Origin: Phycisphaerae bacterium
Lineage (GTDB): Bacteria > Planctomycetota > Phycisphaerae > JAJVII01
Reading direction: 5' to 3'
Length of the DNA: 64,000 nt
Assembly: GCA_022072085.1 (NCBI GenBank)
Contig: JAJVII010000042.1
Span: 62,001-126,000, forward strand
Under the pieces are notes generated by a model. It worked only from the letters and a program-made list of their open reading frames with translations, did not search any database and was not told the DNA's origin. The first letter of the stretch is position 1. Each line of letters starts with the position of its first letter. Shown here in pieces: positions 1-64,000 of the stretch. Both the position numbers and the translations under genes were made by a program.

Positions 1-285
1 GTCCGCTTCCTTGACGAAACCCAGACGAACCGCCGCCGGCAATTCCGTTTCCGTCTCGCACAGAGAGCCCCGAGAGATGGAAAGGAATCTCAAGTAGTCT
101 TTGCGGGAGAGCCGACCGTGCCCCTCCGCAATGTTGTTTGCGACCGAACCCGCTGCCCGGCGCACCTGCATGGTGAGTCCGAATCGCTCAAGATCCGGGA
201 ACCCCACGCTGATCCTGTAGACCTCGACTAGCAGGTCCATCGCCCGTTGCCACACTTCGAGGTCTCTGTAAGTTCTGATCGCCAT
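1..285 (-). CDS. Four helix bundle protein (S23 / 23S rRNA intervening-sequence family), partial
   Basis: The minus-strand frame is open from the ATG at 285 to the window edge, so the C-terminus is missing and 95 residues are visible. The product begins MAIRTYRDLEVWQRAMDLLV and carries the signature pattern of the family: an aromatic and DLxVW start, FP.LERFGLTMQVRRAAGS, then NNIAEGHGR. Members are short helical-bundle proteins first found inside 23S rRNA intervening sequences and also common as lone chromosomal ORFs. No biochemical role is established. It lies upstream of, and on the same strand as, nothing obviously related. Its 5' flank is a low-complexity GATCCCCG repeat, like the repeat flanks of the small nuclease ORFs further along the window. 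Confidence 0.85.
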   Translation of the reverse strand, partial: MAIRTYRDLEVWQRAMDLLVEVYRISVGFPDLERFGLTMQVRRAAGSVANNIAEGHGRLSRKDYLRFLSISRGSLCETETELPAAVRLGFVKEAD

Positions 286-312
286 CAACCCGACTCCCGT
301 CGTCTTCCTGCC

Positions 313-340
313 GACCCCCGATCCCCGATCCCCGCCCCCT
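313..340. repeat. Short low-complexity GATCCCCG repeat
   Basis: Tandem copies of GATCCCCG separate the four-helix-bundle ORF from the 3' end of flgB. The same style of C-rich filler (CCCTGACCCCTG) recurs near 46302. No gene is visible in it. Confidence 0.6.
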
Positions 341-341
341 G

Positions 342-773
342 CTATCCAACCGTCCCGCGGATCGCCACCTTGAGCTGGGCGAACTGGACCCGCAGCAGCT
401 CGGCGGCCGTGTTGTAGGTCAGCGTGTTCTCAGCCAGCGCCGCCATCTGCCTCTCGATCTGCCGGTTGGCTCCGTCGCCGAACAGCACGTTGTTGCCCTC
501 GACCGGCATCGCGTGGTAGGCCGTCCGGCCGTCGCGCCCGGTGCGGACCTGTCGGCCGCCCAGAACCAGCCGCCCGCTGTTGCGACCACGTTCGTCCAGG
601 GCCTTGGCCAGCGACTGCTGAAAGTCCGACACCGACAGGTCGCGGACCTTGTAGCCCGGCGTGTCGATGTTGGCGATGTTCTGCGTCAACTGCTCGTGCC
701 TGGCCGCGGCGAACTGCATCACCTGCGTCAGCACCGGGATAGTCGTCTGGTTGACGAGTTGGTCCAGCAACAT
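342..773 (-). CDS. flgB: Flagellar basal-body rod protein FlgB
   Basis: This 143-residue protein forms the proximal rod of the flagellar basal body after export by the flagellar type III apparatus. The N-terminal signature NIANIDTPGYK lies at residues 32-42. The helical C-terminus (about 116-139, NTAAELLRVQFAQLKVAI) is the usual rod coiled-coil partner segment. Length is typical for FlgB. The ATG at 773 is preceded by AGGAG. It is the last gene of a minus-strand block with a TPR protein, a FlgN-like chaperone and a two-component pair. A sigma-54 promoter match at 817-832 should give it its own transcript. FlgC and FliE, the usual neighbours, would lie beyond the left edge if present, but an unrelated ORF is seen there, so flgB may end the cluster. 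Confidence 0.93.
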   Translation of the reverse strand: MLLDQLVNQTTIPVLTQVMQFAAARHEQLTQNIANIDTPGYKVRDLSVSDFQQSLAKALDERGRNSGRLVLGGRQVRTGRDGRTAYHAMPVEGNNVLFGDGANRQIERQMAALAENTLTYNTAAELLRVQFAQLKVAIRGTVG

Positions 774-776
774 CGC

Positions 777-1004
777 CTACTGCTCCTGCGAGACAACAGG
801 TCCGGACTTGGGGATATGCAAACCGCATGCCAGCAGGTGCGGATGCCCTTTCCCGGCTGATTCGCCCGTTGGCGGCGCCGCCGGACGCGCAACTTTTGCG
901 CCCGACGCGCAGGTTCTGCCGGCAGAATCCGCCTTCTGCCGCGGGGTGGCCGGGCGTTGACCGCCCGGCTGGCCGGGGACGCTGAGGCCCTGTGTCAACA
1001 GCAT
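777..1004 (-). CDS. Possible 75-residue small protein between the sigma-54 activator and flgB
   Basis: An ATG at 1004 follows a strong AGGAGG with 5-nt spacing, and the frame runs to a TAG at 777, four bases before flgB starts. The product is Pro/Gly/Ala-rich with no recognisable domain. The frame contains the sigma-54 promoter of flgB, so the DNA is under a second constraint. It could be a translated leader peptide, a translation-coupling ORF for flgB or chance. The ribosome-binding site is the only real support. Confidence 0.3.
   Translation of the reverse strand: MLLTQGLSVPGQPGGQRPATPRQKADSAGRTCASGAKVARPAAPPTGESAGKGHPHLLACGLHIPKSGPVVSQEQ
817..832 (-). promoter_or_regulatory. Sigma-54 (RpoN) promoter of flgB
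   Basis: Read on the minus strand the site is TGGCATGCGGTTTGCA. It has the invariant GG and GC dinucleotides separated by exactly ten bases, and matches TGGCAy-N5-TTGCA. It sits about 45 bases upstream of the flgB start, directly downstream of a gene for a sigma-54 activator, which is the expected regulator. Confidence 0.8.
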
Positions 1005-1015
1005 GACGCCTCCTG

Positions 1016-2464
1016 TCACTGGCTGACGGCCCCGACCAGGTCGCGGCCGCCCACCGGTTCCAGCAATCCCTGCTCGCGATAACGCTTGAGCTTGAGCCCC
1101 AGGGTCCGCAGGCCGATGCCCAGCGCCTCGGCCGTCCGCGCCCGGTGCCCGCCGTTCTCCTTGAGCGCGGCGAAGATCAGCCGCCGCTCCATCTCCGCCA
1201 TCAACGCGCCGTCGTAGGCGTCGAAGTCGTTCCGCCCCAGCCCCAGCAACGCCTGGGCGTGCGAAACCGACTGAGTCGGCTCGGCAGCCGGGGCGTTCCG
1301 CCGCAGCCAGCCCGCGACGCGGGCCGCGTCGATCGTGTCGTCGTCGGCTAGCGCCGAGCAACGCTCCATCAGGTTCTCCAGCTCGCGGACGTTGCCCGGC
1401 CAGTCGTAGCCGAGCAGCAGGTCGCGGGCCTCGGGCGTGAGGGTCAGCCGGGCCCGGCCTTCGCGGCGGGCGATGCGGGCCAGCAGGTGCTCAGCCAGCG
1501 GCTGCACGTCCTCGCGCCGCTCGCGCAGCGGCGGGATGTGAATCGGCAGCACGCTGAGGCGGTAGAAGAGGTCCTCGCGGAACTTGCCCTCCTGCACCCA
1601 GCGGCCCAGCGGGCGGTTGGTCGTCGCGATGACCCGCACATCCACGCGCCGGGCGATCGACGAGCCGACGCGCTCGAACTCCCGCTCCTGGAGCACGCGG
1701 AGCAGCTTGGCCTGGAGCCGGTCGTCCAGTTCGCCGACCTCGTCCAGCAGCAGCGTGCCGCCGTCAGCCAGCTCGAAGCGCCCCTGGCGGCTGCGGTCGG
1801 CGCCGGTGAAGGCGCCGCGCTCGTGGCCGAACAGTTCGCTCTCCAGCAGCGCCGGGCTCAGGGCGGCGCAGTTGACCGCGAGCATCGGCGCCGCGGCCCG
1901 CGGCGAAGCGGCGTGGATCGCCCGGGCGACCATCTCCTTGCCCGTGCCGCTTTCGCCGGTGACCAGCACCGTCGCGCTGTTGGGGGCAACGCGTTCGACC
2001 TGCCGCAGGACCGCCTGCATCGACTCGCCGACGGCCACCATCGGGCGGCTGCGGGCCTGGTCGGCCTGGCCGGTGCGGAACGCCTGGTTGGCCCGCAGCA
2101 GGTGGGCGTGCTTGAGGGCCCGCTCGACGACGATCTCCAGTTCGTCGCCCTGGAAGGGCTTCTGGAGATAATCGAACGCCCCCAGCTTCATCGCCTCCAC
2201 CGCGGTCTGAACCGTGCCGAACGCGGTCATGAGAATGACGGCCGTCTCGCAGCCGGACTCTCGCAGCCGCGAGAGCAGCCCGACGCCGTCCAGACGCGGC
2301 ATCTTCAGGTCGGTCACGACCAGGTCGAAGCCGCCGCCCAGGATGTCGTCCAGCGCGACGGTCGCGTCCTCGTAGCCCGCAGCGTCGTAGTCCGCCGCCA
2401 GCAGGGTCTCGCAGACGCTGTCGCGCATCAGTTCGTTGTCGTCGATCACGCAGATGCGGGCCAT
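1016..2464 (-). CDS. Sigma-54-dependent response regulator (NtrC family, FlrC/FleR-like)
   Basis: The 482-residue protein has three domains. A receiver domain covers about 1-120 with acidic residues D8 and D9 and phospho-acceptor D52 in the VVTDLKMPR motif. An AAA+ sigma-54-activation domain covers about 140-375, with Walker A GESGTGKE at 170-177, the sigma-54 contact loop GAFTGA at 217-222 and Walker B LLLDEVGE near 238. A Fis-type helix-turn-helix is at the C-terminus (HRARTAEALGIGLRTL). It activates RpoN-dependent promoters when phosphorylated. The kinase gene ends 16 bases upstream, and a sigma-54 site lies just before the downstream flgB, so flagellar control is the likely job. Confidence 0.93.
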   Translation of the reverse strand: MARICVIDDNELMRDSVCETLLAADYDAAGYEDATVALDDILGGGFDLVVTDLKMPRLDGVGLLSRLRESGCETAVILMTAFGTVQTAVEAMKLGAFDYLQKPFQGDELEIVVERALKHAHLLRANQAFRTGQADQARSRPMVAVGESMQAVLRQVERVAPNSATVLVTGESGTGKEMVARAIHAASPRAAAPMLAVNCAALSPALLESELFGHERGAFTGADRSRQGRFELADGGTLLLDEVGELDDRLQAKLLRVLQEREFERVGSSIARRVDVRVIATTNRPLGRWVQEGKFREDLFYRLSVLPIHIPPLRERREDVQPLAEHLLARIARREGRARLTLTPEARDLLLGYDWPGNVRELENLMERCSALADDDTIDAARVAGWLRRNAPAAEPTQSVSHAQALLGLGRNDFDAYDGALMAEMERRLIFAALKENGGHRARTAEALGIGLRTLGLKLKRYREQGLLEPVGGRDLVGAVSQ

Positions 2465-2480
2465 CGCTTCCTCCGCAACG

Positions 2481-3365
2481 TCAGGTCATCGCTCGAAAGT
2501 CAGCCGCCGGACGGGTCGCAGAAGCCGGCAGCGAGATCGTCACCACGGCGCCGCCCTCGGGGCGGTTGGCCGCCGTGATCGACCCGCCGTGGGCCTCCAC
2601 GATGTGGTGCACGATCGCCAGCCCCAGCCCGGTTCCGGTCGACTTGGTCGTGAAGAACGGGTTGAACAGTTTCATGTTGTCCAGGGCCTCGAGCGCGATG
2701 CCCGGGCCGGTGTCGGCGACCGCGATCCGCCAGCCGCGGCGGTCGGCCGACGCGGTCACGGCGATCCGCCGCCGGTCGCAGGCGGCCTGGTCCATCGCCT
2801 CGGCGGCGTTGAGCATCAGGTTGTTCAGCACCCGCTTGAACAGCCGGGCGTCCAGCTCGACCTCCAGGTCTTCGCCGACGCCGCCGACCGACAGCTCGAC
2901 GCGGGCCTGCTCCAGTCGGCCGGCGATCTCCGCCGCCGACTCGGCCACCAGGTGAGCCAGCCGCGTGGGGGCCTTCTCGGCTTCGATCACGCGGGTGAAG
3001 GTGAGCATGTCGTTGACGATGGCGTCCAGGCCGCGGACCGCCCGGCCGATCTTCTCGGCCATGCCTACCTCGCGGCTGCCCGGGGCCAGTCGGCGGGCCA
3101 GCAGGTCCACGTTGAGCTGGATCGAGCCCAGCGGGTTGCGGATCTCGTGGGCGACGCCGGCGGCCATCTCGCCCAGGGCGACCAGACGCTTGCGGCGTTC
3201 GAGTTGCTGGTTCTTGGCAGCCAGTTCGGCGCGGAGCCGGCCGACCTCGCCCATCAGCCGGTCGTGGCTCTCCTTGAGCTGCTCGGTCGCCTGCTGGTAG
3301 GCCCCGATGATGCGGGTGAAGTCCTCCAGCGTCATGCGGGCTGATTGCGTCTGTAGTGCGGTCAT
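2481..3365 (-). CDS. Sensor histidine kinase (FlrB/FleS-like, soluble)
   Basis: The 294-residue kinase has an N-terminal coiled coil (about 20-65) and no membrane segment. The H-box VAHEIRNPLGS contains H73, followed by the N-box NNLMLNAAEA, G1 DTGPGI, and the F/G2 region FFTTKSTGTGLGL. It should autophosphorylate and pass phosphate to the sigma-54 activator encoded immediately downstream. Start: the ATG at 3365 has GAGGA at proper spacing; an upstream in-frame extension overlaps the 3' end of the FlgN-like gene and lacks support. The lack of transmembrane or PAS segments suggests a cytoplasmic cue such as basal-body assembly, as for FlrB/FleS. Confidence 0.9.
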   Translation of the reverse strand: MTALQTQSARMTLEDFTRIIGAYQQATEQLKESHDRLMGEVGRLRAELAAKNQQLERRKRLVALGEMAAGVAHEIRNPLGSIQLNVDLLARRLAPGSREVGMAEKIGRAVRGLDAIVNDMLTFTRVIEAEKAPTRLAHLVAESAAEIAGRLEQARVELSVGGVGEDLEVELDARLFKRVLNNLMLNAAEAMDQAACDRRRIAVTASADRRGWRIAVADTGPGIALEALDNMKLFNPFFTTKSTGTGLGLAIVHHIVEAHGGSITAANRPEGGAVVTISLPASATRPAADFRAMT

Positions 3366-3378
3366 CGCAAATCCTCGT

Positions 3379-3873
3379 TCAGTCGCTGCTCTGGTCGAAT
3401 GTGGAGCCGGCGGCATGGGGCGCGGCTCCGGCGGCACGGCGGTAGGCGGCCTGCACCTGCGAGCCGGCGGCCAGGTTGCGAATCTGCTCGCCCGTCGCTG
3501 CCTTGCGGGCCGAGAGCGTCCGCGAGTCGGCCTCGTCGGCCGCCAGAATCTCAGCCAGCAGTTGGCCGACCTGCTCGACCAGCCGACCGGCCGTCTTGCG
3601 CTGCTCGGTCGAGAGCCGCTGCTCGATCCGCTTCCAGTCGGCCCGCACGGGTTCGAGGCGGCTGTTGATGCGGCTGAGCTGGTCGATCAGCCGCTGTCGC
3701 GACGAGAGGATGGCCAGCAGCCCCGAGGGGTCCTCGGCCGCGATCAGCGACCGCTGCTGCTGGGCCAGCCGGTGCAACTCCTGGTAGAGTTTGTGCTGGC
3801 GGTGCAGCAGGTCGAGCAGTTCCTCGGCCCGCGGGGGCTCATCGAATCGGATGTCGTCTGCGTCGTCCGTCAA
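3379..3873 (-). CDS. FlgN-like flagellar export chaperone
   Basis: This 164-residue, almost wholly helical protein has heptad-rich segments (ELLDLLHRQHKLYQELHRLA and RQRLIDQLSRINSRLEPV), as in the FlgN/FliT class that escorts hook-associated proteins to the export gate. Similarity is structural in character rather than by a diagnostic motif. The start codon is TTG at 3873, set by AGGAG seven bases upstream. It ends 13 bases before the kinase gene, which supports one transcript and a flagellar role. Another coiled-coil flagellar protein cannot be excluded. Confidence 0.6.
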   Translation of the reverse strand: MTDDADDIRFDEPPRAEELLDLLHRQHKLYQELHRLAQQQRSLIAAEDPSGLLAILSSRQRLIDQLSRINSRLEPVRADWKRIEQRLSTEQRKTAGRLVEQVGQLLAEILAADEADSRTLSARKAATGEQIRNLAAGSQVQAAYRRAAGAAPHAAGSTFDQSSD

Positions 3874-3930
3874 CGGTCTGCTCCTGCTGTTCGATCCCTC
3901 GAAACGGCAAGCGGGCGAGCCGTGTGCCCG

Positions 3931-6537
3931 TCACCAGAGACCGGCGTCGCCGGCCCACTTGAGCCAGTCGTCGAAGTAATCCTTGCTCATCGGAAGCGGA
4001 CGCTGGGCGAAGCCGGCCGCCGGGAGCTTCTTGAGCAGCCAGCGGGCCCGCTCGTTGGCCGTCCGCGCCTGCTCGGGCCGGTCGAGCAGGACGTAGCACG
4101 TGATGATCCGCACATAGGCCGACAGGGCCTCGGGCTGGTCGTGATACTCCATCGCGGCCCGGTCGTAGAGGCGGATGGCCTCGTCGTAGTCGCCCAGTGC
4201 GAACATGCAGTCGGCGCGGAAGAAGTGGCTGTTGCGCATGTAGAGCCAGTCCAGTTCGCCCAGCGGCTTCTCGCTGCCCTGACGCAGGGCCTCGAACGCG
4301 AGGATGACCTGGTCGAACAGGGCCCGGCCCTGCCGCAGCCATGCGGCCCGCGTATCGGTCAGGCGGCGCTTCTCCAGCGGCGTCTTGGCTGACGTGATCG
4401 CGTCGTCCAGCACCAGGCCGCTGCGGCGATAGCTGTCGGCAAGGTAGTAGCGGGCGTAGAGCGCCTGCGGATTGTCCGGATATCGCTGGAGGGCCTCATC
4501 CAGCCGGGCGATGGCCTCGCGGTAGTCAGCCTGCTCGTACTTCAGGCGGCCCAGTTCAAACAGGGCCTCGGTGTATTCCTCGCTGTCGGGGCTGAAGGTC
4601 TGGTCGTCGGCCAGCAGGGCCCGGATGATCGTCTCGGCCTTGTCGAGTTGGCCGAGCGACTTGTAGCACTGGGCCATGGGGACCTGGGCCTTGTTGGCGT
4701 CGGGCGACTTGGCGAACTGGTCGACCAGACGCTGATACTGCTCGATGGCGTTGTCGCAGAGCCCGGCGGCCTGGTAGGCCTTGCCGAGATTGAAGATGGC
4801 CTGGGCGATCCGCTGCTGGTCGGCCGGGTGCTCGGCGACGAACTTCTTGAGCACCGCGATGGCCCGCTGGATTTCGCCGGCCTGGTCGAAACAGAACCAT
4901 GCGTCGTGCAGGTCGTTGCCGGCCTTCTCGCTGGCGGTCTCCATGTAGGCGGCCTGGAGGTAGGCCTCGGCCGCCATCAGGAGCGTCTCGTGGGCCATCG
5001 AGCTAAAGCGGTCCACCTCGGACTTGCGGTCGGCCGGCAGACGCCCGGAGGCGATCAACCCGCGGACGTGGTCGGCCTGCTTCTTGTGCTCGAAGGCCAG
5101 CCGCTGGAGGGCGACCGCCTGCATCTGCTTGACCTCCACCGGCGAGGGATGCTTGCTGTCCTGCGGCAGGATCATCTCCAGCAGCACGCCAAATCGATAG
5201 GCCTGCTCCCAGTCGCGGTTGTCGAACAACTGCCGGTGCAGCATCAGCAGCGATTGCTGCACCGCCTGGCGATCGACCAGCGGGTCGTCGTGCCCCTCGC
5301 GCAGTTCGGTCACCACCTGGTTGTAGGCATCCAGGGCGTCCTTGAGCTTGCTGTAGAGGGCATACGACTTGGCCAGCCCCAGCCGCGACGCCCGCACGTA
5401 GCCGCTCTGCTCATACTCCCGGGTGACCGTCGCGAACTCATCGATCGCCGGCCCGGGACGCTGCTGGGCGAACTGCACCTCGCCCCTCAGCCAGTGCATC
5501 TCGGCCTCCATCTCCGCCTGCGTCGCCGACTTCTTGTGCCGCAGTTCCACAGCATCGAGGATCCGCTCGGCCTGGTCGAGGTTCGCCTGACGCTGGGCCG
5601 GCGACAGTTCAATCTGACGGTCATCCGAGGCCGACCAGAGGATCCGCGCCTCGGCTACGTCCAACTGGTCCTGGGCGTCGGGCGACGCCATGTGGCCGCG
5701 CTGCTCCTCCAGCAGTTGCACCGCCGCGGCGATGCGGCTGTCCGGGTCGCGCTGGCGGACGTCCTTGGCCTCGGCCGCCACCAGCCGGGCCAACTGCCGC
5801 GCCGCCCACATGCGGTCGTCGTCGGACGCCTGGGCCCGGGCTGCCATCCCCTCCAGTTGCCCGCGCACCAGGTCACGGCTGCAATTCCACCCCAGCAGGA
5901 TGAGCGCCCGCCGCTGCTCCTGCTCCTCAGGCCGCAGCGCCTCGAACCCCTTGCGCAGTTCCGCGTCGGCAGCCTTGACGTTCTGCGTCCACAGGTAGGC
6001 CTCCGCCAGCCGGGCGTGCAGTTGCCCCGGCGTGACCAGCGACCCGTCCAGCCCCTGCTCCCCGCCGGCTGCCGCGACGGCCGCCGCCAGGTTGTTCAGC
6101 ACCTCGGCCGCGAGGCTGCCCCGCAGCGTTTCGCTCGCGGAGCCCGAGGCCTGACGATAGCGGGCGTCGGCCAGGATCAGCCGAAGCCGCGAAGTCTCCG
6201 GCTCGCTCCACTGGCCTTCCAGCACGCTCTGGAGGTAATCGGCGGCCCGCTCAAATCGGCCGGCGTCGATCATCTGCCGCGCCGCCCGGACGTGATCTTC
6301 CAGCGTCACCACCGGCACGGGCGGGCTCATCAGCCGCGGCAGGCCCGTCAGAACCAGCAGCAGCCCGATCAGCGCCAGCGGCATCTGCCAGCGCCCGCGA
6401 AATGCCTCGCGCAACGTCCGCGGGGCGGGCAGCGCCTGCGGATCGACCGCCGGGCCAACGTCGGCCGGCGCACCGTCAGCCGGCGGCTGCTCGACCTTGT
6501 CGGAGTTGTCCTTGGAACGATCGGCCATCGTCTCCAT
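3931..6537 (-). CDS. Membrane-anchored TPR-repeat protein
   Basis: The 868-residue protein begins with a charged cytoplasmic stretch, one transmembrane segment (about residues 50-69, WQMPLALIGLLLVLTGLP) and then a long helical domain. TPR-like units are clearest from about 570 to 830, for example FNLGKAYQAAGLCDNAIEQY, FELGRLKYEQADYREAIARL and FALGDYDEAIRLYDRAAMEY. TPR proteins are scaffolds for protein complexes. The periplasmic placement of the repeats is inferred from topology. It is the first gene of the flagellar block, 57 bases upstream of the FlgN-like gene, so it may serve motor or envelope assembly; no enzyme motif is visible. Two starts are possible, ATG at 6537 or at 6528, and neither has a convincing ribosome-binding site. 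Confidence 0.85.
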   Translation of the reverse strand: METMADRSKDNSDKVEQPPADGAPADVGPAVDPQALPAPRTLREAFRGRWQMPLALIGLLLVLTGLPRLMSPPVPVVTLEDHVRAARQMIDAGRFERAADYLQSVLEGQWSEPETSRLRLILADARYRQASGSASETLRGSLAAEVLNNLAAAVAAAGGEQGLDGSLVTPGQLHARLAEAYLWTQNVKAADAELRKGFEALRPEEQEQRRALILLGWNCSRDLVRGQLEGMAARAQASDDDRMWAARQLARLVAAEAKDVRQRDPDSRIAAAVQLLEEQRGHMASPDAQDQLDVAEARILWSASDDRQIELSPAQRQANLDQAERILDAVELRHKKSATQAEMEAEMHWLRGEVQFAQQRPGPAIDEFATVTREYEQSGYVRASRLGLAKSYALYSKLKDALDAYNQVVTELREGHDDPLVDRQAVQQSLLMLHRQLFDNRDWEQAYRFGVLLEMILPQDSKHPSPVEVKQMQAVALQRLAFEHKKQADHVRGLIASGRLPADRKSEVDRFSSMAHETLLMAAEAYLQAAYMETASEKAGNDLHDAWFCFDQAGEIQRAIAVLKKFVAEHPADQQRIAQAIFNLGKAYQAAGLCDNAIEQYQRLVDQFAKSPDANKAQVPMAQCYKSLGQLDKAETIIRALLADDQTFSPDSEEYTEALFELGRLKYEQADYREAIARLDEALQRYPDNPQALYARYYLADSYRRSGLVLDDAITSAKTPLEKRRLTDTRAAWLRQGRALFDQVILAFEALRQGSEKPLGELDWLYMRNSHFFRADCMFALGDYDEAIRLYDRAAMEYHDQPEALSAYVRIITCYVLLDRPEQARTANERARWLLKKLPAAGFAQRPLPMSKDYFDDWLKWAGDAGLW

Positions 6538-7027
6538 CCGTGGATCGCGCGTCGCCGTTTCGCGTCGCGCCGGTCCCTCGCAGGACCGCCCGGCTCCGCC
6601 GGGATGACCGCCTGGACTGCTCGCCTTCGCACAGGGTCGCGGCAGGCGCGCAGTCGTAAGATGAGAATGTTATCGGTCGGTGAGTCGATTTATCTTCGCC
6701 CTTTTTTGCGCGATAAGGCACTTTTTGCGCAGCAGTTACGGGAAGGTCCGATAACACGCAGGTGTTGGCTTCTGACATTTCACGCTTCGCACCGTGAATC
6801 TGCCTCGTCAAGATCGCGTTCCCGGCCGCAGCAACTCACGCGTGCCGGACTCGCGGCATGGATCGAAGTCTCTTTCAGACAGATCGGTGCAAGGTCAAAG
6901 TCAGGTCGCGGGCACGGCCGGAAGAAACTGGACGCGACTGCACCGGTCATTCGAGCCCACGGCCCCATCGCATCCCGGTCGCCTCCGTCGCTGGCGAGGG
7001 GCGCGGGGGAACGCTATATTCGTCGTC
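6538..7027. other. Intergenic region between divergent TPR and GntR/LacI-type genes
   Basis: There is no convincing gene here. The part at 6655-6790 is AT-richer than its surroundings. It holds an inverted pair GTTATCGG (6669-6676) and CCGATAAC (6748-6755), and a direct repeat TTTTTGCGC at about 6704 and 6722, which look like regulatory DNA for one or both flanking genes. The right end contains the -10 element of the regulator gene. Confidence 0.45.
7015..7020 (+). promoter_or_regulatory. -10 element (TATATT) of the GntR/LacI-type regulator
   Basis: TATATT lies exactly seven bases before the ATG at 7028. Transcription would start at or next to the start codon, giving a leaderless mRNA, and no Shine-Dalgarno sequence is present. 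The same geometry precedes the GNAT gene (21198) and dnaJ (43763). Confidence 0.5.
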
Positions 7028-8119
7028 ATGGCACGCCGAGGCAAAGAAGACCGCCTGACGCCGCAGGAGCTGGCAGCCACGCTGCGCCAGCAGGTGCGGT
7101 TCTATCTGCCCGGGACGCGGCTGCCCGGCCGCGCCGACCTCGCCCGGCATTTCGGCGTCTCGACCCGGGTCGCCCGCCAGGCGCTGGCGCTGCTGGCTGC
7201 TGAGGGGATTGCAGAATCCCGCAGCCGCAGCGGGACCTACGCTTCGTCCCAGCCGGCTAGCGGTCAATGGATCCGGCGGATCCGGGCGATCGTCCAGTCG
7301 TGGCACCAGCCCAATCTCTACCAGCAGCACATGCTGCTGGGCGCCGACCGGGCCTGCCGTCGCCACGGCATCCGCTTCTCCGACGAACTGCTGATCGACC
7401 TCGTCCAGGACGTCGTCCTGGAAGAGCGCCTCGGCCGCGGCGAGGACCCCCAGTCCGTCGGCTGGATGCTGGTCAACCTCATCCCCCCGCCGCAGACGCT
7501 GCTCTCGTGGCGGGTCCGGGGGGTCCCGTTCACGCTGGTGGACGAGCGGTCCGCCCACCTGCCGGTGAACAGCGTGTCAGCCGACGATGAGGGAGCGGTC
7601 TACGAGGCGACCGAGCGTCTGATCCGTCTCGGGCACAGCCGCATCGCCTTCGTCGGTCCGATCTCGAACCTTCGGCCGGGGACCCTGTCGCGGCTGAATG
7701 GATTCAAACTGGCCCTGCTCCACCACGGAATCCAGGCCGACCCGGACCTGGTCTGGGACGACGAGATACCCTATCCCAACGGCACGCCCGAGATGGTGCG
7801 CGACCGGCTGGCGGGCGCCCGTCGGCCGACCGCCGTGGTCTGTGCCAATCGCCGCATCGCCCGCGACACGTTGTCGGCCGCCCGGCAGCTCGGCATAGCC
7901 GTGCCCGACGAATTGAGCGTCGTGTCGACGGGCATGAACATCGGTCTGGACGTGCCCGGGCTGACCAGCCTGACCCAGGATCCGCCGCAGCGGATCGGCC
8001 AACTGGCGGTCGAACTCCTGCTGAACTCGGCCGCCAATCCAGGGCCCGTGACGCTCTACGGCGCACGACGGTGGACTGAAGGAGCGAGTCTCGGCCCGCC
8101 CCGAATGTCGATTCCCTAG
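7028..8119 (+). CDS. GntR-type HTH / LacI-type sensor transcriptional regulator
   Basis: The 363-residue protein joins a GntR-like winged helix-turn-helix (about 10-75: LPGRADLARHFGVSTRVARQALALLAAEG, as in the AraR class) to a LacI/periplasmic-binding-protein-like effector domain (about 85-350: TERLIRLGHSRIAFVGPIS and PTAVVCANRRIARDTLSAARQLGIAVPDELSVV). Such hybrids usually repress sugar-use genes and respond to a carbohydrate. The ATG at 7028 has a -10 hexamer seven bases upstream and no Shine-Dalgarno, so it may be leaderless. The next gene downstream is a PEP-CTERM protein. A dyad at 8121-8147 could be an operator. The ligand is unknown. Confidence 0.88.
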   Translation: MARRGKEDRLTPQELAATLRQQVRFYLPGTRLPGRADLARHFGVSTRVARQALALLAAEGIAESRSRSGTYASSQPASGQWIRRIRAIVQSWHQPNLYQQHMLLGADRACRRHGIRFSDELLIDLVQDVVLEERLGRGEDPQSVGWMLVNLIPPPQTLLSWRVRGVPFTLVDERSAHLPVNSVSADDEGAVYEATERLIRLGHSRIAFVGPISNLRPGTLSRLNGFKLALLHHGIQADPDLVWDDEIPYPNGTPEMVRDRLAGARRPTAVVCANRRIARDTLSAARQLGIAVPDELSVVSTGMNIGLDVPGLTSLTQDPPQRIGQLAVELLLNSAANPGPVTLYGARRWTEGASLGPPRMSIP

Positions 8120-8120
8120 G

Positions 8121-8147
8121 CAGTTTTATATTCGCCATAAACAACTG
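8121..8147. promoter_or_regulatory. AT-rich dyad, possible operator
   Basis: The arms CAGTT (8121-8125) and AACTG (8143-8147) flank a partly symmetric AT-rich centre; about nine of eleven positions per half-site match. A further CTGTTTTATA copy follows at 8145-8154. It lies just after the stop of the GntR/LacI-type gene and about 165 bases before the sigma-54 promoter of the PEP-CTERM gene. The palindrome size fits a dimeric regulator. This is inference from symmetry only. Confidence 0.3.
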
Positions 8148-8197
8148 TTTTATAATAACTTCCATACATTTGTGGCCCAGTCTGGGCTATACGCGTT

Positions 8198-8218
8198 GCC
8201 GGGGATCATCACCCCGGC
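8198..8218. repeat. Perfect 7-bp stem-loop
   Basis: GCCGGGG and CCCCGGC flank the loop ATCATCA. A second mini-palindrome, GCCCAG-T-CTGGGC, lies just upstream near 8175. No T-tract follows, so termination is doubtful. A role in the long region before the PEP-CTERM promoter is possible. Confidence 0.45.
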
Positions 8219-8311
8219 GGATGGGGCCGCGCCGGTCTCTCTCGCCGATATGATTTATAAACTACTTTAGTAACTGATCTTACAATACATATTCGCGGCC
8301 GCCGCCCCAAC

Positions 8312-8327
8312 TGGCACGCCATTTGCA
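8312..8327 (+). promoter_or_regulatory. Sigma-54 promoter of the PEP-CTERM gene
   Basis: TGGCACGCCATTTGCA has GG and GC separated by ten bases and is an almost ideal sigma-54 -24/-12 element. A start near 8339 would leave a leader of about 80 bases before the ATG at 8422. RpoN control of PEP-CTERM genes is known from other bacteria, where PrsK/PrsR-type regulators accompany the exosortase system. Confidence 0.85.
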
Positions 8328-8421
8328 CTCTATCCGGGTGCGTTGCATTGGAGAGAACCATCCACTCCGACCTCGGGCCACGGGGCGGGGGGAAGGACCC
8401 CTAACTGAGAGGAGACCACAG

Positions 8422-9351
8422 ATGAAGTTCACTGCCTGCCTCGTCGGACTGATCGCCGTGCTGCTGCCCTCCCTGTCGGCCTCGGCGGCCGTGGTGGCAA
8501 TGGTCGACCTGGTAAACGACACGACCGTCGCCGCCGGGGGGCCGCTCGACACCACGTTCTCGTCGGCCATCACCGCCAACGCGCTGACGATCTACACGAA
8601 CTCGGTGGCCGACGCTTACCTGGCCAACACCTCCAACTCCCGCTACGGCAACTACGGTGCATCGACGTCGGCGCCGGGCAACGGCGGCGGCCCCCAGCCG
8701 GTGATCCTGAAGTTCGACCTCAGCCTCCTGCCGGGTTTCGTCGGCGGCACGATCAACGTTGCCGAACTGCGTATCTACCAGAACGCCGGCAACACCGGCA
8801 CTCGGGCAGCCGGCTACATCACCACCCACGACTGGGTCGCGGGCACCGGCACGGGGGGGTATCCGGGCACGACCGACCCGAGCACCGGCGGCGTGAGTTT
8901 CGCTCACCCGATCGGATTCAACACTGCGGCCCTCCGCAATGCCGAGAACGGGACCACCGCCCCGCTTGCCTCGTGGGGGCCGAACTCGGACAGCTACTTC
9001 ACCTATGGCACGGTCGCCGGAAACACCGCCGGCGGCGACGGCTCCAACTCCGCCACCGACAGCGACGGGATGGTCGCCCTGAAGGGTTCCACCAACAAGT
9101 ACAACGTCTGGTCGGTCACCGACATCGTGTCGCTCTGGGCCGCCGGCACGCCCAACTACGGCTTCGTCGCGCTCAACGGGAACAACTGGGTCTACTACAC
9201 CAGCGACATCGCCACCGAGGCCTACCGCCCCGTCCTGTTCATCGACTACACGCCGGCCGTCACGACGCCCGAGCCCGCGACGCTGGCGTTGCTGAGCCTG
9301 GGCGGCCTGCTGACGGTCGCCGGCGCCGCCCGCCGCCGACGCCGGGCCTGA
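8422..9351 (+). CDS. PEP-CTERM sorted exported protein (DNRLRE-like jelly-roll)
   Basis: The 309-residue protein has a signal peptide (about 1-22, ending SASA). Its beta-rich body resembles the DNRLRE repeat/jelly-roll class (VILKFDLS...AELRIYQNA...SVTDIVSLW...YRPVLFIDY). At the C-terminus, from residue 283, there is a PEP motif, a hydrophobic helix and an Arg cluster (RRRRR). PEP-CTERM is the sorting tag cut by exosortase, so the product is exported and probably attached to or released with extracellular polysaccharide. Start: an in-frame TTG at 8323 lies inside the sigma-54 promoter, so it cannot be used. The ATG at 8422 has GAGGAGA upstream. No exosortase gene lies in the window. Confidence 0.93.
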   Translation: MKFTACLVGLIAVLLPSLSASAAVVAMVDLVNDTTVAAGGPLDTTFSSAITANALTIYTNSVADAYLANTSNSRYGNYGASTSAPGNGGGPQPVILKFDLSLLPGFVGGTINVAELRIYQNAGNTGTRAAGYITTHDWVAGTGTGGYPGTTDPSTGGVSFAHPIGFNTAALRNAENGTTAPLASWGPNSDSYFTYGTVAGNTAGGDGSNSATDSDGMVALKGSTNKYNVWSVTDIVSLWAAGTPNYGFVALNGNNWVYYTSDIATEAYRPVLFIDYTPAVTTPEPATLALLSLGGLLTVAGAARRRRRA

Positions 9352-9949
9352 TTCGTTCCCCTGTCCCAAGCAGGGGTGCTCTGGCGGGCGGGTCGTCGGG
9401 CCCGCCCGTTTCTCCGCGTGTCTTCCCCCTCTCCCTCGTCTTCAAGCAGGAGAGGGCCGGGGCTTCGCCCGACGTAGCGTCTTCGCGAAGTCGGGTGAGG
9501 GCGTCTTCATTCGGCATTCGACACTCGACATTCCCCCGCCCCGCATTGGGCCCCTCCCTTCGTGGTCGTTCTCCCCCCTTGGTTGCCCTCCCGGCTACGG
9601 CACGGCCTGCGCCGTGACAATTCGTGTTAAACTGTCTGCAAGAATCCGTCCAAAATTCCGAGAATCTTTCGCCGGCCGAACCGTCGGCCCGGCCGGTGCA
9701 TGGGCCGCCGGCCGGAATCGGCCCGATTTATGCGGCGCTCGTAAGTCCCATTTTCGCCCGGCCGCGACCGTATATACGGAGGGCGCGCGGCTGCATTCGC
9801 GTCTGGCGGCGTTGGCCTGCATCGGCGATACGAAGGAGTATCTTGCACCTACGAGCCGACCACGGTATGGCTGCACAAACACTCGGCCCTGGCGAAGTGA
9901 GTCGCCGAGGCCCGACGCCCGTCACGCAGGAAATGGGCAGGAGGCGATC
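9352..9949 (+). other. Long intergenic region upstream of the PQQ-propeller gene
   Basis: No supported gene. The part at 9425-9500 holds a degenerate copy of the CCCTCTCCCTCG hairpin repeat with its GAGGGCCGGGG tail, followed by ATTCGGCATTCGACA filler. A perfect 12-bp palindrome CCGTATATACGG lies at 9768-9779. The open frame continues upstream of 9950 to 9614, but without a usable start signal. A strong AGGAGG precedes 9950. Confidence 0.5.
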
Positions 9950-12766
9950 ATGAGCACTCGGATGTCAGCGGCCTGGTTGTTCGCTGCCTTGGCCCTTCTC
10001 CCGGCCGGGTGGCTCGATGCCGGCGAGCCGACGACCAAAGCCGACACAGCGGCCGGAGATGTGATTCGCGCCTCCGGCATCCGGGCCGGGCTGTGCGTCC
10101 ACGTGGGGGAGACGGACGGGCGGCTGACGGCCGAACTCGGATTGGGGGGGAACTTCATTGTCCACGGCCTGGCAGAGAACTCCGCATCGGTTGATGCCGC
10201 GCGGCAGTATATCCGCAACGCGGGGCTCTACGGCCGGGTCTCGGTCGAGCAGGGCTCCTGCGACCGGCTGCCTTACGCGCCAGACACGGTCAGCCTGCTG
10301 GTGGTTACCGCCGACGCCAGGGCGGCGAAGGCCGAGGAAATCGCTCGCGTCCTGGCCCCGGACGGCGTGGTTTGCTTCGAGGGAAACGTGCCGGACCAGG
10401 TCAAGGGCCTCAAGCCGCTCAAGAGCGTCGATCCGTGGACGCTGCTGGTCAAGCCGCGGCCGGAGGGCATGGACGACTTCACCCACTTCAACTACGACGC
10501 CTCCTGCAACCGCGTGGGGCAGGACCGGCTGGCGGAGGTCCCCTTCAGCCTGCGCTGGCTGGACGGCCCTGACTGGACCACCTCCTATAGCGGCCCTTAT
10601 GCGATGGTCAGCGCCGGGGGGCGGCTCTTCACCGCCGTGCAGGAGGCATATCGTTTCAGCAACGCCAAGGTTGACCGGATCTATGTCACGGCCCGCGACG
10701 CCTACAACGGCAAGGTGCTCTGGAAGAAGCCCGCGCCCGGGTTCAAGGACCTCGCAGCCATCGCCGCCAAGGACGCCTTCTACACGGTGCTCGACAGGAA
10801 GGGCCCGCTGGTCGCTCTCGATGCCGTCACCGGCCGGGAACTGCGAGTCTACAAGGAGGCCGGCCCGACTGACTGGGCGGTGCTGCACGAGGACCGGCTG
10901 ATAGTGAACGCCGGCGGAGCCGTCAAGTGCGTGGCGGCAGGCACGGGCAGGATATTCTGGCAGGCCAAACGCGGCGTCGAACCCGCCGCCGACGTCCCCA
11001 ACGTGGCCGTTGACGGGGCGAAGGGAGAGATCTATTTCCTGGATGCTCCCAGGAAGTCGGCGGTCGTGAAGGTCGGCTGCCTCGACCTCGCCGACGGCAG
11101 GGAGAAGTGGTGCAAGGATGTCAGCATGATCTTCGGCGACAAGCCCAGGGGCCTGGGTCTGGCCGCCTACCACGAGGGGGTCATTGTCATTGGCGAGGGC
11201 ATGGTGGGCGACGCGTGCCATGCCTTTTCCGCCAAGGATGGAGGACATCTATGGACCGCCGACTACAAGCTGGTCTGTTCGGGGCGCCCCACGCGACACA
11301 AGGGGTCGTCTTATGTGGACGGCTACTTCATCGACGGACTCTTCTGGGTCTTGGCCGGGAATGGCTTTGACGCCAAGGGCGTTGATCGTCGGGCGGTCGG
11401 CTGGCACGGCTACGACCCCAGGACGGGCCAGATCGCCAGGCGACTGGACCTGAACAAGGACGAGTTCATCAACGACAGTTGCCACCGGACCAACGCCTCG
11501 ATCCGGTACTTCCTGGGCGGGCACGCCGACTTCGTGGAACGGGCCACCGGCCGACTGGCGCCGCGGAGCTACGCTCTCCACAATGGCTGCCACTTCGGAA
11601 TGATACCCGCCAACGGGCTGTGGTACACCAGTTCGCTCTATCTGAACGAGTTCGTCATGGGCGAGGCGGGGCTGGCCGGCCGGCGCGAGGGAGGCCGAGA
11701 TGCGCCCGACATGGCGGGCCGGCTAGAGAAAGGCCCCGGCGTCCCCGCGGGCGGCGCGGCCGGGGCCGCGGATTGGCCTTGCTTCCGGGCCAACGCCTTG
11801 CGCGAAGGGGCCTCGGCGGCCACAGCGCCGGAGAAGCCCGAGGCGCTCTGGGCAGTCGAGCTTGGCGGCAACCTCGGGCCGCCCACGGCCGCCGCCGGCA
11901 AGGTGTTCGTGGCCGACCTCGATGGGCTTCGCGTCATGGCCCTGGACGCCGCGGACGGCAAAGTCCGGTGGAACTGCGTTGTGGGCGGCCGCGTGCATGT
12001 CCCGCCGACATACCACGATGGCATGGTGCTCTTCGGTTGCGCCGACGGCTGGGTCTACGCACTCAACGCCGGAAGCGGGGAGTTGATCTGGCGCTACCGG
12101 GCCGCGCCGGCGTTGGACCGGATCATCGTCCGCGAGCGGCTGGAATCGGTCTGGCCGGTGCTTACCGGCGTGCTGGTCCTCGACGGCGTGGCGGTCTTTG
12201 CCGCCGGCCGCCACGGCAGCCTGGACGGCGGTGTCGAGGTCTACGGCGTGGAGCCGGCGACCGGCCGGCTACGCTGGCACAAGCACAGTGATACGGTAGG
12301 CACGGTGCGGCTGGCGGTCGGCGACGGCAAGAGCTTCTGCCTGGGCGACAAATCCAGGTTCACGGCCAACAGCGGCGAGCCGGCCGGGAGCCTGAAGGTA
12401 TCGCCCTTTGCCTACAACCCTGACCAGATCGACCCGCCCTCTCGAATAGGGCCCCAGGCGACCAGAGATAAGGTCCTGGCCGAGGCCCACGTTCGGGCAG
12501 TGGCCCGGGCCGGTGGGCTGGTCCTCACCGCGGGCCCCCCGTTAGCCAAGGCTGCCAGGCGCTCTGACAAGACGGGCCTTGCCAACTATCCCGAGGACGA
12601 CCTCGACCTGAAGGAGGGCGAGTTCTGCGTGTTCTCGGCTGACGGGCGCAAGCTGCAAGCCGTACGGCTTGACGCCTTGCCCGTCTTCGACGGCCTGTGT
12701 GCAGCAGGCGACAAGGCTTTCCTGTCCACGCAAGACGGCAAGCTCCTGTGCTTCGGCGCCAAGTAG
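9950..12766 (+). CDS. Secreted methyltransferase-fold / PQQ-like beta-propeller fusion protein
   Basis: The 938-residue protein starts at an ATG with AGGAGG six bases upstream and has a signal peptide of about 24 residues (AAWLFAALALLPAGWLDA). Residues 35-165 look like a class I SAM-methyltransferase fold: a glycine turn GLCVHVGETDGRLTAEL, a strand LYGRVSVEQGS, an acidic LPYAPDTVSLLVV, and VLAPDGVVCFEG. The rest is PQQ/BamB-like propeller blades, for example YVTARDAYNGKVLWKK and VYALNAGSGELIWRYR, split by an acidic/glycine linker near 580. The substrate is unknown. A methyltransferase domain outside the cytoplasm would lack SAM, so it may be a binding module. The neighbouring convergent gene ligA is unrelated. 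Confidence 0.82.
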   Translation: MSTRMSAAWLFAALALLPAGWLDAGEPTTKADTAAGDVIRASGIRAGLCVHVGETDGRLTAELGLGGNFIVHGLAENSASVDAARQYIRNAGLYGRVSVEQGSCDRLPYAPDTVSLLVVTADARAAKAEEIARVLAPDGVVCFEGNVPDQVKGLKPLKSVDPWTLLVKPRPEGMDDFTHFNYDASCNRVGQDRLAEVPFSLRWLDGPDWTTSYSGPYAMVSAGGRLFTAVQEAYRFSNAKVDRIYVTARDAYNGKVLWKKPAPGFKDLAAIAAKDAFYTVLDRKGPLVALDAVTGRELRVYKEAGPTDWAVLHEDRLIVNAGGAVKCVAAGTGRIFWQAKRGVEPAADVPNVAVDGAKGEIYFLDAPRKSAVVKVGCLDLADGREKWCKDVSMIFGDKPRGLGLAAYHEGVIVIGEGMVGDACHAFSAKDGGHLWTADYKLVCSGRPTRHKGSSYVDGYFIDGLFWVLAGNGFDAKGVDRRAVGWHGYDPRTGQIARRLDLNKDEFINDSCHRTNASIRYFLGGHADFVERATGRLAPRSYALHNGCHFGMIPANGLWYTSSLYLNEFVMGEAGLAGRREGGRDAPDMAGRLEKGPGVPAGGAAGAADWPCFRANALREGASAATAPEKPEALWAVELGGNLGPPTAAAGKVFVADLDGLRVMALDAADGKVRWNCVVGGRVHVPPTYHDGMVLFGCADGWVYALNAGSGELIWRYRAAPALDRIIVRERLESVWPVLTGVLVLDGVAVFAAGRHGSLDGGVEVYGVEPATGRLRWHKHSDTVGTVRLAVGDGKSFCLGDKSRFTANSGEPAGSLKVSPFAYNPDQIDPPSRIGPQATRDKVLAEAHVRAVARAGGLVLTAGPPLAKAARRSDKTGLANYPEDDLDLKEGEFCVFSADGRKLQAVRLDALPVFDGLCAAGDKAFLSTQDGKLLCFGAK

Positions 12767-12845
12767 TGGCGAAAGGAGAAGGAGAAATGAACTGTTCCTT
12801 CTGGACGGTGCGGCAAGGAGAAGAGGGGTCGCAGGAGAAGAGGTG

Positions 12846-14888
<2,043 letters not shown>

Positions 14889-14951
14889 TCAGACGTGCTG
14901 TGACGCGAAGCCCCGGCCTGCCCAGGCGGCCGGCGCCGATCCGACGGACGC

Positions 14952-15302
14952 TCACCCCTTGCACTGCTGATGGGGGATCATGCAGAGGAACTTCAGCGGC
15001 TTGCCCGAGGTGTTGCGGAACTGGTGCATCTCGCTGCCGGGGATGAACAGGCTGTCGCCGGCCTTGACCGGGTTGGCGTTCCCCTTTCCGTCCAGCACCT
15101 CGCCCTCGCCGGAAAGGATGTAGCACTCGTGCTCCCAGGGGTGTTCGTGGTGCGGGGTGTGCCCGCCGGGGGCGACGGTGAACTCGCGCATCGCGAAGTT
15201 CGGCGCGCCGTCGTCCTGGCCCACCAGCCAGCGCATCTTCACGCCGCTGCAATCCTGGGTCATGGCCTGCTCGGGCACGTCGCCGACCTTCTTGACCTTC
15301 AT
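14952..15302 (-). CDS. Small cupin-domain protein
   Basis: The 116-residue single-domain cupin carries both metal motifs. Motif 1 is HHEHPWEHECYILSGEGEV, with H52, H54, E57 or E59, and G66. Motif 2 is GDSLFIPGSEMHQFRN, with P88, G89, H93 and N97. Conserved small cupins of this type bind a divalent metal. Many have dioxygenase, isomerase or sensory roles, and the substrate cannot be read from sequence. The ATG at 15302 lies four bases after the ndk stop, so it is probably co-transcribed with ndk. Confidence 0.85.
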   Translation of the reverse strand: MKVKKVGDVPEQAMTQDCSGVKMRWLVGQDDGAPNFAMREFTVAPGGHTPHHEHPWEHECYILSGEGEVLDGKGNANPVKAGDSLFIPGSEMHQFRNTSGKPLKFLCMIPHQQCKG

Positions 15303-15305
15303 CGC

Positions 15306-15767
15306 TCACTCCTTGGCCGCGTCGAAGTTCCACTCGTCGCCGCTGCGGGCGTAATCGAGGATCTCCTCGGGCCGGAAATACAGGGCGATCTCACGCCGCG
15401 CCGACTCCGGCGAGTCGGACCCGTGCACGAGATTATAGGTGCGGGCCGCTCCGAAGTCACCGCGGATGGTCCCCGGCTCGGCTTCGAGCCCGAAGGTCTT
15501 GCCCAGCATCTGCCGGGCGATCCGCACGACGTCGTTGCCCTCCAGCACCATCGCCACGATCGGACCGGCCGTCACAAACTTCAGCAGCCCGGCGTAAAAG
15601 GGCTTGCCCTTGTGTTCGGCGTAGTGCCGCTCAGCCAGCGCGGCGTCGACCCGCATCATCTTCATGCCGACGATGCGCAGCCCCTTGTCCTCGAACCGCG
15701 CGACGATCCGCCCGATCAGCCGCCGCTGCACGCCGTCGGGCTTCACGAATACCAGCGTCCGTTCCAT
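15306..15767 (-). CDS. ndk: Nucleoside diphosphate kinase
   Basis: This 153-residue enzyme transfers the gamma phosphate between nucleoside triphosphates and diphosphates. It shows the VKPDGVQR start motif and the active-site segment YNLVHGSDSPESA, with the phosphorylated histidine at residue 115. Length is normal. The ATG at 15767 has AGGAG seven bases upstream. The longer in-frame ORF that extends to 16196 overlaps the neighbouring URO-D-like gene and is spurious. Confidence 0.96.
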   Translation of the reverse strand: MERTLVFVKPDGVQRRLIGRIVARFEDKGLRIVGMKMMRVDAALAERHYAEHKGKPFYAGLLKFVTAGPIVAMVLEGNDVVRIARQMLGKTFGLEAEPGTIRGDFGAARTYNLVHGSDSPESARREIALYFRPEEILDYARSGDEWNFDAAKE

Positions 15768-15811
15768 CGGTGCTCCTTGCGGTCGCAGTGGGCCGGGCCC
15801 AGCGGCCCGGG

Positions 15812-16684
15812 TCAGATTCGCACCGGCGCCTGCGGCGCCGCGTCCATCGGACGACCGACGCCGACCACCAGGGCGTGATCGCGCGCCTGCCGGCGGGCGT
15901 CGTCGCCCTGGGCCTTGACCTTCGCGCCATCGCCGCCGGCAACGGCATCGGCGCTCAGGCCGCCGATCAGCCCCGCCCCGACGCGGTCGCGGGCGTAGGC
16001 CAGGCTCGGCGGATGCTCGCGGTCCGCCCAGGCCAGCGCGTCGCATTCGTAGCGGGCAAAGCGGGCGAAGTCCTCGGGCATCCCCTCGATCTGCACGACG
16101 GCCAGCTTGCCCGCCGCCCGCACAGCCGACAGGCAGGCCGCGTCGCACGCACCCAGCACGTCGTCGTAGCCGGCTGCACGCATCGCCCGCGACCACTGGG
16201 CGTCGCCGACGCAGAGCACGACGCCGTCCACGTCCGCGGCCGCCAGCGCAGCCGCGGCGGCCGGCAGTCGATCAGCCAGCAACTTGACCGCCGACGCCAG
16301 CGCGTCGCCGTGGTCCTTGCCGGCGGCGCGGAGTTGATCGTTCAACGTCGCCCTTGCCAGCAGCCAGGGGTTGTCCAGCGCGACCAGCAGCGGCGCCGAC
16401 ACCTTCAGGTCGGCCCGCGCCCGGCTGAGCATCTTCAGCAGCGTCGGCGGCGCGGACGCGGCGCCCGCCAGGGCCTTGATGGCCGCCGCCGTCTGCTCGC
16501 CCGTCGCATCGGCAGCCAGCCTCGGCAGGGCCGGGTTGATCCACGCCCGGCCGTCAACGACCAGCGGGACGCCTGCGCCGACGGCCGACAGCCAGGCGCG
16601 TCCGTCTGCCAGCCCGTCGTCCACGGAGGAAATCGGGCGTCCCGAGCGCCGCCAGAGCCAGAGAATGTCCGCGAGTCGTTTCAT
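15812..16684 (-). CDS. Uroporphyrinogen decarboxylase-like (URO-D superfamily) protein
   Basis: The 290-residue product is Ala-rich and resembles the C-terminal half pattern of URO-D proteins: a buried Asp/Trp strand (YECDALAWADREHPP), then RDRVGAGLIGGL, the position of the usual 'QGN' segment. No haem genes are near, so true HemE activity is unlikely. Such paralogs are often corrinoid methyl-transfer proteins. Start choice: the ATG at 16684 (MKRLADILWLW) lacks a clear ribosome-binding site. An ATG at 16747 has one, but it is supplied by the GAGGGAGAGGG intergenic repeat and would add 21 hydrophobic residues. Confidence 0.55.
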   Translation of the reverse strand: MKRLADILWLWRRSGRPISSVDDGLADGRAWLSAVGAGVPLVVDGRAWINPALPRLAADATGEQTAAAIKALAGAASAPPTLLKMLSRARADLKVSAPLLVALDNPWLLARATLNDQLRAAGKDHGDALASAVKLLADRLPAAAAALAAADVDGVVLCVGDAQWSRAMRAAGYDDVLGACDAACLSAVRAAGKLAVVQIEGMPEDFARFARYECDALAWADREHPPSLAYARDRVGAGLIGGLSADAVAGGDGAKVKAQGDDARRQARDHALVVGVGRPMDAAPQAPVRI

Positions 16685-16755
16685 GTGCGAGAAGGTTAGC
16701 AGAAAACCCCGCGTGAGAAAAGCGTCCGCCGCGGCAAGGATGGTCATGGTCTCCT

Positions 16756-16783
16756 CCCTCTCCCTCGCAGACGAGGGAGAGGG
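16756..16783. repeat. CCCTCTCCCTCG hairpin repeat, copy 1
   Basis: A perfect 12-bp inverted repeat CCCTCTCCCTCG / CGAGGGAGAGGG around the loop CAGA, followed by GCCGGGGTGAGGGTG. Four intact copies of this element occur in the window, plus a degenerate one near 9425. Confidence 0.85.
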
Positions 16784-16892
16784 CCGGGGTGAGGGTGTCT
16801 TGGAATCGCGGCGGGCGTTGCTTGGGCTGCAGACTTTCTCGCGTGTGCCACCCTCACCCGGCCCCGCCTTCGCTGACGCTGCGGCGGGTCCA

Positions 16893-16922
16893 CCCTCTCC
16901 CTCGCCGGGGCGAGGGAGAGGG
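16893..16922. repeat. CCCTCTCCCTCG hairpin repeat, copy 2
   Basis: Same 12-bp stem with a CCGGGG loop. Together with copy 1 and the CACCCTCACCC / GGGTGAGGGTG tails between them, it forms a larger nested inverted structure from about 16750 to 16922. No gene lies between the two copies. Confidence 0.85.
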
Positions 16923-16963
16923 AACAGCGGGCCGGCGTCACTCCGTTCCGTTTCCGGGCCGCG

Positions 16964-17707
16964 TCAGATGCCGGCGCCCTTGTCCTTCTTCTCGCCGAGC
17001 ATGGTGTGCAGGCCGCACTCGGTCTTGCCCTGGCCTGCCCAGCGGCCGGAGCGGGCGTCCCCGCCGGCGCCGACGGCCCGCGTGCAGTGCGTGCAGCCGA
17101 TGCTCAGGTAGCCCTTCTCGTAGAGCGGGTGATAGGGCAGCTTGTTGTCGCGCAGGTGCTCGTGAATCTGCCGCGTGGACCAGTTGGCGATCGGGCTGAT
17201 CTTGAACAGGCCCGTGCCCAGGCGGCGGACGATCGGCGTGTCGGCGCGGGCGGACGACTGGTCGCGGCGGATGCCGCTCATCCACGCGTCGTACCCCTCG
17301 ACGGCCCGCTGCATGGGCTCGACCTTGTTCACGGCGCAGCAGGCGTCGGGGTCGGTCTTCCACAGTTCGCCGCGCTCGGCCAGGAACTGCCCGGTCGGGA
17401 TCTGCGGCCTGAACTCGACGACGTTAAGCCCCAGCCGCTCGACGAGCTGGTCGCGGAACGCCAGCGTCTCCTCGAACAGGAAGCCGGTGTTGATGAACAG
17501 CACGGGCGCCTGCGGCCAGACCTGGACGACCAGGTGCAGCAGGCACGCGCTCTCGGCGCCGAAGCTGGAGCTGACGCCCAGCCTCGGGGCGAACGTCTCG
17601 ACCGACCAACGGATGATCCGCAGGGGATCGGCCTGGTCCAGGTCGGCGTTAACGGCATCAAGGTCGATGGCGCGCACGGCACGCTCGGCTTCCATGGCAT
17701 GAGTCAT
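16964..17707 (-). CDS. cysH: Phosphoadenylyl/adenylyl-sulfate reductase CysH
   Basis: This 247-residue enzyme reduces activated sulfate to sulfite in assimilation. It has the PP-loop fold start SSFGAES, and the cysteine set C123-C124, C205 and C208 (CTHC), which ligates a [4Fe-4S] cluster. The catalytic KTECGLH tail has C231. The CC/CXXC cluster marks the iron-sulfur class, which usually prefers APS and may also accept PAPS. It clusters with a PHP phosphoesterase and cysK on the same strand, so the block serves cysteine synthesis. No sulfurylase gene is in the window. Confidence 0.94.
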   Translation of the reverse strand: MTHAMEAERAVRAIDLDAVNADLDQADPLRIIRWSVETFAPRLGVSSSFGAESACLLHLVVQVWPQAPVLFINTGFLFEETLAFRDQLVERLGLNVVEFRPQIPTGQFLAERGELWKTDPDACCAVNKVEPMQRAVEGYDAWMSGIRRDQSSARADTPIVRRLGTGLFKISPIANWSTRQIHEHLRDNKLPYHPLYEKGYLSIGCTHCTRAVGAGGDARSGRWAGQGKTECGLHTMLGEKKDKGAGI

Positions 17708-17770
17708 GGTCAGGGCTCGATATCGCCGGCCGCCGCAAGGCCCGGCCGGCTGGGTCTTTCAGACGACGGC

Positions 17771-18649
17771 TCAACACACTTGCGAACTTGCATTCAGCGA
17801 CCGGCGTTGCGCCAGCCTCTGCTTCAACTCGTCCAGGAACACCGCGTCCACACGCTGGCTGTTCAGCGGCCGGCCCATCCGCTGGGGCCCGTGAAAATCG
17901 CTGCCGCCCGTGATGCACAGCCCGAACCGCCCGGCCCACTGCTGCACCCGCCGGACCCACGCGGGGTCCTGGTCGGGGTGGAACGCCTCCAGCCCGTCCA
18001 ACCCGACATCCGCGAGGCGGCCGATCAACGTCTCCAACTGCTGAATCGGCTCGGTCGCGTTGTGAACCGGGTGGGCCAGAATGGCCAGCCCGCCGGCCTG
18101 GTGGATCGTCTCAAACGCCTGCGAGGGCGTGAGCCTGGCCTTGTCGAACCACGCGTCGCCGCCGGGCCCGATGTGCCGGTCGAACGCCTGGCGGGTCGTC
18201 GCGACATAGCCGTTGGCGACCATCCGCTCGGCGATGTGCGCCCGGCTGATCACGCCGTCGCTGATCGCCTCCAGTTCGTCGCGGCTGACGGGCATGTGCA
18301 GTTCGGCCAGCCGCGCCAGCAGGACTTCGTTGCGCCGGGCGCGGGCGTCGAGCAGCAGGTCGTTCATCCGCAGCAGGGACGGGCTCGTCTCGTCGATGAG
18401 CAGGCCGAGGATGTGCAGTTCGCCGGGGTCGCCCCACCCCGGCATACGGGCCGAGATTTCGATGCCCGGAACCAGTTCCACGCCCGCGTCGTCGGCGGCC
18501 GGCCGTGCCTCGGCCACGCCGGCCACCGTGTCGTGGTCGGTCAGGGCGATGGCCTCCAGCCCGGCCGACGCGGCGCGCTGCATCAGCGCGCCCGGCGTAT
18601 CGCTGCCGTCGCTGGCGGTCGAATGGGCATGGAGGTCAACGAAGGCCAC
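17771..18649 (-). CDS. PHP-domain phosphoesterase (RNase AM / pAp phosphatase class)
   Basis: The 292-residue protein has all PHP motifs: DLHAHST at the N-terminus, LTDHDT, PGIEIS, AHPVH, and GSDFHG near the C-terminus, which bind the di- or trinuclear metal centre. The layout matches the TrpH/YciV family, whose members hydrolyse 3',5'-nucleoside bisphosphates (pAp) and act on RNA 5' ends. It lies 63 bases upstream of cysH. Removal of pAp made by PAPS reduction would be a natural job here, though the iron-sulfur cysH may use APS instead. Confidence 0.88.
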   Translation of the reverse strand: MAFVDLHAHSTASDGSDTPGALMQRAASAGLEAIALTDHDTVAGVAEARPAADDAGVELVPGIEISARMPGWGDPGELHILGLLIDETSPSLLRMNDLLLDARARRNEVLLARLAELHMPVSRDELEAISDGVISRAHIAERMVANGYVATTRQAFDRHIGPGGDAWFDKARLTPSQAFETIHQAGGLAILAHPVHNATEPIQQLETLIGRLADVGLDGLEAFHPDQDPAWVRRVQQWAGRFGLCITGGSDFHGPQRMGRPLNSQRVDAVFLDELKQRLAQRRSLNASSQVC

Positions 18650-18667
18650 GGGACACCGCCTGGGAAA

Positions 18668-18808
18668 AATGACGAATGCCGAATGTCGAATGTCGAATGA
18701 ATGACCAGGCCCGAATGACGAATGAGGAAGAACCTCGACGGATCATTCGTTCGTCATTCAAAATTCGTGATTCTCTCGTCATTCGGAAATTCATCATTCG
18801 TCATTGAC
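18668..18808. repeat. ATTCG-type low-complexity inverted repeat
   Basis: Reiterated GAATGACGAATG on the left and CATTCGTCATTC on the right make a long imperfect hairpin that fills the gap between the cysK stop and the PHP gene start. Interior words include GAATGTCGAATG and AAATTCGTGATTC. It is one of several sequence types with the same stem-loop design in this window. Confidence 0.8.
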
Positions 18809-18811
18809 GCT

Positions 18812-19741
18812 TCACACGACTCCCTCAAACAGCGCCGTCGAGAGGTAGCGTTCGCCGCACGACGGAAGGATCGCCACGATGATCTTGCCGGCCGACTCGG
18901 GCCTCTGGGCCACCTTGTTGGCCGCCGCCAGGGCCGCGCCGCTGCTGATGCCGACCAGCAGGCCCTCTTCCCTGGCCGATCGGCGGGCCCAGTCGAAGGC
19001 CTCCTCGTCGTCGACCAGGACGACCTCGTCGACGATCTTCGTGTTGAGAATCTCCGGCACGAAGCCCGCGCCGATGCCCTGGATCTTGTGTTTGCCCGGC
19101 TTGCCGCCGGAAAGCACCGGGCTGCCGGTCGGCTCGACCGCAATCGCCCGGAACGATTCCTTCTTCGACTTGAGGAACTCGGCCGCCCCGGTGATCGTCC
19201 CACCGGTGCCCACGCCGCTGATCAGGATGTCGGCCTTGCCGCCGGTGTCCTCCCAGATTTCCGGGCCGGTTGTCCTGCGGTGGATGTCCGGGTTGGCCGG
19301 GTTGGCGAACTGATTGGGCATGAACGCGTTGGCGGTCTCGGCCACCATCTTCTCGGCCGTCTCGATCGCGCCCTTCATCCCGTCAGCCGCCGGTGTCAGC
19401 ACCAGGTCGGCGCCCATGCCCTTGAGCAGCGCCCGCCGCTCCAGCGACATCGACTCGGGCATGGTCAGCGTCAGCGCAATCCCGCGGGCGGCGCAGACGA
19501 ACGCCAGGGCGATGCCCGTGTTGCCGCTGGTCGGCTCGATCACGCGGGTGCCCTTCTTGATCTTGCCCGCACGCTGGGACGCGTCGATCATCGACACGCC
19601 GATCCGGTCCTTCACGCTGGACAGCGGATTGAAATACTCCAGTTTGGCCAGCACCGTCGCCTTCGCCTTGATCAGCCGGTTGATCCGAACCAGCGGGGTC
19701 TGCCCGATGGTCTTCTCGATTGTGTCCACATTCCGACCCAT
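18812..19741 (-). CDS. cysK: Cysteine synthase A
   Basis: This 309-residue PLP enzyme makes cysteine from O-acetylserine and sulfide. PLP lysine K44 lies in SSVKDRIG. The substrate loop is PTSGNTG, and the phosphate-binding turn is [10 protein letters not shown]. Length is typical. The ATG at 19741 follows AAAGGAG. Upstream are a consensus sigma-70 promoter (19786-19814) and a 22-bp palindrome over the start site (19761-19782), so transcription is very likely repressed or activated by a dimeric regulator, presumably in response to cysteine or sulfur status. Confidence 0.96.
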
Positions 19742-19760
19742 CTTTATCTCCTTTTCCTGT

Positions 19761-19782
19761 CGGAATAGTATACTTTATTCCG
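19761..19782. promoter_or_regulatory. Palindromic operator-like site before cysK
   Basis: The arms CGGAATA and TATTCCG are separated by eight bases that contain GTATAC. The site begins just downstream of the -10 hexamer and covers the predicted transcription start, the classic position for a repressor. The regulator is not identified. An Rrf2-type (CymR/IscR-like) cysteine regulator would fit but is a guess. Confidence 0.65.
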
Positions 19783-19785
19783 AGG

Positions 19786-19814
19786 ATTATAGGGAAACTC
19801 GGTTTACAGGTCAA
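19786..19814 (-). promoter_or_regulatory. Sigma-70 promoter of cysK
   Basis: On the minus strand TTGACC and a perfect TATAAT are separated by exactly 17 bases. The leader to the ATG would be about 38 bases. Confidence 0.85.
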
Positions 19815-19836
19815 GCCCCGAGGGGAAACAGCCCGC

Positions 19837-21048
19837 TCAGCCTGTCGGGCTCGCCTGACTCGACATGCTCGGCTGTGTGGCCCGGGCGGCAATCAGGCCC
19901 AGTGCGCCGACAAGGGCGGCCATTTCATCCGCGGTGTTCATCGGCCCGACCGACACCCGCACCGCCCCGTCGGGGAAGCTGCCCATGTGGCGATGGGCCC
20001 CGGGGGCGCAGTGCAGACCGGCCCGCACGCAGATGTCGAACTCCCGGTCGAGCAGGTCGGCCGTCTCTGCCGGGCGAAGGCCGTTGACGTTGAAGCTGAC
20101 CAGCCCGATGCGGTCGGCCAGGCGGTCCGGCCCGGGCCCGTAGAGCGTGAAGCGGTCGTCGTCGGCCAGCATTTCGATCAGCGGGCGGACCAACTCGCGT
20201 TCGTGTTCGAGGATGGCCGCCGGCCCGCCGCGGGCGTCGATCCAGTCCAGCCCCGCGCCCAGGCCGCTGATGCCGGCGGTGTTGTGCGTGCCGGCCTCCA
20301 GCCAATGCGGCCAGATCGGCGGCTGGGTCGGATAGGCGCTGTCACCGCCGGTTCCGCCTTCGCGGACAAGCGGCTGGATGACCTCGGCAGCCCGCGGGCC
20401 GACCCACAGGCCGCCGGTGCCCGGCGGGCCCTGGAGCCCCTTGTGCCCGGGGAACGCGAGCAGGTCGATGCCGTCAGCCGCCACGTCGATCGGCACGGCG
20501 CCGATGGACTGGGCCGCGTCGACCAGGAACAGCACGCCGCGGTCGCGGCAGATGGCCCCGATCTCGCGGATCGGGTTGAGGATGCCCAGCACGTTGGAGG
20601 CCTGCACGATCGCCACTAACCGGGTCGGCGCGGCGTCCAGGGCGTCGGCGATCTGCCGCGGATCGACGATGCCCGCGGCGTCGGGCGGGACGATGCGGAC
20701 CAGGTCCACCTCGCCGCGGCCGGCCATCGCGGTCAGCGGGCGGCTGATCGAGTTGTGCGCGACCTGGTCTATGACCACGCGGTCGCCCGGCTGCACGACG
20801 CCCCTGATGCCGATGTTCAGTCCGTCGGTCGCGGAATAGGTGAAGATCATCTGCTCGTCGGGCCCGTCGGCGTTGACGAAGCGGGCGAGCTGCGAGCGGA
20901 CCTCGGCCATGCGGGCCTCGGCCCGTCGGACGAGTTTGTAGCCGCCGCGGCCGGGGTTGGCGGCGTCGTCGCGCATGAAGCGGTCCATCTCGGCGGCGAC
21001 CGGTGCGGGCTTGGGAAAACTGGTTGCGGCGTGATCTACGTAGATCAT
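19837..21048 (-). CDS. Cysteine desulfurase family (class V aminotransferase) protein
   Basis: The 403-residue PLP enzyme shows the SufS/Csd-type layout: YVDHAATSFPKP start, NPGRGGYKLVRR, the substrate-side VAHNS, the PLP strand VDAAQS, PLP lysine K203 in FPGHKGLQG and the reactive cysteine C346 in RAGLHCAPG. It should release sulfur from cysteine as a persulfide for cofactor synthesis. Start: ATG at 21048. A promoter with -10 at 21102-21107 would start RNA near 21095, too close for the upstream TTG at 21090. It lies just upstream of cysK on the same strand, with cysK's own promoter between them. Confidence 0.88.
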   Translation of the reverse strand: MIYVDHAATSFPKPAPVAAEMDRFMRDDAANPGRGGYKLVRRAEARMAEVRSQLARFVNADGPDEQMIFTYSATDGLNIGIRGVVQPGDRVVIDQVAHNSISRPLTAMAGRGEVDLVRIVPPDAAGIVDPRQIADALDAAPTRLVAIVQASNVLGILNPIREIGAICRDRGVLFLVDAAQSIGAVPIDVAADGIDLLAFPGHKGLQGPPGTGGLWVGPRAAEVIQPLVREGGTGGDSAYPTQPPIWPHWLEAGTHNTAGISGLGAGLDWIDARGGPAAILEHERELVRPLIEMLADDDRFTLYGPGPDRLADRIGLVSFNVNGLRPAETADLLDREFDICVRAGLHCAPGAHRHMGSFPDGAVRVSVGPMNTADEMAALVGALGLIAARATQPSMSSQASPTG

Positions 21049-21101
21049 TTCATCTCTCGACTCGGAAACCTGCACGTCCCGGATGTCCAACGGAACTGGG
21101 A

Positions 21102-21130
21102 ATTCTAGCAGGAAGCCGAGGCCTTGTCAG
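21102..21130 (-). promoter_or_regulatory. Sigma-70 promoter of the cysteine desulfurase-like gene
   Basis: On the minus strand CTGACA and TAGAAT are separated by 17 bases, each one mismatch from consensus. Confidence 0.75.
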
Positions 21131-21197
21131 GCACACGCCGGCTGAAAAAGGCGCCCCGCCTCGCAACGCCCCGTTCCTGCCGGACCGGGGCCCGTTG

Positions 21198-21203
21198 TAT
21201 ACT
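21198..21203 (+). promoter_or_regulatory. -10 element (TATACT) of the GNAT gene
   Basis: TATACT lies seven bases before the ATG at 21211, and no Shine-Dalgarno is present. This geometry predicts a leaderless transcript. Confidence 0.5.
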
Positions 21204-21210
21204 CCCCGGG

Positions 21211-21660
21211 ATGAGCGTGCCGAAATGGACACTCCGCCGCGCGACTCGGGAGGACACCGAGTTCGTCTACGACCTCCGCCGCACGGTCTACCGCGAACAC
21301 GTTGTCGCGACCTGGGGCGAGTGGGACGAGACCTGGCAGCGGGCCCACTTCGCCAGCCAGTTCGACGCGGCCATCGCTCAGATCATCCTGGTCAACGGCG
21401 TGCCGGTCGGCGTCGTCGAAACGCGGCACGAGCCGCACCGCATCTTCCTGGCCAACATCTGCGTCGCCCCCGGATTCCAGGGGCGCGGCATCGGGTCGGC
21501 GATCATCCGCGACCTGGCCGACGACGCCCGCGACTGCGGCGTGCCGCTGGAACTGGAGGTCCTGAAGGTCAACCACGACGCCCGCCGACTCTACGAGCGG
21601 TTGGGCTTCGTCGCGATCCCCTGCCCGCGTGACACGCACGACGCGATGCGCCTGCGGTGA
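21211..21660 (+). CDS. GNAT-family N-acetyltransferase
   Basis: The 149-residue single-domain acetyltransferase has the acetyl-CoA pyrophosphate loop in motif A (ICVAPGFQGRGIGSAII) and motif B (VNHDARRLYERLGF). The substrate is not predictable. The ATG has a -10 hexamer seven bases upstream and no ribosome-binding site, so the message may be leaderless. It is divergent from the cysteine desulfurase-like gene and runs into the histidine operon. A separate hisD promoter lies after its stop. Confidence 0.9.
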   Translation: MSVPKWTLRRATREDTEFVYDLRRTVYREHVVATWGEWDETWQRAHFASQFDAAIAQIILVNGVPVGVVETRHEPHRIFLANICVAPGFQGRGIGSAIIRDLADDARDCGVPLELEVLKVNHDARRLYERLGFVAIPCPRDTHDAMRLR

Positions 21661-21668
21661 TTGGGCGT

Positions 21669-21696
21669 TTGCCGGCCCTGATTCGCCGCGTATAAT
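21669..21696 (+). promoter_or_regulatory. Sigma-70 promoter of the hisD operon
   Basis: A perfect TATAAT (21691-21696) with TTGCCG 16 bases upstream. Transcription would begin near 21703, giving a short leader with GAGGA before the ATG at 21724. The leader is too short for a histidine attenuator. Confidence 0.65.
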
Positions 21697-21723
21697 GCCC
21701 CTTCCACGCAACGCGAGGAATCG

Positions 21724-23067
21724 ATGGCGATAGCGATCTACAAGCTGAGCGAACCGGCTGGGCTCGCCGGCGCCGAGGCGCTGCTGGGGCGGTTGCGCAT
21801 GGGCACGGCCCTGGTCGCCGGCGGGGGCAAGGTCGGCGCCGGCCGGGAAGACCCCGCACAGTCCGTCGCCCGGATCATCGACGCCGTCCGCGACCGCGGC
21901 GACGCCGCACTCATCGAGCTGACCGAGCGATTCGACAAGGCCAGGCTGTCCGCCGACCGGCTGCGGGTTTCGGCCGCCGAACTGGCCGCCGCCCGCGAGG
22001 CCGTCGATCCGAAGTTCCTCACCGCCGCCCGCATCGCCATCGCGAACATCCGCGAGTACCAGGCCCACATCCTGCCCAAGCCCCCCGCCCCGCTGAAGCG
22101 CGCGGGGATGAGCGAGGGGCTGCGGCTTCGCCCGATGGACCGCATCGGCTGCTACGTGCCCGGCGGGGCGGCGTCGTACCCCTCCAGCGTGATGATGCTG
22201 GCCGTCCCCGCCCAGGTCGCCGGCGTGAAGGAGGTCGTCATCGTCTCCCCGCCGCGCGCCGGCGGCGACATCTCGCCGCTGGTCCTGGCCACCTGCGCCG
22301 AACTGGGCATCGCCGAGGTCTATCGCGTCGGCGGGGCCCAGGCGATCGCCGCGCTGGCCCTGGGCACCAAGGGCATCCCCCGCGTCGACAAGATCGTCGG
22401 ACCGGGCAACCTGTTCGTGCAACTGGCCAAGAAGCAACTCTACGGCCAGGTGGACATCGACAGCTTCGCCGGGCCCAGCGAGGTGCTGATCGTCGCCGAC
22501 GCGTCAGCCGACCCCGCCTGGCTGGCAGCCGACCTGCTGGCGCAGGCCGAGCACAACCCCGGTTGCGGCCTGCTGGTGACAGCCGACGCGAAGGTGGCCG
22601 ACGCGGTGGCGGCTGCGATTGAAAGGCTCCTGCCGCGGTGCAGCCGGCGCGAGGCCATCGAGCAGTCGCTCGCCCAGTGGTCGGCGATCCTCGTGGCCGA
22701 TTCGCTCGACCAGGCCGTCGAGTGGGCCGACCGCGTCGCCCCCGAGCACCTGGAGGTCGCAACCGCCGACGCCGACGCCGTAGCCGACCGCATCCGCCAC
22801 GCCGGCGTGGTCTTCATCGGCCCGCACACGCCGGTGGCGACGGGCGACTATATCGCCGGCAGCAGCCACGTACTGCCGACCGGCGGGACGGCCCGCTACT
22901 TCGCCGGCCTGAGCGTGTACGACTTCCTGCGGCCGCAGGGGGTGGTCCGCTACGACGCGGCCGGCCTGCGTGCGGCAGCCGACGACATCGCCGCGCTGGC
23001 CGAGGCCGAGGGCCTGGACGCCCACTCCCTGAGCGTGCGGATACGATTCGAGCAGGAAAGGAAGTGA
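21724..23067 (+). CDS. hisD: Histidinol dehydrogenase
   Basis: The 447-residue zinc enzyme carries out the last two steps of histidine synthesis, histidinol to histidine, with NAD+. Typical segments are YVPGGAASYPSSVMM, GGAQAIAALA, KIVGPGN, IDSFAGPSEVLI, the zinc/catalytic stretch LAQAEHNPGC, and APEHLEV. First gene of a plus-strand set with an M3 peptidase, hisC and hisB. The gap to the peptidase is filled by a CACGAAG-type hairpin repeat. Confidence 0.96.
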   Translation: MAIAIYKLSEPAGLAGAEALLGRLRMGTALVAGGGKVGAGREDPAQSVARIIDAVRDRGDAALIELTERFDKARLSADRLRVSAAELAAAREAVDPKFLTAARIAIANIREYQAHILPKPPAPLKRAGMSEGLRLRPMDRIGCYVPGGAASYPSSVMMLAVPAQVAGVKEVVIVSPPRAGGDISPLVLATCAELGIAEVYRVGGAQAIAALALGTKGIPRVDKIVGPGNLFVQLAKKQLYGQVDIDSFAGPSEVLIVADASADPAWLAADLLAQAEHNPGCGLLVTADAKVADAVAAAIERLLPRCSRREAIEQSLAQWSAILVADSLDQAVEWADRVAPEHLEVATADADAVADRIRHAGVVFIGPHTPVATGDYIAGSSHVLPTGGTARYFAGLSVYDFLRPQGVVRYDAAGLRAAADDIAALAEAEGLDAHSLSVRIRFEQERK

Positions 23068-23178
23068 CCACGAAGGGCACGAAGGACACCAAGTGAATGA
23101 AGAAGGGGTCTGATCCCAGTTTCCTTTTCCTTCCCAATCCCCCTTCGTGACCTTGGTGACCTTTGTGTTTCCTCTTCC
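23068..23178. repeat. CACGAAG-type inverted repeat, copy 1
   Basis: The left arm ACCACGAAGGGCACGAAGGAC pairs with a right arm rich in CTTCGTGACCTTGGTGACC, around a CT-rich loop. It lies between hisD and the M3 peptidase gene inside the his block, so it would be transcribed and could fold in the mRNA. Confidence 0.8.
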
Positions 23179-23192
23179 CCGGGAAGGTCGCA

Positions 23193-24908
23193 ATGAGCAA
23201 AGCATCGAACAGGAAATACCCGCGCAGGTTCGTCCCCGCCCGCGCCGACATGGGCGACTGGAAACAGATCAAGCCGCTGTTTGACCGGCTGATGCGTCAG
23301 CCGATCGACACGGCCGCGGAGCTGGAGCAGTGGCTGCTCGACGCGAGCGAACTGGGGGCCTGCCTGTCGGAAGAGGGATCGGCCCGCTACGTCGCGATGA
23401 CCTGCCAGACCGACGACAAGGCGCGCGAGAAGGCCCACCTGCACTTCGTCGAGCGGATCCAGCCGCGGTGCAAGCCCTGCTGGCAGAAACTGCGCGAACG
23501 CTACGTCGCCAGCCCGGCCCGGCGGAAGCTGCCGAAGGACCGCTACGCCGTCTTCGACCGCAGCGAGACCAACGCCGTGCGGCTGTTCCGCGACGAAAAC
23601 GTGCCGCTCCAGACGCAGGACGAGAAGCTCGACCAGCAGCACCAGAAGATCACCGGCACGATGATGGTGACGTGGGACGGTCGCGAGATGACGCTGCCGC
23701 AGATGTCGCGATTCATCCAGGAGCCCGACCGCGGCGTCCGCCAGCGGGCGTGGGAACTGGTCGTCAATCGCCGCCTGCGCGACCGCGCGAAGCTGGACGC
23801 CATTTTCGACCGCATGGTCCGCCTCCGGCAGCGCATCGCGACCAACGCGGGCTTCGGCAACTTCCGCGACTACCAGTTCAAGGCCTACGAGCGGTTCGAC
23901 TATCGCCCGGCCGACTGCGTCGCGTTCCACCGCTCCATCGAGAAGCTGGTGGTGCCGGTCAGCCGGCGCATTCAGCAGCAGCGGGCCCGGACGCTGGGCG
24001 TCAGTCCGCTTCGGCCGTGGGACCTCTCGGTCGATCCCGAGAACCGCCCGCCGCTGAGCCCGTTCAGGACCAGCCGGCAGTTGCAGTCGCTGTGCAGCCG
24101 CATCTTCACGCGGATCGACCCGCAACTCGGCCGCCAGTTTGCGACGATGGTCCGCGCCGGCTGGCTGGACCTGGACAGCCGCAAGGGCAAGGCCCCCGGC
24201 GGATACCAGGCGACGTTCGACGAGTCGCGTCACCCGTTCATCTTCATGAACGCGGTCGGCCTGCACCGCGACGTCGAGACGCTGCTGCACGAAGGCGGCC
24301 ACGCATTCCACGCGCTGGCCTGCCGCGACGAGCCGCTGCTGAGCTATCGCCACACCGGCATGGAGATGGCCGAGGTCGCCAGCATGGGCATGGAACTGCT
24401 GGCCTACGACCACCTGGGCCTCGTCTACAATGGCGCCGACCTCGCACGCGCCCGGCGCGAGCAGCTCGAGGGCATCATCTGGCTGTTCCCCTGGATCGCC
24501 ACGATCGACGCCTTCCAGCACTGGCTCTACACGCACCCGACGCACACGCACGGGCAGCGGACGGCGCAGTGGCTGAAACTGCTGAGTCGGTTTGGCGGGA
24601 CCGAGGACTGGAGCGGCTACGAGCAGGCCCGGGCCGCGATGTGGCAGCGCCAGCTCCACCTGTTCAGCGTGCCGTTCTACTACGTCGAATACGGCATCGC
24701 CCAGGTCGGGGCGCTGCAACTGTGGCGCAACGCCCGCGCCGACCGCCGCCGGGCGCTGGCTGACTACCGCCGGGCCCTGGCCCTGGGCGGCAGCAGGCCC
24801 CTGCCCGAGCTGTGGGAGGCGGCCGGCCTGCGGTTCGACTTCACCGAGAAGACGCTTCGGCCGCTGATCGACATGGTCAAGGCCGATCTGGCGCAACTGG
24901 ACGGATAG
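23193..24908 (+). CDS. M3-family zinc oligoendopeptidase (PepF-like)
   Basis: The 571-residue cytosolic metallopeptidase has the HEXXH zinc site as HEGGH near residue 366 (LLHEGGHAFHAL), followed by the third ligand region EMAEVASMGMELL. The C-terminal YYVEYGIAQVGALQLW stretch holds the substrate-binding tyrosines typical of M3. It hydrolyses short peptides. It sits between hisD and hisC, with a GGATAG-spaced hisC start 2 bases after its stop, so it is co-transcribed with histidine genes. No pathway reason is evident. Confidence 0.93.
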   Translation: MSKASNRKYPRRFVPARADMGDWKQIKPLFDRLMRQPIDTAAELEQWLLDASELGACLSEEGSARYVAMTCQTDDKAREKAHLHFVERIQPRCKPCWQKLRERYVASPARRKLPKDRYAVFDRSETNAVRLFRDENVPLQTQDEKLDQQHQKITGTMMVTWDGREMTLPQMSRFIQEPDRGVRQRAWELVVNRRLRDRAKLDAIFDRMVRLRQRIATNAGFGNFRDYQFKAYERFDYRPADCVAFHRSIEKLVVPVSRRIQQQRARTLGVSPLRPWDLSVDPENRPPLSPFRTSRQLQSLCSRIFTRIDPQLGRQFATMVRAGWLDLDSRKGKAPGGYQATFDESRHPFIFMNAVGLHRDVETLLHEGGHAFHALACRDEPLLSYRHTGMEMAEVASMGMELLAYDHLGLVYNGADLARARREQLEGIIWLFPWIATIDAFQHWLYTHPTHTHGQRTAQWLKLLSRFGGTEDWSGYEQARAAMWQRQLHLFSVPFYYVEYGIAQVGALQLWRNARADRRRALADYRRALALGGSRPLPELWEAAGLRFDFTEKTLRPLIDMVKADLAQLDG

Positions 24909-24910
24909 CC

Positions 24911-25972
24911 ATGAGCGAGCTCAAACCTTTCAGGCCGCACATCGCCGACCTGGCCGCCTACGCGCCGGGCGAACAGCTCAACGCGCCAGACGTGATCAAG
25001 CTGAACACCAACGAGAACCCCTACCCGCCCTCGCCGCGGGTGATGGAGGTCCTGCGGACGCTGGACCCGCTGAAGCTGCGCCGCTATCCGCAGCCGCTGG
25101 CCGACGACTTCCGCGCCGCCGCCGCGGATGTTTTCGGCGTCCGGCCCGACGGCGTGCTCGCGGGCAACGGCAGCGACGACCTGCTGACAATGATCGCCCG
25201 CGCGACGCTGGGCCCCGGCGACGCCGCAGTCGCCCCCTACCCCAGCTATACGCTCTACCAGACGCTGTGCGAAATCCAGGCGGCGCGGATGACATGGATC
25301 GACTGGCCCGCGGACTTCTCGCTGCCGACCGACGCGCTGGTCGCCGCGGGCGCCCGCGTCTGCTTCCTGGCCAACCCCAACGCCCAGACCGGCACGCTGG
25401 TTCAGCCCGCTGAGGTCGCCAGGCTCGCGTCGCGGTTCGCGGGGCTGGTCGTCGTCGATGAAGCCTACGTCGATTTCGCCGGCGACGGCGCGACCAGCCT
25501 GCCGCTGCTGGCCGACCACGACAACGTGCTGATCCTGCGGACGCTGAGCAAGGGCTACGGTCTGGCCGGGCTGCGGTTCGGGTTCGCGATGGCCGCCCCG
25601 GCCGTCGTGACGGCGCTGGCCAAGGTGAAGGACAGCTACAACTGCGACGCGGTGTCGATCGCCGCCGCGACGGCTGCCGTCCGCGACCAGGCCTACCGGC
25701 GGCAGACGGCGGCCAAGGTTATCGCTGAGCGCGGGCGGCTGGCTGGCGAGCTGCGCCGCCGCGGGTGGGACGTGCCCGACAGCCGAGCCAACTTCCTGCT
25801 GGCCCGCCCGCCCGGGGGCCGATCGCCGCGGGCGATCTATGAAGCCCTCAAGGCCCGCAACATCCTGGTCCGATACTTCAATCAGCGGCGGCTGGACGAC
25901 CGGCTGCGCATCACCGTCGGAACGCCGGCGGACGACGACTCCCTGCTCAAAACCCTGGACGAGACCCCATGA
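24911..25972 (+). CDS. hisC: Histidinol-phosphate aminotransferase
   Basis: The 353-residue fold-type I PLP enzyme transfers an amino group from glutamate to imidazole acetol phosphate. It has KLNTNENPYPPSP, the GNGSDD cofactor loop, APYPSYTLY, FLANPNAQTG, DEAYVDF, and the PLP lysine near residue 213 in TLSKGYGLAGLR. It overlaps hisB by ATGA (25969-25972), so the two genes are translationally coupled. Confidence 0.96.
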   Translation: MSELKPFRPHIADLAAYAPGEQLNAPDVIKLNTNENPYPPSPRVMEVLRTLDPLKLRRYPQPLADDFRAAAADVFGVRPDGVLAGNGSDDLLTMIARATLGPGDAAVAPYPSYTLYQTLCEIQAARMTWIDWPADFSLPTDALVAAGARVCFLANPNAQTGTLVQPAEVARLASRFAGLVVVDEAYVDFAGDGATSLPLLADHDNVLILRTLSKGYGLAGLRFGFAMAAPAVVTALAKVKDSYNCDAVSIAAATAAVRDQAYRRQTAAKVIAERGRLAGELRRRGWDVPDSRANFLLARPPGGRSPRAIYEALKARNILVRYFNQRRLDDRLRITVGTPADDDSLLKTLDETP

Positions 25973-26568
25973 GCAAGCCATCGGCCAGAACCGGATCGAT
26001 CGAACGCAAGACCAAGGAGACGAGCATCTCCGTCTCGCTGGACCTCGACGGCGGCGGCACGACCGAGTGCCGCACCGGCGTCGGCTTCTTCGACCACATG
26101 CTCGACCACCTCGGCCGCCACGGCCTGCTCTCGCTGAAGGTCACCGCCACCGGCGATACGCACGTGGACGATCACCACACGGTCGAGGACGTGGGCATCT
26201 GCCTGGGCCAGGCGCTGGCCAAGGCCGTCGGAAACAAGCGGGGCCTGCGCCGCTACGGCCAGGCGACCGTGCCGATGGAGGACGCGTTGGCCGAGGTCGC
26301 GGTGGACCTGAGCGGGCGGCCGTTTGTCGTCTTCCACTGCCCTTTCACCACGCACAAGATCGGCGCGTTCGACGTGGTGCTGGTCGAGGAGTTCTGCCGC
26401 GCGCTGGCCAACAACGCGGGGATGAACCTGCACGTCAACGTCCCCTACGGCGGCAACGACCACCACATGGCCGAGGCGATCTTCAAGGCCCTGGGCCAGG
26501 CGATCCGCGCCGCAGTCGCCCCGGACCCGCGCATCAGCGACATCCCGAGCACCAAGGGAACGCTGTAG
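25969..26568 (+). CDS. hisB: Imidazoleglycerol-phosphate dehydratase
   Basis: The 199-residue enzyme dehydrates imidazole glycerol phosphate. Its manganese-binding histidine clusters are present: FFDHMLDHLGRHG, DDHHTVEDVGICLGQAL, and the repeated second half NDHHMAEAIFKALGQA. It is the single-function form without a histidinol phosphatase domain. It closes the his block in this window and is convergent with the cytochrome lipoprotein gene. Confidence 0.97.
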   Translation: MSKPSARTGSIERKTKETSISVSLDLDGGGTTECRTGVGFFDHMLDHLGRHGLLSLKVTATGDTHVDDHHTVEDVGICLGQALAKAVGNKRGLRRYGQATVPMEDALAEVAVDLSGRPFVVFHCPFTTHKIGAFDVVLVEEFCRALANNAGMNLHVNVPYGGNDHHMAEAIFKALGQAIRAAVAPDPRISDIPSTKGTL

Positions 26569-26571
26569 CGA

Positions 26572-26606
26572 TTTTGGATTCCCGATTTTCGATTTCAGAT
26601 TTCAGA
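26572..26606. repeat. GATTTTCGATT-type low-complexity spacer
   Basis: Reiterated GATTT(T/C) words fill the short gap between convergent hisB and the cytochrome lipoprotein gene. No terminator stem is visible. Confidence 0.45.
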
Positions 26607-26613
26607 CGCCGAC

Positions 26614-28014
26614 TCAGCGGTGATACGCCGGCTGCGTCGTGGGGGCGCCGGGGGGACAGGTGGCCTTGGGGAGATACACGTCCGGGTCGAAGTCGGGGCT
26701 GTTGGCGATCGTGTGGCAGCCCAGGCAGAGCGACGGATCGACGCGCGGGACGTTCTTGGGCGGCTTGGCGGCGACGTGCGTCGTCAGGTCGATCTGGTGG
26801 CAGTCCTGGCAGCCGACGTTCTGAAGCCCCGGCGTCCGTTCGATCGACACGAACCCCGTCTTGAAACCGAAGCCCGTCGTGTGACACCGCATGCAGTTCG
26901 GATCGCCCGTCCGCTGCTCGCGGACGATCGTCTGCCACGCGTGGCCGTGCGGATGTTTCAGCCACCAGTCGTATTGCGTGCGGTGGCAGGCGGCGCAGCG
27001 TTCGGACTCCACTAAGTCAATCTTGCCCACCTTGTCCACCAGCGTGAGCGTCCGCTGGCGTTCGTCGAACGTGTAGGCCTGGTAGAGTTCCCACAGCTTC
27101 CGCTCGCGCGGCAGCGTCTGTTCGACGGGGTGCAACTGGACGTCGACCACCTGCGGCCGACCGTCGCGGCGGCGCTTCAACGTGATCGCCGCGATCTGCC
27201 GCCCGGCGGGCGGGGCGTAGACGGTCGGCACGCCGCCGATCTGCTCGACCTGGCCGGGGCGGCTCATCTCGGTCGAGATCAGCGCGAGGTCCACGCCGTG
27301 GATCGTGCTCAGCACCGGCTCGCGTTCCTGCGGGTCCATGTGGGCCAGCAGGACGATCAGGTCCGGCGCCCGTCGGCCGGCGGCGCGGTCGGCCTGGGCG
27401 GCGTCGGCCAGCGCGGCGGCCACGGCTTTGGCCGGGTCGATCACTTCCAGTTGCGCCCGGATGTCCGGCTCCGAGAGCATCATGGTCTGCGGACCCAGCA
27501 GGCCGACGACCAGCACCGACCAGCCCTGCCGCTCGATCCGCCGCCACGGCGGGGCCACCGGCCGCCCGCCGGCAGTCACGTCGCACGCGACCAGCGGCAG
27601 GCCGCCCGGCTGCTGCATCGAGGCGAGGAAGCTCAGCCCGCGGTCGAACTCCTGATCGCCCGGGACGATCGCGTCGTAGCCGAGCAGGCCGTAGCTGCGG
27701 ACCATGTAGCTGTCGATGATCGGGTCCGAGACGATCGGCGTCACGTCGCCGGCGTCCAGCAGGACGCCCCGCCCGCTCGCCTGTCGCAGTGTGTTCAGCA
27801 GCGTGGATCGTCGGCTGAGTCCGCCGCGCGGCTGGCCCGGGCAGTTGCAGGGCTCCAGGTTGCCGTCCGTCGTGCCGGTCAGGTAGAGGGTCAGTTCGCC
27901 GGACCCCGACGCCGAGCCCGACCAGTCCGGGCCCATGCAACTGGTCAGCAGGATGCCCGACAGCAGCAGGCCGAACGCGGTCAGCAGTAGCAGGGCGCGT
28001 CGTCGCGGATTCAT
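26614..28014 (-). CDS. Lipoprotein: metallophosphoesterase-like domain fused to a tetraheme cytochrome c
   Basis: The 466-residue protein has a lipoprotein signal (LLTSC, Cys26). Residues 40-310 resemble the UshA/5'-nucleotidase metallophosphoesterase fold (LTGTTDGNLEPC, LLDAGDVTP, LGYDAIVPGDQEFD, LIVLLAHMD), though the usual metal motif is altered to TTDGNLEPCNC. The C-terminal third has four haem sites: CAACH (about 336), CMRCH (371), CQDCH (399) and CLGCH (427). The tail is APTTQP. It is exported and probably moves electrons at the outer face of a membrane. Similar proteins are annotated as cytochrome c554-like or multihaem proteins. It overlaps the upstream binding-protein gene by ATGA. 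Confidence 0.88.
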   Translation of the reverse strand: MNPRRRALLLLTAFGLLLSGILLTSCMGPDWSGSASGSGELTLYLTGTTDGNLEPCNCPGQPRGGLSRRSTLLNTLRQASGRGVLLDAGDVTPIVSDPIIDSYMVRSYGLLGYDAIVPGDQEFDRGLSFLASMQQPGGLPLVACDVTAGGRPVAPPWRRIERQGWSVLVVGLLGPQTMMLSEPDIRAQLEVIDPAKAVAAALADAAQADRAAGRRAPDLIVLLAHMDPQEREPVLSTIHGVDLALISTEMSRPGQVEQIGGVPTVYAPPAGRQIAAITLKRRRDGRPQVVDVQLHPVEQTLPRERKLWELYQAYTFDERQRTLTLVDKVGKIDLVESERCAACHRTQYDWWLKHPHGHAWQTIVREQRTGDPNCMRCHTTGFGFKTGFVSIERTPGLQNVGCQDCHQIDLTTHVAAKPPKNVPRVDPSLCLGCHTIANSPDFDPDVYLPKATCPPGAPTTQPAYHR

Positions 28015-29348
28015 TTCGTCGCGGTTCCCTTGTCGGGTTGAGTGGTCGGGCTCGCACCGCCGGGCCAGACCAGCCGGACCGGACGCAGACGAGCTCCGGC
28101 GTCGGCGGCCTGATCGACCCATTGGGCGATCGCCGCCGGGCGACGGGCGACGCCGTCGTCGTCGAAGCCGATCGGTCCCAGCAGTCCGGGCAGCGAGCGA
28201 ATCTCGAGCATCCGGTCCACGAGCTTGCCGCCGGCGGCGGCCCGTCGGCGGGCGCCCTCAGCCAGCAGCATCATGGCATCATAGGCCGTCGCGGCGACGG
28301 CGTCCGGCTCGCGTCCAGCGGCCTTGCCGAAATCCGCAGCCAGCGCGCGACAGGCCCGGCTGTCAGGCTGGGGCAGGAACTCGACAGCCAGGTAAAGCGG
28401 ACCGAGGCCCTCGGCCCGCGTCGCCATCAGCGCGGACAGATCCCAGAAGCGCACCGAGTCGAGCACCGGGGCAGTCAGCTTGGCCTGGCGGAGGGCGGCC
28501 GTGAGCGCAACCAGGCGGTCCTGGGCGACGTCGGCCATGATCACGTCGGGCTTGGCCTCGGCGACCTGCGCCGCCAGGTCAGCCGGGTCGGTCTTGGCCC
28601 CCAGGAACGCGACGCCGGCCAGGGCGCTGCCGGCATCCTTCATCCGGGCGTTGAACTCCTCGCCGACCGTCCCGGGCCGATCCGCGCCGGAGGCCATCAC
28701 CAGAAAATGCCGGCGGGCCTTGAGGTCCGCCCAGGCGAAGTCGGCCAGGGCGTCGGCCAACTGCGCGTCGGACAGGCCGACCCGCAATACCGTGCGGGCG
28801 TTCTCGGCGACACTGTCGTAGCCGCCCGACAGCACGACCAGCGGCACGCGGCGGCGCTCGGCGATCGAGCGGAGGGCCACCCCCTCCGGGCCGGTCAGCC
28901 CGCCCAGCAGCGCGTCCACACCGTCGACCAGGATGGCGCGGATCGCCGACTCGCGGGCGTCGCGGTCGGAGCCGTGAGTGTCGTAGACGACCAGTTCGAT
29001 GCGCGGACCGGACAGGCCGTGGCGGCGGTTGGCCGCGTCGGCCGACAGTTCCAGCGCCAGCCGGGCCGAGCGGGCGTAGGGGGCCAGGTCGCCGGTGAGC
29101 GGAAGCAGCACGCCGACGCGCACGACGGGCCCGGACACCAGAGGCGGCGAGTCGTCGTCAGCCGCCCGGGTGGTCGGCGCGTCCGGCTGAGTGGCCGGCG
29201 GCAGCCGCAACAGGTCCATCGGCGAGGCGTCATCGGCCCGGGCGGCCCGCCAGACCGGCGCAAGCAGCGCCGCCGCCAGGCACAGGCACGCCATGCGGAC
29301 CTGACCTGTCAGCACACGGGGGGGATGGGCGGGATCGCGGTCGGCCAT
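28011..29348 (-). CDS. LivJ-type periplasmic ligand-binding protein
   Basis: The 445-residue exported protein has a hydrophobic signal segment (about 19-39), a Pro/Thr linker with ATQPDAPTT, then a type I periplasmic-binding fold: VRVGVLLPLTGDLAPYARS, IELVVYDTHGSDRDA, DALLGGLTGPEGVA, VPLVVLSGGYDSVAENA and AATAYDAMMLLAEGARR. The tail is SPTTQPD. It should bind an amino acid or similar small ligand, but no ABC permease genes adjoin. Translational coupling (ATGA) to the tetraheme lipoprotein suggests a sensing or redox partnership instead of transport. Confidence 0.85.
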   Translation of the reverse strand: MADRDPAHPPRVLTGQVRMACLCLAAALLAPVWRAARADDASPMDLLRLPPATQPDAPTTRAADDDSPPLVSGPVVRVGVLLPLTGDLAPYARSARLALELSADAANRRHGLSGPRIELVVYDTHGSDRDARESAIRAILVDGVDALLGGLTGPEGVALRSIAERRRVPLVVLSGGYDSVAENARTVLRVGLSDAQLADALADFAWADLKARRHFLVMASGADRPGTVGEEFNARMKDAGSALAGVAFLGAKTDPADLAAQVAEAKPDVIMADVAQDRLVALTAALRQAKLTAPVLDSVRFWDLSALMATRAEGLGPLYLAVEFLPQPDSRACRALAADFGKAAGREPDAVAATAYDAMMLLAEGARRRAAAGGKLVDRMLEIRSLPGLLGPIGFDDDGVARRPAAIAQWVDQAADAGARLRPVRLVWPGGASPTTQPDKGTATK

Positions 29349-29486
29349 CAGCGCAGTCCTCGGCCGGTTGGTTTCAGTCGCCCGGCGGGAACGCTCGCGC
29401 GGACAGGCCGCCGGCAGACAATGCGCCAGCGTAGCCGCGGACCGGCTGAATCACAAGCCTCGTGGGCAGGCAGGCCGATCGCTTGC

Positions 29487-31631
29487 TTAGAGCTTCCGCT
29501 TGAGCAACTCGGCGCGGAGGACCAGCAGGGCAGCGTCCATCTGGGCGTCAATCGCGACGTGGTCGGGCTGCGTCGTCGGCGCGCCTGACCGGTCGTCCGG
29601 TTGCGTGGTCGGCACGCGGACCTCGCCGGGCCGGTGCAGGATGTCGCTGTCCCGCCGCAGGTCCAGGATGTCCTGCACCTCGTCGCGCGTCACGTCGACT
29701 TCGACGGTCGGGTTGACGCCCCAGGTCTTGCTGTCCTCGTGGCGATGGATGGACTCGCCACCGGGCAGGTAGTAGTAGGCGGTCGTCAGCTTCATGTAGG
29801 CCGGGGGGTCCTTGGCCGCACCGAGCTGCGGGTCGAACCCGCCGACGGGAATCACGTTCTGCACGCTGCCCTTGCCGTAGGTGCGCTGGCCGACGATGAT
29901 CGCCCGGTTGGTGTCGCGCAGGGCGCCGGAGACGATCTCGGCCGCCGACGCGGAGTAGTCGTTGACCAGCACGATGATCGGGAGGGTCGTGTTGGTGCCG
30001 CCCTCGTGGGCGAACTCCTCGCTGCCCTGGATGGTGCGGCCGCGCGTCGAGACGATCAGGCCCTTGTCGATGAACAGGTCGCCCATCTCGACGGCCTGGG
30101 TGAGCAGTCCGCCGGGGTTGAACCGCAGGTCGATGATGAGCCCGCGGACGTTCTGGCGGGCCATGGCGTCGATGGCCTTCTCAAGGTCCGCGACAGTCCG
30201 CCGCATGAAGTTGGTCACGCGGACGTAGCCGATGTGGTAGTCGTTGTCGACCATGTATTCCCACTGGCCCTTCTCGTCGCGGACCCAGCCCTTGACGGTC
30301 TGGATCTGGATGCGGGCGCGGACCAGCGTGAAGTCGATGGGATCCCTGCGACCCGGGCGGCGGATGGTGAGCACGACCTGGGTGTTGGCCGGCCCGGTGA
30401 TCTTCTGCACCGCCTGGTTGAGCGTGATGTCCTTGGTCGATTCGTCGTTGATGGCGATGATGACGTCGTCGGCCTGGATGCCCGCCCGGTAGGCCGGTGT
30501 GTCCTCCAGCGGACTGACGACGGTGAGTTGCCCGTCCTTGAGCGAAATCTGGATGCCCACGCCGGTGAACTCGCCGTTCATCTGCTTGTCGAACTCGCTC
30601 TTCTCGGTCGGCCAGATCATCGAGCTGAACGGGTCCAGTTCGTCCAGGGCGCCGTCGAAGAACTCGCGGACCATCAGGGCCTTGGGCAGCTTGACGGTGT
30701 CCTCGTTGACCACGCCGGCCCGCACGAAATACTGGTGAATGTCGGCGAAGTGGATCGCCTGCTGGTCCTGGGCCTTCTTGCGCAGATTGTCGACGCCGTC
30801 GGCGAACTTCTTGCGGGTGGCTTCGTCGGCCAGCACCGGGAACGCCTTGGTCAGCGACGGCACCTCGGTCAGGGCGTGCAGGCACTCCAGCGCCGTCACG
30901 GTCATCTTCTTATAGTCCGGGTCGGTGACGTAGAAGCGGTGCACCTGATTGAGGGCCTCGCGGAACATGCCCTCGTCGATGCCGTTGATCTGCTTGGCCG
31001 AGTCCTCCGGCGTGTGATAGAGGGCCTCCAGCCGCGCGAACCGCGCGGTCTTCTTGGCCATCCGCCGATACTCGTTGTCGCTGTCGGTCTGGAGGCTGGA
31101 CAGTTCGGAATAGACCGCCGTCGCCTTCAGCCACTCGCCCTTGTCCTTGTGCTCCTGGGCCAGTTGCAGGCACTTCTGCACCAGCGTCGGATACCAGGTT
31201 TTCTTCTGGAGGTCCGCCTTCTCCGGCGCCAGGTCGGCGGTCCGGGTCGACTCAGCCAGCGCCTCTTCCCACTCCTGCTTGGCAATGTATCCGGCCACCT
31301 GGGTGGCCGATTCGTCGTAGGCCTCCTGCCGCTGGAGGCGGCGGGTCTTCTCGACCCTGTCGTGGGCGTCCAGCAGGCGGCGCAGCTCCAGGCCGACCGG
31401 ATCCTCGGCGTTGCCGGCCAGCAACTGCTCGGTGCCCGCCTTGGCCGACGCCCACTGGCCCTGTTCCACGAAGCCCAGCGTCGCCAGGCGAAGCTGGCGC
31501 ACCGCCTGTTCGCCGTCGATCCGGTGGGTCACCGGCTGGGCCGACAGCGTCGCGGGACCGACCATGAGCATGACGGCCGCCGCCGCGGCCAGCACTCCGC
31601 CCGCCACAACATTCCTATTCCGGCGATGCAT
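29487..31631 (-). CDS. S41-family C-terminal processing protease (Ctp/Prc-like)
   Basis: The 714-residue exported protease has a signal peptide (AGGVLAAAAAVMLMVGPATLSA), an N-terminal helical repeat region (about 40-320), a PDZ domain (GVGIQISLKDGQLTVVSPL...AGIQADDVIIAIND) and the S41 catalytic domain. The nucleophile serine is in NDYSASAAEI and the lysine in TYGKGSVQ. It cleaves substrate C-termini in the periplasm. The linker near the end reads VPTTQPDDRSGAPTTQPD. The chosen start, ATG 31631, has AGG upstream. The ORF open to 31961 runs across the promoter. Confidence 0.93.
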   Translation of the reverse strand: MHRRNRNVVAGGVLAAAAAVMLMVGPATLSAQPVTHRIDGEQAVRQLRLATLGFVEQGQWASAKAGTEQLLAGNAEDPVGLELRRLLDAHDRVEKTRRLQRQEAYDESATQVAGYIAKQEWEEALAESTRTADLAPEKADLQKKTWYPTLVQKCLQLAQEHKDKGEWLKATAVYSELSSLQTDSDNEYRRMAKKTARFARLEALYHTPEDSAKQINGIDEGMFREALNQVHRFYVTDPDYKKMTVTALECLHALTEVPSLTKAFPVLADEATRKKFADGVDNLRKKAQDQQAIHFADIHQYFVRAGVVNEDTVKLPKALMVREFFDGALDELDPFSSMIWPTEKSEFDKQMNGEFTGVGIQISLKDGQLTVVSPLEDTPAYRAGIQADDVIIAINDESTKDITLNQAVQKITGPANTQVVLTIRRPGRRDPIDFTLVRARIQIQTVKGWVRDEKGQWEYMVDNDYHIGYVRVTNFMRRTVADLEKAIDAMARQNVRGLIIDLRFNPGGLLTQAVEMGDLFIDKGLIVSTRGRTIQGSEEFAHEGGTNTTLPIIVLVNDYSASAAEIVSGALRDTNRAIIVGQRTYGKGSVQNVIPVGGFDPQLGAAKDPPAYMKLTTAYYYLPGGESIHRHEDSKTWGVNPTVEVDVTRDEVQDILDLRRDSDILHRPGEVRVPTTQPDDRSGAPTTQPDHVAIDAQMDAALLVLRAELLKRKL

Positions 31632-31781
31632 TGCACACCTTTCCCTGCCGGGGGCAGGATGTTCCCCTGGGTCACCGGGGGCTGCGACCGTCCGCTCGGG
31701 CCGCTGCCTGCCGTCCGCTGCGACGGGCCGAAGTGCCTTCGCCTGGGTCGTTGTCGGGTTCCATGTCGGACGGGCCATACC

Positions 31782-31811
31782 AGTATACGGCCTGCGGCGC
31801 GCCGGTATCAA
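31782..31811 (-). promoter_or_regulatory. Sigma-70 promoter of the S41 protease gene
   Basis: On the minus strand TTGATA and TATACT are separated by 18 bases. Both hexamers are close to consensus, and nothing comparable lies nearer to the gene. Confidence 0.6.
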
Positions 31812-32074
31812 GCGACGGTCCGACCCTAGTTGAACGCCTGCGCCGGCGGGATGTTCCCGCCAAATCAGCAGTCCGCCCGCCGCGCTGCACGCACGTATCT
31901 GCCTTTGTCTATCGGCAGATCGGCGCGTTTCGGCCAACTTCATCCGCTCCCTGCCAGACACGCCCGGCGGGCCTGACGTTGGGGGCGCCTCGGCCGATCC
32001 CAGGCCGGGCTCGCCGGGGCGAAAAAGGGGTGAAGATTCGGACGGGACCTGTCCGATAAGCAGGGTACCCCTCC

Positions 32075-32124
32075 AAACGTCACGGCCCTGCGGGCGATAC
32101 GTTCGCTCGCGGGACGTGGCGTTT
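32075..32124. terminator. 50-bp imperfect palindrome, possible terminator of the URO-D-like gene
   Basis: The left arm (AACGTCACGGCCCTGCGGGCG) and right arm (CGCTCGCGGGACGTGGCGTT) pair over about 20 positions with few mismatches around a short loop. It lies 19 bases past the minus-strand stop at 32143. No T-run follows on that strand, so factor-independent termination is uncertain. Confidence 0.45.
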
Positions 32125-32142
32125 CTCTTTTGCGCCCCGCGG

Positions 32143-33201
32143 TCAGCCGGACTTGGCCAACTGGCGGTCCATGACGCACAGGCCCGTCGTCGTGCCCGGC
32201 GGCACGGCGTCGCTCGGCCAGGCCAGCAGGGCGATCTTCCGCTCCTGGGCCAGCCGAATCAGCCGGGCGTGGTCATTCAGGGCCGGCTGGCTGCTATGGA
32301 CCGCCGACAGGTTCTCGGTCGCAAGCATCTCCTCGAACAGGTGATCGGCCCGGCCGCAGAAGTGGATCGCCCCGCCGAACTCGGCCAGCAGCCGGCTATC
32401 GTAAGGCAGCACGAAACGGCGGTACTGCTCGGGCCTGAGCAGGATGGCCGTGTCGTCGCGGATCATCAGCCAGCCCTTCACGTAGAAGGTCCAGTGCGTC
32501 GTCAGGCCGTCGCCGTCGTTGAAGCCCACGCGGTCGGCCCACATCAGGATGAACCGGCGGTAAGTCTCGGTGACCAGTTCCAGCAGTTCGTCCACCAGTT
32601 CCGGCTGATCGTAGCCGGCCATGAAGATGTCCGGGCCCATCAACAGGTGGGCGACGTCGTACGGGCCCTGGAGGTCGGGGTGATAGATGTCGATCGCCCC
32701 TGCCAGCGGCGGATAGTCGGCCAGCACCTGCCGGTAGAAGTCGGCCGTCTCCACGCACCGGGCCCCCAGGCCGTCGGCCGGGTCCGGCGGGCCGGCATCG
32801 ATCAGGCGGCGGATCGCGTCCGCGCCGCCCTCGAAGTGATGCGCCCAGGGCATCGAGTTGTCCGTGAGTTGCCACGGCGCGCCGAACACCGATGGCAGGA
32901 TGACCGTGCCGTAGTTGGCGCGGATGTTCAACGGCCGATCGTCGCCGAGCCGGACGGCCGCGTAGACCCCGGCCAGCTCGTTCATCAGCATCTTTTCGGG
33001 GTCGTTGAACGCGTCGTTGTAGAGGTAGGTCGGCCAGTCGGAGGGCCCCAGCTTGTCCTGGCCCGCCCGGTCGAACCGCGGCAGCGCGTCTTCGGGCTTG
33101 AAGTCGTACATCCGCCGCCAGCGCTCGCGGCTGGTGAACAGGCGATCCATATCGACCATCGAGGCCAGCTTCTCGATCCAGCGCGTGTGGAGGTCCTGCA
33201 T
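32143..33201 (-). CDS. Uroporphyrinogen decarboxylase-like (URO-D superfamily) protein
   Basis: The 352-residue protein has the barrel pattern of URO-D family members: a long N-terminal region, ETYRRFILMWADRVG, the strand LRPEQYRRFVLPYDSRLLAEFG and AIHFCGRADHLFEEMLATEN. The IHFCGRADHL histidine/cysteine segment is more like corrinoid methyltransferase relatives than HemE. No tetrapyrrole genes are near. It lies 40 bases downstream of dgt on the same strand. Function may be methyl transfer or another small-molecule reaction; the substrate is unknown. Confidence 0.75.
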   Translation of the reverse strand: MQDLHTRWIEKLASMVDMDRLFTSRERWRRMYDFKPEDALPRFDRAGQDKLGPSDWPTYLYNDAFNDPEKMLMNELAGVYAAVRLGDDRPLNIRANYGTVILPSVFGAPWQLTDNSMPWAHHFEGGADAIRRLIDAGPPDPADGLGARCVETADFYRQVLADYPPLAGAIDIYHPDLQGPYDVAHLLMGPDIFMAGYDQPELVDELLELVTETYRRFILMWADRVGFNDGDGLTTHWTFYVKGWLMIRDDTAILLRPEQYRRFVLPYDSRLLAEFGGAIHFCGRADHLFEEMLATENLSAVHSSQPALNDHARLIRLAQERKIALLAWPSDAVPPGTTTGLCVMDRQLAKSG

Positions 33202-33241
33202 GGTGCAATTCTTCCTGTTGTTGTCCTTGCCCGCCCCTGCC

Positions 33242-34447
33242 CTACGTCCGCTCGAACGGCTCGAACAGTCGCTTGTATTCGTCCTGGCAGAAACGGTCGG
33301 TCATGCCGGCCAGGTAGTCGCAGACCACCTGGTAAGGCCCGTCGGCCGACAGGCGGGCCTGGAAGGAGGGCGGCAACTGCCGCGGCTCCCGCACGAACTC
33401 CCCGAACAGCCGCTCCATGAATCGCCTGGCCCGCTTGGCCATCCGGATCACCCGGTAGTGCCCGTAGACGTTGGCCCAGAGGAATTCCTCGACCGCCCGG
33501 ACCTGCCGGGCCATCGCCGGACTGAAAGCCACGATCGCCGGCGCCCGGCGGATATCGTCCAGCGTCGCCGCCTTGAACTTCGCCGCGCTGGCGACCGCGG
33601 TGGCCAGCGCGTCGCTCACCATCGCGTTGATCAGCGCCTTGCCTACGCGGTTCTGACGCTCGCGCTCGTACGCCCGGCCGGAGGCAACCTTCAGCTTCGG
33701 ATGGTCGGCGGCGATCTTCGACCGCAGTTCCCGCCAGATGTCCAGCCCGGCGCACTGCTCCTCTTCGATCAGTCCGGCTGACAGGGCGTCCTCCAGGTCG
33801 TGGCTGTTGTAGGCGATCGAGTCGGCCAGGTCGACGATCTGGCCCTCCAGCGGCGGGCGCTCATTCATCGGGAAGTCGCGGCTGATCGGCTTGTCGTAGC
33901 GCGTCGTGTGCTTGGCCAGGCATTCCCGCGTCTCGCGGCTGAGGTTCAGCCCGGGCACGTCGGGGTAGCGCTCCTCCAGGAAGTCCACGATCCGCATCGT
34001 GTGCCGGTTGTGCTCGAAGCCGCCGTGGCCGGCCATCAGTTCCGACAGCGCGTCCTCGCCGCTGTGCCCGAACGGGGTGTGGCCCAGGTCGTGGGCCAGT
34101 GCGACCGCCTCGGCCAGGTCCTCGTTCAGCCGCAGCGCCCGGGCCATCGTCCGCGAAATCTGCGCCACCTCCAGCGTATGCGTCAGCCGCGTGCGGAAGT
34201 GGTCGCCCTCGTGGTTGACGAAGACCTGCGTCTTGTACTGAAGCCGGCGGAACGACGCCGAGTGGATCACCCGGTCGCGGTCGCGCTGGTAGGCGGTCCG
34301 GTAGGGATGGTCGGGCTCGGGGACCTTGCGGCCGGCGCTGTCCGCCGACCGGCACGACAGCGGGCTGAGCGTCTCGCGCTCGCGCTGCTCGATCTGCTGG
34401 CGCGTGGCCAGCGCAAGCAGGCCGGCTTCGGGGTGGGATTCAGTCAT
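33242..34447 (-). CDS. dgt: dGTPase (HD-domain deoxyguanosine triphosphate triphosphohydrolase-like)
   Basis: The 401-residue HD-domain enzyme removes triphosphate from dNTPs. Metal-binding residues are in THTLEVAQISRT and ALAHDLGHTPFGHSGE, with the downstream Asp in VDLADSIAYNSHDLEDAL. It also has RTAYQRDRDRVIHSASFRRLQYKTQVF, typical of the Dgt family. The size fits the short (type 2) bacterial form. The ATG at 34447 has AGG upstream; the ORF open to 34462 adds only a few unsupported residues. Confidence 0.92.
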   Translation of the reverse strand: MTESHPEAGLLALATRQQIEQRERETLSPLSCRSADSAGRKVPEPDHPYRTAYQRDRDRVIHSASFRRLQYKTQVFVNHEGDHFRTRLTHTLEVAQISRTMARALRLNEDLAEAVALAHDLGHTPFGHSGEDALSELMAGHGGFEHNRHTMRIVDFLEERYPDVPGLNLSRETRECLAKHTTRYDKPISRDFPMNERPPLEGQIVDLADSIAYNSHDLEDALSAGLIEEEQCAGLDIWRELRSKIAADHPKLKVASGRAYERERQNRVGKALINAMVSDALATAVASAAKFKAATLDDIRRAPAIVAFSPAMARQVRAVEEFLWANVYGHYRVIRMAKRARRFMERLFGEFVREPRQLPPSFQARLSADGPYQVVCDYLAGMTDRFCQDEYKRLFEPFERT

Positions 34448-34473
34448 CCGTTTACCTCGCAAGTCGCGCGGAC

Positions 34474-34501
34474 ACTATACGGCAGAAGCCTCCAGGTTGA
34501 A
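34474..34501 (-). promoter_or_regulatory. Promoter of dgt
   Basis: TATAGT on the minus strand with TTCAAC 16 bases upstream. Predicted start near 34467 gives a short leader. Confidence 0.4.
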
Positions 34502-34580
34502 AGACGGAAAGCCATATAGAGGCTGCCCAGTTGCAAAAGCGCGGGAGCGTAGCCATACTAAGCGAGAGGCGTAAACACTC

Positions 34581-34928
34581 ATGAACTTGCCCGGACTTGT
34601 CAAGGCGGTCGTCACGCGGGACAAGATTGCGGATTATCTGCTTTCAGACACACACCCGGTTGGACGGCACAAAGCCCGCTGGTTCTTGGGGTTCGGCTTC
34701 TCGCCTTCGAGATGGGAAAGACTTGCGGAGGCGATGAAACGACATGCGGCGGCCAACGCGGTGACCAAGGTTGAGGATTCCCGCTTCGGAACGCGCTATA
34801 TAATTGAGGGAGAGTTGGAAACCCCGGACGGCCGCAACCCGGCGATTAGGGCAGTCTGGTTCGTCGACACGGGACAGGATGTGCCCAGATTGGTGACCGC
34901 GCACCCCTTGCCGAGGAAACGAGCATGA
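34581..34928 (+). CDS. DUF6883-like protein
   Basis: The 115-residue protein reads KAVVTRDKIADYLLSDTHPVGRHKARWFLGFGF then a short helix-rich centre and RAVWFVDTGQDVPRLVTAHPL. The pattern K(I)..YLL...HP.G..KA.FF..GF matches the DUF6883 family, whose members are often paired with DUF4926 proteins. No function is established. It overlaps the next gene by ATGA, so the two are translationally coupled. The two-gene, small, overlapping layout resembles toxin-antitoxin modules. Confidence 0.7.
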   Translation: MNLPGLVKAVVTRDKIADYLLSDTHPVGRHKARWFLGFGFSPSRWERLAEAMKRHAAANAVTKVEDSRFGTRYIIEGELETPDGRNPAIRAVWFVDTGQDVPRLVTAHPLPRKRA

Positions 34929-35152
34929 TCGAGGAATTGCAGAGCGTGGTCCTGACGGTTGACTTGCCGAAACACAACCTCAAGCGAGGCGACCTTGGCA
35001 CGGTTGTTCTGCTGCATGGCAAGCGCGGTTACGAAGTCGAGTTCGTCACCCTCTCCGGCGAGACGATCGCCATTGTTTCGCTCGACGCCAATCAGGTTCG
35101 CCCCGTCGCCACCGGCGAGATTGCCAATGCTCGGCAGGTTGCAGTCGCCTGA
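34925..35152 (+). CDS. DUF4926-like protein
   Basis: The 75-residue beta-rich protein has LTVDLPKHNLKRGDLGTVV, then GYEVEFVTLSGETIAIVSL and DANQVRPV, the typical DUF4926 core (an SH3-like barrel is expected). It starts inside the stop of the DUF6883-like gene (ATGA at 34925-34928). The partner function is unknown. In a toxin-antitoxin reading, one of the pair would neutralise the other. Confidence 0.75.
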   Translation: MIEELQSVVLTVDLPKHNLKRGDLGTVVLLHGKRGYEVEFVTLSGETIAIVSLDANQVRPVATGEIANARQVAVA

Positions 35153-35782
35153 CTATCGCGGCCCAAAGGCCATATCGTACAGCCGACCGCACTCGAGGTT
35201 GGAAAACTCCGTCGGGACGGCCGTCGCCAGCGGGCCATGCCTTGCCTCGAAGGCACGGATGTCCTCTCCGACCCCCCGAAGCACTGCAATCCAGTCGCCT
35301 GCCGACTTGATCTGTCTACCGACTTGGCGTCTCACCTTCGAGTCGAAGGCGGGGCCGATCCTGCCGCGTGTGAGCAAGAGGACGGCCTTCGATATGCCAA
35401 CGCACGAACCGCACCCATCGATGGGCAACTTCTCGAAGACGCTCCACAGGGATTCCAGATGGGTCAGAACTTCCCCACCAGTCTCTGGCAAGTCGCGGAC
35501 AACGACACCGGTAAGCCCGTGAATATGCGGTCCGGCCGCGGCTACGAGGTCGTCCAGATAAGGCGCCTTGTGCCGATCTTCCGATCTTGCCCTGCGCATC
35601 GCGTGCGGGCGAGTGGCTTGCCACTTGCGGAGGATACTTCCGAGCAACCCAACCTGCTCCGCTGGGTTGGCACGCAACCAGTGATTCCAGTGTTCGGCGT
35701 AGCGACGACTGGATGCCGCAACGGCTTCCTTGACCTCGAACGGGGTCATCGTTCGCAAGCAAGTAACAGTCCAGGCGTTCAC
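35153..35782 (-). CDS. Hypothetical protein, coupled to the HIT gene
   Basis: The 209-residue product is not recognised with confidence. It is helical, with MTPFEVKEAVAASSRRYAEH near the start and CVGISKAVLLLTRGRIGPAFDSKVRRQVGRQIKSAGDWIAVL near residue 130; the latter faintly resembles DUF6308-type proteins. A GTG start at 35782 overlaps the HIT-gene stop as GTGA and has GGAGG four bases upstream. The alternative ATG at 35749 lacks a clear site. It ends exactly at the base after the DUF4926-like stop, so the two genes converge with no spacer. It belongs to the accessory set between dgt and the HIT gene. Confidence 0.6.
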   Translation of the reverse strand: MNAWTVTCLRTMTPFEVKEAVAASSRRYAEHWNHWLRANPAEQVGLLGSILRKWQATRPHAMRRARSEDRHKAPYLDDLVAAAGPHIHGLTGVVVRDLPETGGEVLTHLESLWSVFEKLPIDGCGSCVGISKAVLLLTRGRIGPAFDSKVRRQVGRQIKSAGDWIAVLRGVGEDIRAFEARHGPLATAVPTEFSNLECGRLYDMAFGPR

Positions 35783-36348
35783 TTGTCCTCCGAAATGCCC
35801 GCCGCCTGAACTGGCAGACCCAGTTTCCCGGCGTCGGCCCGCAGTTGGGCGTAGCTGGCTGTCAGGGCGTCGGGAATGACGCGCACGTCGGCCAGCACCG
35901 CCATGTAGTTCGTGTCGCCCGGCCAGCGCGGCACGGCGTGAAAGTGGACATGCCCGGGCAGCCCGGCGCCGGCGCACTGGCCGATGTTCACGCCGATGTT
36001 GCAGCCCTCGGCCTTGAACGACCGCATGAGCAGCACCTCGACGTCGCGGGTCAGCCTGGCCAGTTCCGCCAGCCGCTCGTCCGGCAGTTCGCCCAGCGTG
36101 CCGAGGTGCTCAGCCGGGGCGATCAGCATGTGGCCGTTGGCGTAGGGGAAGCGGTTGAGCAGCACGAGGCAGCTTCTGGTCCGCCAGAGGATGTAGTTGT
36201 CGCGGTCGGCTTCGGGGGTGGCGAAGTAGTCGCAGAGGAAGCAGCCGCCGCTGCGGTCCGGCCCGGGCGAGCCCTCCCCCTTCTCGCCCAACTTGCGGAT
36301 ATATTCCATCCGCCAGGGAGCCCAAATGTTGTTGACGGGGTTACTCAT
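35779..36348 (-). CDS. HIT-family nucleotide hydrolase/phosphorylase (Ap4A phosphorylase-like)
   Basis: The 189-residue protein has the histidine triad HVHFHAVPRW near residue 130, a zinc-type CFLC and the GHMLIAPAEHLGTL strand. The length and the N-terminal NIWAPWRMEYI motif match the bacterial Ap4A phosphorylase/ATP adenylyltransferase-like group, which cleaves dinucleoside polyphosphates. ATG at 36348 has GAGGCG upstream. It is divergent from the GH42-like gene. Confidence 0.9.
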   Translation of the reverse strand: MSNPVNNIWAPWRMEYIRKLGEKGEGSPGPDRSGGCFLCDYFATPEADRDNYILWRTRSCLVLLNRFPYANGHMLIAPAEHLGTLGELPDERLAELARLTRDVEVLLMRSFKAEGCNIGVNIGQCAGAGLPGHVHFHAVPRWPGDTNYMAVLADVRVIPDALTASYAQLRADAGKLGLPVQAAGISEDK

Positions 36349-36361
36349 CCAGACGCCTCGC

Positions 36362-36390
36362 TTGTCGCCGCATCGGCCGGGTGGTATTGT
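36362..36390 (+). promoter_or_regulatory. Promoter of the GH42-like gene
   Basis: TTGTCG and TATTGT are separated by 17 bases in the 94-base gap between divergent genes. Both hexamers are only moderate matches. Confidence 0.4.
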
Positions 36391-36442
36391 GTTGCACCCG
36401 CGACGGATTTGCAAGCCGGCATGTCCACCAAGGAGAATCCGC

Positions 36443-38677
36443 ATGCGTCTTCACCGCGTGGCCCTCTCGCTCGTGATGCTCGTCGCCGCGACGGCCGCCG
36501 CCCAGGAGATTCCCAACGCCCCGGCCGTCCCGCAGGGCGGGTTCGACGCCGCCTGGCCGGGCTATTTCGTCGTCCCCTGGCGGGCCGGCACGCCCGAACT
36601 GAACGACGCCACCGCCGCCGCGTGGAAGCGCGACGGCATCGCCACGCTGCACCTGGACAAGAACTTCTCGCCCGACGAGATCGCCTGGGCCGACAAACAT
36701 GGCTTCTCGCTCTACCTCGACCACGTCGCCGGCAAGGGCATCCTCTACCTGCGCGAGCGAAAGGAACTGATCAGCCGCCGGCCGGACAAGAAGTGGCTCG
36801 TCGGCCCGGGGCTGCTGCTGGCCAGGCCGCGCTGCCTGCACGACCCGGCCGTCATCGCCGAGATGGACGGGCTGGTCCGCAGGCACGTCGCCGGCGCGAA
36901 GGACCATCGGCCGTTCTGCTACTCGCTGGATGACGAGATATCCACCGGCGACTTCGTCAGCGCGTCGGAGACCTGCTGGGCGCCCGCCAGCCGACCGGCG
37001 TTCCGCAAGTTCGCGATGGGGCTCTACGGCGGCTCACTGGAGCGGCTGAACGCCGAGTGGGGCACGTCGTTCAAGAGCGCCGACGAGATCGTGCCCGAGG
37101 ACGCGGACCGCTCCTGGCAGCAGGCCCGCACGACGACAGCCGACAAGTGGAACTTCTCCCGATGGGCCGACTTCCGCCAGTTCATGGACCAGACGATGGC
37201 TGACACGCTGGTTCACATTGTCAAGGTCGCCAACGAGGTCGATCCGAAGCGCCCCGCGGGCATCGAGGGCTCGCAGCAGCCCTGCGCCTACGGCGGATAC
37301 GACTGGTCGCGGCTGGTCCGCAGCGTCCAGTGGATCGAGAATTACGACATCGGCGGCAACGAAGAGATCATCCGCTCGCTGGCGCCCCGGGTGATCCGGG
37401 CCAAGACCTTCTTCAGCCGCCAGTCCAAAGTCGGCGACTCCGCGATCCTCTGGTATCACTTCGCCCACGGCAACCGCGGCAGCATCCTCTGGCCGTCGGG
37501 CAAGGACCTGCGATTCTGGGCGCCCGACGGGACGCTGGACAAGCGGATCGCCTACCTGCCGCCGATCTTCAGGGAGATGCAGGGCCCGCGGCTGGCGACG
37601 CTGCTGACCGGTGCGGAGTACCAGGACGACGGCGTCGCGATCTACTACAGCCAGCCGTCGATCCGGGCGGCCTGGATTCTCGACTCGACCGTCCACGAGA
37701 ACCACGGATGGGCCGCCCGCAGCGGCGGCATCGAGCGTTACAACAGCACGTCGATCCTCTGCCGGCTGGCCTGGATGGCCATGCTTCAGGACGCCGGCCT
37801 CCAGTACAGCTTCATCGACGCCCCCAAGCTGGCTGCCGGCGAGCTGACCGCCGATCGCTTCAAGGTGCTGATCCTGCCGGCCTGCTTCGCGCTGAGCGAC
37901 GCGGAGATCGCGGCTATGGAGAAGTTCGTCAAGGCCGGCGGCACGGTCATCGCCGACTTTCTGCCCGGCCTGATGAACGAACACTGCCGCTTCCGCACCG
38001 GCCCGGGCATCGCCCAATCCCTGTTCGGCGTGGACGAGTCCGACCTGTCCGCGGGCCTGTTCGATGGCAAGGCGGTCACCTTCATCGACAGCGAGAAGTT
38101 GAACAAGCCGCTGTCCGACCGGTTTGTTACCGAGGGGACGCAGATGGTCAACGGCTGGCCCCGCGTGGTCCGCAAGGCCGTGACCGGGAACGTCCATGAA
38201 TGCTTCGAAACGCAGCGAAGCAACGGCAACGGCGCCCCCGGCGGGCGGACGCTGCTGCTGAACCTCTCGCCGGTTCCCTACCTGGTCAACCGGGCCGCCG
38301 GCCGGGCAGATCCCAACGCCGGATGGATCGGGCAGTACCTCAAGGAGGCCCGCGCGGCCGCTCCGGTCACCGTTCGGACCGCCGGGCGGTTCAACGAGGT
38401 CGTGCGGTGGCGCAAGGGCGACAAGGAGATCATCTGCGTCGTGAAGAGCCCGCCCCGGCAGTTGAACGAATCGTTCGACGCGATGGCCAAACTGGGCGCG
38501 ATCGACGATCGGCCGACTCGGCTGACGCTGGAGTGGCTGGCCCGGCCGGCCGGCCCGGTGGTCAACGTTCGGACGGGCAAGACGCTTGATGTGGACGAGG
38601 GCGAGGACGGCGTCTTCCGCCTCGACGACACCTGGATCCCCTGCGAGGCGGCCATCTACGAACACCCGAGCAAGTGA
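36443..38677 (+). CDS. Exported GH42-like (beta-galactosidase-related) protein
   Basis: The 744-residue protein has a signal peptide (about 1-20, MLVAATAAA). A TIM-barrel-like half (about 40-430) includes FCYSLDDEIS, LYGGSLERLNAEWGTSFKS and PKRPAGIEGSQQPCAYGGYDW. A flavodoxin-like trimerisation domain follows (about 450-640: FKVLILPACFALSDAEIAAM, FVKAGGTVIADFLPGLMNEH). This resembles GH42 beta-galactosidases. The pairing of acid/base and nucleophile residues was not located with certainty, so activity is unproven. It probably acts on plant or algal glycans outside the cytoplasm. ATG at 36443 has AAGGAG upstream. Confidence 0.75.
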   Translation: MRLHRVALSLVMLVAATAAAQEIPNAPAVPQGGFDAAWPGYFVVPWRAGTPELNDATAAAWKRDGIATLHLDKNFSPDEIAWADKHGFSLYLDHVAGKGILYLRERKELISRRPDKKWLVGPGLLLARPRCLHDPAVIAEMDGLVRRHVAGAKDHRPFCYSLDDEISTGDFVSASETCWAPASRPAFRKFAMGLYGGSLERLNAEWGTSFKSADEIVPEDADRSWQQARTTTADKWNFSRWADFRQFMDQTMADTLVHIVKVANEVDPKRPAGIEGSQQPCAYGGYDWSRLVRSVQWIENYDIGGNEEIIRSLAPRVIRAKTFFSRQSKVGDSAILWYHFAHGNRGSILWPSGKDLRFWAPDGTLDKRIAYLPPIFREMQGPRLATLLTGAEYQDDGVAIYYSQPSIRAAWILDSTVHENHGWAARSGGIERYNSTSILCRLAWMAMLQDAGLQYSFIDAPKLAAGELTADRFKVLILPACFALSDAEIAAMEKFVKAGGTVIADFLPGLMNEHCRFRTGPGIAQSLFGVDESDLSAGLFDGKAVTFIDSEKLNKPLSDRFVTEGTQMVNGWPRVVRKAVTGNVHECFETQRSNGNGAPGGRTLLLNLSPVPYLVNRAAGRADPNAGWIGQYLKEARAAAPVTVRTAGRFNEVVRWRKGDKEIICVVKSPPRQLNESFDAMAKLGAIDDRPTRLTLEWLARPAGPVVNVRTGKTLDVDEGEDGVFRLDDTWIPCEAAIYEHPSK

Positions 38678-38740
38678 GTGCGACGACTGGCGCGCTCCCT
38701 TACGGTCGCGGCTATTGACTCCTGCAAGAGGAATCTTCAT

Positions 38741-38866
38741 TCACCACAGAGGACACCGAGATCACAGAGGGGGGTCCGAAACGTCAAGAAATGACCGAAA
38801 TCCAGAATCTTTCAATACGTCTGACTCTGTGCCCTCTGTGTTCTCTGTGGTGAAGATTTCTTTTAC
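38741..38866. repeat. CACAGAG-type inverted repeat
   Basis: CACCACAGAGGACACCGAG and CTCTGTGTTCTCTGTGGTG form a long imperfect hairpin with a less structured interior. It fills the gap between the convergent GH42-like and membrane-protein genes and shares the stem-loop design of the CACGAAG and ATTCG types. Confidence 0.8.
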
Positions 38867-38902
38867 AGGACTCAATAAACAAGCACACGCAAGGAGAAGA
38901 AG

Positions 38903-38931
38903 AAGGGCCGTCCCGCGGGGGACGGCCCTTT
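38903..38931 (-). terminator. Rho-independent terminator of the membrane protein gene
   Basis: A perfect 12-bp stem (AAGGGCCGTCCC / GGGACGGCCCTT) around a GCGG loop. On the minus strand it is followed by TTCTTCTTCTCC. It lies 23 bases past the stop at 38954 and could also stop transcripts from the plus-strand gene. Confidence 0.8.
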
Positions 38932-38953
38932 GCGTCTGCGTGTCAGACGACGA

Positions 38954-40771
38954 CTACTCGGCCTTGGGGGCCTCGCCTTCCTCAGCCGCCTTGGGGGCCT
39001 CGGGCTCAGCCGACGCGGCCGGGGCAGCCGCCTCCGCCGGGGCCGCCGGCTCGGGCGGCAGGTCTTCCATCGGCTCCTCGATGTAAACCTCGTCCAGTTC
39101 GGTCGCGTCCTCGGCCCGCCTTAACAGCAGGTAGATGTAGGTGCTCGACGAGACGAGGTAGCTGATAACCCAGGCGACCAGCAGGCCGCCGACGAGCATG
39201 ATCCAGAGGTTCACGAGGTAGCCGCCGAACCAGTCAACCCCGTTGATCCCCGCGGGCGACAGGCCGCTGCCGTGGAAATTCTCGAACGTCGGGCCGGACC
39301 ACATCAGGTCCCACTTGCCCGCGCCGGCGCGGACCTCGGTGCGGCTGGTGAAGTCGAACAGGCCGACGACGAAGTGCGAAACCTTCAGCGTCGCGAACAG
39401 GACCGTTCGCACGAACAGGTAGCAGATCGTGCCGTAGCCGGCTGCCACCAGCCCGTAGAACGACGCCCGCCATGGCCGCGACAGGACAAACTGGCTGCTG
39501 CGGGTGATCGCGTCAAACGCGTCGCTGCCCTCGACCGCGACCGTCGGGGCCATGAGCAACCCGCCGGCGACCAGCAGGATCAGCAGCATCGCCAGCGCGA
39601 ACGAGACCACCATCACCAGGCCGAACCAGATGCCGATCCAGACGCCGCCGAAGCCGGGAATCAGCCCGACCAGCGACACCGGGGCGGCCACCAGCACCGA
39701 AAGCACCAGGAAGATGATGATCGGGGCCAGCATGGCGCCGAGGTTGTGATACCACTTGCGCAGGCCGAAGCGGAGGCACTCGCCCAAGCCGGCCTTTTCG
39801 TCGCGGGTCGCCTGGAGGGCGGCCGCCCGGGCGACCCCGCCGATCGCGACCGACCAGACGAACAGGAAGATCACCGCGAAGATGACCGCATAAATCCAGT
39901 GCGCGGCGAACAGCCAGATCACGCCCTGGGCCATCAGCGACAGGCAGGCCAGCAGGCCCAGCGGATCCTGGGCGGCGTTGGCCTGGGCGGCCTGGAGGCG
40001 TGTGGCCCGGGCAAGTTCGCCGGGCGGCATCTGCTGCCGCTGTTCGATCTGATTGAAGCCGGTCAGGATGTTGCCGTGCAGGACCGCGCGGACGGCCTCG
40101 CGGAAGTAGTAGCCCTCGTAGTCCGAGAAGGTCGCAAAGACGCCCTGCGGCCGGACCGCGTCCAGAGCGGCGTCGAGCATGGCGTAGTTGTCGTAGGCGT
40201 TTCGCGTCGCCGTGAGGTAGTCCTTCTCAGCCTGCTCGCGCGCATCCTTCTTCTTGTCGGCGCCGTCGAGCTTGTCGGCGGCCTCCAGGGCCTTCTTGCG
40301 ATCGTCGGCCGCCACTTTCAGGTCGGCTTCCAGGCCCTCGTCGAAAGCCTTGGCCAACTGACCGCGAACCTTGCCGGGATCCTCGCGGGCGGCCTTGGCG
40401 GCGTCGTCCGGCTTGCCCGCGTAGGGGCGGTCCTTGACGGTGAGAAATCGCTGGGCGGCCTGGACCAGCGAGCCTTCGACGGCTTTCTGGGCGCCGTCCC
40501 GCCAGGCGTCAAAGTCCTGCACGCACCAATAGGCGTCGGGCTCGGTGAAGACCGCCGTCGGCGGGGCGCCCTGCGGCGCCGCGTAGACGTCGCTGAGGTG
40601 GGTGAAGACCAGGTCCATCACCAGGCCCAGGCCCCAGGTCAGGACCACCGCCAGCAGGGCGATGCCGATCTTGCTCATCTGACGCGACAGCTTGAAGCTG
40701 CCGAAGATCCGCGTGAATCCGAATACCTCACGCCAGTTGACGCTGCGAAGTTCCTGGCCGTCGTCAGCCAT
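38954..40771 (-). CDS. Integral membrane protein with coiled, charged central domain
   Basis: The 605-residue protein is not recognised. A first transmembrane helix (about 36-56) precedes an extended charged, Lys/Asp/Ala-rich domain (about 100-230, with KKKDAREQAEKDY). At least five hydrophobic segments follow (about 280-310, 345-375, 376-407, 432-455, 520-555). The last 45 residues are an acidic Ala/Pro/Glu tail. ATG at 40771 has AAAGGAG upstream. The multi-helix block resembles YihY/UPF-type or ABC-permease-like architectures, but no motif decides it. A strong terminator lies 3' of it. Confidence 0.7.
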   Translation of the reverse strand: MADDGQELRSVNWREVFGFTRIFGSFKLSRQMSKIGIALLAVVLTWGLGLVMDLVFTHLSDVYAAPQGAPPTAVFTEPDAYWCVQDFDAWRDGAQKAVEGSLVQAAQRFLTVKDRPYAGKPDDAAKAAREDPGKVRGQLAKAFDEGLEADLKVAADDRKKALEAADKLDGADKKKDAREQAEKDYLTATRNAYDNYAMLDAALDAVRPQGVFATFSDYEGYYFREAVRAVLHGNILTGFNQIEQRQQMPPGELARATRLQAAQANAAQDPLGLLACLSLMAQGVIWLFAAHWIYAVIFAVIFLFVWSVAIGGVARAAALQATRDEKAGLGECLRFGLRKWYHNLGAMLAPIIIFLVLSVLVAAPVSLVGLIPGFGGVWIGIWFGLVMVVSFALAMLLILLVAGGLLMAPTVAVEGSDAFDAITRSSQFVLSRPWRASFYGLVAAGYGTICYLFVRTVLFATLKVSHFVVGLFDFTSRTEVRAGAGKWDLMWSGPTFENFHGSGLSPAGINGVDWFGGYLVNLWIMLVGGLLVAWVISYLVSSSTYIYLLLRRAEDATELDEVYIEEPMEDLPPEPAAPAEAAAPAASAEPEAPKAAEEGEAPKAE

Positions 40772-40973
40772 CGCCGACTCCTTTCTCGTGGGTCTTACCG
40801 ACAGGCAGTGCGTTCATCATTCGTCGTTAGCCCCGGACCGGGCGGGCGATATGAAATTGCGCCCGTCTGCGGACGATTATAAATGGCGCTGCGTCGCCTG
40901 CAATACAAAAACGAGGGGGCGGGAGGCTACAGCCGACGCAGGAGCGGCGAGCGTCCGTCGGAGGCGGGCAGAC

Positions 40974-41315
40974 TCACTCGGCCGCCTTGGCTTTCGACTT
41001 GCCTTTGGGCTTGCTGTCGGTCTTGGTCTCGCTCTTGGCCGGCGAGTTGTCCTTGGCCGGCGAACTGTCCTTGGCCGACGCGTCCGACGCCGCCGGGGCC
41101 TTGTCCTTGCCGGCTGCCTGTTTGTAGCCGTCGCTGCGGTAGTCGGTGATGTAGAACCCCGAGCCCTTGAAGATGAGCCCGCCGCCGGCGCTGATCAGCC
41201 GCTTCACCTTCAGCTTCCCGCACCTGGGGCACTTGCGGACGGGGTTGGCCTTGATCGACTGAAACAGCTCGAACTCATGCCCGCAGGCGTCGCACTTGTA
41301 CTCGTAGGTCGGCAT
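40974..41315 (-). CDS. FmdB-type zinc-ribbon regulatory protein
   Basis: The 113-residue protein starts [20 protein letters not shown] and has a CxxC...CPRCG zinc ribbon, the FmdB family pattern. A low-complexity Lys/Ser/Pro tail of about 45 residues follows. FmdB-type proteins occur widely, and their role is unclear. In planctomycete-like genomes they are frequent near chaperone genes, as here upstream in order of grpE, dnaJ and groEL on the same strand. The start at the [11 protein letters not shown] (41315) is fixed by family alignment; the ORF extension to 41369 crosses a CACGAAG repeat. Confidence 0.85.
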
Positions 41316-41330
41316 AACCGCACTCCACTG

Positions 41331-41510
41331 ATCAACACGAAGGGCCACGAAGGCAAAGCCAAGGGCCACGAAGGAATTCTAGGGCTCAAGATTCAGACGA
41401 TCATCCGCTTCCATCCACGGATCAACACGAAGGGCCACGAAAGAAGAACCAAGGGCCACGAAGGAATTCAATGGTTCACGACTCAGACGATCATTCGTTT
41501 CCATTCCAGG
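41331..41510. repeat. Tandem pair of 90-bp CACGAAG-type units ending in GxxExxY-gene 3' codons
   Basis: Positions 41331-41420 and 41421-41510 align end to end without gaps, with 76 of 90 bases identical by hand count. Each unit starts ATCAACACGAAGGGCCACGA. On the minus strand each ends with the final codons of the nuclease gene: the right copy is the living gene's WKRMIV-stop, and the left copy keeps WKRMIV-stop (stop at 41393-41395) but has no gene body. Confidence 0.9.
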
Positions 41511-41869
41511 CGGGCTGGGGATGCGAAGTTGATCAACAGGCCGACGCGGATTCCCGTTGCCCGCAGGTAGTTCAACAACTGCGCCTCATGAGCCTTGCAC
41601 AGGGCCTCGGCGGCCTTCAACTCCAGAATGATCTTGCTCTCGCACACGAAGTCGGCAACGAATCTCTTCTCAAGAAAGAAGTCCTTGTACCGAATCGGCA
41701 GGCCCTTCTCCGCCTCGAACGCGACCCCCGCCCGTGTCAGTTCGTAGGCCAACGCCTCCGCGTACACACTCTCCAGAAATCCGGCCCCCAACGTCTTGTG
41801 GACCTTGATGGCCGCCCCAATGATCCGGTAGACCTCATCCCGGTATAGCAACTCACTCTTCTCTTCCAT
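41483..41869 (-). CDS. GxxExxY protein (PD-(D/E)XK nuclease-like)
   Basis: The 128-residue protein has the family signature HKTLGAGFLESVYAEAL and the catalytic-type segments FVADFVCESKIILELKA (D...ELK), followed by LLNYLRATGIRVGLLINF. Members belong to the PD-(D/E)XK superfamily; no substrate is established. The gene is a lone ORF whose 5' flank (41878-41925) and 3' flank (41331-41482) are the two arms of a CACGAAG-type inverted repeat. It thus occupies the loop of an element that has a short loop elsewhere. Confidence 0.92.
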   Translation of the reverse strand: MEEKSELLYRDEVYRIIGAAIKVHKTLGAGFLESVYAEALAYELTRAGVAFEAEKGLPIRYKDFFLEKRFVADFVCESKIILELKAAEALCKAHEAQLLNYLRATGIRVGLLINFASPARLEWKRMIV

Positions 41870-41877
41870 CTCACTCC

Positions 41878-41925
41878 CCCTTTCGTGGCCCTTCTCCCCC
41901 TTCGTGCCCCTTCGTGTTAATCCGT
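41878..41925. repeat. Right arm of the CACGAAG-type repeat around the GxxExxY gene
   Basis: CCCCTTTCGTGGCCCTTCTCC and CCCCTTCGTGTTAAT are reverse complements of the left-arm words ATCAACACGAAGGGCCACGA. The arms are about 390 bases apart, separated by the gene. Confidence 0.8.
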
Positions 41926-42495
41926 CTCTTCGCCTTCCGGCGCGACGGCCACGACCACTCGGCTGGCCCGCAGGGGTCGGCCGTCCATCAGGTAGCCCCG
42001 GGCCACCTCCTGCGTCACGGTCATCGGGGGCACGTCGCCGGCCGGCTCGCGCATCAGGGCCTCGTGAATCTCCGGGTCGAACGGCCGGCCGACCGCTTCG
42101 ATCGGCGTCACGCCGTGCCGGGACAGCAGACCCAGCAGGTGCTCGTGGGTGATGCGGACGCCGGCGATGATGGCCTCCGCCGGCTGGGCCAGCCGACCGG
42201 CCTCCAGGGCTCGCTCCAGGTCGTCCACCACGGTCAGCACCTCGCGCAGCACATCCCGGCGGGCCCGGTCACGGGCGTCGGCTGTCTCGCGGGCGGTCCG
42301 CTTCTGGTAGTTCTGGTAGTCGGCGGTCGTGCGCAGCAGCCGGTCGTTCAGCCTGGCCACCTCGGCCTGGAGCTGGGCGATGCGGGCATCAGCAGTCGGC
42401 GGCGGAGGCGGGGCAGCCGATTGGCCGCTCGCGTTCTGATCGCTGACGGGAATCTCGATCTTCTCATCATCCGGGTTGTGGTTGTCTTTGCTCAC
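41917..42495 (-). CDS. grpE: Nucleotide exchange factor GrpE
   Basis: The 192-residue co-chaperone releases ADP from DnaK. A disordered acidic/Pro N-terminus is followed by the long coiled coil (ARIAQLQAEVARLNDRLLRTTADYQNYQKR), then the four-helix and beta-wing domain (RVITHEHLL-type region, GVTPIEAVGRPFDPEIHEAL, GYLMDGRPLRASRVVVA). Start: GTG at 42495 with GAGG six bases upstream. The ORF's further GTG at 42534 lies inside a CACGAAG repeat and is unlikely. No dnaK gene is present in the window. Confidence 0.93.
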   Translation of the reverse strand: MSKDNHNPDDEKIEIPVSDQNASGQSAAPPPPPTADARIAQLQAEVARLNDRLLRTTADYQNYQKRTARETADARDRARRDVLREVLTVVDDLERALEAGRLAQPAEAIIAGVRITHEHLLGLLSRHGVTPIEAVGRPFDPEIHEALMREPAGDVPPMTVTQEVARGYLMDGRPLRASRVVVAVAPEGEETD

Positions 42496-42526
42496 CGTTG
42501 GCCTCGCCTGGAACTGCCGGAAGAAG

Positions 42527-42602
42527 TCTCCCACGAAGAGCCACGAAGGCGTCTTCTGATAATGAACTCCTGGCTTTCCTCTTCGTGGTCCTTCGTGGGA
42601 GA
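42527..42602. repeat. CACGAAG-type inverted repeat, compact copy
   Basis: TCTCCCACGAAGAGCCACGAAG and CTTCGTGGTCCTTCGTGGGA form a clean stem of about 20 bp with a short interior loop between grpE and dnaJ. It is the tightest copy in the window and shows the basic hairpin unit. Confidence 0.85.
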
Positions 42603-42609
42603 TTTTGAA

Positions 42610-43755
42610 TCACTCTTTCTTTCCGTCGCCGCCGCCGAGGTAGTCCCTGATCTTGTCGAGGAATCCCTTGCGGTGCGGCAGGACGGCCTTGTCCTCGGTC
42701 TGGGCGAACTCCCGCAGCAGTTCCTCCTGGCGGCGGGTCAGCTTAGCCGGCGTCTCGACAATGACGCGGACCATCAGGTGGCCTCGCTTGCCCCCGCGGA
42801 CGTCCGGCAGGCCGGCCCGGGAAACCTGGAGCAGTTCCCCGCTCTGCACGCCGGGCTTGATCGTCACCGTCTCGGGGCCCGAGAGCGTGGGTATCTCGAT
42901 CTTCGCGCCCAGGGCCGCCTGCGTGAAGCTGATCGGCATCTCCAGCAGCAGGTCGCTGCCGTGCCGCTGAAACAGGTCGTGCTCGCCGACGCGGACGTGA
43001 CAGAACAGGTCGCCGCGGAGCATCTCGCTGTCGCCCACGTCGCCCTCGCCGGCGATGCGGATGCTCATGCCGTCCTCGACGCCGGCGGGAATCTTCACCG
43101 AGATCGCGTGGTCGTGGCTCTGCCGCCCGCGGCCGCCGCAGTCGGCACAGGGGGCGTCGATGCTCTTGCCCGCCCCGCCGCAGGCCGGGCAGGTTGTCAC
43201 CGCCTGGAACATCCCGCCGAAGCTGCTGCGGGCGACCTGGCCGTATCCGCCGCAGGTGCGGCAGGCCGAGGGCTTGGACCCCGGCTTGCAGCCGTTGCCC
43301 TTGCAGGTCTCGCAGAGGTCCAGGCGGGTGAACTCGATATCCTTGGTCACGCCGGCGGCCACGTCCTCCAGCGTCAGCTCGACGGTGGTCTCCAGGTCGT
43401 AGCCGCGCCGGGCCCGGGGCTGACCACCGCGCCGCCGGGCGCCGCCGCCGCCGAAGATGTCCTCGAACATGGAGAAGATGTCGTCGAAACCCATGTGCGA
43501 GAAGTCGTGCATGCCGACGCCGCGCAGCCCCTCGTGGCCGAAGCGGTCGTAACGGGCCCGCTTGTCGGCGTCGCTGAGGACTTCGTAGGCCTCAGCCAGT
43601 TCCTTGAACTGGGCCTCGGCCTCCTTCTTGTCGCCCTTGGCGCGGTCGGGATGGCATTCGAGAGCGCGGGCGCGGTAGGCCTTCTTGATCTCGACGGCCG
43701 TCGCGGTCCGCTGGACCCCGATCACCTCGTAATAGTCGCGCTTGTCGGAAGCCAT
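42610..43755 (-). CDS. dnaJ: Chaperone DnaJ
   Basis: The 381-residue Hsp40 has the J domain with HPD at residues 35-37 (YYEVIGVQRTATAVEIKKAY), a short G/F region (FEDIFGGGGARRRGG), four zinc motifs (CETCKGNG, CRTCGGYG, CPACGGAG, CADCGGRG) and the C-terminal substrate domain. Start: ATG at 43755 (MASDKRDYYE). TATCAT lies seven bases upstream, suggesting a leaderless mRNA; the ATG at 43764 would fall within that hexamer. It is in the same order as grpE downstream. Confidence 0.96.
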   Translation of the reverse strand: MASDKRDYYEVIGVQRTATAVEIKKAYRARALECHPDRAKGDKKEAEAQFKELAEAYEVLSDADKRARYDRFGHEGLRGVGMHDFSHMGFDDIFSMFEDIFGGGGARRRGGQPRARRGYDLETTVELTLEDVAAGVTKDIEFTRLDLCETCKGNGCKPGSKPSACRTCGGYGQVARSSFGGMFQAVTTCPACGGAGKSIDAPCADCGGRGRQSHDHAISVKIPAGVEDGMSIRIAGEGDVGDSEMLRGDLFCHVRVGEHDLFQRHGSDLLLEMPISFTQAALGAKIEIPTLSGPETVTIKPGVQSGELLQVSRAGLPDVRGGKRGHLMVRVIVETPAKLTRRQEELLREFAQTEDKAVLPHRKGFLDKIRDYLGGGDGKKE

Positions 43756-43762
43756 TTGGGCC

Positions 43763-43768
43763 ATGATA
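43763..43768 (-). promoter_or_regulatory. -10 element (TATCAT) of dnaJ
   Basis: On the minus strand TATCAT is followed by seven bases and the ATG at 43755. No Shine-Dalgarno lies between. Same spacing as at 7015 and 21198. Confidence 0.45.
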
Positions 43769-43795
43769 GCAAGAAAATTAAGAGTTATCCGCAGA

Positions 43796-44455
43796 CTACG
43801 CAGATTCAGAAGATTCTAGTTCACCTTCCCCGACTCGGTCCCATCCCGATTTGTTCGTGTTCCAGACACGTTCGCGTATCCTGTCACAGAGCGACACAAC
43901 CAATTCGCTAATCCCGTTCAGCTTCGCCTCAATGCTGTCGCCAAGATCGATCAGTTTCTCAACATCCGAGTCGTTTCTACTTTCTCGGCCCTCTAGCCTA
44001 TTTCGCTTCCAATCCATCCGGACAACATCGAGAAGGGCATCCAAGAGCTTCTTGGCGGCATCGAAGACCGCCGGGGAATAGAATGGGCGGTTGCCAAAGA
44101 CGGTTTCTTGAAGTTTCGAATGGGCGTCTGCAACTAGATCAACGCGACTATCTATGGTCTTAGGCTGTCCTTGAAAAAGCACCCCGAACGGCCCACCCGC
44201 ACGCCCCAGTTCTAAGGCTTGTTTCCACAGATCTTCATAGACCCGGAATTCCTTTTCAAACTGAACCTTGTGAACAAACAACTCCTTGGTGTCCCGCGTT
44301 CGCAGGTCAGCTAGTAGTGTCTCCATCTGTGCTAGGTATTTCGCTTTGTGTTCTTCGAGAATTTTGTCGGCCCAGTATCTTCCCGCGATAGCTATCAATG
44401 CCGCGGCTAACGGAACCGCGAGGGCGACGCCGCTCAAGAAGGTTGGCCAATTCAT
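43796..44455 (-). CDS. Hypothetical membrane-anchored protein
   Basis: The 219-residue protein has an N-terminal transmembrane segment (about 5-28, FLSGVALAVPLAAALIAIAG), then a helical, charged cytoplasmic part (EEHKAKYLAQMETLLADLRTRDTKELFVHKVQFEKEFRVYEDLW). The DNA is visibly less GC-rich than its neighbours, pointing to recent acquisition. The family is unknown to me. Start: ATG at 44455; no strong ribosome-binding site. It lies between groEL and dnaJ. Confidence 0.7.
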   Translation of the reverse strand: MNWPTFLSGVALAVPLAAALIAIAGRYWADKILEEHKAKYLAQMETLLADLRTRDTKELFVHKVQFEKEFRVYEDLWKQALELGRAGGPFGVLFQGQPKTIDSRVDLVADAHSKLQETVFGNRPFYSPAVFDAAKKLLDALLDVVRMDWKRNRLEGRESRNDSDVEKLIDLGDSIEAKLNGISELVVSLCDRIRERVWNTNKSGWDRVGEGELESSESA

Positions 44456-44585
44456 AGAAATTTCCCATCTGCGAAGTCCACCGGCCGAAAAGCGACTCCA
44501 AGCAATGGCCGAAGAGCCCAGCCCGGTCGCCCCGGACTGGGCTCTTTCAAATCTGCACAATCTGCGGATGACTTCTCCTCCGCGA

Positions 44586-46199
44586 TCACTTCTCCGCGTC
44601 GGCGGCCAGGTCTTCCTCGTCCTCCAGCTCGGTCACCATGACTTCGGTGCTGAGCATCAGGCCGGCGACGCTGGCGGCGTTCTGGAGGGCGCTGCGGGCG
44701 ACCTTCGTCGGGTCGATGATGCCCGACTCGACCAGGTCTTCCATCTTGCCCTTGGCCGCGTTGAAGCCGACGTTGCCCTTGGCGGCCTTGACCTGCTCGA
44801 CGACCACCGCGCCGTCGCCGCCGCCGTTGTCGACGATCTGGCGGGTCGGCCAGTGCAGGGCGCGGATGATGATGCCCACGCCGGTGGCCACGTCGCCGCT
44901 CTGCTCCTTGGCCAGCTTTTCCAGGGCCTTGAGCGAACGCAGGTAGGCCGTTCCGCCGCCGGGAATGAACCCTTCCTGGGCAGCCGCCCGGGTCGCGTGC
45001 AGGGCGTCCTCGACGCGGGCCTTGACCTCCTTCATCTCGGTCTCGGTGGAAGCGCCGACGCGGATGACCGCGACGCCGCCGGTCAGCTTGGCCAGCCGCT
45101 CCTGGAGCTTCTCGCGGTCGTAGTCGGAGGTCGTGCCCTCGATCTGCGAGCGGATCATCGCGATGCGGGCCTGGATGTCCTTCTGCTTGCCCGCGCCCTG
45201 AACGATCGTGGTGTCGTCCTTGGTGACGACGATCTTCTTGGCGGTCCCCAGCGCGTCCAGCTCGAGCTTCTCCAGGCTGATGCCCAGGTCCTCGCTGATG
45301 AACTGCCCGCCGGTGACGACGGCCAGGTCGCCCATGATGGCCTTGCGGCGGTCGCCGAAGCCCGGCGCCTTGACGGCGCAGATTTTCAGCACGCCGCGGA
45401 GCTTGTTGACCACCAGCGCCGCCAGGGCCTCGCTCTCGACGTCCTCGGCGACGATCAGCAATGGCCGACCCGTGCCGGCCAACTTCTCCAGCAGCGGAAC
45501 CAGCTCGCGCAGGTTGCTCAGTTTCTTCTCGTGCAGCAGGACGTAGCAGTCCTCCAGCTCGGCTTGCAGCGTGTTCACGTTGGTCAGGAAGTAAGGGCTG
45601 ATGTAGCCCTTGTCGAACTGCATGCCCTCGACGAACTCCAGCTCGATCTGGCTGGTGCGGCCTTCCTCAACGGTGACCACGCCGTCCTTGCCGACCTTCT
45701 CCATCGCGTCGGCCAGCAGCTTGCCGATCTGCTCGTCGCCGTTGGCCGACACCGTCGCGACGTGCTGGAGGTCGGCCTTGCCCTTGACGGGCTTGGAAAG
45801 CTTCTTGAGCTCTTCGACGACGGCGGCGACTGCCAGGTCGATGCCGCGCTTCAGTTCCGTCGGGTTGGCGCCGGCGGTGACGTTCTTGAGGCCCTCGCTG
45901 AAGATGGCCTCAGCCAGCACCGTCGCGGTCGTCGTGCCGTCGCCGGCGACGTCGGAGGTCTTGGAGGCGACCTCGTTGACCATCTTGGCGCCCATGTTCT
46001 CGAAGGGGTCGGGCAGTTCGATCTCCTTGGAGACCGTCACGCCGTCCTTGGTCACGCGCGGGCTGCCGAAGCTCTTGTGGAGCAGTACGTTTCGGCCGAC
46101 CGGGCCGAGGGTCACCTTGACCGCGCGGGCCAGCTTGCTCAGGCCGGCCGCCACCTTGCGACGCGCCGCCTGGTCGAAAATCAGTTGCTTCGCTGCCAT
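44586..46199 (-). CDS. groEL: Chaperonin GroEL, paralog without GGM tail
   Basis: The 537-residue Hsp60 has the ATPase segment [26 protein letters not shown] in the apical region, and [17 protein letters not shown]. The C-terminus ends in the acidic [12 protein letters not shown] with no Gly-Gly-Met repeat. ATG at 46199. It lies directly downstream of groES (gap 134 bases), so it is the natural partner gene. A second GroEL of different tail lies on the other side of groES. Confidence 0.96.
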
Positions 46200-46301
46200 G
46201 TGCTTGTCTCCAATCGTCCGTTGGTTGTCGTTCTGACGCGCTCCCCTACGGGTCGCGGCTAAGCCATACAAGAGCGTCGAGAGTCCGAGGCGGGGTCCGC
46301 T

Positions 46302-46333
46302 CTGACTGACCCCTGACCTCTGGTCCCTGACCC
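46302..46333. repeat. CCCTGACCCCTG-type low-complexity spacer
   Basis: Reiterated TGACCCCTGACC words lie at the 3' side of groES. No stem is visible. Confidence 0.4.
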
Positions 46334-46663
46334 CTACCCTTCCAGCACGCCCAGAATGTCGCTCTCGCGGCAGATCACGAAGGGCTCGCCGTCCAGCTTG
46401 ATCTCGGTGCCGGCGTAGCGGCCGTAGACGACCTTGTCGCCGACCTTCACGCTCAGCGTCGCCCGCTCGCCGCTGTCCAGCAGCTTGCCCGGGCCGGCCG
46501 CCACGACCGTGCCGCGCTGCGGCTTTTCCTTGGCAGCGTCGGGCAGGAGGATGCCGCCGCTGGTCCTCTCTTCCGCCTCATCCGGCTCGACCAGCACGCG
46601 GTCGTCCAGGGGCTTGACTCTAAAAGTTCTCTTGCCGCTCGCGGCTGCGCTCTTCCTTGCCAT
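46334..46663 (-). CDS. groES: Co-chaperonin GroES
   Basis: The 109-residue Hsp10 has [27 protein letters not shown] with the mobile loop and [32 protein letters not shown] at the C-terminus. It has an N-terminal basic extension ([14 protein letters not shown]) not seen in classical GroES. AGGAG precedes the ATG at 46663. One groES lies between two groEL paralogs on the same strand, so it may serve both. Confidence 0.95.
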
Positions 46664-46703
46664 CTGTCTGACTCCTGTCAGTTGTTGGGTTTCAACTTTG
46701 AGT

Positions 46704-46820
46704 TCAACACGAAGCCTCACGAAGGACCGATCAAGGGCCACGAAGGAGATTCCTGATCTTCAATCATCTCCCGCTTCGTGTTCCTTCGTGCTCTCTTATT
46801 CGTGGCCCTTCGTGTTGGTC
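46704..46820. repeat. CACGAAG-type inverted repeat, groES leader copy
   Basis: CAACACGAAGCCTCACGAAGG on the left pairs with CGTGGCCCTTCGTGTTGG and CTTCGTGTTCCTTCGTG on the right. It is directly upstream of groES and downstream of the second groEL. Confidence 0.8.
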
Positions 46821-46822
46821 TT

Positions 46823-48511
<1,689 letters not shown>

Positions 48512-49023
48512 CCGGATGCCTCCTTTCGGACGTAACTGATTATTTCAGTGGTAGATAGATTGACTTTCCGATTCTACCCCGCCCCGCCGGTCCGTCCGGG
48601 GGGACAGTCCCTGCAACAGTCCTTCGAGCTCCAGTATATGCAAACCGTGTGCCAGAGCCGCAGAGCCCTAAGGATTGCCACAGAAACCGCGTTTTCGGCG
48701 ATGAAAACAGCGTTTCCAACCCGTCGACGCCCTTGCCCGGGCACAGGCTCTCCTGCCACAGTCCGCAGCCGGGTTTCCCCCTGCTGCCATTACGGCAGAC
48801 GCCAGGCCGACTCGCCGGACCGGGGTGGAACACGGATTTCACCGGCGGAACGGATTGCACAGGGGGAGACGCTTGGCGAGTGCGGAACGTCACAGGGAAG
48901 ACGCCCCCCTTTCCCCCTCTTGCCCCTCAGCCCCTCGCCGATCCTCCTGCGTTGACCGCCGGCGCCGGCGAGGTTATTCTCACATGCGATGGGGGACGCG
49001 TCGTGCGGGCGGAGTCGCGGGGA
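48512..49023. other. Divergent intergenic region upstream of groEL
   Basis: No supported gene on either strand before 49024. The ORF open on the plus strand from 48649 lacks a start signal and codon support before the zinc-ribbon. It contains the hairpin at 48683-48716, a GGGAC-A-GTCCC dyad near 48598 and the groEL leader. Confidence 0.45.
48683..48716. repeat. 14-bp stem-loop in the groEL upstream region
   Basis: GAAACCGCGTTTTC and GAAAACAGCGTTTC are complementary at 11 of 14 positions around the loop GGCGAT. About 170 bases upstream of the groEL start. Could be a regulatory site or a terminator for an upstream transcript. Confidence 0.4.
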
Positions 49024-49266
49024 ATGATATTTCGCTGCCCTCACTGTCGCAGCTACATCATCGTCCCGTCGGCTGAGCCCGGCGGCCGATCCTGCTGTCC
49101 CAAGTGCCTGCTCTGGTTCACCGTCGCCCCCCCGCCGGGCCAATTCCGGGTGGAGATGCCGGAGGGCGACGCCCCTCCGCCCGACGACACGGCGGAAGCG
49201 ATTGATGAAGCCGCAGAGCCGCCTGGCGATGCGGGCGATTCAGCCGACGCGAAGGACGGGAGATGA
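49024..49266 (+). CDS. Small zinc-ribbon protein
   Basis: The 80-residue protein starts MIFRCPHCRSYIIVPSAEPG and pairs CPHC with CCPKC over 22 residues, a compact zinc ribbon, followed by an acidic Pro/Asp/Glu tail. The chosen ATG at 49024 has GGGG just upstream. The frame remains open to 48649, but nothing there reads as protein. Function unknown; zinc ribbons of this kind bind nucleic acid or proteins. Confidence 0.55.
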   Translation: MIFRCPHCRSYIIVPSAEPGGRSCCPKCLLWFTVAPPPGQFRVEMPEGDAPPPDDTAEAIDEAAEPPGDAGDSADAKDGR

Positions 49267-49296
49267 ATCTTGATCTTGGCGACGCTCCCGTCTTCC

Positions 49297-49324
49297 CCCT
49301 CTCCCTCGCTCGCGAGGGAGAGGG
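49297..49324. repeat. CCCTCTCCCTCG hairpin repeat, copy 3 (left of DUF559)
   Basis: Perfect 12-bp stem with a CTCG loop, followed by the TCGGGGTGAGGGTG tail that ends 30 bases before the DUF559 start. Confidence 0.85.
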
Positions 49325-49364
49325 TCGGGGTGAGGGTGTCCTGGCAGAATAGGCTGAACACCCC

Positions 49365-49742
49365 ATGGAACACGAGGCCCAGGGCAAGCGGCATCGAATC
49401 TCACCGGAAACGACCGGCCTCGCCCGTCAACTCCGCCGGAAGATGACGGCTCCCGAGATCCGCGTCTGGAATCGCCTCCGCCGCGCCAGGCTTAAGGGCA
49501 GAGCATTCCGCCGACAACACCCGATAGGCAGGTACTTCGCTGACTTCTTCTGCGCCACAGCCAGACTCGTCGTCGAACTCGACGGTCGCAGCCACGAAGG
49601 GCGGCAAGCTGAAGACGCAGAGCGACAGGCATACTTTGAGTCGCGGGGTCTGCGAGTTATCCGGTTCTCGAATGATGACGCGTTGAAGGACACCGATGCC
49701 GTTATTGCGGCGATCGTGCGAGCCGTGGGCTTGAAACCGTGA
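49365..49742 (+). CDS. DUF559-type endonuclease-like protein
   Basis: The 125-residue protein has the DUF559 (Vsr/MTES-like, PD-(D/E)XK) signature: LRRKMTAPEIRVWNRLR, FRRQHPIGRYFADFFC, then ARLVVELDGRSHE, and YFESRGLRVIRFSNDDAL. The D...ELDG-type cluster fits catalytic residues. The role is not established; relatives are found as lone ORFs in many genomes. It lies exactly between two CCCTCTCCCTCG hairpins (49297-49324 and 49762-49789). ATG at 49365 has no strong ribosome-binding site. Confidence 0.92.
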   Translation: MEHEAQGKRHRISPETTGLARQLRRKMTAPEIRVWNRLRRARLKGRAFRRQHPIGRYFADFFCATARLVVELDGRSHEGRQAEDAERQAYFESRGLRVIRFSNDDALKDTDAVIAAIVRAVGLKP

Positions 49743-49761
49743 ACGCGAATGCCGAGTCTTT

Positions 49762-49789
49762 CCCTCTCCCTCGCCTGCGAGGGAGAGGG
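49762..49789. repeat. CCCTCTCCCTCG hairpin repeat, copy 4 (right of DUF559)
   Basis: Perfect 12-bp stem with a CCTG loop, 19 bases past the DUF559 stop. Together with copy 3 it brackets the gene. Confidence 0.85.
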
Positions 49790-49856
49790 GGAATAAGTAG
49801 GCTCACGGCCGAGAAGTGAAGATGCAGTGGAAGAGCGATCTCGCCACTTGCGCAGT

Positions 49857-50486
49857 CTACCCCCGCCTCTTCGACGCACTGCCGGACTTCATCGCGGCTA
49901 CGAAGGCCATCAGGCCGAAGATCAGGCCCACGATCGCGGCGGCCAGGGCAGCCAGCGCCCCCACCAGGCCCAGGAACGGACCGGCGATCACGCCCTGGGC
50001 GAAGTAGCCGCCGACGTTCTCGCCCGGCGAGCCGAACAACCAGGCCATCGAGAGGATCAGGACCGGCAGCATCAGACCGATCGCGATCACATAGCCGATC
50101 CAGGCCCACAGCCGCAACAGCGGCACGAACCAGGGCGCCAGCACCAGGGCAACGATCACGATCGCGAAGATGAACGCGATGATCCCGCTGGGCACGCTCC
50201 AGCCGAACAGACTGGCCGACCGCTTGCGGCCGTCGATCACCGGCTGAATGTGCGATGAGCCGTGGTCGCGATACCACTCGGCGTTGTCCTTGATGGTGTT
50301 GTTGACCTCGTCGGTGACCCGCTTCTTCTCGTTGACGTCCTTGATCTCGCCGACACCGCGCGGGTCGTAGTCGATGCCCCACCAGGGCACGAAGAACGAC
50401 GCGAAGCAGAGCCCCGCGCCCGACAGCAGGACGATGCGCACCAGCAGGGTGATCAGCGGGCTGGCTTCGGTTCGTGTGGCGGGCAT
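49857..50486 (-). CDS. PWW-motif membrane protein, paralog 1
   Basis: The 209-residue protein has a first transmembrane helix ending in FASFFVPWWGIDY, an extracytoplasmic part of about 70 residues, then three further helices (about 93-115, 120-145, 165-195). Conserved segments shared with the next two genes are APWFVPLLRLWAW and FGSPGENVGGYFAQGVIAGPF. The family is not recognised. ATG at 50486 has GGGAGGCGCC upstream. The three genes are on one strand in tandem. Confidence 0.78.
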   Translation of the reverse strand: MPATRTEASPLITLLVRIVLLSGAGLCFASFFVPWWGIDYDPRGVGEIKDVNEKKRVTDEVNNTIKDNAEWYRDHGSSHIQPVIDGRKRSASLFGWSVPSGIIAFIFAIVIVALVLAPWFVPLLRLWAWIGYVIAIGLMLPVLILSMAWLFGSPGENVGGYFAQGVIAGPFLGLVGALAALAAAIVGLIFGLMAFVAAMKSGSASKRRG

Positions 50487-50517
50487 GGCGCCTCCCTTGA
50501 TACCGCGTTTCGTCGGC

Positions 50518-50626
50518 GTGCCAACGCTCTTCGTGTTGGCACAACCGCCCCCGATTGTGCGTCGGCTGCGAAGCAGCCGAGTTCTTCGCGACGCGAACGG
50601 CAGGGCAACCGAGGGCGGTTGCCCTG
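50518..50626. repeat. Cluster of nested inverted repeats
   Basis: Perfect stems occur at 50518-50542 (GTGCCAAC / GTTGGCAC), 50562-50580 (TCGGCTGC / GCAGCCGA), 50585-50597 (TTCGCG / CGCGAA) and 50601-50626 (CAGGGCAACC / GGTTGCCCTG). CAACCGCCC at 50542-50550 also pairs with GGGCGGTTG at 50613-50621. It gives alternative folds between paralogs 1 and 2 of the PWW-motif family. Confidence 0.75.
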
Positions 50627-50696
50627 CACAAAGATGGCCAGCCACACCCTACACGCCAGCCCGGAGGCCAAGGTGTGTCGTACGCGTGAACGCATC

Positions 50697-51380
50697 TCAC
50701 TTGGCCGCCGGCTTGGGGGTTCTAAAACCCTTGATCCAAGCGATGAAACGCTGGAGCCCGAAGATCAGCGTGAAGACCGATCCGCCCAGCACCAGGACCG
50801 AGCCGGCCAACTCCACGAACGGGCCGGCGATCACGCCCTGGCTGAGGTACGCGTCGGCGTCTCCGCCCGGCGAGCCGAAAACCCAGACCAGCGACAGGAT
50901 CAGGCCGATGACGCCGACGACCGCGCCCATCAGCCCGGTCAGCCAGGTCCACGGCCTCAGCAGCGGAACGAACCAGGGCGTCAGCACCAGGGCGATGATG
51001 AGCAGGCAGAAGATGAACGTGGTGATCGCTGTGGCCACGGTCCAGCCCCACAGCATCTCGCTGAGCTTCGCGCCCACGGCGATGTTCCACGTCTGCGTGG
51101 GCAACTGGGCAGGCGGCTTGGTCAGGCTGGGCACGCTCTTGGCCGGCAGGTGAGCCCGGTACCAATCGACGTTGTCTACGAGGGCGTCGTAGGCTTTTCC
51201 GTTCAACTCGAATTGCGCCTTCGTGTCGCCCTTCAGGTCCACCGTGATGGCATCGGGATCGACGCTGATGTGCCACCAGGGGACGAAGAAGGCCGCCAGC
51301 CACAGGCCCGCTCCGGCCAGCAGGACGATGTCGAACAGCAGGTCTTTCGTCGTGCGACTCTTCCCGGCTTCAGATGCCAT
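50697..51380 (-). CDS. PWW-motif membrane protein, paralog 2
   Basis: The 227-residue product has the same topology as paralog 1: helix ending LAAFFVPWWHISV, an extracytoplasmic loop with a Lys/Leu/Pro-rich part, then helices with TPWFVPLLRPWTW and FGSPGGDADAYLSQGVIAGPF. Close kinship to paralog 1 is seen over the whole length; the loop is the least conserved. ATG at 51380 has GGGAGG upstream. Functional data are lacking. Confidence 0.78.
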   Translation of the reverse strand: MASEAGKSRTTKDLLFDIVLLAGAGLWLAAFFVPWWHISVDPDAITVDLKGDTKAQFELNGKAYDALVDNVDWYRAHLPAKSVPSLTKPPAQLPTQTWNIAVGAKLSEMLWGWTVATAITTFIFCLLIIALVLTPWFVPLLRPWTWLTGLMGAVVGVIGLILSLVWVFGSPGGDADAYLSQGVIAGPFVELAGSVLVLGGSVFTLIFGLQRFIAWIKGFRTPKPAAK

Positions 51381-51486
51381 GTTCTACCTCCCACCGAGTG
51401 ATTTGGATTCCAGGGTCTGCCGGCTCGGACCGGCGTCTGTGACTATCGCAAGGCCGCGGCCCACCGCGGGCCTGGCCGATCGAACG

Positions 51487-52212
51487 CTACGCGCTGGGCG
51501 ACGGCGATGCCGGCGCCGCAGCCGCCTGAGGCCGGCGGAAGCAGGCCACCAGGCCCAGGATCAGTTCAAGCAGCCCGAAGACGAACGCCAGGATCGCGGC
51601 CCCGCCGGCCACGAAGGGCCCGCAGACCACGTGCTGGCTGTAGAGGAAGACGTCGTCGCCCGGCGTGTTCACCAGCCAGGCGATCGACAGAATGACCACC
51701 GGAACGGCCAGCCCCATGCAGACGAACCCGCCGATCCAGGTCCACCGCCACATGACCCGCACGAACAACGCGATCAGCGCCCAGATGAAGATCAGGCCGC
51801 CGAAGACGCAGGAGAGGATGCCCGGCAGCGCCGCGAAGCCCCAGATCGTGTAGCTGACTGACTTGTCCAAGCTGTCGTCGGACAGGTCGCCGACCATGCG
51901 GCCTTTGCCGATCTGCGTTTCCCAGTCCTTTTCCAAGGGGCGGAAGACGTCGTAGTCGCGGTAGAATTCAACGTAGTCGGCGTACGAGAGGGCCCACTCG
52001 GCCTGCTCCTTGACGATCCGATCCTGCTCGGCCTTGGGCAGCGCCTTGCCGGGGTCGCTGACGTGCCCGGCGAAGTTCTGCGGCGGCGCCGTCTTGGTGA
52101 TCTTCCACCAGGGCGCTCCGATCGAACTGGCGACGACAAGGCCGAACAGGGCCAATACCAGCTTGAGCAGGACGCGGTGCGATGGACGGCGAACCGGTCG
52201 GGTGGAATCCAT
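51487..52212 (-). CDS. PWW-motif membrane protein, paralog 3
   Basis: The 241-residue product is the most divergent of the three: SSIGAPWWKITK in place of FFVPWW, a longer acidic extracytoplasmic loop (KAEQDRIVKEQAEWALSYADY), four helices and NTPGDDVFLYSQHVVCGPF. ATG at 52212 follows GGAGG. A promoter at 52299-52327 precedes it, so it is probably the first gene of the three-gene transcript. Confidence 0.72.
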   Translation of the reverse strand: MDSTRPVRRPSHRVLLKLVLALFGLVVASSIGAPWWKITKTAPPQNFAGHVSDPGKALPKAEQDRIVKEQAEWALSYADYVEFYRDYDVFRPLEKDWETQIGKGRMVGDLSDDSLDKSVSYTIWGFAALPGILSCVFGGLIFIWALIALFVRVMWRWTWIGGFVCMGLAVPVVILSIAWLVNTPGDDVFLYSQHVVCGPFVAGGAAILAFVFGLLELILGLVACFRRPQAAAAPASPSPSA

Positions 52213-52298
52213 CCTTGTGGCCTCCGATTGGGACTGTGCGAATGCCCGTTGTCGAGATGCGAGGCCGTCGAGGTGCTGATATCTCGGGTGTGTAATGA

Positions 52299-52327
52299 TT
52301 CTTAGTACGGTCGATTACAGGGGTCAA
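52299..52327 (-). promoter_or_regulatory. Promoter of the PWW-motif gene triplet
   Basis: TTGACC and TAAGAA on the minus strand are separated by 17 bases, in the gap divergent from the HEAT/coiled-coil gene. Confidence 0.55.
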
Positions 52328-52392
52328 GTTCAATTCTGCCCTAACTTTACCAATAGCACTGGGGTCCACCTACCCCGGAGGCCGCGATCGGA

Positions 52393-53964
52393 ATGAATAT
52401 CACAACCGTCAGACAGGCCGCCCTGCTGGTCCTATCCGCTGGCCTTGTCGGACTTTACGCGCCAGCGCGGGCGGACCTGGGCCCCGCCACTCAGCCCGCG
52501 TCGGCCGACCCGCCGCCCGCCACCCAGCCGGCTGACGGGGGGCTGCTGCTGGATCGCTACCCCCTGCTGGTCGAGGGCTTGCAGCACGGGCCGGCCGACG
52601 ACCGCGTACGGGCGATCAGAGCCCTGGCGGACCTGGGCGATGTCCGGGCAGCCGGTCCGCTGGCCGACCTGCTGCCCGGGCGATACGAGTCGGCCGCCCG
52701 GCTGCGTGTGGTGGACCCGGTGGCGCGGGCGGCGGGCAAACCGGCCGACCCCGAGGCGCCGGCGTTCGAGATGGACGCGGCCCGCAGGTATCACATCGCC
52801 CGCCTGACGAGCGAGGCGTTCCTGGCTGAGGTGCTGGGCAACGAGCGGGCCGCCGGTTGGAGCTGGGTGCGACGCAGCGGCCCAGCCGACAAGCCGACGG
52901 ACCTGCTCGGCCGACTGAAGGCGTCGCTGGCGGCGGCTGAATCGTCCGAGCAGCCGACGGACATCGACGTGCGGGTGGCCGGTCCGGACGCGGCGTCGGC
53001 CAGGGACATGGCGTTCCTGCTGTTATCGATCTACGTGCGCGACAGCCGCGTGCGGCTGGCCCAGCGGCAGGAGCGTACGCAGCTCGACGCGGCGCTGGCC
53101 CAGTCGGATGCGAGTTGCAGGCGGGCGCTGGATCAGATTGAGGCGTTCAGCAAGCAGAACGACGTGGCCGGCGCGAAGGCACGCTACGAGGAGGCGGCCA
53201 GGAAGGCCCAGCCGCTGCTGGCGCGGCGGGACCAGATCAAACAGACGCTGGCCAAGCTCGAGAAGGAAATCGACTCAGCCAAGCAGGAGCGCGACCGCAT
53301 CGCCAACGACCAGCGCACCGAGTGGCTGTATGCGCAGACGGTCAGGGAATACAACGACCTGCGGACCCATCCGACCGACCCGCGATCCGAATGGCAGCAG
53401 CAGGTGGCGCGCAAGGCGCTGGCGGTGCAGCAGCTGGCCAACCAGGTCGCAGTCGAGCGCGACCAGGTGGACCGCCGCGACGACGCGCTGAGCAGGCTCT
53501 ACGAACGCCGCAACCGCCTGACCGACGACCTGAACGACGCCGAGTCCCAGGTCGCCGCGGTCATGGGCGACACGGAGCAGGTCTATCTGAAACTGGCAGG
53601 GCAACTCCGCGACCTCGTGGCTTCGGCTCAAACCGAGCAGAAGAAGCTGGAGCAGTTGCGAGCCCAGTCGGCCAGGCTGCCCGGCCGCGGCGAACTGATC
53701 GACGCGACCAGCGAGGTGGCTGTCGTGGTCCAGCCCCGCGACGGCCAGCCGATCTCCGAGCCGCTCGCGGTCCGCCGGGCGGCTGTGGTTGCGCTGGGCC
53801 GACTGGCCGACAAGTCAGCCATCGACCCGCTGATCGCCCTCCTCGCCGACCCGGATGAAGCCCTCCGCCAGGATGCCGCGGAAGCACTTAAGCGCATAAC
53901 CAGACAGGACTTCGGAACGGATCAGGACAAGTGGAAAGCCTGGCGGGCCCCCGCGGAACATTGA
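52393..53964 (+). CDS. Exported HEAT-repeat / coiled-coil protein
   Basis: The 523-residue protein has a signal peptide (about 1-27, ALLVLSAGLVGLYAPARA), a linker with two ATQPA/TTQP-like motifs, an N-terminal HEAT-like pair (RVRAIRALADLGDVRAAGPL), a long Gln/Arg/Glu-rich coiled coil (about 230-430) and a second HEAT unit near the end (AVRRAAVVALGRLADKSAIDPLIALLADPDEALRQDAAEAL). It is a likely envelope scaffold. No enzyme motif is present. ATG at 52393 has GGAGG rather far upstream. The gene is divergent from the PWW-motif triplet. Confidence 0.72.
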   Translation: MNITTVRQAALLVLSAGLVGLYAPARADLGPATQPASADPPPATQPADGGLLLDRYPLLVEGLQHGPADDRVRAIRALADLGDVRAAGPLADLLPGRYESAARLRVVDPVARAAGKPADPEAPAFEMDAARRYHIARLTSEAFLAEVLGNERAAGWSWVRRSGPADKPTDLLGRLKASLAAAESSEQPTDIDVRVAGPDAASARDMAFLLLSIYVRDSRVRLAQRQERTQLDAALAQSDASCRRALDQIEAFSKQNDVAGAKARYEEAARKAQPLLARRDQIKQTLAKLEKEIDSAKQERDRIANDQRTEWLYAQTVREYNDLRTHPTDPRSEWQQQVARKALAVQQLANQVAVERDQVDRRDDALSRLYERRNRLTDDLNDAESQVAAVMGDTEQVYLKLAGQLRDLVASAQTEQKKLEQLRAQSARLPGRGELIDATSEVAVVVQPRDGQPISEPLAVRRAAVVALGRLADKSAIDPLIALLADPDEALRQDAAEALKRITRQDFGTDQDKWKAWRAPAEH

Positions 53965-54090
53965 CCGGGGTTCGCGCGACATCCGCCGCCGCCCGCGCGA
54001 CATCGCCCCCGCCTCGCCGACCGCGACCTTGCAGCCTGGCCCGCGGGCGCCAAACGCGGTGGCGTCTGCTCAACTCCCCTGCCCTCGGGC

Positions 54091-54119
54091 TTGCCGCGAC
54101 TTGCGGCGGCCGCTAGATT
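54091..54119 (+). promoter_or_regulatory. Promoter of the first YetA/PL26-like gene
   Basis: TTGCCG and TAGATT separated by 17 bases, 35 bases before the start codon at 54154, with AGGAGG between. Confidence 0.5.
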
Positions 54120-54153
54120 GGACGCCGTTACTTCCCACTCCAGGAGGCGTCCC

Positions 54154-56583
54154 ATGCGATCGAAGCTCGTTCGTTCAACGCTCCGGCTGCTGGCTGTCGC
54201 TCTGGCGATCGGGTTGGCGGGCCCGGCGGCGCAGGCCCAACTCAACGTGCCGCTCACCGTCACCGAGCACTACGGCGAGACCCGCACCAGCCAGCCGGTC
54301 ACCTCCGGCGTGCCGCTGCCGGAAGGCGCATTCAAGGACGTGGACAAGCTCCGGCTCCTCGACGCCGACGGCAACGAAGTCCCCTGCCAATTCGCGCCCA
54401 CCGTCCGCTGGTTCCGCGACCGCTCAGTCCGCTGGGTGCTGCTCGACTTCCAGGCCTCGCAGCCGGCGTTCACCCTGCGGCAGTTCTCCCTCCGCGACGA
54501 CGGGCCGGCCAAGCCGATCGAGAACCCCATCGTCGTCGAGGACCAGGCCGACCGCATCGTCGTCACGACCGGCCCGCTCCGGTTCGCGGTCCGCAAGAAG
54601 AACTTCAACCTCGTCGATGAGGCCTGGCTGGACGACAGCGGCGGCGGCGCTTTCGACGACGCCCACCGCATCGTCTCGCCCAGCAAGAGCGAGGGGGCCA
54701 TGCTCTGGTCCAACTCCCCCAACCTGCCGGCCTACCGGCTCTACTCGTCGGCCAATGACCCCGACTGCCAGGTCGCCGTCGAGGAGGCCGGCCCGATGCG
54801 CGTGGTCATCAAGGCCGTCGGGCGGCACCTGCCCGACAAGCCGGCCGACGCCAGCGACAAGCTGCTCGACTACGTCATCCGCATCCACGCCTACCGCGGA
54901 CAGAGCTACCTGCGCGTCGTCTACGCCGCCGAGTGCAAGCAGGGCCCCAGCGTCAACAACTTCACGGCCGTGGACCGCTGGAACGTCGCGGTCAACGCCG
55001 ACCTGGGCAAGCCGGACGAGCTGACGTACCGCTTCGGCAACAGCGGCTCGGACGTGACCGGAACCTTCGGCGGGCAGGACCGCGCCTGGTTGCTCTGCGA
55101 GTCGGCGGACCGCTGGGAGGTCGGCGGGGCGGCCTACCACCACGCCACCGAAGGCGTGCTCGAGGGGCAGGCGATGAGCATCCGGCCGCTGCGGCTGGGA
55201 TACGTGGACCTCTCCGGACCGCAGCGCGGGGTGATGGTCTCGGTCCGCTGGTTCTGGCAGAACAACCCGAAGGGGCTGTTCGTGCATCCCAACGGGTCGA
55301 TCGAAGCCGGCCTGTGGCCGTCGCTGGTCCGCAAGACCGCAACCGTCACCGGCTTCACCAGCGACCGGCAGGCCCACTTCTTCCCGGGCATGAGCAAGAC
55401 GCACGACCTGCTGGTCTACTTCCACTCGCCGGCGGGCGCCAAGCGGCTGGCTGAGCTGCACGCCTTCTGCCAGCAGCCGCTGTTCGCCGCCTGCCGCCCG
55501 GCGTGGTACTGCCAGCAGACGCGGGCGTTTGGACGCGTGGCGTCTGCCGACGCAAACCTCTACCCCGAAAGCATCCAGCCGCTGGAGGCCAACTACGACA
55601 TCTTCTTCGAGCTCAACCGCCGGGCGATCGACAAGTACCGCGACTTCAACCGCGGGCTGAACGCCTACGGCATCTTCAACTTCGGCGACTCGATCAACCA
55701 CGTCAACGACAACCGCCGCGACAAGAACGGCGAGCGGCCGGACCCGACCGACATCCACTGGGACAACGAGTACTACGGATTCCCGCACGCGATGCTGATC
55801 CAGTTCGCCCGCACGGGCAACCTGGACATGCTGGAGATGGCCGAGCAGGCCTCGACGCATCTCCAGGACACCGACATCCTCTGCTGGCACCCGGACCCGC
55901 GGTTCGCCGGGGCCCCGCGCTACAGCGCGGGCCTGGACCACGTGCGCATCTACGGTAACGGCGATCCGATCTACACCTCCAACACCTACAACCACTACAA
56001 GAACCAGAGCCTGTTCGAGCGATTCTGGCTGGAGGGCGACCGCCGGGCCCTGGAGATGGGGCTGCTGTCGGCCGGCTTCGCCAGGACGCACACGACCGAC
56101 GCGATCAGCCAGAGCCGCAGCATCGGCCACGGGATCATCGGCCTGCTCAGCGCCTATGAGACGACGCTGGACTCCAGCTATCTGGCGGCGGCTGAGAAGA
56201 TCGTCAACAAGACCCGCGGGTTCCGCAAGTCCTCCAGCGGCGCCTGGATCGACGGCATCGCCCTGGAGGGCCATCGCGCGTGGTACGAAATCACCGGCGA
56301 CGCCAAGGCGATCGAAACCGTCATCGGCGGCGTCGACGCGGCGCTCGCGAAGAACGACCTGGCCGGCGCAATTCTCCAGGCCGTCGCCTTCGCCTACGGA
56401 CAGACCGGCGACAAGAAGTACCTCGACGCGACGATCAAGGGCCTGGCCCGCAACGCCCGCGGCGTGCAGAACCACATCATCGGGTTCGGCAACAGTTTCC
56501 GCAGCACCGGCTACACCTGGTGGTATCTCAGCAAGGACCTGCCGCGCAAGGAAGACGTACCCGTGCTGGACTGGAAGAAGTAA
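54154..56583 (+). CDS. Exo-rhamnogalacturonan lyase-like (YetA/PcRGLX, PL26-type) exported protein
   Basis: The 809-residue protein has a signal peptide (AVALAIGLAGPAAQA). The N-terminal RIFT-barrel region reads TSGVPLPEGAFKDVDKLRLL and RWFRDRSVRWVLLDFQ, a close match to the YetA/PcRGLX pattern. A long alpha/alpha catalytic-type part follows, with AWYCQQTRAFGRVASADANL and NFGDSINHVNDNRRD. These proteins cleave rhamnogalacturonan or related pectin chains. AGGAGG precedes the ATG. It lies with an SDR, a PAS protein and a YesU-like gene. Confidence 0.85.
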   Translation: MRSKLVRSTLRLLAVALAIGLAGPAAQAQLNVPLTVTEHYGETRTSQPVTSGVPLPEGAFKDVDKLRLLDADGNEVPCQFAPTVRWFRDRSVRWVLLDFQASQPAFTLRQFSLRDDGPAKPIENPIVVEDQADRIVVTTGPLRFAVRKKNFNLVDEAWLDDSGGGAFDDAHRIVSPSKSEGAMLWSNSPNLPAYRLYSSANDPDCQVAVEEAGPMRVVIKAVGRHLPDKPADASDKLLDYVIRIHAYRGQSYLRVVYAAECKQGPSVNNFTAVDRWNVAVNADLGKPDELTYRFGNSGSDVTGTFGGQDRAWLLCESADRWEVGGAAYHHATEGVLEGQAMSIRPLRLGYVDLSGPQRGVMVSVRWFWQNNPKGLFVHPNGSIEAGLWPSLVRKTATVTGFTSDRQAHFFPGMSKTHDLLVYFHSPAGAKRLAELHAFCQQPLFAACRPAWYCQQTRAFGRVASADANLYPESIQPLEANYDIFFELNRRAIDKYRDFNRGLNAYGIFNFGDSINHVNDNRRDKNGERPDPTDIHWDNEYYGFPHAMLIQFARTGNLDMLEMAEQASTHLQDTDILCWHPDPRFAGAPRYSAGLDHVRIYGNGDPIYTSNTYNHYKNQSLFERFWLEGDRRALEMGLLSAGFARTHTTDAISQSRSIGHGIIGLLSAYETTLDSSYLAAAEKIVNKTRGFRKSSSGAWIDGIALEGHRAWYEITGDAKAIETVIGGVDAALAKNDLAGAILQAVAFAYGQTGDKKYLDATIKGLARNARGVQNHIIGFGNSFRSTGYTWWYLSKDLPRKEDVPVLDWKK

Positions 56584-56622
56584 GGGCGTCCAAACGGACG
56601 TGACGTTGACCCGGAGAGTCTC

Positions 56623-57414
56623 ATGCCAACCCATGCGTTCGACCTGACCGGCAAGGTGGCGATGGTCACCGGCGCCAGCCGCGGGCTGGGGCAATACATG
56701 TCGCTGGCGCTGGCCCGCGCGGGCGCCGACGTGGTCGTCACCAGCCGCGACCCCGCCCGGCTGGGCGAGACCGTCGGCCTGCTCGCCGCGGTCGGCCGAA
56801 AGGCTTACCCCGTCGCCCTGGACGTTCGCGACTGCGCCAGCATCACGCGCGGCGTTGCCGACGCCCTGGCCGCCGCCGGGCGCATCGACATCCTGGTCAA
56901 TAACGCCGGCTGCAACGTCCGCAAGGCGGCCGTCGACGTGACCGAGGCCGACTGGGACCTGGTGGTGGACACGAACCTGAAGGGGCAGTTCTTCACCGCC
57001 CAGGCCGTCGCCCGCGACATGATCCCCCGGCGGTGGGGGCGCATCGTCAACATCGGCTCGGTCTGCTGCGTCGCCGGCTATGCGGGCATGGCCCCCTACT
57101 GCGCCAGCCGCGGCGGCAACAAGCAGCTCACCGCGAGCCTCGCGGACGACTGGGGCCCGTTCGGGATCACCGTCAACTGCCTGGCGCCCGGATGGTTCAA
57201 GACCGCCCAGACCGCGGTGCTCTACCAGGACCCGGCGTGGGTGGAGTACCTGACCGACAAGATTCCGCTGAAGCGTCCCGGCCAGCCGGCCGACCTCGAC
57301 GGCATGGTCGTCTTCCTGGCGTCGGACGCCAGCGAGTACGTGACCGGCCAGACGCTCTTCGTCGACGGCGGGATCACCGTCGGCTCGACGCGTGCGATGG
57401 CGAAGAAACGATGA
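56623..57414 (+). CDS. SDR-family oxidoreductase with altered active site
   Basis: The 263-residue short-chain dehydrogenase has the NAD(P) motif TGASRGLG, NNAG, catalytic N118 and S146, and Y159 in PYCASRGGN. The catalytic YxxxK is YCASR, with Arg163 in place of the conserved Lys. The rest resembles KduD/gluconate 5-dehydrogenase (SVCCVAGYAGMAPYC, APGWFKT, DASEYVTGQTLFVDGG). The neighbouring pectin genes suggest a keto-sugar step, but activity is uncertain with Arg at that site. It starts 39 bases after the PL26-like gene. Confidence 0.85.
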   Translation: MPTHAFDLTGKVAMVTGASRGLGQYMSLALARAGADVVVTSRDPARLGETVGLLAAVGRKAYPVALDVRDCASITRGVADALAAAGRIDILVNNAGCNVRKAAVDVTEADWDLVVDTNLKGQFFTAQAVARDMIPRRWGRIVNIGSVCCVAGYAGMAPYCASRGGNKQLTASLADDWGPFGITVNCLAPGWFKTAQTAVLYQDPAWVEYLTDKIPLKRPGQPADLDGMVVFLASDASEYVTGQTLFVDGGITVGSTRAMAKKR

Positions 57415-57445
57415 ACGCCTGACCGCTCTTGAAGGGGGCATGTTG

Positions 57446-58009
57446 ATGGAAGAGATCGACAGCAGCACGACCTGGTGGCGGATCGACGCGCGGGACCGCA
57501 TCGTCGCGACCGACGACGCGTTCAAGCGGTTCGCGGTCGAGAACGGCACGCCGGACCTGGCCGCCGACCTGGTCGGCCAAAGTCTCTGGGAACACCTGGC
57601 CGGCATCGAGGTCCGCCACCTCTACGAACTGCTGCTTGAGAGCCTGCGCGCCGGCGGCCGCGCGGTGACATACGACTATCGCTGCGACAGCCCGACGCTG
57701 CGGCGTTACCTCCAGTTGACCGCCCAGGCCAGGCCCAACGGCGACGTGGACTTCCGCTCGACGACGCTGGAAATCGAACCACGCGACGTCCAGCCGCTGC
57801 TGGACGCACATCGCTCGGCTGCCCCGGGGCTGATCCGGATGTGCTCGTGGTGCAAGCGGCTGGCCACCCCCAGCCGATGGATCGAGGTCGAGCGAGCCGT
57901 CGCGGAGTTGGGCCTGTTCGAGGCCGACCCGCTGCCGGGAATCACGCACGCGGTCTGCCCCGACTGCGAGAGGCGGTTCATGGACGCGATCGGCGGATCG
58001 AGTCGGTGA
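57446..58009 (+). CDS. PAS-like sensor protein with C-terminal zinc cluster
   Basis: The 187-residue protein has a PAS-like domain (about 8-115: WWRIDARDRIVATDDAFKRFA ... VGQSLWEHL) and a C-terminal metal site, MCSWCKR (about 130) with AVCPDCERRF (about 172), like the WCK...HGICPDC motif found in many bacterial PAS sensors. No output domain is visible. It may bind a ligand or partner and report to a kinase elsewhere. Start: ATG at 57446 with AAGGGG upstream at the right distance; the ATG at 57440 is too close to that site. Confidence 0.7.
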   Translation: MEEIDSSTTWWRIDARDRIVATDDAFKRFAVENGTPDLAADLVGQSLWEHLAGIEVRHLYELLLESLRAGGRAVTYDYRCDSPTLRRYLQLTAQARPNGDVDFRSTTLEIEPRDVQPLLDAHRSAAPGLIRMCSWCKRLATPSRWIEVERAVAELGLFEADPLPGITHAVCPDCERRFMDAIGGSSR

Positions 58010-58018
58010 GCTGCGCGG

Positions 58019-58723
58019 TCAGGCCTTGTCCCGCCAGACTTCCTCGTTCGCGTCGATGCGGTAGACGCGGAAGCCGGACACGTCGGCCATCACGTCGCTG
58101 CCGATCAGCCGAAAGCCGAACTTGCCCGTGTCGGGGATCGGATAGCGGCGGGTGTCGCGGTCGAAGAAGCTGTGCGAGAACTTCCCGTCCACCCAGAGCT
58201 GCACATGGCCGCCGTCCTTCACCACGCGGATGCGATACGCCCTGCCGATCTCGGTGCAGTGATCGACGCCCTGGCTCATCAGCAGCATGCCGGGGTTGCG
58301 TCGGCCGTTGGAGGTGTCGGTGTGTCGGCCGGCGTCGTCGAATCGACTGAAGGAGATGTGGTAGCTCTGGAGCCCCCCGGCGGCGGCGTAGTAGTCGCTC
58401 ATCACGCCGGTCCGCGGCGGCAGGCGGTCGCGGTCCGCGATCAGGTCCTGGCCGTCGAGCCCGCGGATCGCGATGTAGTTGATGACCAGCCCGCCGTGCG
58501 AGCGGACGACCAGGTCGTACTCGACGGCGATCCGGTCGGGCAGCGTCGGCCGGAAAAAGGCCATGCAGCCGGGCCCGCCCTGCCGGCTGCCCAGGCAGTG
58601 CAGCCGCATCTGGCCGGGCACGGGGCCGGGCCCGATCTCGCCGACGCCCTCGTGGTGCCAGTTCACGAAATCCGCGAAGTCGTCGGCGTGAAGCAACTCG
58701 CGGCTCTCATACTCGGTCGGCAT
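58019..58723 (-). CDS. YesU-like DUF1961 family protein
   Basis: The 234-residue protein has the DUF1961 pattern: SYHISFSRFDDAGRHTDTSNGRRNPGMLLMSQGVD and FSHSFFDRDTRRYP, in a concanavalin-like jelly-roll expected to bind sugars. In Bacillus subtilis YesU lies in the rhamnogalacturonan operon with YetA. Here it lies in reverse orientation between the two YetA-like genes, so it probably acts on the same glycan. It may be cytoplasmic; no signal peptide. Start: ATG at 58723, with AGGGAGACGAC upstream. Confidence 0.82.
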   Translation of the reverse strand: MPTEYESRELLHADDFADFVNWHHEGVGEIGPGPVPGQMRLHCLGSRQGGPGCMAFFRPTLPDRIAVEYDLVVRSHGGLVINYIAIRGLDGQDLIADRDRLPPRTGVMSDYYAAAGGLQSYHISFSRFDDAGRHTDTSNGRRNPGMLLMSQGVDHCTEIGRAYRIRVVKDGGHVQLWVDGKFSHSFFDRDTRRYPIPDTGKFGFRLIGSDVMADVSGFRVYRIDANEEVWRDKA

Positions 58724-58837
58724 GTCGTCTCCCTCAGGCGGCCCGGGTCGGCTGATGGCCGCCCTGTCGCTGCATGATCGGCCGCCGGCGGGCCCGCGGC
58801 AAGCGCAAACCTGTCGGCGGCGCATCGTCCGCGCCGA

Positions 58838-58866
58838 TTGACAGCGCCGCCAGCCGGGCCTACACT
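58838..58866 (+). promoter_or_regulatory. Sigma-70 promoter of the membrane protein / hinT pair
   Basis: TTGACA and TACACT separated by exactly 17 bases, a consensus match. A start near 58873 leaves a leader of about 70 bases. Confidence 0.8.
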
Positions 58867-58945
58867 CGCACCCGTCGAGCCGGTCACCTTTGAGAGGGCC
58901 CGCGCGTGCGCGGCTGGCCTCGCCGGGCGGGGCAAGGAGTCACCG

Positions 58946-59485
58946 ATGAGATTCGAGGTCCGCGGGCCGCTGGCACAGCTCGTCCGCACCGCCGCCTACG
59001 TCGCGGTGGCGATGGCGTTCTTTCACCTGTCGCGCGTGGTCGAGAAGAGCGATCTGTGGTATCCGGGCCTCAGCTACGTCATCGTCTGGTTCTGCGGCAT
59101 GATGAGCCTGTCGGTCCTGCTGATCGGGGCGATGTGCCTGCTGGCCGGACGGCCGGCCCACCGGCTGCCCTGGTGGTTCATCGCCGTCGTCTGGGTCGTG
59201 ACGGGAGGCCTGCTGCTGTTCGGGCTGATTGCCAACGACTACAACCAGGTGCAGGTCTACGAGAAGCAGATGGGCAAGTTCATCTACGACCTGTTCGTCA
59301 AGATTCACTGGGACAACGACATCGCCAAGGACATGCGGGCGCCGCTGGAGTGGTTCGGGTTCCTCGTGGTGTTCGGGGTGCTGCTGATCGGGGCCCGGCT
59401 GAGCGGCCTGCGCCGCCCGTCGGAGGAGGAGCAGGACGACCGCGAGCGGCGGGAGCAGGCCCGCGGTGCGAAGGAGACGCCATGA
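58946..59485 (+). CDS. Three- or four-helix membrane protein
   Basis: The 179-residue protein has about four hydrophobic segments (12-32, 42-66, 75-97, 135-150) and a charged C-terminus (EEEQDDRERREQARGAKE). The family is not recognised. It overlaps the HIT gene by ATGA (59482-59485), so the two are coupled. AAGGAG precedes the ATG. Confidence 0.75.
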   Translation: MRFEVRGPLAQLVRTAAYVAVAMAFFHLSRVVEKSDLWYPGLSYVIVWFCGMMSLSVLLIGAMCLLAGRPAHRLPWWFIAVVWVVTGGLLLFGLIANDYNQVQVYEKQMGKFIYDLFVKIHWDNDIAKDMRAPLEWFGFLVVFGVLLIGARLSGLRRPSEEEQDDRERREQARGAKETP

Positions 59486-59829
59486 GCGACGACTGCCTGT
59501 TCTGCAAGATCATCGCCGGCAAGATTCCCGGCAGGAAGGTGTACGAGGACGACGCCGTTTACGCGTTCGAGGACATCAACCCGCAGGCGCCGACGCACGT
59601 GCTGATCGTCCCCAGGCGGCATGTCGCAACGATCAACGACCTCGGCGACGGCGACGCGGAGTTGGCCGGTCGCCTGGTGCTGGTAGCCCGCCGCATCGCC
59701 GCCGGCCGCGGACTGGCCGAGTCAGGCTATCGGCTGGTCTACAATTGCCAGGCCGGCGCGGGCCAGACCGTCTTCCACGTTCACCTGCACCTGCTGGGCG
59801 GGCGGAATTTCACCTGGCCGCCGGGCTGA
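59482..59829 (+). CDS. HIT-family protein (HinT-like)
   Basis: The 115-residue histidine-triad protein has CLFCKIIAGKIPGRKVYEDD at the N-terminus and HVHLHLLGGRNF with the triad His residues at the C-terminus. It hydrolyses nucleoside phosphoramidates and related adducts. The size and motif fit HinT. It is coupled by ATGA to a membrane protein gene. Confidence 0.95.
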   Translation: MSDDCLFCKIIAGKIPGRKVYEDDAVYAFEDINPQAPTHVLIVPRRHVATINDLGDGDAELAGRLVLVARRIAAGRGLAESGYRLVYNCQAGAGQTVFHVHLHLLGGRNFTWPPG

Positions 59830-59877
59830 GGCGGCATCGGCAGCGTCGATTCAGACAGACTTTTCGAGAAAGCTCAC

Positions 59878-62310
59878 ATGACAACCACGTCGATGGTTCA
59901 CCTGCTGGTCCTGGTTTCCGTGCTCGTCCTGTTCGCGCTGGCCGGCTGCCAGAAGCAACCCGGCGACGTCATGCCGTCGTTCGCGACCGACCTGTCGGTT
60001 CACGAGTCGGCCGGTCGGGATCGCCCGGCGATGCCCGTGACCTTCGGCCTGCCGCTGGCCCGCGGCGAACTGACCGACGGCCAGATCAAGAGCCTTCGGC
60101 TGGTGATCGACGGCGAGCCGGTGCAGGCGGACTTCTCGGCCGTCGCCCACTGGAAGGCCGCCGGTCCGGACCAGCCGGCGTCGGTCTGCTGGCTGCACTG
60201 CAACACGATCCTGCCGCCGGTTTCGGCGTGGGGCCGGCTGCGTCTGCGGATCGACAACCACCAGTGGCCAAAGTATCCGCCGGCGATCGACTACCCCTGC
60301 TCGCTGGACTTCGACCCCAGCCTGACGCAGGCGATGGCCGACAACGGCCCGGTCCGCCTCCGCGTCGAGGGCAACGGCGGGGCGATCTTCAGCCAGCTCC
60401 AGTTCAACCGCCCGCACGCCGACCGGCACACGCCCAACCTGCTCACCGGGTCGGGCCCGGCGCTGGTCGTTCAGGCCGACGGCAAGACCTGGCGCAGCGA
60501 GCTGGACTCGCACAGCCACCCGGCGGTGCTGCACCAGTCGGCCTGCAAGCTCGTGCTCTCGACCAGCGGGACGCTCAAGGGGCCCGGCGGCATCCGCGGG
60601 CTGGACTATCAGGTCATCACGACGCTCTACAGCGGCTCGGCGGCGATCAGGCTCCAGGTGACGCTGACCAATCGCCAGGGGCTCGAGCCCGAGGACAAGA
60701 CGACGCTCCAGGACGCCTGGCTGGAACTGCCGACAAAGTTCGGACCCGAGGCGACGGCCCGGGTCGGGCAAGTCGGCCCGCCACTCGAGACCGTCGCCGC
60801 CGCGACGCCGCAGATACTCGCCGCCTCCTCCGAGAGCTACGCGACGACCTGCACGAACGTCGACACGGGCAAGGCCCGGACCGGCGACGGCGGCCTGCCG
60901 CGGCGCGATCACCCGGTCGGCATCGGCTGGGTGGACGTCACCGCGCCCGGCGGCAAGGCCGGACTGGCCTGCGGCATGCGCGACTTCTGGCAGACCTGCC
61001 CCCGGGCGCTGGCCGTGACGCGCGAAGGCTCGATCCGCGTGGGGCTGTTCGCCGGGTCAGCCGCCGGCGGCAAGTCGCAGGACCTCTACTTCGGCGTCGC
61101 CCGCACGACCGAGATGACGCTGCTGCCGCACGGGCCGGACACCGACGCCGCCGAGCTGGCGAAGTTCTTCATCGCCGACCAGGAGCCGTTGCTGCCGCTG
61201 GCGGCCCCGGCTCGCTACTGCCAGCAGACGAAGGTCTACGGGCCGGTCGTGTCGGCCGACGCCGACTTCGGGCGGTTCGCGCCGATCGCGCATCGCTACG
61301 ACCAGGCCGCCGCCGCCAGCCTGTCCAAGATCCTCGCCCGCCAGGACGGCGTGGTTTACAACCAGGTTCTCACGGACGCCTACGGCTGGCTGAACTACGG
61401 CGACACGTTCCACTGGGCGTTCCCGGGCGTCTCGGCCGCCGACGCCAAGACCGTCATCCGCGACCCGTCGCCGGAGATTATCCAGTGGGACGCCGGGCAC
61501 TACGACTACCCCTGGGCGATGATCCTCCAGGGCCTGCGCACCGGCGACGAGGCCTTCATCCGCCGTGGGCTGTGCGGGGCGCAGTACGGCATGGACGTGC
61601 ACACCGTCCACGTGGCCCCCAGCGATCCGCGGAACGGGGCGTCGCGCTACTGCCCGGCGGTCAACCACGTCGGCACGGAGACGGCGGCGCCCGCGATGGA
61701 CAAGCGGATGGACTGGCTGACCGGCCTGAGCACCATCGCCCGCTGGCAACTGCTGGGCGACTTCCGCGCCGCCCAGGTGGCCGAGGAAATCTACCAGCGG
61801 GCCGCCGGGTCGCGCGTCGAGCAGGAGGGCTGGGACTCCCCGCGCGGGCCGGGCAATCAGATTTCCATCCTGCTGGCCGCCTGGCAGATGACCGGGCAGG
61901 ACGCCTACCTGGAGCGGGCCCAGAAAGTGGCCGCGATGGCCGGCCGCGTCGTCGCCCAGTCCGCCGACTTCCCCGACAAGCCCGAGAACCGCTACCGCTA
62001 CGGCATCGGGCTGGAGGGCCTGGTGCGGCTGGCAGCGTTGACCGACACGCCCTCGCAGGAACTGGTCCACACGATCCAGGCGGTCGTGGACACGGCCCTC
62101 GACCGCAAGCTCAAGGGCTATTCGCCGAACATGGCGGCCGCGGTCGGCTTCTGCTACCGGCAGACCGGCGACCTGAAGTACCTCGCCGTCCTGATGACGC
62201 TGCTGCGGGACATCGAGGTGACCAGCCGCACGAAGTATTTCGGCTGCTTCTACCGTCCCGCCCCGATCGCGCTGTATTACCTCCAGCAGGCCGGTCTGAA
62301 GAAGGAATAG
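59878..62310 (+). CDS. Exported YetA/PL26-like lipoprotein (second paralog)
   Basis: The 810-residue protein has a lipoprotein signal ending LAGC (Cys23). RIFT-barrel features are VTFGLPLARGELTDGQIKSL and a long alpha/alpha part with ARYCQQTKVYGPVVSADAD, which aligns with AWYCQQTRAFGRVASADAN in the first paralog. Lipidation would hold it at the cell envelope. It is probably a polysaccharide lyase, but the substrate is inferred. A neighbour, hinT, lies 48 bases upstream. Confidence 0.82.
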   Translation: MTTTSMVHLLVLVSVLVLFALAGCQKQPGDVMPSFATDLSVHESAGRDRPAMPVTFGLPLARGELTDGQIKSLRLVIDGEPVQADFSAVAHWKAAGPDQPASVCWLHCNTILPPVSAWGRLRLRIDNHQWPKYPPAIDYPCSLDFDPSLTQAMADNGPVRLRVEGNGGAIFSQLQFNRPHADRHTPNLLTGSGPALVVQADGKTWRSELDSHSHPAVLHQSACKLVLSTSGTLKGPGGIRGLDYQVITTLYSGSAAIRLQVTLTNRQGLEPEDKTTLQDAWLELPTKFGPEATARVGQVGPPLETVAAATPQILAASSESYATTCTNVDTGKARTGDGGLPRRDHPVGIGWVDVTAPGGKAGLACGMRDFWQTCPRALAVTREGSIRVGLFAGSAAGGKSQDLYFGVARTTEMTLLPHGPDTDAAELAKFFIADQEPLLPLAAPARYCQQTKVYGPVVSADADFGRFAPIAHRYDQAAAASLSKILARQDGVVYNQVLTDAYGWLNYGDTFHWAFPGVSAADAKTVIRDPSPEIIQWDAGHYDYPWAMILQGLRTGDEAFIRRGLCGAQYGMDVHTVHVAPSDPRNGASRYCPAVNHVGTETAAPAMDKRMDWLTGLSTIARWQLLGDFRAAQVAEEIYQRAAGSRVEQEGWDSPRGPGNQISILLAAWQMTGQDAYLERAQKVAAMAGRVVAQSADFPDKPENRYRYGIGLEGLVRLAALTDTPSQELVHTIQAVVDTALDRKLKGYSPNMAAAVGFCYRQTGDLKYLAVLMTLLRDIEVTSRTKYFGCFYRPAPIALYYLQQAGLKKE

Positions 62311-62343
62311 CCGGTTCGCCCGCTCCGGCAATGACGATGTTGA

Positions 62344-63864
<1,521 letters not shown>

Positions 63865-63947
63865 AAGCAGGCTGCGGGCGGCCGCGAGCGGAACCGATGA
63901 GAGGATTTCCCGACACCCAGGGGCGCTGGAGACGACGGGAGTACCTG

Positions 63948-64000
63948 ATGCACAAGCCGCGCTCCATTGCGTTCCCCCGCCACGTCGCCATCATCATGGA
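63948..64000 (+). CDS. uppS: Isoprenyl transferase (undecaprenyl diphosphate synthase), partial
   Basis: Only the first 17 codons are visible: MHKPRSIAFPRHVAIIM, matching the start of UppS (PRHVAIIMDGN). The ATG at 63948 has GGGAG eight bases upstream; an in-frame ATG at 63897 has less support. The window ends inside the gene. Confidence 0.75.
   Translation, partial: MHKPRSIAFPRHVAIIM

Follow-up and report, generated by a model that had tools for sequence, protein, structure and literature searches.

In REPIN-RAYT systems, a short gene lies between inverted repeats, many hairpins of the same sequence occur without a gene, and a single genome holds several repeat-enzyme pairs (PMC3116915, PMC3733652). 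The enzyme of these systems is a Y1/HUH tyrosine transposase, and the repeat is a palindrome tagged with GTAG or CGTC. The locus described here is similar in that the repeats flanking its enzyme gene also occur as gene-less hairpins, but the enzyme is a PD-(D/E)XK nuclease and the repeats are arrays of 7-letter words with the terminus TTMACC. MITEs and their parent insertion sequences likewise have inverted ends, gene-less copies and internally deleted ones, whereas the unit studied here contains no DDE transposase and showed no fixed target duplication. A link between a miniature element and a PD-(D/E)XK nuclease has been proposed for the Thiomargarita hupL MITE family, which its authors tied to PD-(D/E)XK_2 (YhgA-like) genes; that nuclease belongs to a different family (PF12784), the repeats are 10-bp direct and 19-bp inverted repeats, and word arrays are not among the features described in the accessible part of that account (PMC4853749). 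Finally, just over half of the 23S rRNA intervening-sequence genes scored here (15 of 28 loci) also lie between inverted tandem-word arms, but these genes encode an unrelated four-helix-bundle protein and use different words.

We analysed a window (the whole stretch of DNA under study, 64,000 nt in length) on contig C9 of a 5.49 Mb genome. The original prediction, made from the sequence, placed a GxxExxY nuclease gene in the loop of a CACGAAG inverted repeat, and both parts of this claim were upheld, the gene by profile matches and the arms by complementary pairs (Table 1). The protein matched PF13366, the sole family to pass its own cut-off, over the full model length (E 5e-42, 143 bits, cut-off 22), and matched the GxxExxY model TIGR04256 equally completely (E 1e-43, 148 bits, cut-off 35). 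The inverted-arm score across the gene was 24.5, compared with a 99th percentile of 14 for random places of the same geometry in the window. The window contains 36 copies of the word CACGAAG where 9.7 would be expected, a count that none of 100 shuffles reached. Gene-less hairpins built on this word, also part of the original prediction, were found at three further places in the window.

Table 1. Positions of the nuclease gene, its arms and neighbours, and related features in the window
Feature	Position	Strand	Basis or remark
End of 23S_rRNA_IVP-type gene	1-285 (G000:C9:61950-62267)		
Gene-less CACGAAG hairpin	about 23066-23172		Word and hairpin search
Gene-less CACAGAG hairpin, TTCACCACAGAG...	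38740-38854		Word of a second nuclease element in the genome, L010
FmdB-like zinc-ribbon gene, left neighbour	40974-41315	-	Flank
First 90-bp unit: arm and last nuclease codons (remnant)	41324-41413		87% identical to second unit; WKRMIV-stop
Outer left arm, ACTGATCAACACGAAGGGCCACGAAGG	41327-41353	+	89% complementary to 41899-41925 (27 nt)
Second 90-bp unit: arm and true nuclease 3' end	41414-41503		Same repeat family; WKRMIV-stop
Inner left arm, second copy: words CACGAAG, CACGAAA, CACGAAG	41417-41465	+	Inverted-pair search
Arm pair	41417-41441 / 41901-41925		25 nt, 92% complementary
Arm pair	41429-41443 / 41880-41894		15 nt, 100% complementary
GxxExxY / PDDEXK_3 nuclease gene, 128 aa	41483-41869	-	Loop of inverted arms; ORF, profile matches and AlphaFold2 model
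Right arm, minus strand reading ACGGATTAACACGAAGGGGCACGAAGG...GAAGGGCCACGAAAG	41880-41925	-	Holds grpE stop codon
grpE, right neighbour	41917-42499	-	Flank; stop codon 41917-41919 within right arm
Gene-less CACGAAG hairpin between grpE and dnaJ	42524-42605		Inverted pair; missing from relatives
Gene-less CACGAAG hairpin	about 46704-46820		Word and hairpin search

The best reading of the locus, in our view, is a REPIN-RAYT-like selfish unit with a nuclease of the Cas4/lambda-exonuclease fold in place of the transposase. We put at roughly two in three the probability that arm, nuclease and arm form one selfish mobile unit, in which the nuclease recognizes the words of its own arms and gene-less hairpins are moved in trans. 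Our search of the literature, with subscription papers and preprints outside its reach, found no description of an element composed of a GxxExxY gene and such arms; GxxExxY received only passing mentions, and PDDEXK_3, TIGR04256 and the CACAGAG word string none. The combination is apparently an undescribed kind of small mobile DNA, a novelty that we regard as provisional.

The association between gene and arms extends well beyond the window. All six GxxExxY genes of the genome lie between inverted arms by reading of their flanks, with the arm words CACGAAG, CACAGAG, CACAGATG, CACGGATT (two loci with differing arms) and CGCGAATG. For larger sets, we took as score the best inverted match found between the two 300-nt flanks of the gene and applied a threshold of 15. 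Across 95 loci of the phylum Planctomycetota, the best-scoring members of the family and hence a choice that may favour intact elements, the median score was 21.5 and 88% reached the threshold, compared with 7.4% when the flanks of different loci were paired at random and 3.4% when the scored regions were shifted by 600 nt. A scan of named genomes, run with alignment A2 as the earlier alignment A1 was too diverse, gave 76 loci from Proteobacteria, Cyanobacteria, Verrucomicrobia, Chloroflexi, Acidobacteria, Bacteroidetes, archaea and some Planctomycetota, of which 76% had arms (mispaired, 17%; shifted, 0%). The mispaired rate exceeds zero because the arms of different loci draw on one word family. 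These counts bear out the enrichment of GxxExxY genes in repeat loops at which the original prediction had pointed, and the pairing of gene and matching inverted word arrays is widespread in bacteria and a few archaea.

Tandem CRCRRAK words were present in the flanks of GxxExxY genes at 75/96 loci in one set and at 73/80 in the cross-phylum set; for the latter, the count fell to 4 when shifted. As a specificity control, the same tandem word was sought near other loci and was found at 2/30 for Y1 transposase genes and 2/30 for 23S_rRNA_IVP (PF05635) genes. GxxExxY was present in 139 of 294 genomes. A search of phages for GxxExxY gave no match; eight plasmid records carry the gene, and viral contigs yielded three loci, including L257 with arms, with clear CACAAAG-type arms in one of the three.

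The original prediction also described a tandem duplication of 90 bp, each unit closing with the last codons of the nuclease. Both units are indeed there, identical at 76/90 positions in the register first proposed and at 87% in that of Table 1, and both read W-K-R-M-I-V-stop on the minus strand. The pair may have arisen as a simple local duplication in tandem that took in arm and gene tail, for example by slippage, or it may be a later, nested element that landed next to an older one. Of the evidence for an element it is the weakest, and the main case is independent of it. Local slippage could account for this pair, but chance or slippage alone is hardly credible as an explanation of the locus: the frequency of arms around GxxExxY genes in both sets, against low controls, refutes it for the arms.

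The arms mostly follow one grammar. An arm starts with TTMACC, followed by two to four CRCNRAK words that are mostly 8-9 bp apart. Across the 97 elements whose arms align without gaps, the two arms were 94% identical at word positions and 57% in linkers, a contrast that stems partly from the word-anchored alignment. Because the words agree so much better than the linkers, it is the words, rather than base pairing as such, that appear to be conserved. The variable letters of the word agreed at 0.74-0.97 within one element and at 0.45-0.68 between elements.

Moreover, the word follows the protein. For 88 loci, the Mantel correlation between protein identity and word, taken between loci of different families, was 0.44 for the word and 0.72 for the final letter alone (p 0.0002), and was equal within families among proteins less than 60% identical. 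Taking the nearest protein from another family as a guide gave the correct last letter for 81/88 loci, where shuffling gave 43 on average and 58 at most, and the exact word for 28/88, where shuffling gave 7 on average and 17 at most. The three last-letter classes require 4 changes on a maximum-likelihood protein tree, compared with a shuffled mean of 28. The window nuclease is the only G-ending case in a T/A clade, and its CACGAAG stands next to elements of the same clade with CACGAAA and CACGAAT. Part of this co-variation could reflect the descent of arms and gene together as one linked unit; functionless arms are not expected to retain their letters among proteins less than 50% identical. 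The original prediction of a small cargo-carrying element is supported as to the element, given the loop enrichment and the empty sites described below, but not as to the cargo: because words differ from one nuclease type to another and follow the protein tree, the nuclease is better seen as the cognate partner of the arms.

Comparison of insertion sites provided evidence of a different kind. The original prediction had raised presence and absence at the same site, and at the window site the insertion is missing in 15 of 16 relatives of the class: in these 15, gene order is kept and the FmdB-like gene and grpE are 17-133 nt apart, compared with approximately 600 nt in the window genome. The sixteenth relative has different content at this site. 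The search for close relatives of this genome yielded a single further member of its family, which was too diverged for footprints. In genus g63, a junction between two genes that read as metal-efflux-like from their sequence is empty in one genome (G314), holds an element with CGCAGAG words in four species and, in six species, holds an intact or decayed element with CACAGATT words and a different nuclease. DNA homology between some copies from different families stops at the arms, approximately 45-60 nt beyond either end of the protein domain, in otherwise unlike contexts (L036/L050, L064/L093 and L242/L255).

These observations bear on the possibility that the nuclease controls its own expression through the arms, which would serve as operators or terminators, the gene-less hairpins being unrelated or moved by a RAYT-type transposase. 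The arms do lie near the gene ends, the hairpins are intergenic, and Y1 transposases were present in 25 of 40 genomes sampled. However, the Y1 loci of the phylum have REP-like arms of different sequence, with GxxExxY-type words at only the two of 30 noted above; a RAYT as mover of the hairpins is unsupported on the same count. The relatives have empty sites, and the homology of distant copies stops at the arms. We consider self-control by operator or terminator arms decidedly unlikely.

A nuclease that cuts the insert-free allele, so that recombination copies the element in and the arms are by-products, would be homing-endonuclease-like. The g63 junction occupied by two different elements in different species would suit such behaviour, but elements of one kind occupy unrelated sites, and the arms are kept as words that track the protein; we judge this explanation very unlikely. 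A homing endonuclease element in the strict sense, inserted at a single allelic site within a conserved gene, was rejected, as related elements lie at unrelated sites. Assignment to the 23S rRNA intervening sequences was also rejected: the window element lies between an FmdB-like gene and grpE, and its protein is not PF05635.

Several element copies are vertically inherited within a genus. Internally deleted copies that retain both ends exist in genus g63, and may represent decay in place. No target-site duplication of 2 to 13 nt was convincingly enriched outside the arms of 128 elements, where old insertions may hide duplications, and no excision footprints were found at empty sites in the species-level genomes compared; transposition itself is for this reason unobserved. 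Two further placements should be noted. A CACAGAG-word GxxExxY element lies between dnaJ and groEL in a relative from another family (L137/L032, G034:C2:1358008-1358352), in the same chaperone cluster as the window site. In genus g63, an ACAGGAT-word GxxExxY element lies in a CRISPR locus, between its apparent cas4 and cas1 genes (L074, L051). In a related case, a published pipeline reported a GxxExxY domain in the place of an expected cas4 neighbour (PMC8934634).

The gene-less hairpins were surveyed across genomes. In the window genome, the hairpin pattern of the window word gave 14 matches per strand at nine separate places, and the reversed pattern gave none. The CCACRGAG hairpin pattern yields many single hits that represent chance, and because its simple presence is noisy, we gave most weight to genomes with at least three such hairpins: the gene was present in 10 of these 11 genomes, compared with 139/294 overall (p 0.003). 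The hairpin word agrees with that of a resident element in genomes G174, G115, G193 and G237. In G115, the gene-less hairpins are dispersed, with several copies 87-93% identical, and one of their sites is unoccupied in sister species. These hairpins (L260-L266 and copies) share loop sequence and some extend approximately 80 nt past one arm; the dispersed unit of G115 may be larger than the hairpin. G004 and G178 have a resident GxxExxY gene, but its arms do not match the hairpin word, and G290 has eight CCACRGAG hairpins and no GxxExxY gene was found in it. The hairpins of G290 may have outlived the gene, or the gene may be missing from an incomplete assembly. G290, G178 and G004 do not directly fit a selfish unit.

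In the AlphaFold2 model (pLDDT 94), the nuclease consists of a bare PD-(D/E)XK core. Residues D73, E83 and K85 are conserved across 61 sequences, with K invariant and D and E at least 90% conserved. We found no solved structure related by sequence to GxxExxY; in a fold search, the nearest solved structures were Cas4 SSO0001 (E 3e-4) and the lambda exonuclease-type LHK-Exo (E 9e-4), from which GxxExxY differs in consisting only of a bare core of 115 residues.

Both of these nearest folds are end-processing nucleases, which leads to a further alternative, a domesticated enzyme that trims or resolves hairpins or cruciforms for the host or for repeat upkeep, with little current movement. The vertical inheritance within a genus agrees with this, and long co-evolution has been discussed for REPIN-RAYT (PMC3116915). 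Against domestication, 155 of the 294 genomes lack any copy of the gene, copies decay, one site holds different elements in different species, and a genome can carry several differing paralogues. We regard domestication as unlikely.

Under the selfish-unit model, which we prefer, GxxExxY would act as a minimal PD-(D/E)XK nuclease that binds the tandem words of its own arms, with the TTMACC-ending arms delimiting the unit. The recognition form would be the word arrays in a hairpin or cruciform, and the nuclease may cut at or near the arm bases, probably when the arms fold out into a hairpin in single-stranded DNA at the replication fork. Strand joining is beyond a single PD-(D/E)XK domain alone; host replication or repair would finish the insertion and leave no target duplication of fixed length. 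Hairpins that share the word but lack the gene would be non-autonomous derivatives, mobilized in trans.

Small genes of two other kinds also lie within repeats. Genes of the 23S_rRNA_IVP four-helix-bundle family (PF05635; L335-L364) lie between inverted word arrays, with 15 of 28 loci reaching the arm-score threshold (1.3% mispaired, 0% shifted) and with GTAGGTTC, GTTACAAG, CTAGAGG, CAAAGCTC and others as arm words. Small GIY-YIG genes of genus g63 (L390-L413) lie inside inverted GTCATTGCGAGG, GTCATTCCCGC or GTCATCCTGAG repeats, with 9 of 19 loci at or above the threshold and 8% when mispaired; they are possibly a third family with repeats of its own. One such GIY-YIG unit, L394 at G313:C1, for example, interrupts a GxxExxY element. 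We tentatively suggest, at somewhat less than even odds, that GxxExxY, PF05635 and small GIY-YIG proteins, each paired with its own word arrays, represent a class of selfish elements carried on hairpins, whose words the resident protein reads in a code-like manner, and that this class seeded a large share of the short palindromic repeats in environmental bacterial genomes.

The selfish-unit reading would give a widespread protein family a function-bearing context, and would provide a source for the short hairpin repeats scattered through environmental genomes. With several nuclease-word pairs in a single genome, the elements would also constitute a natural library for a 115-residue nuclease that reads a 7-letter word. 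Finally, an analogue of REPIN-RAYT built from an unrelated enzyme would bear on how often symbiont-like repeats arise.
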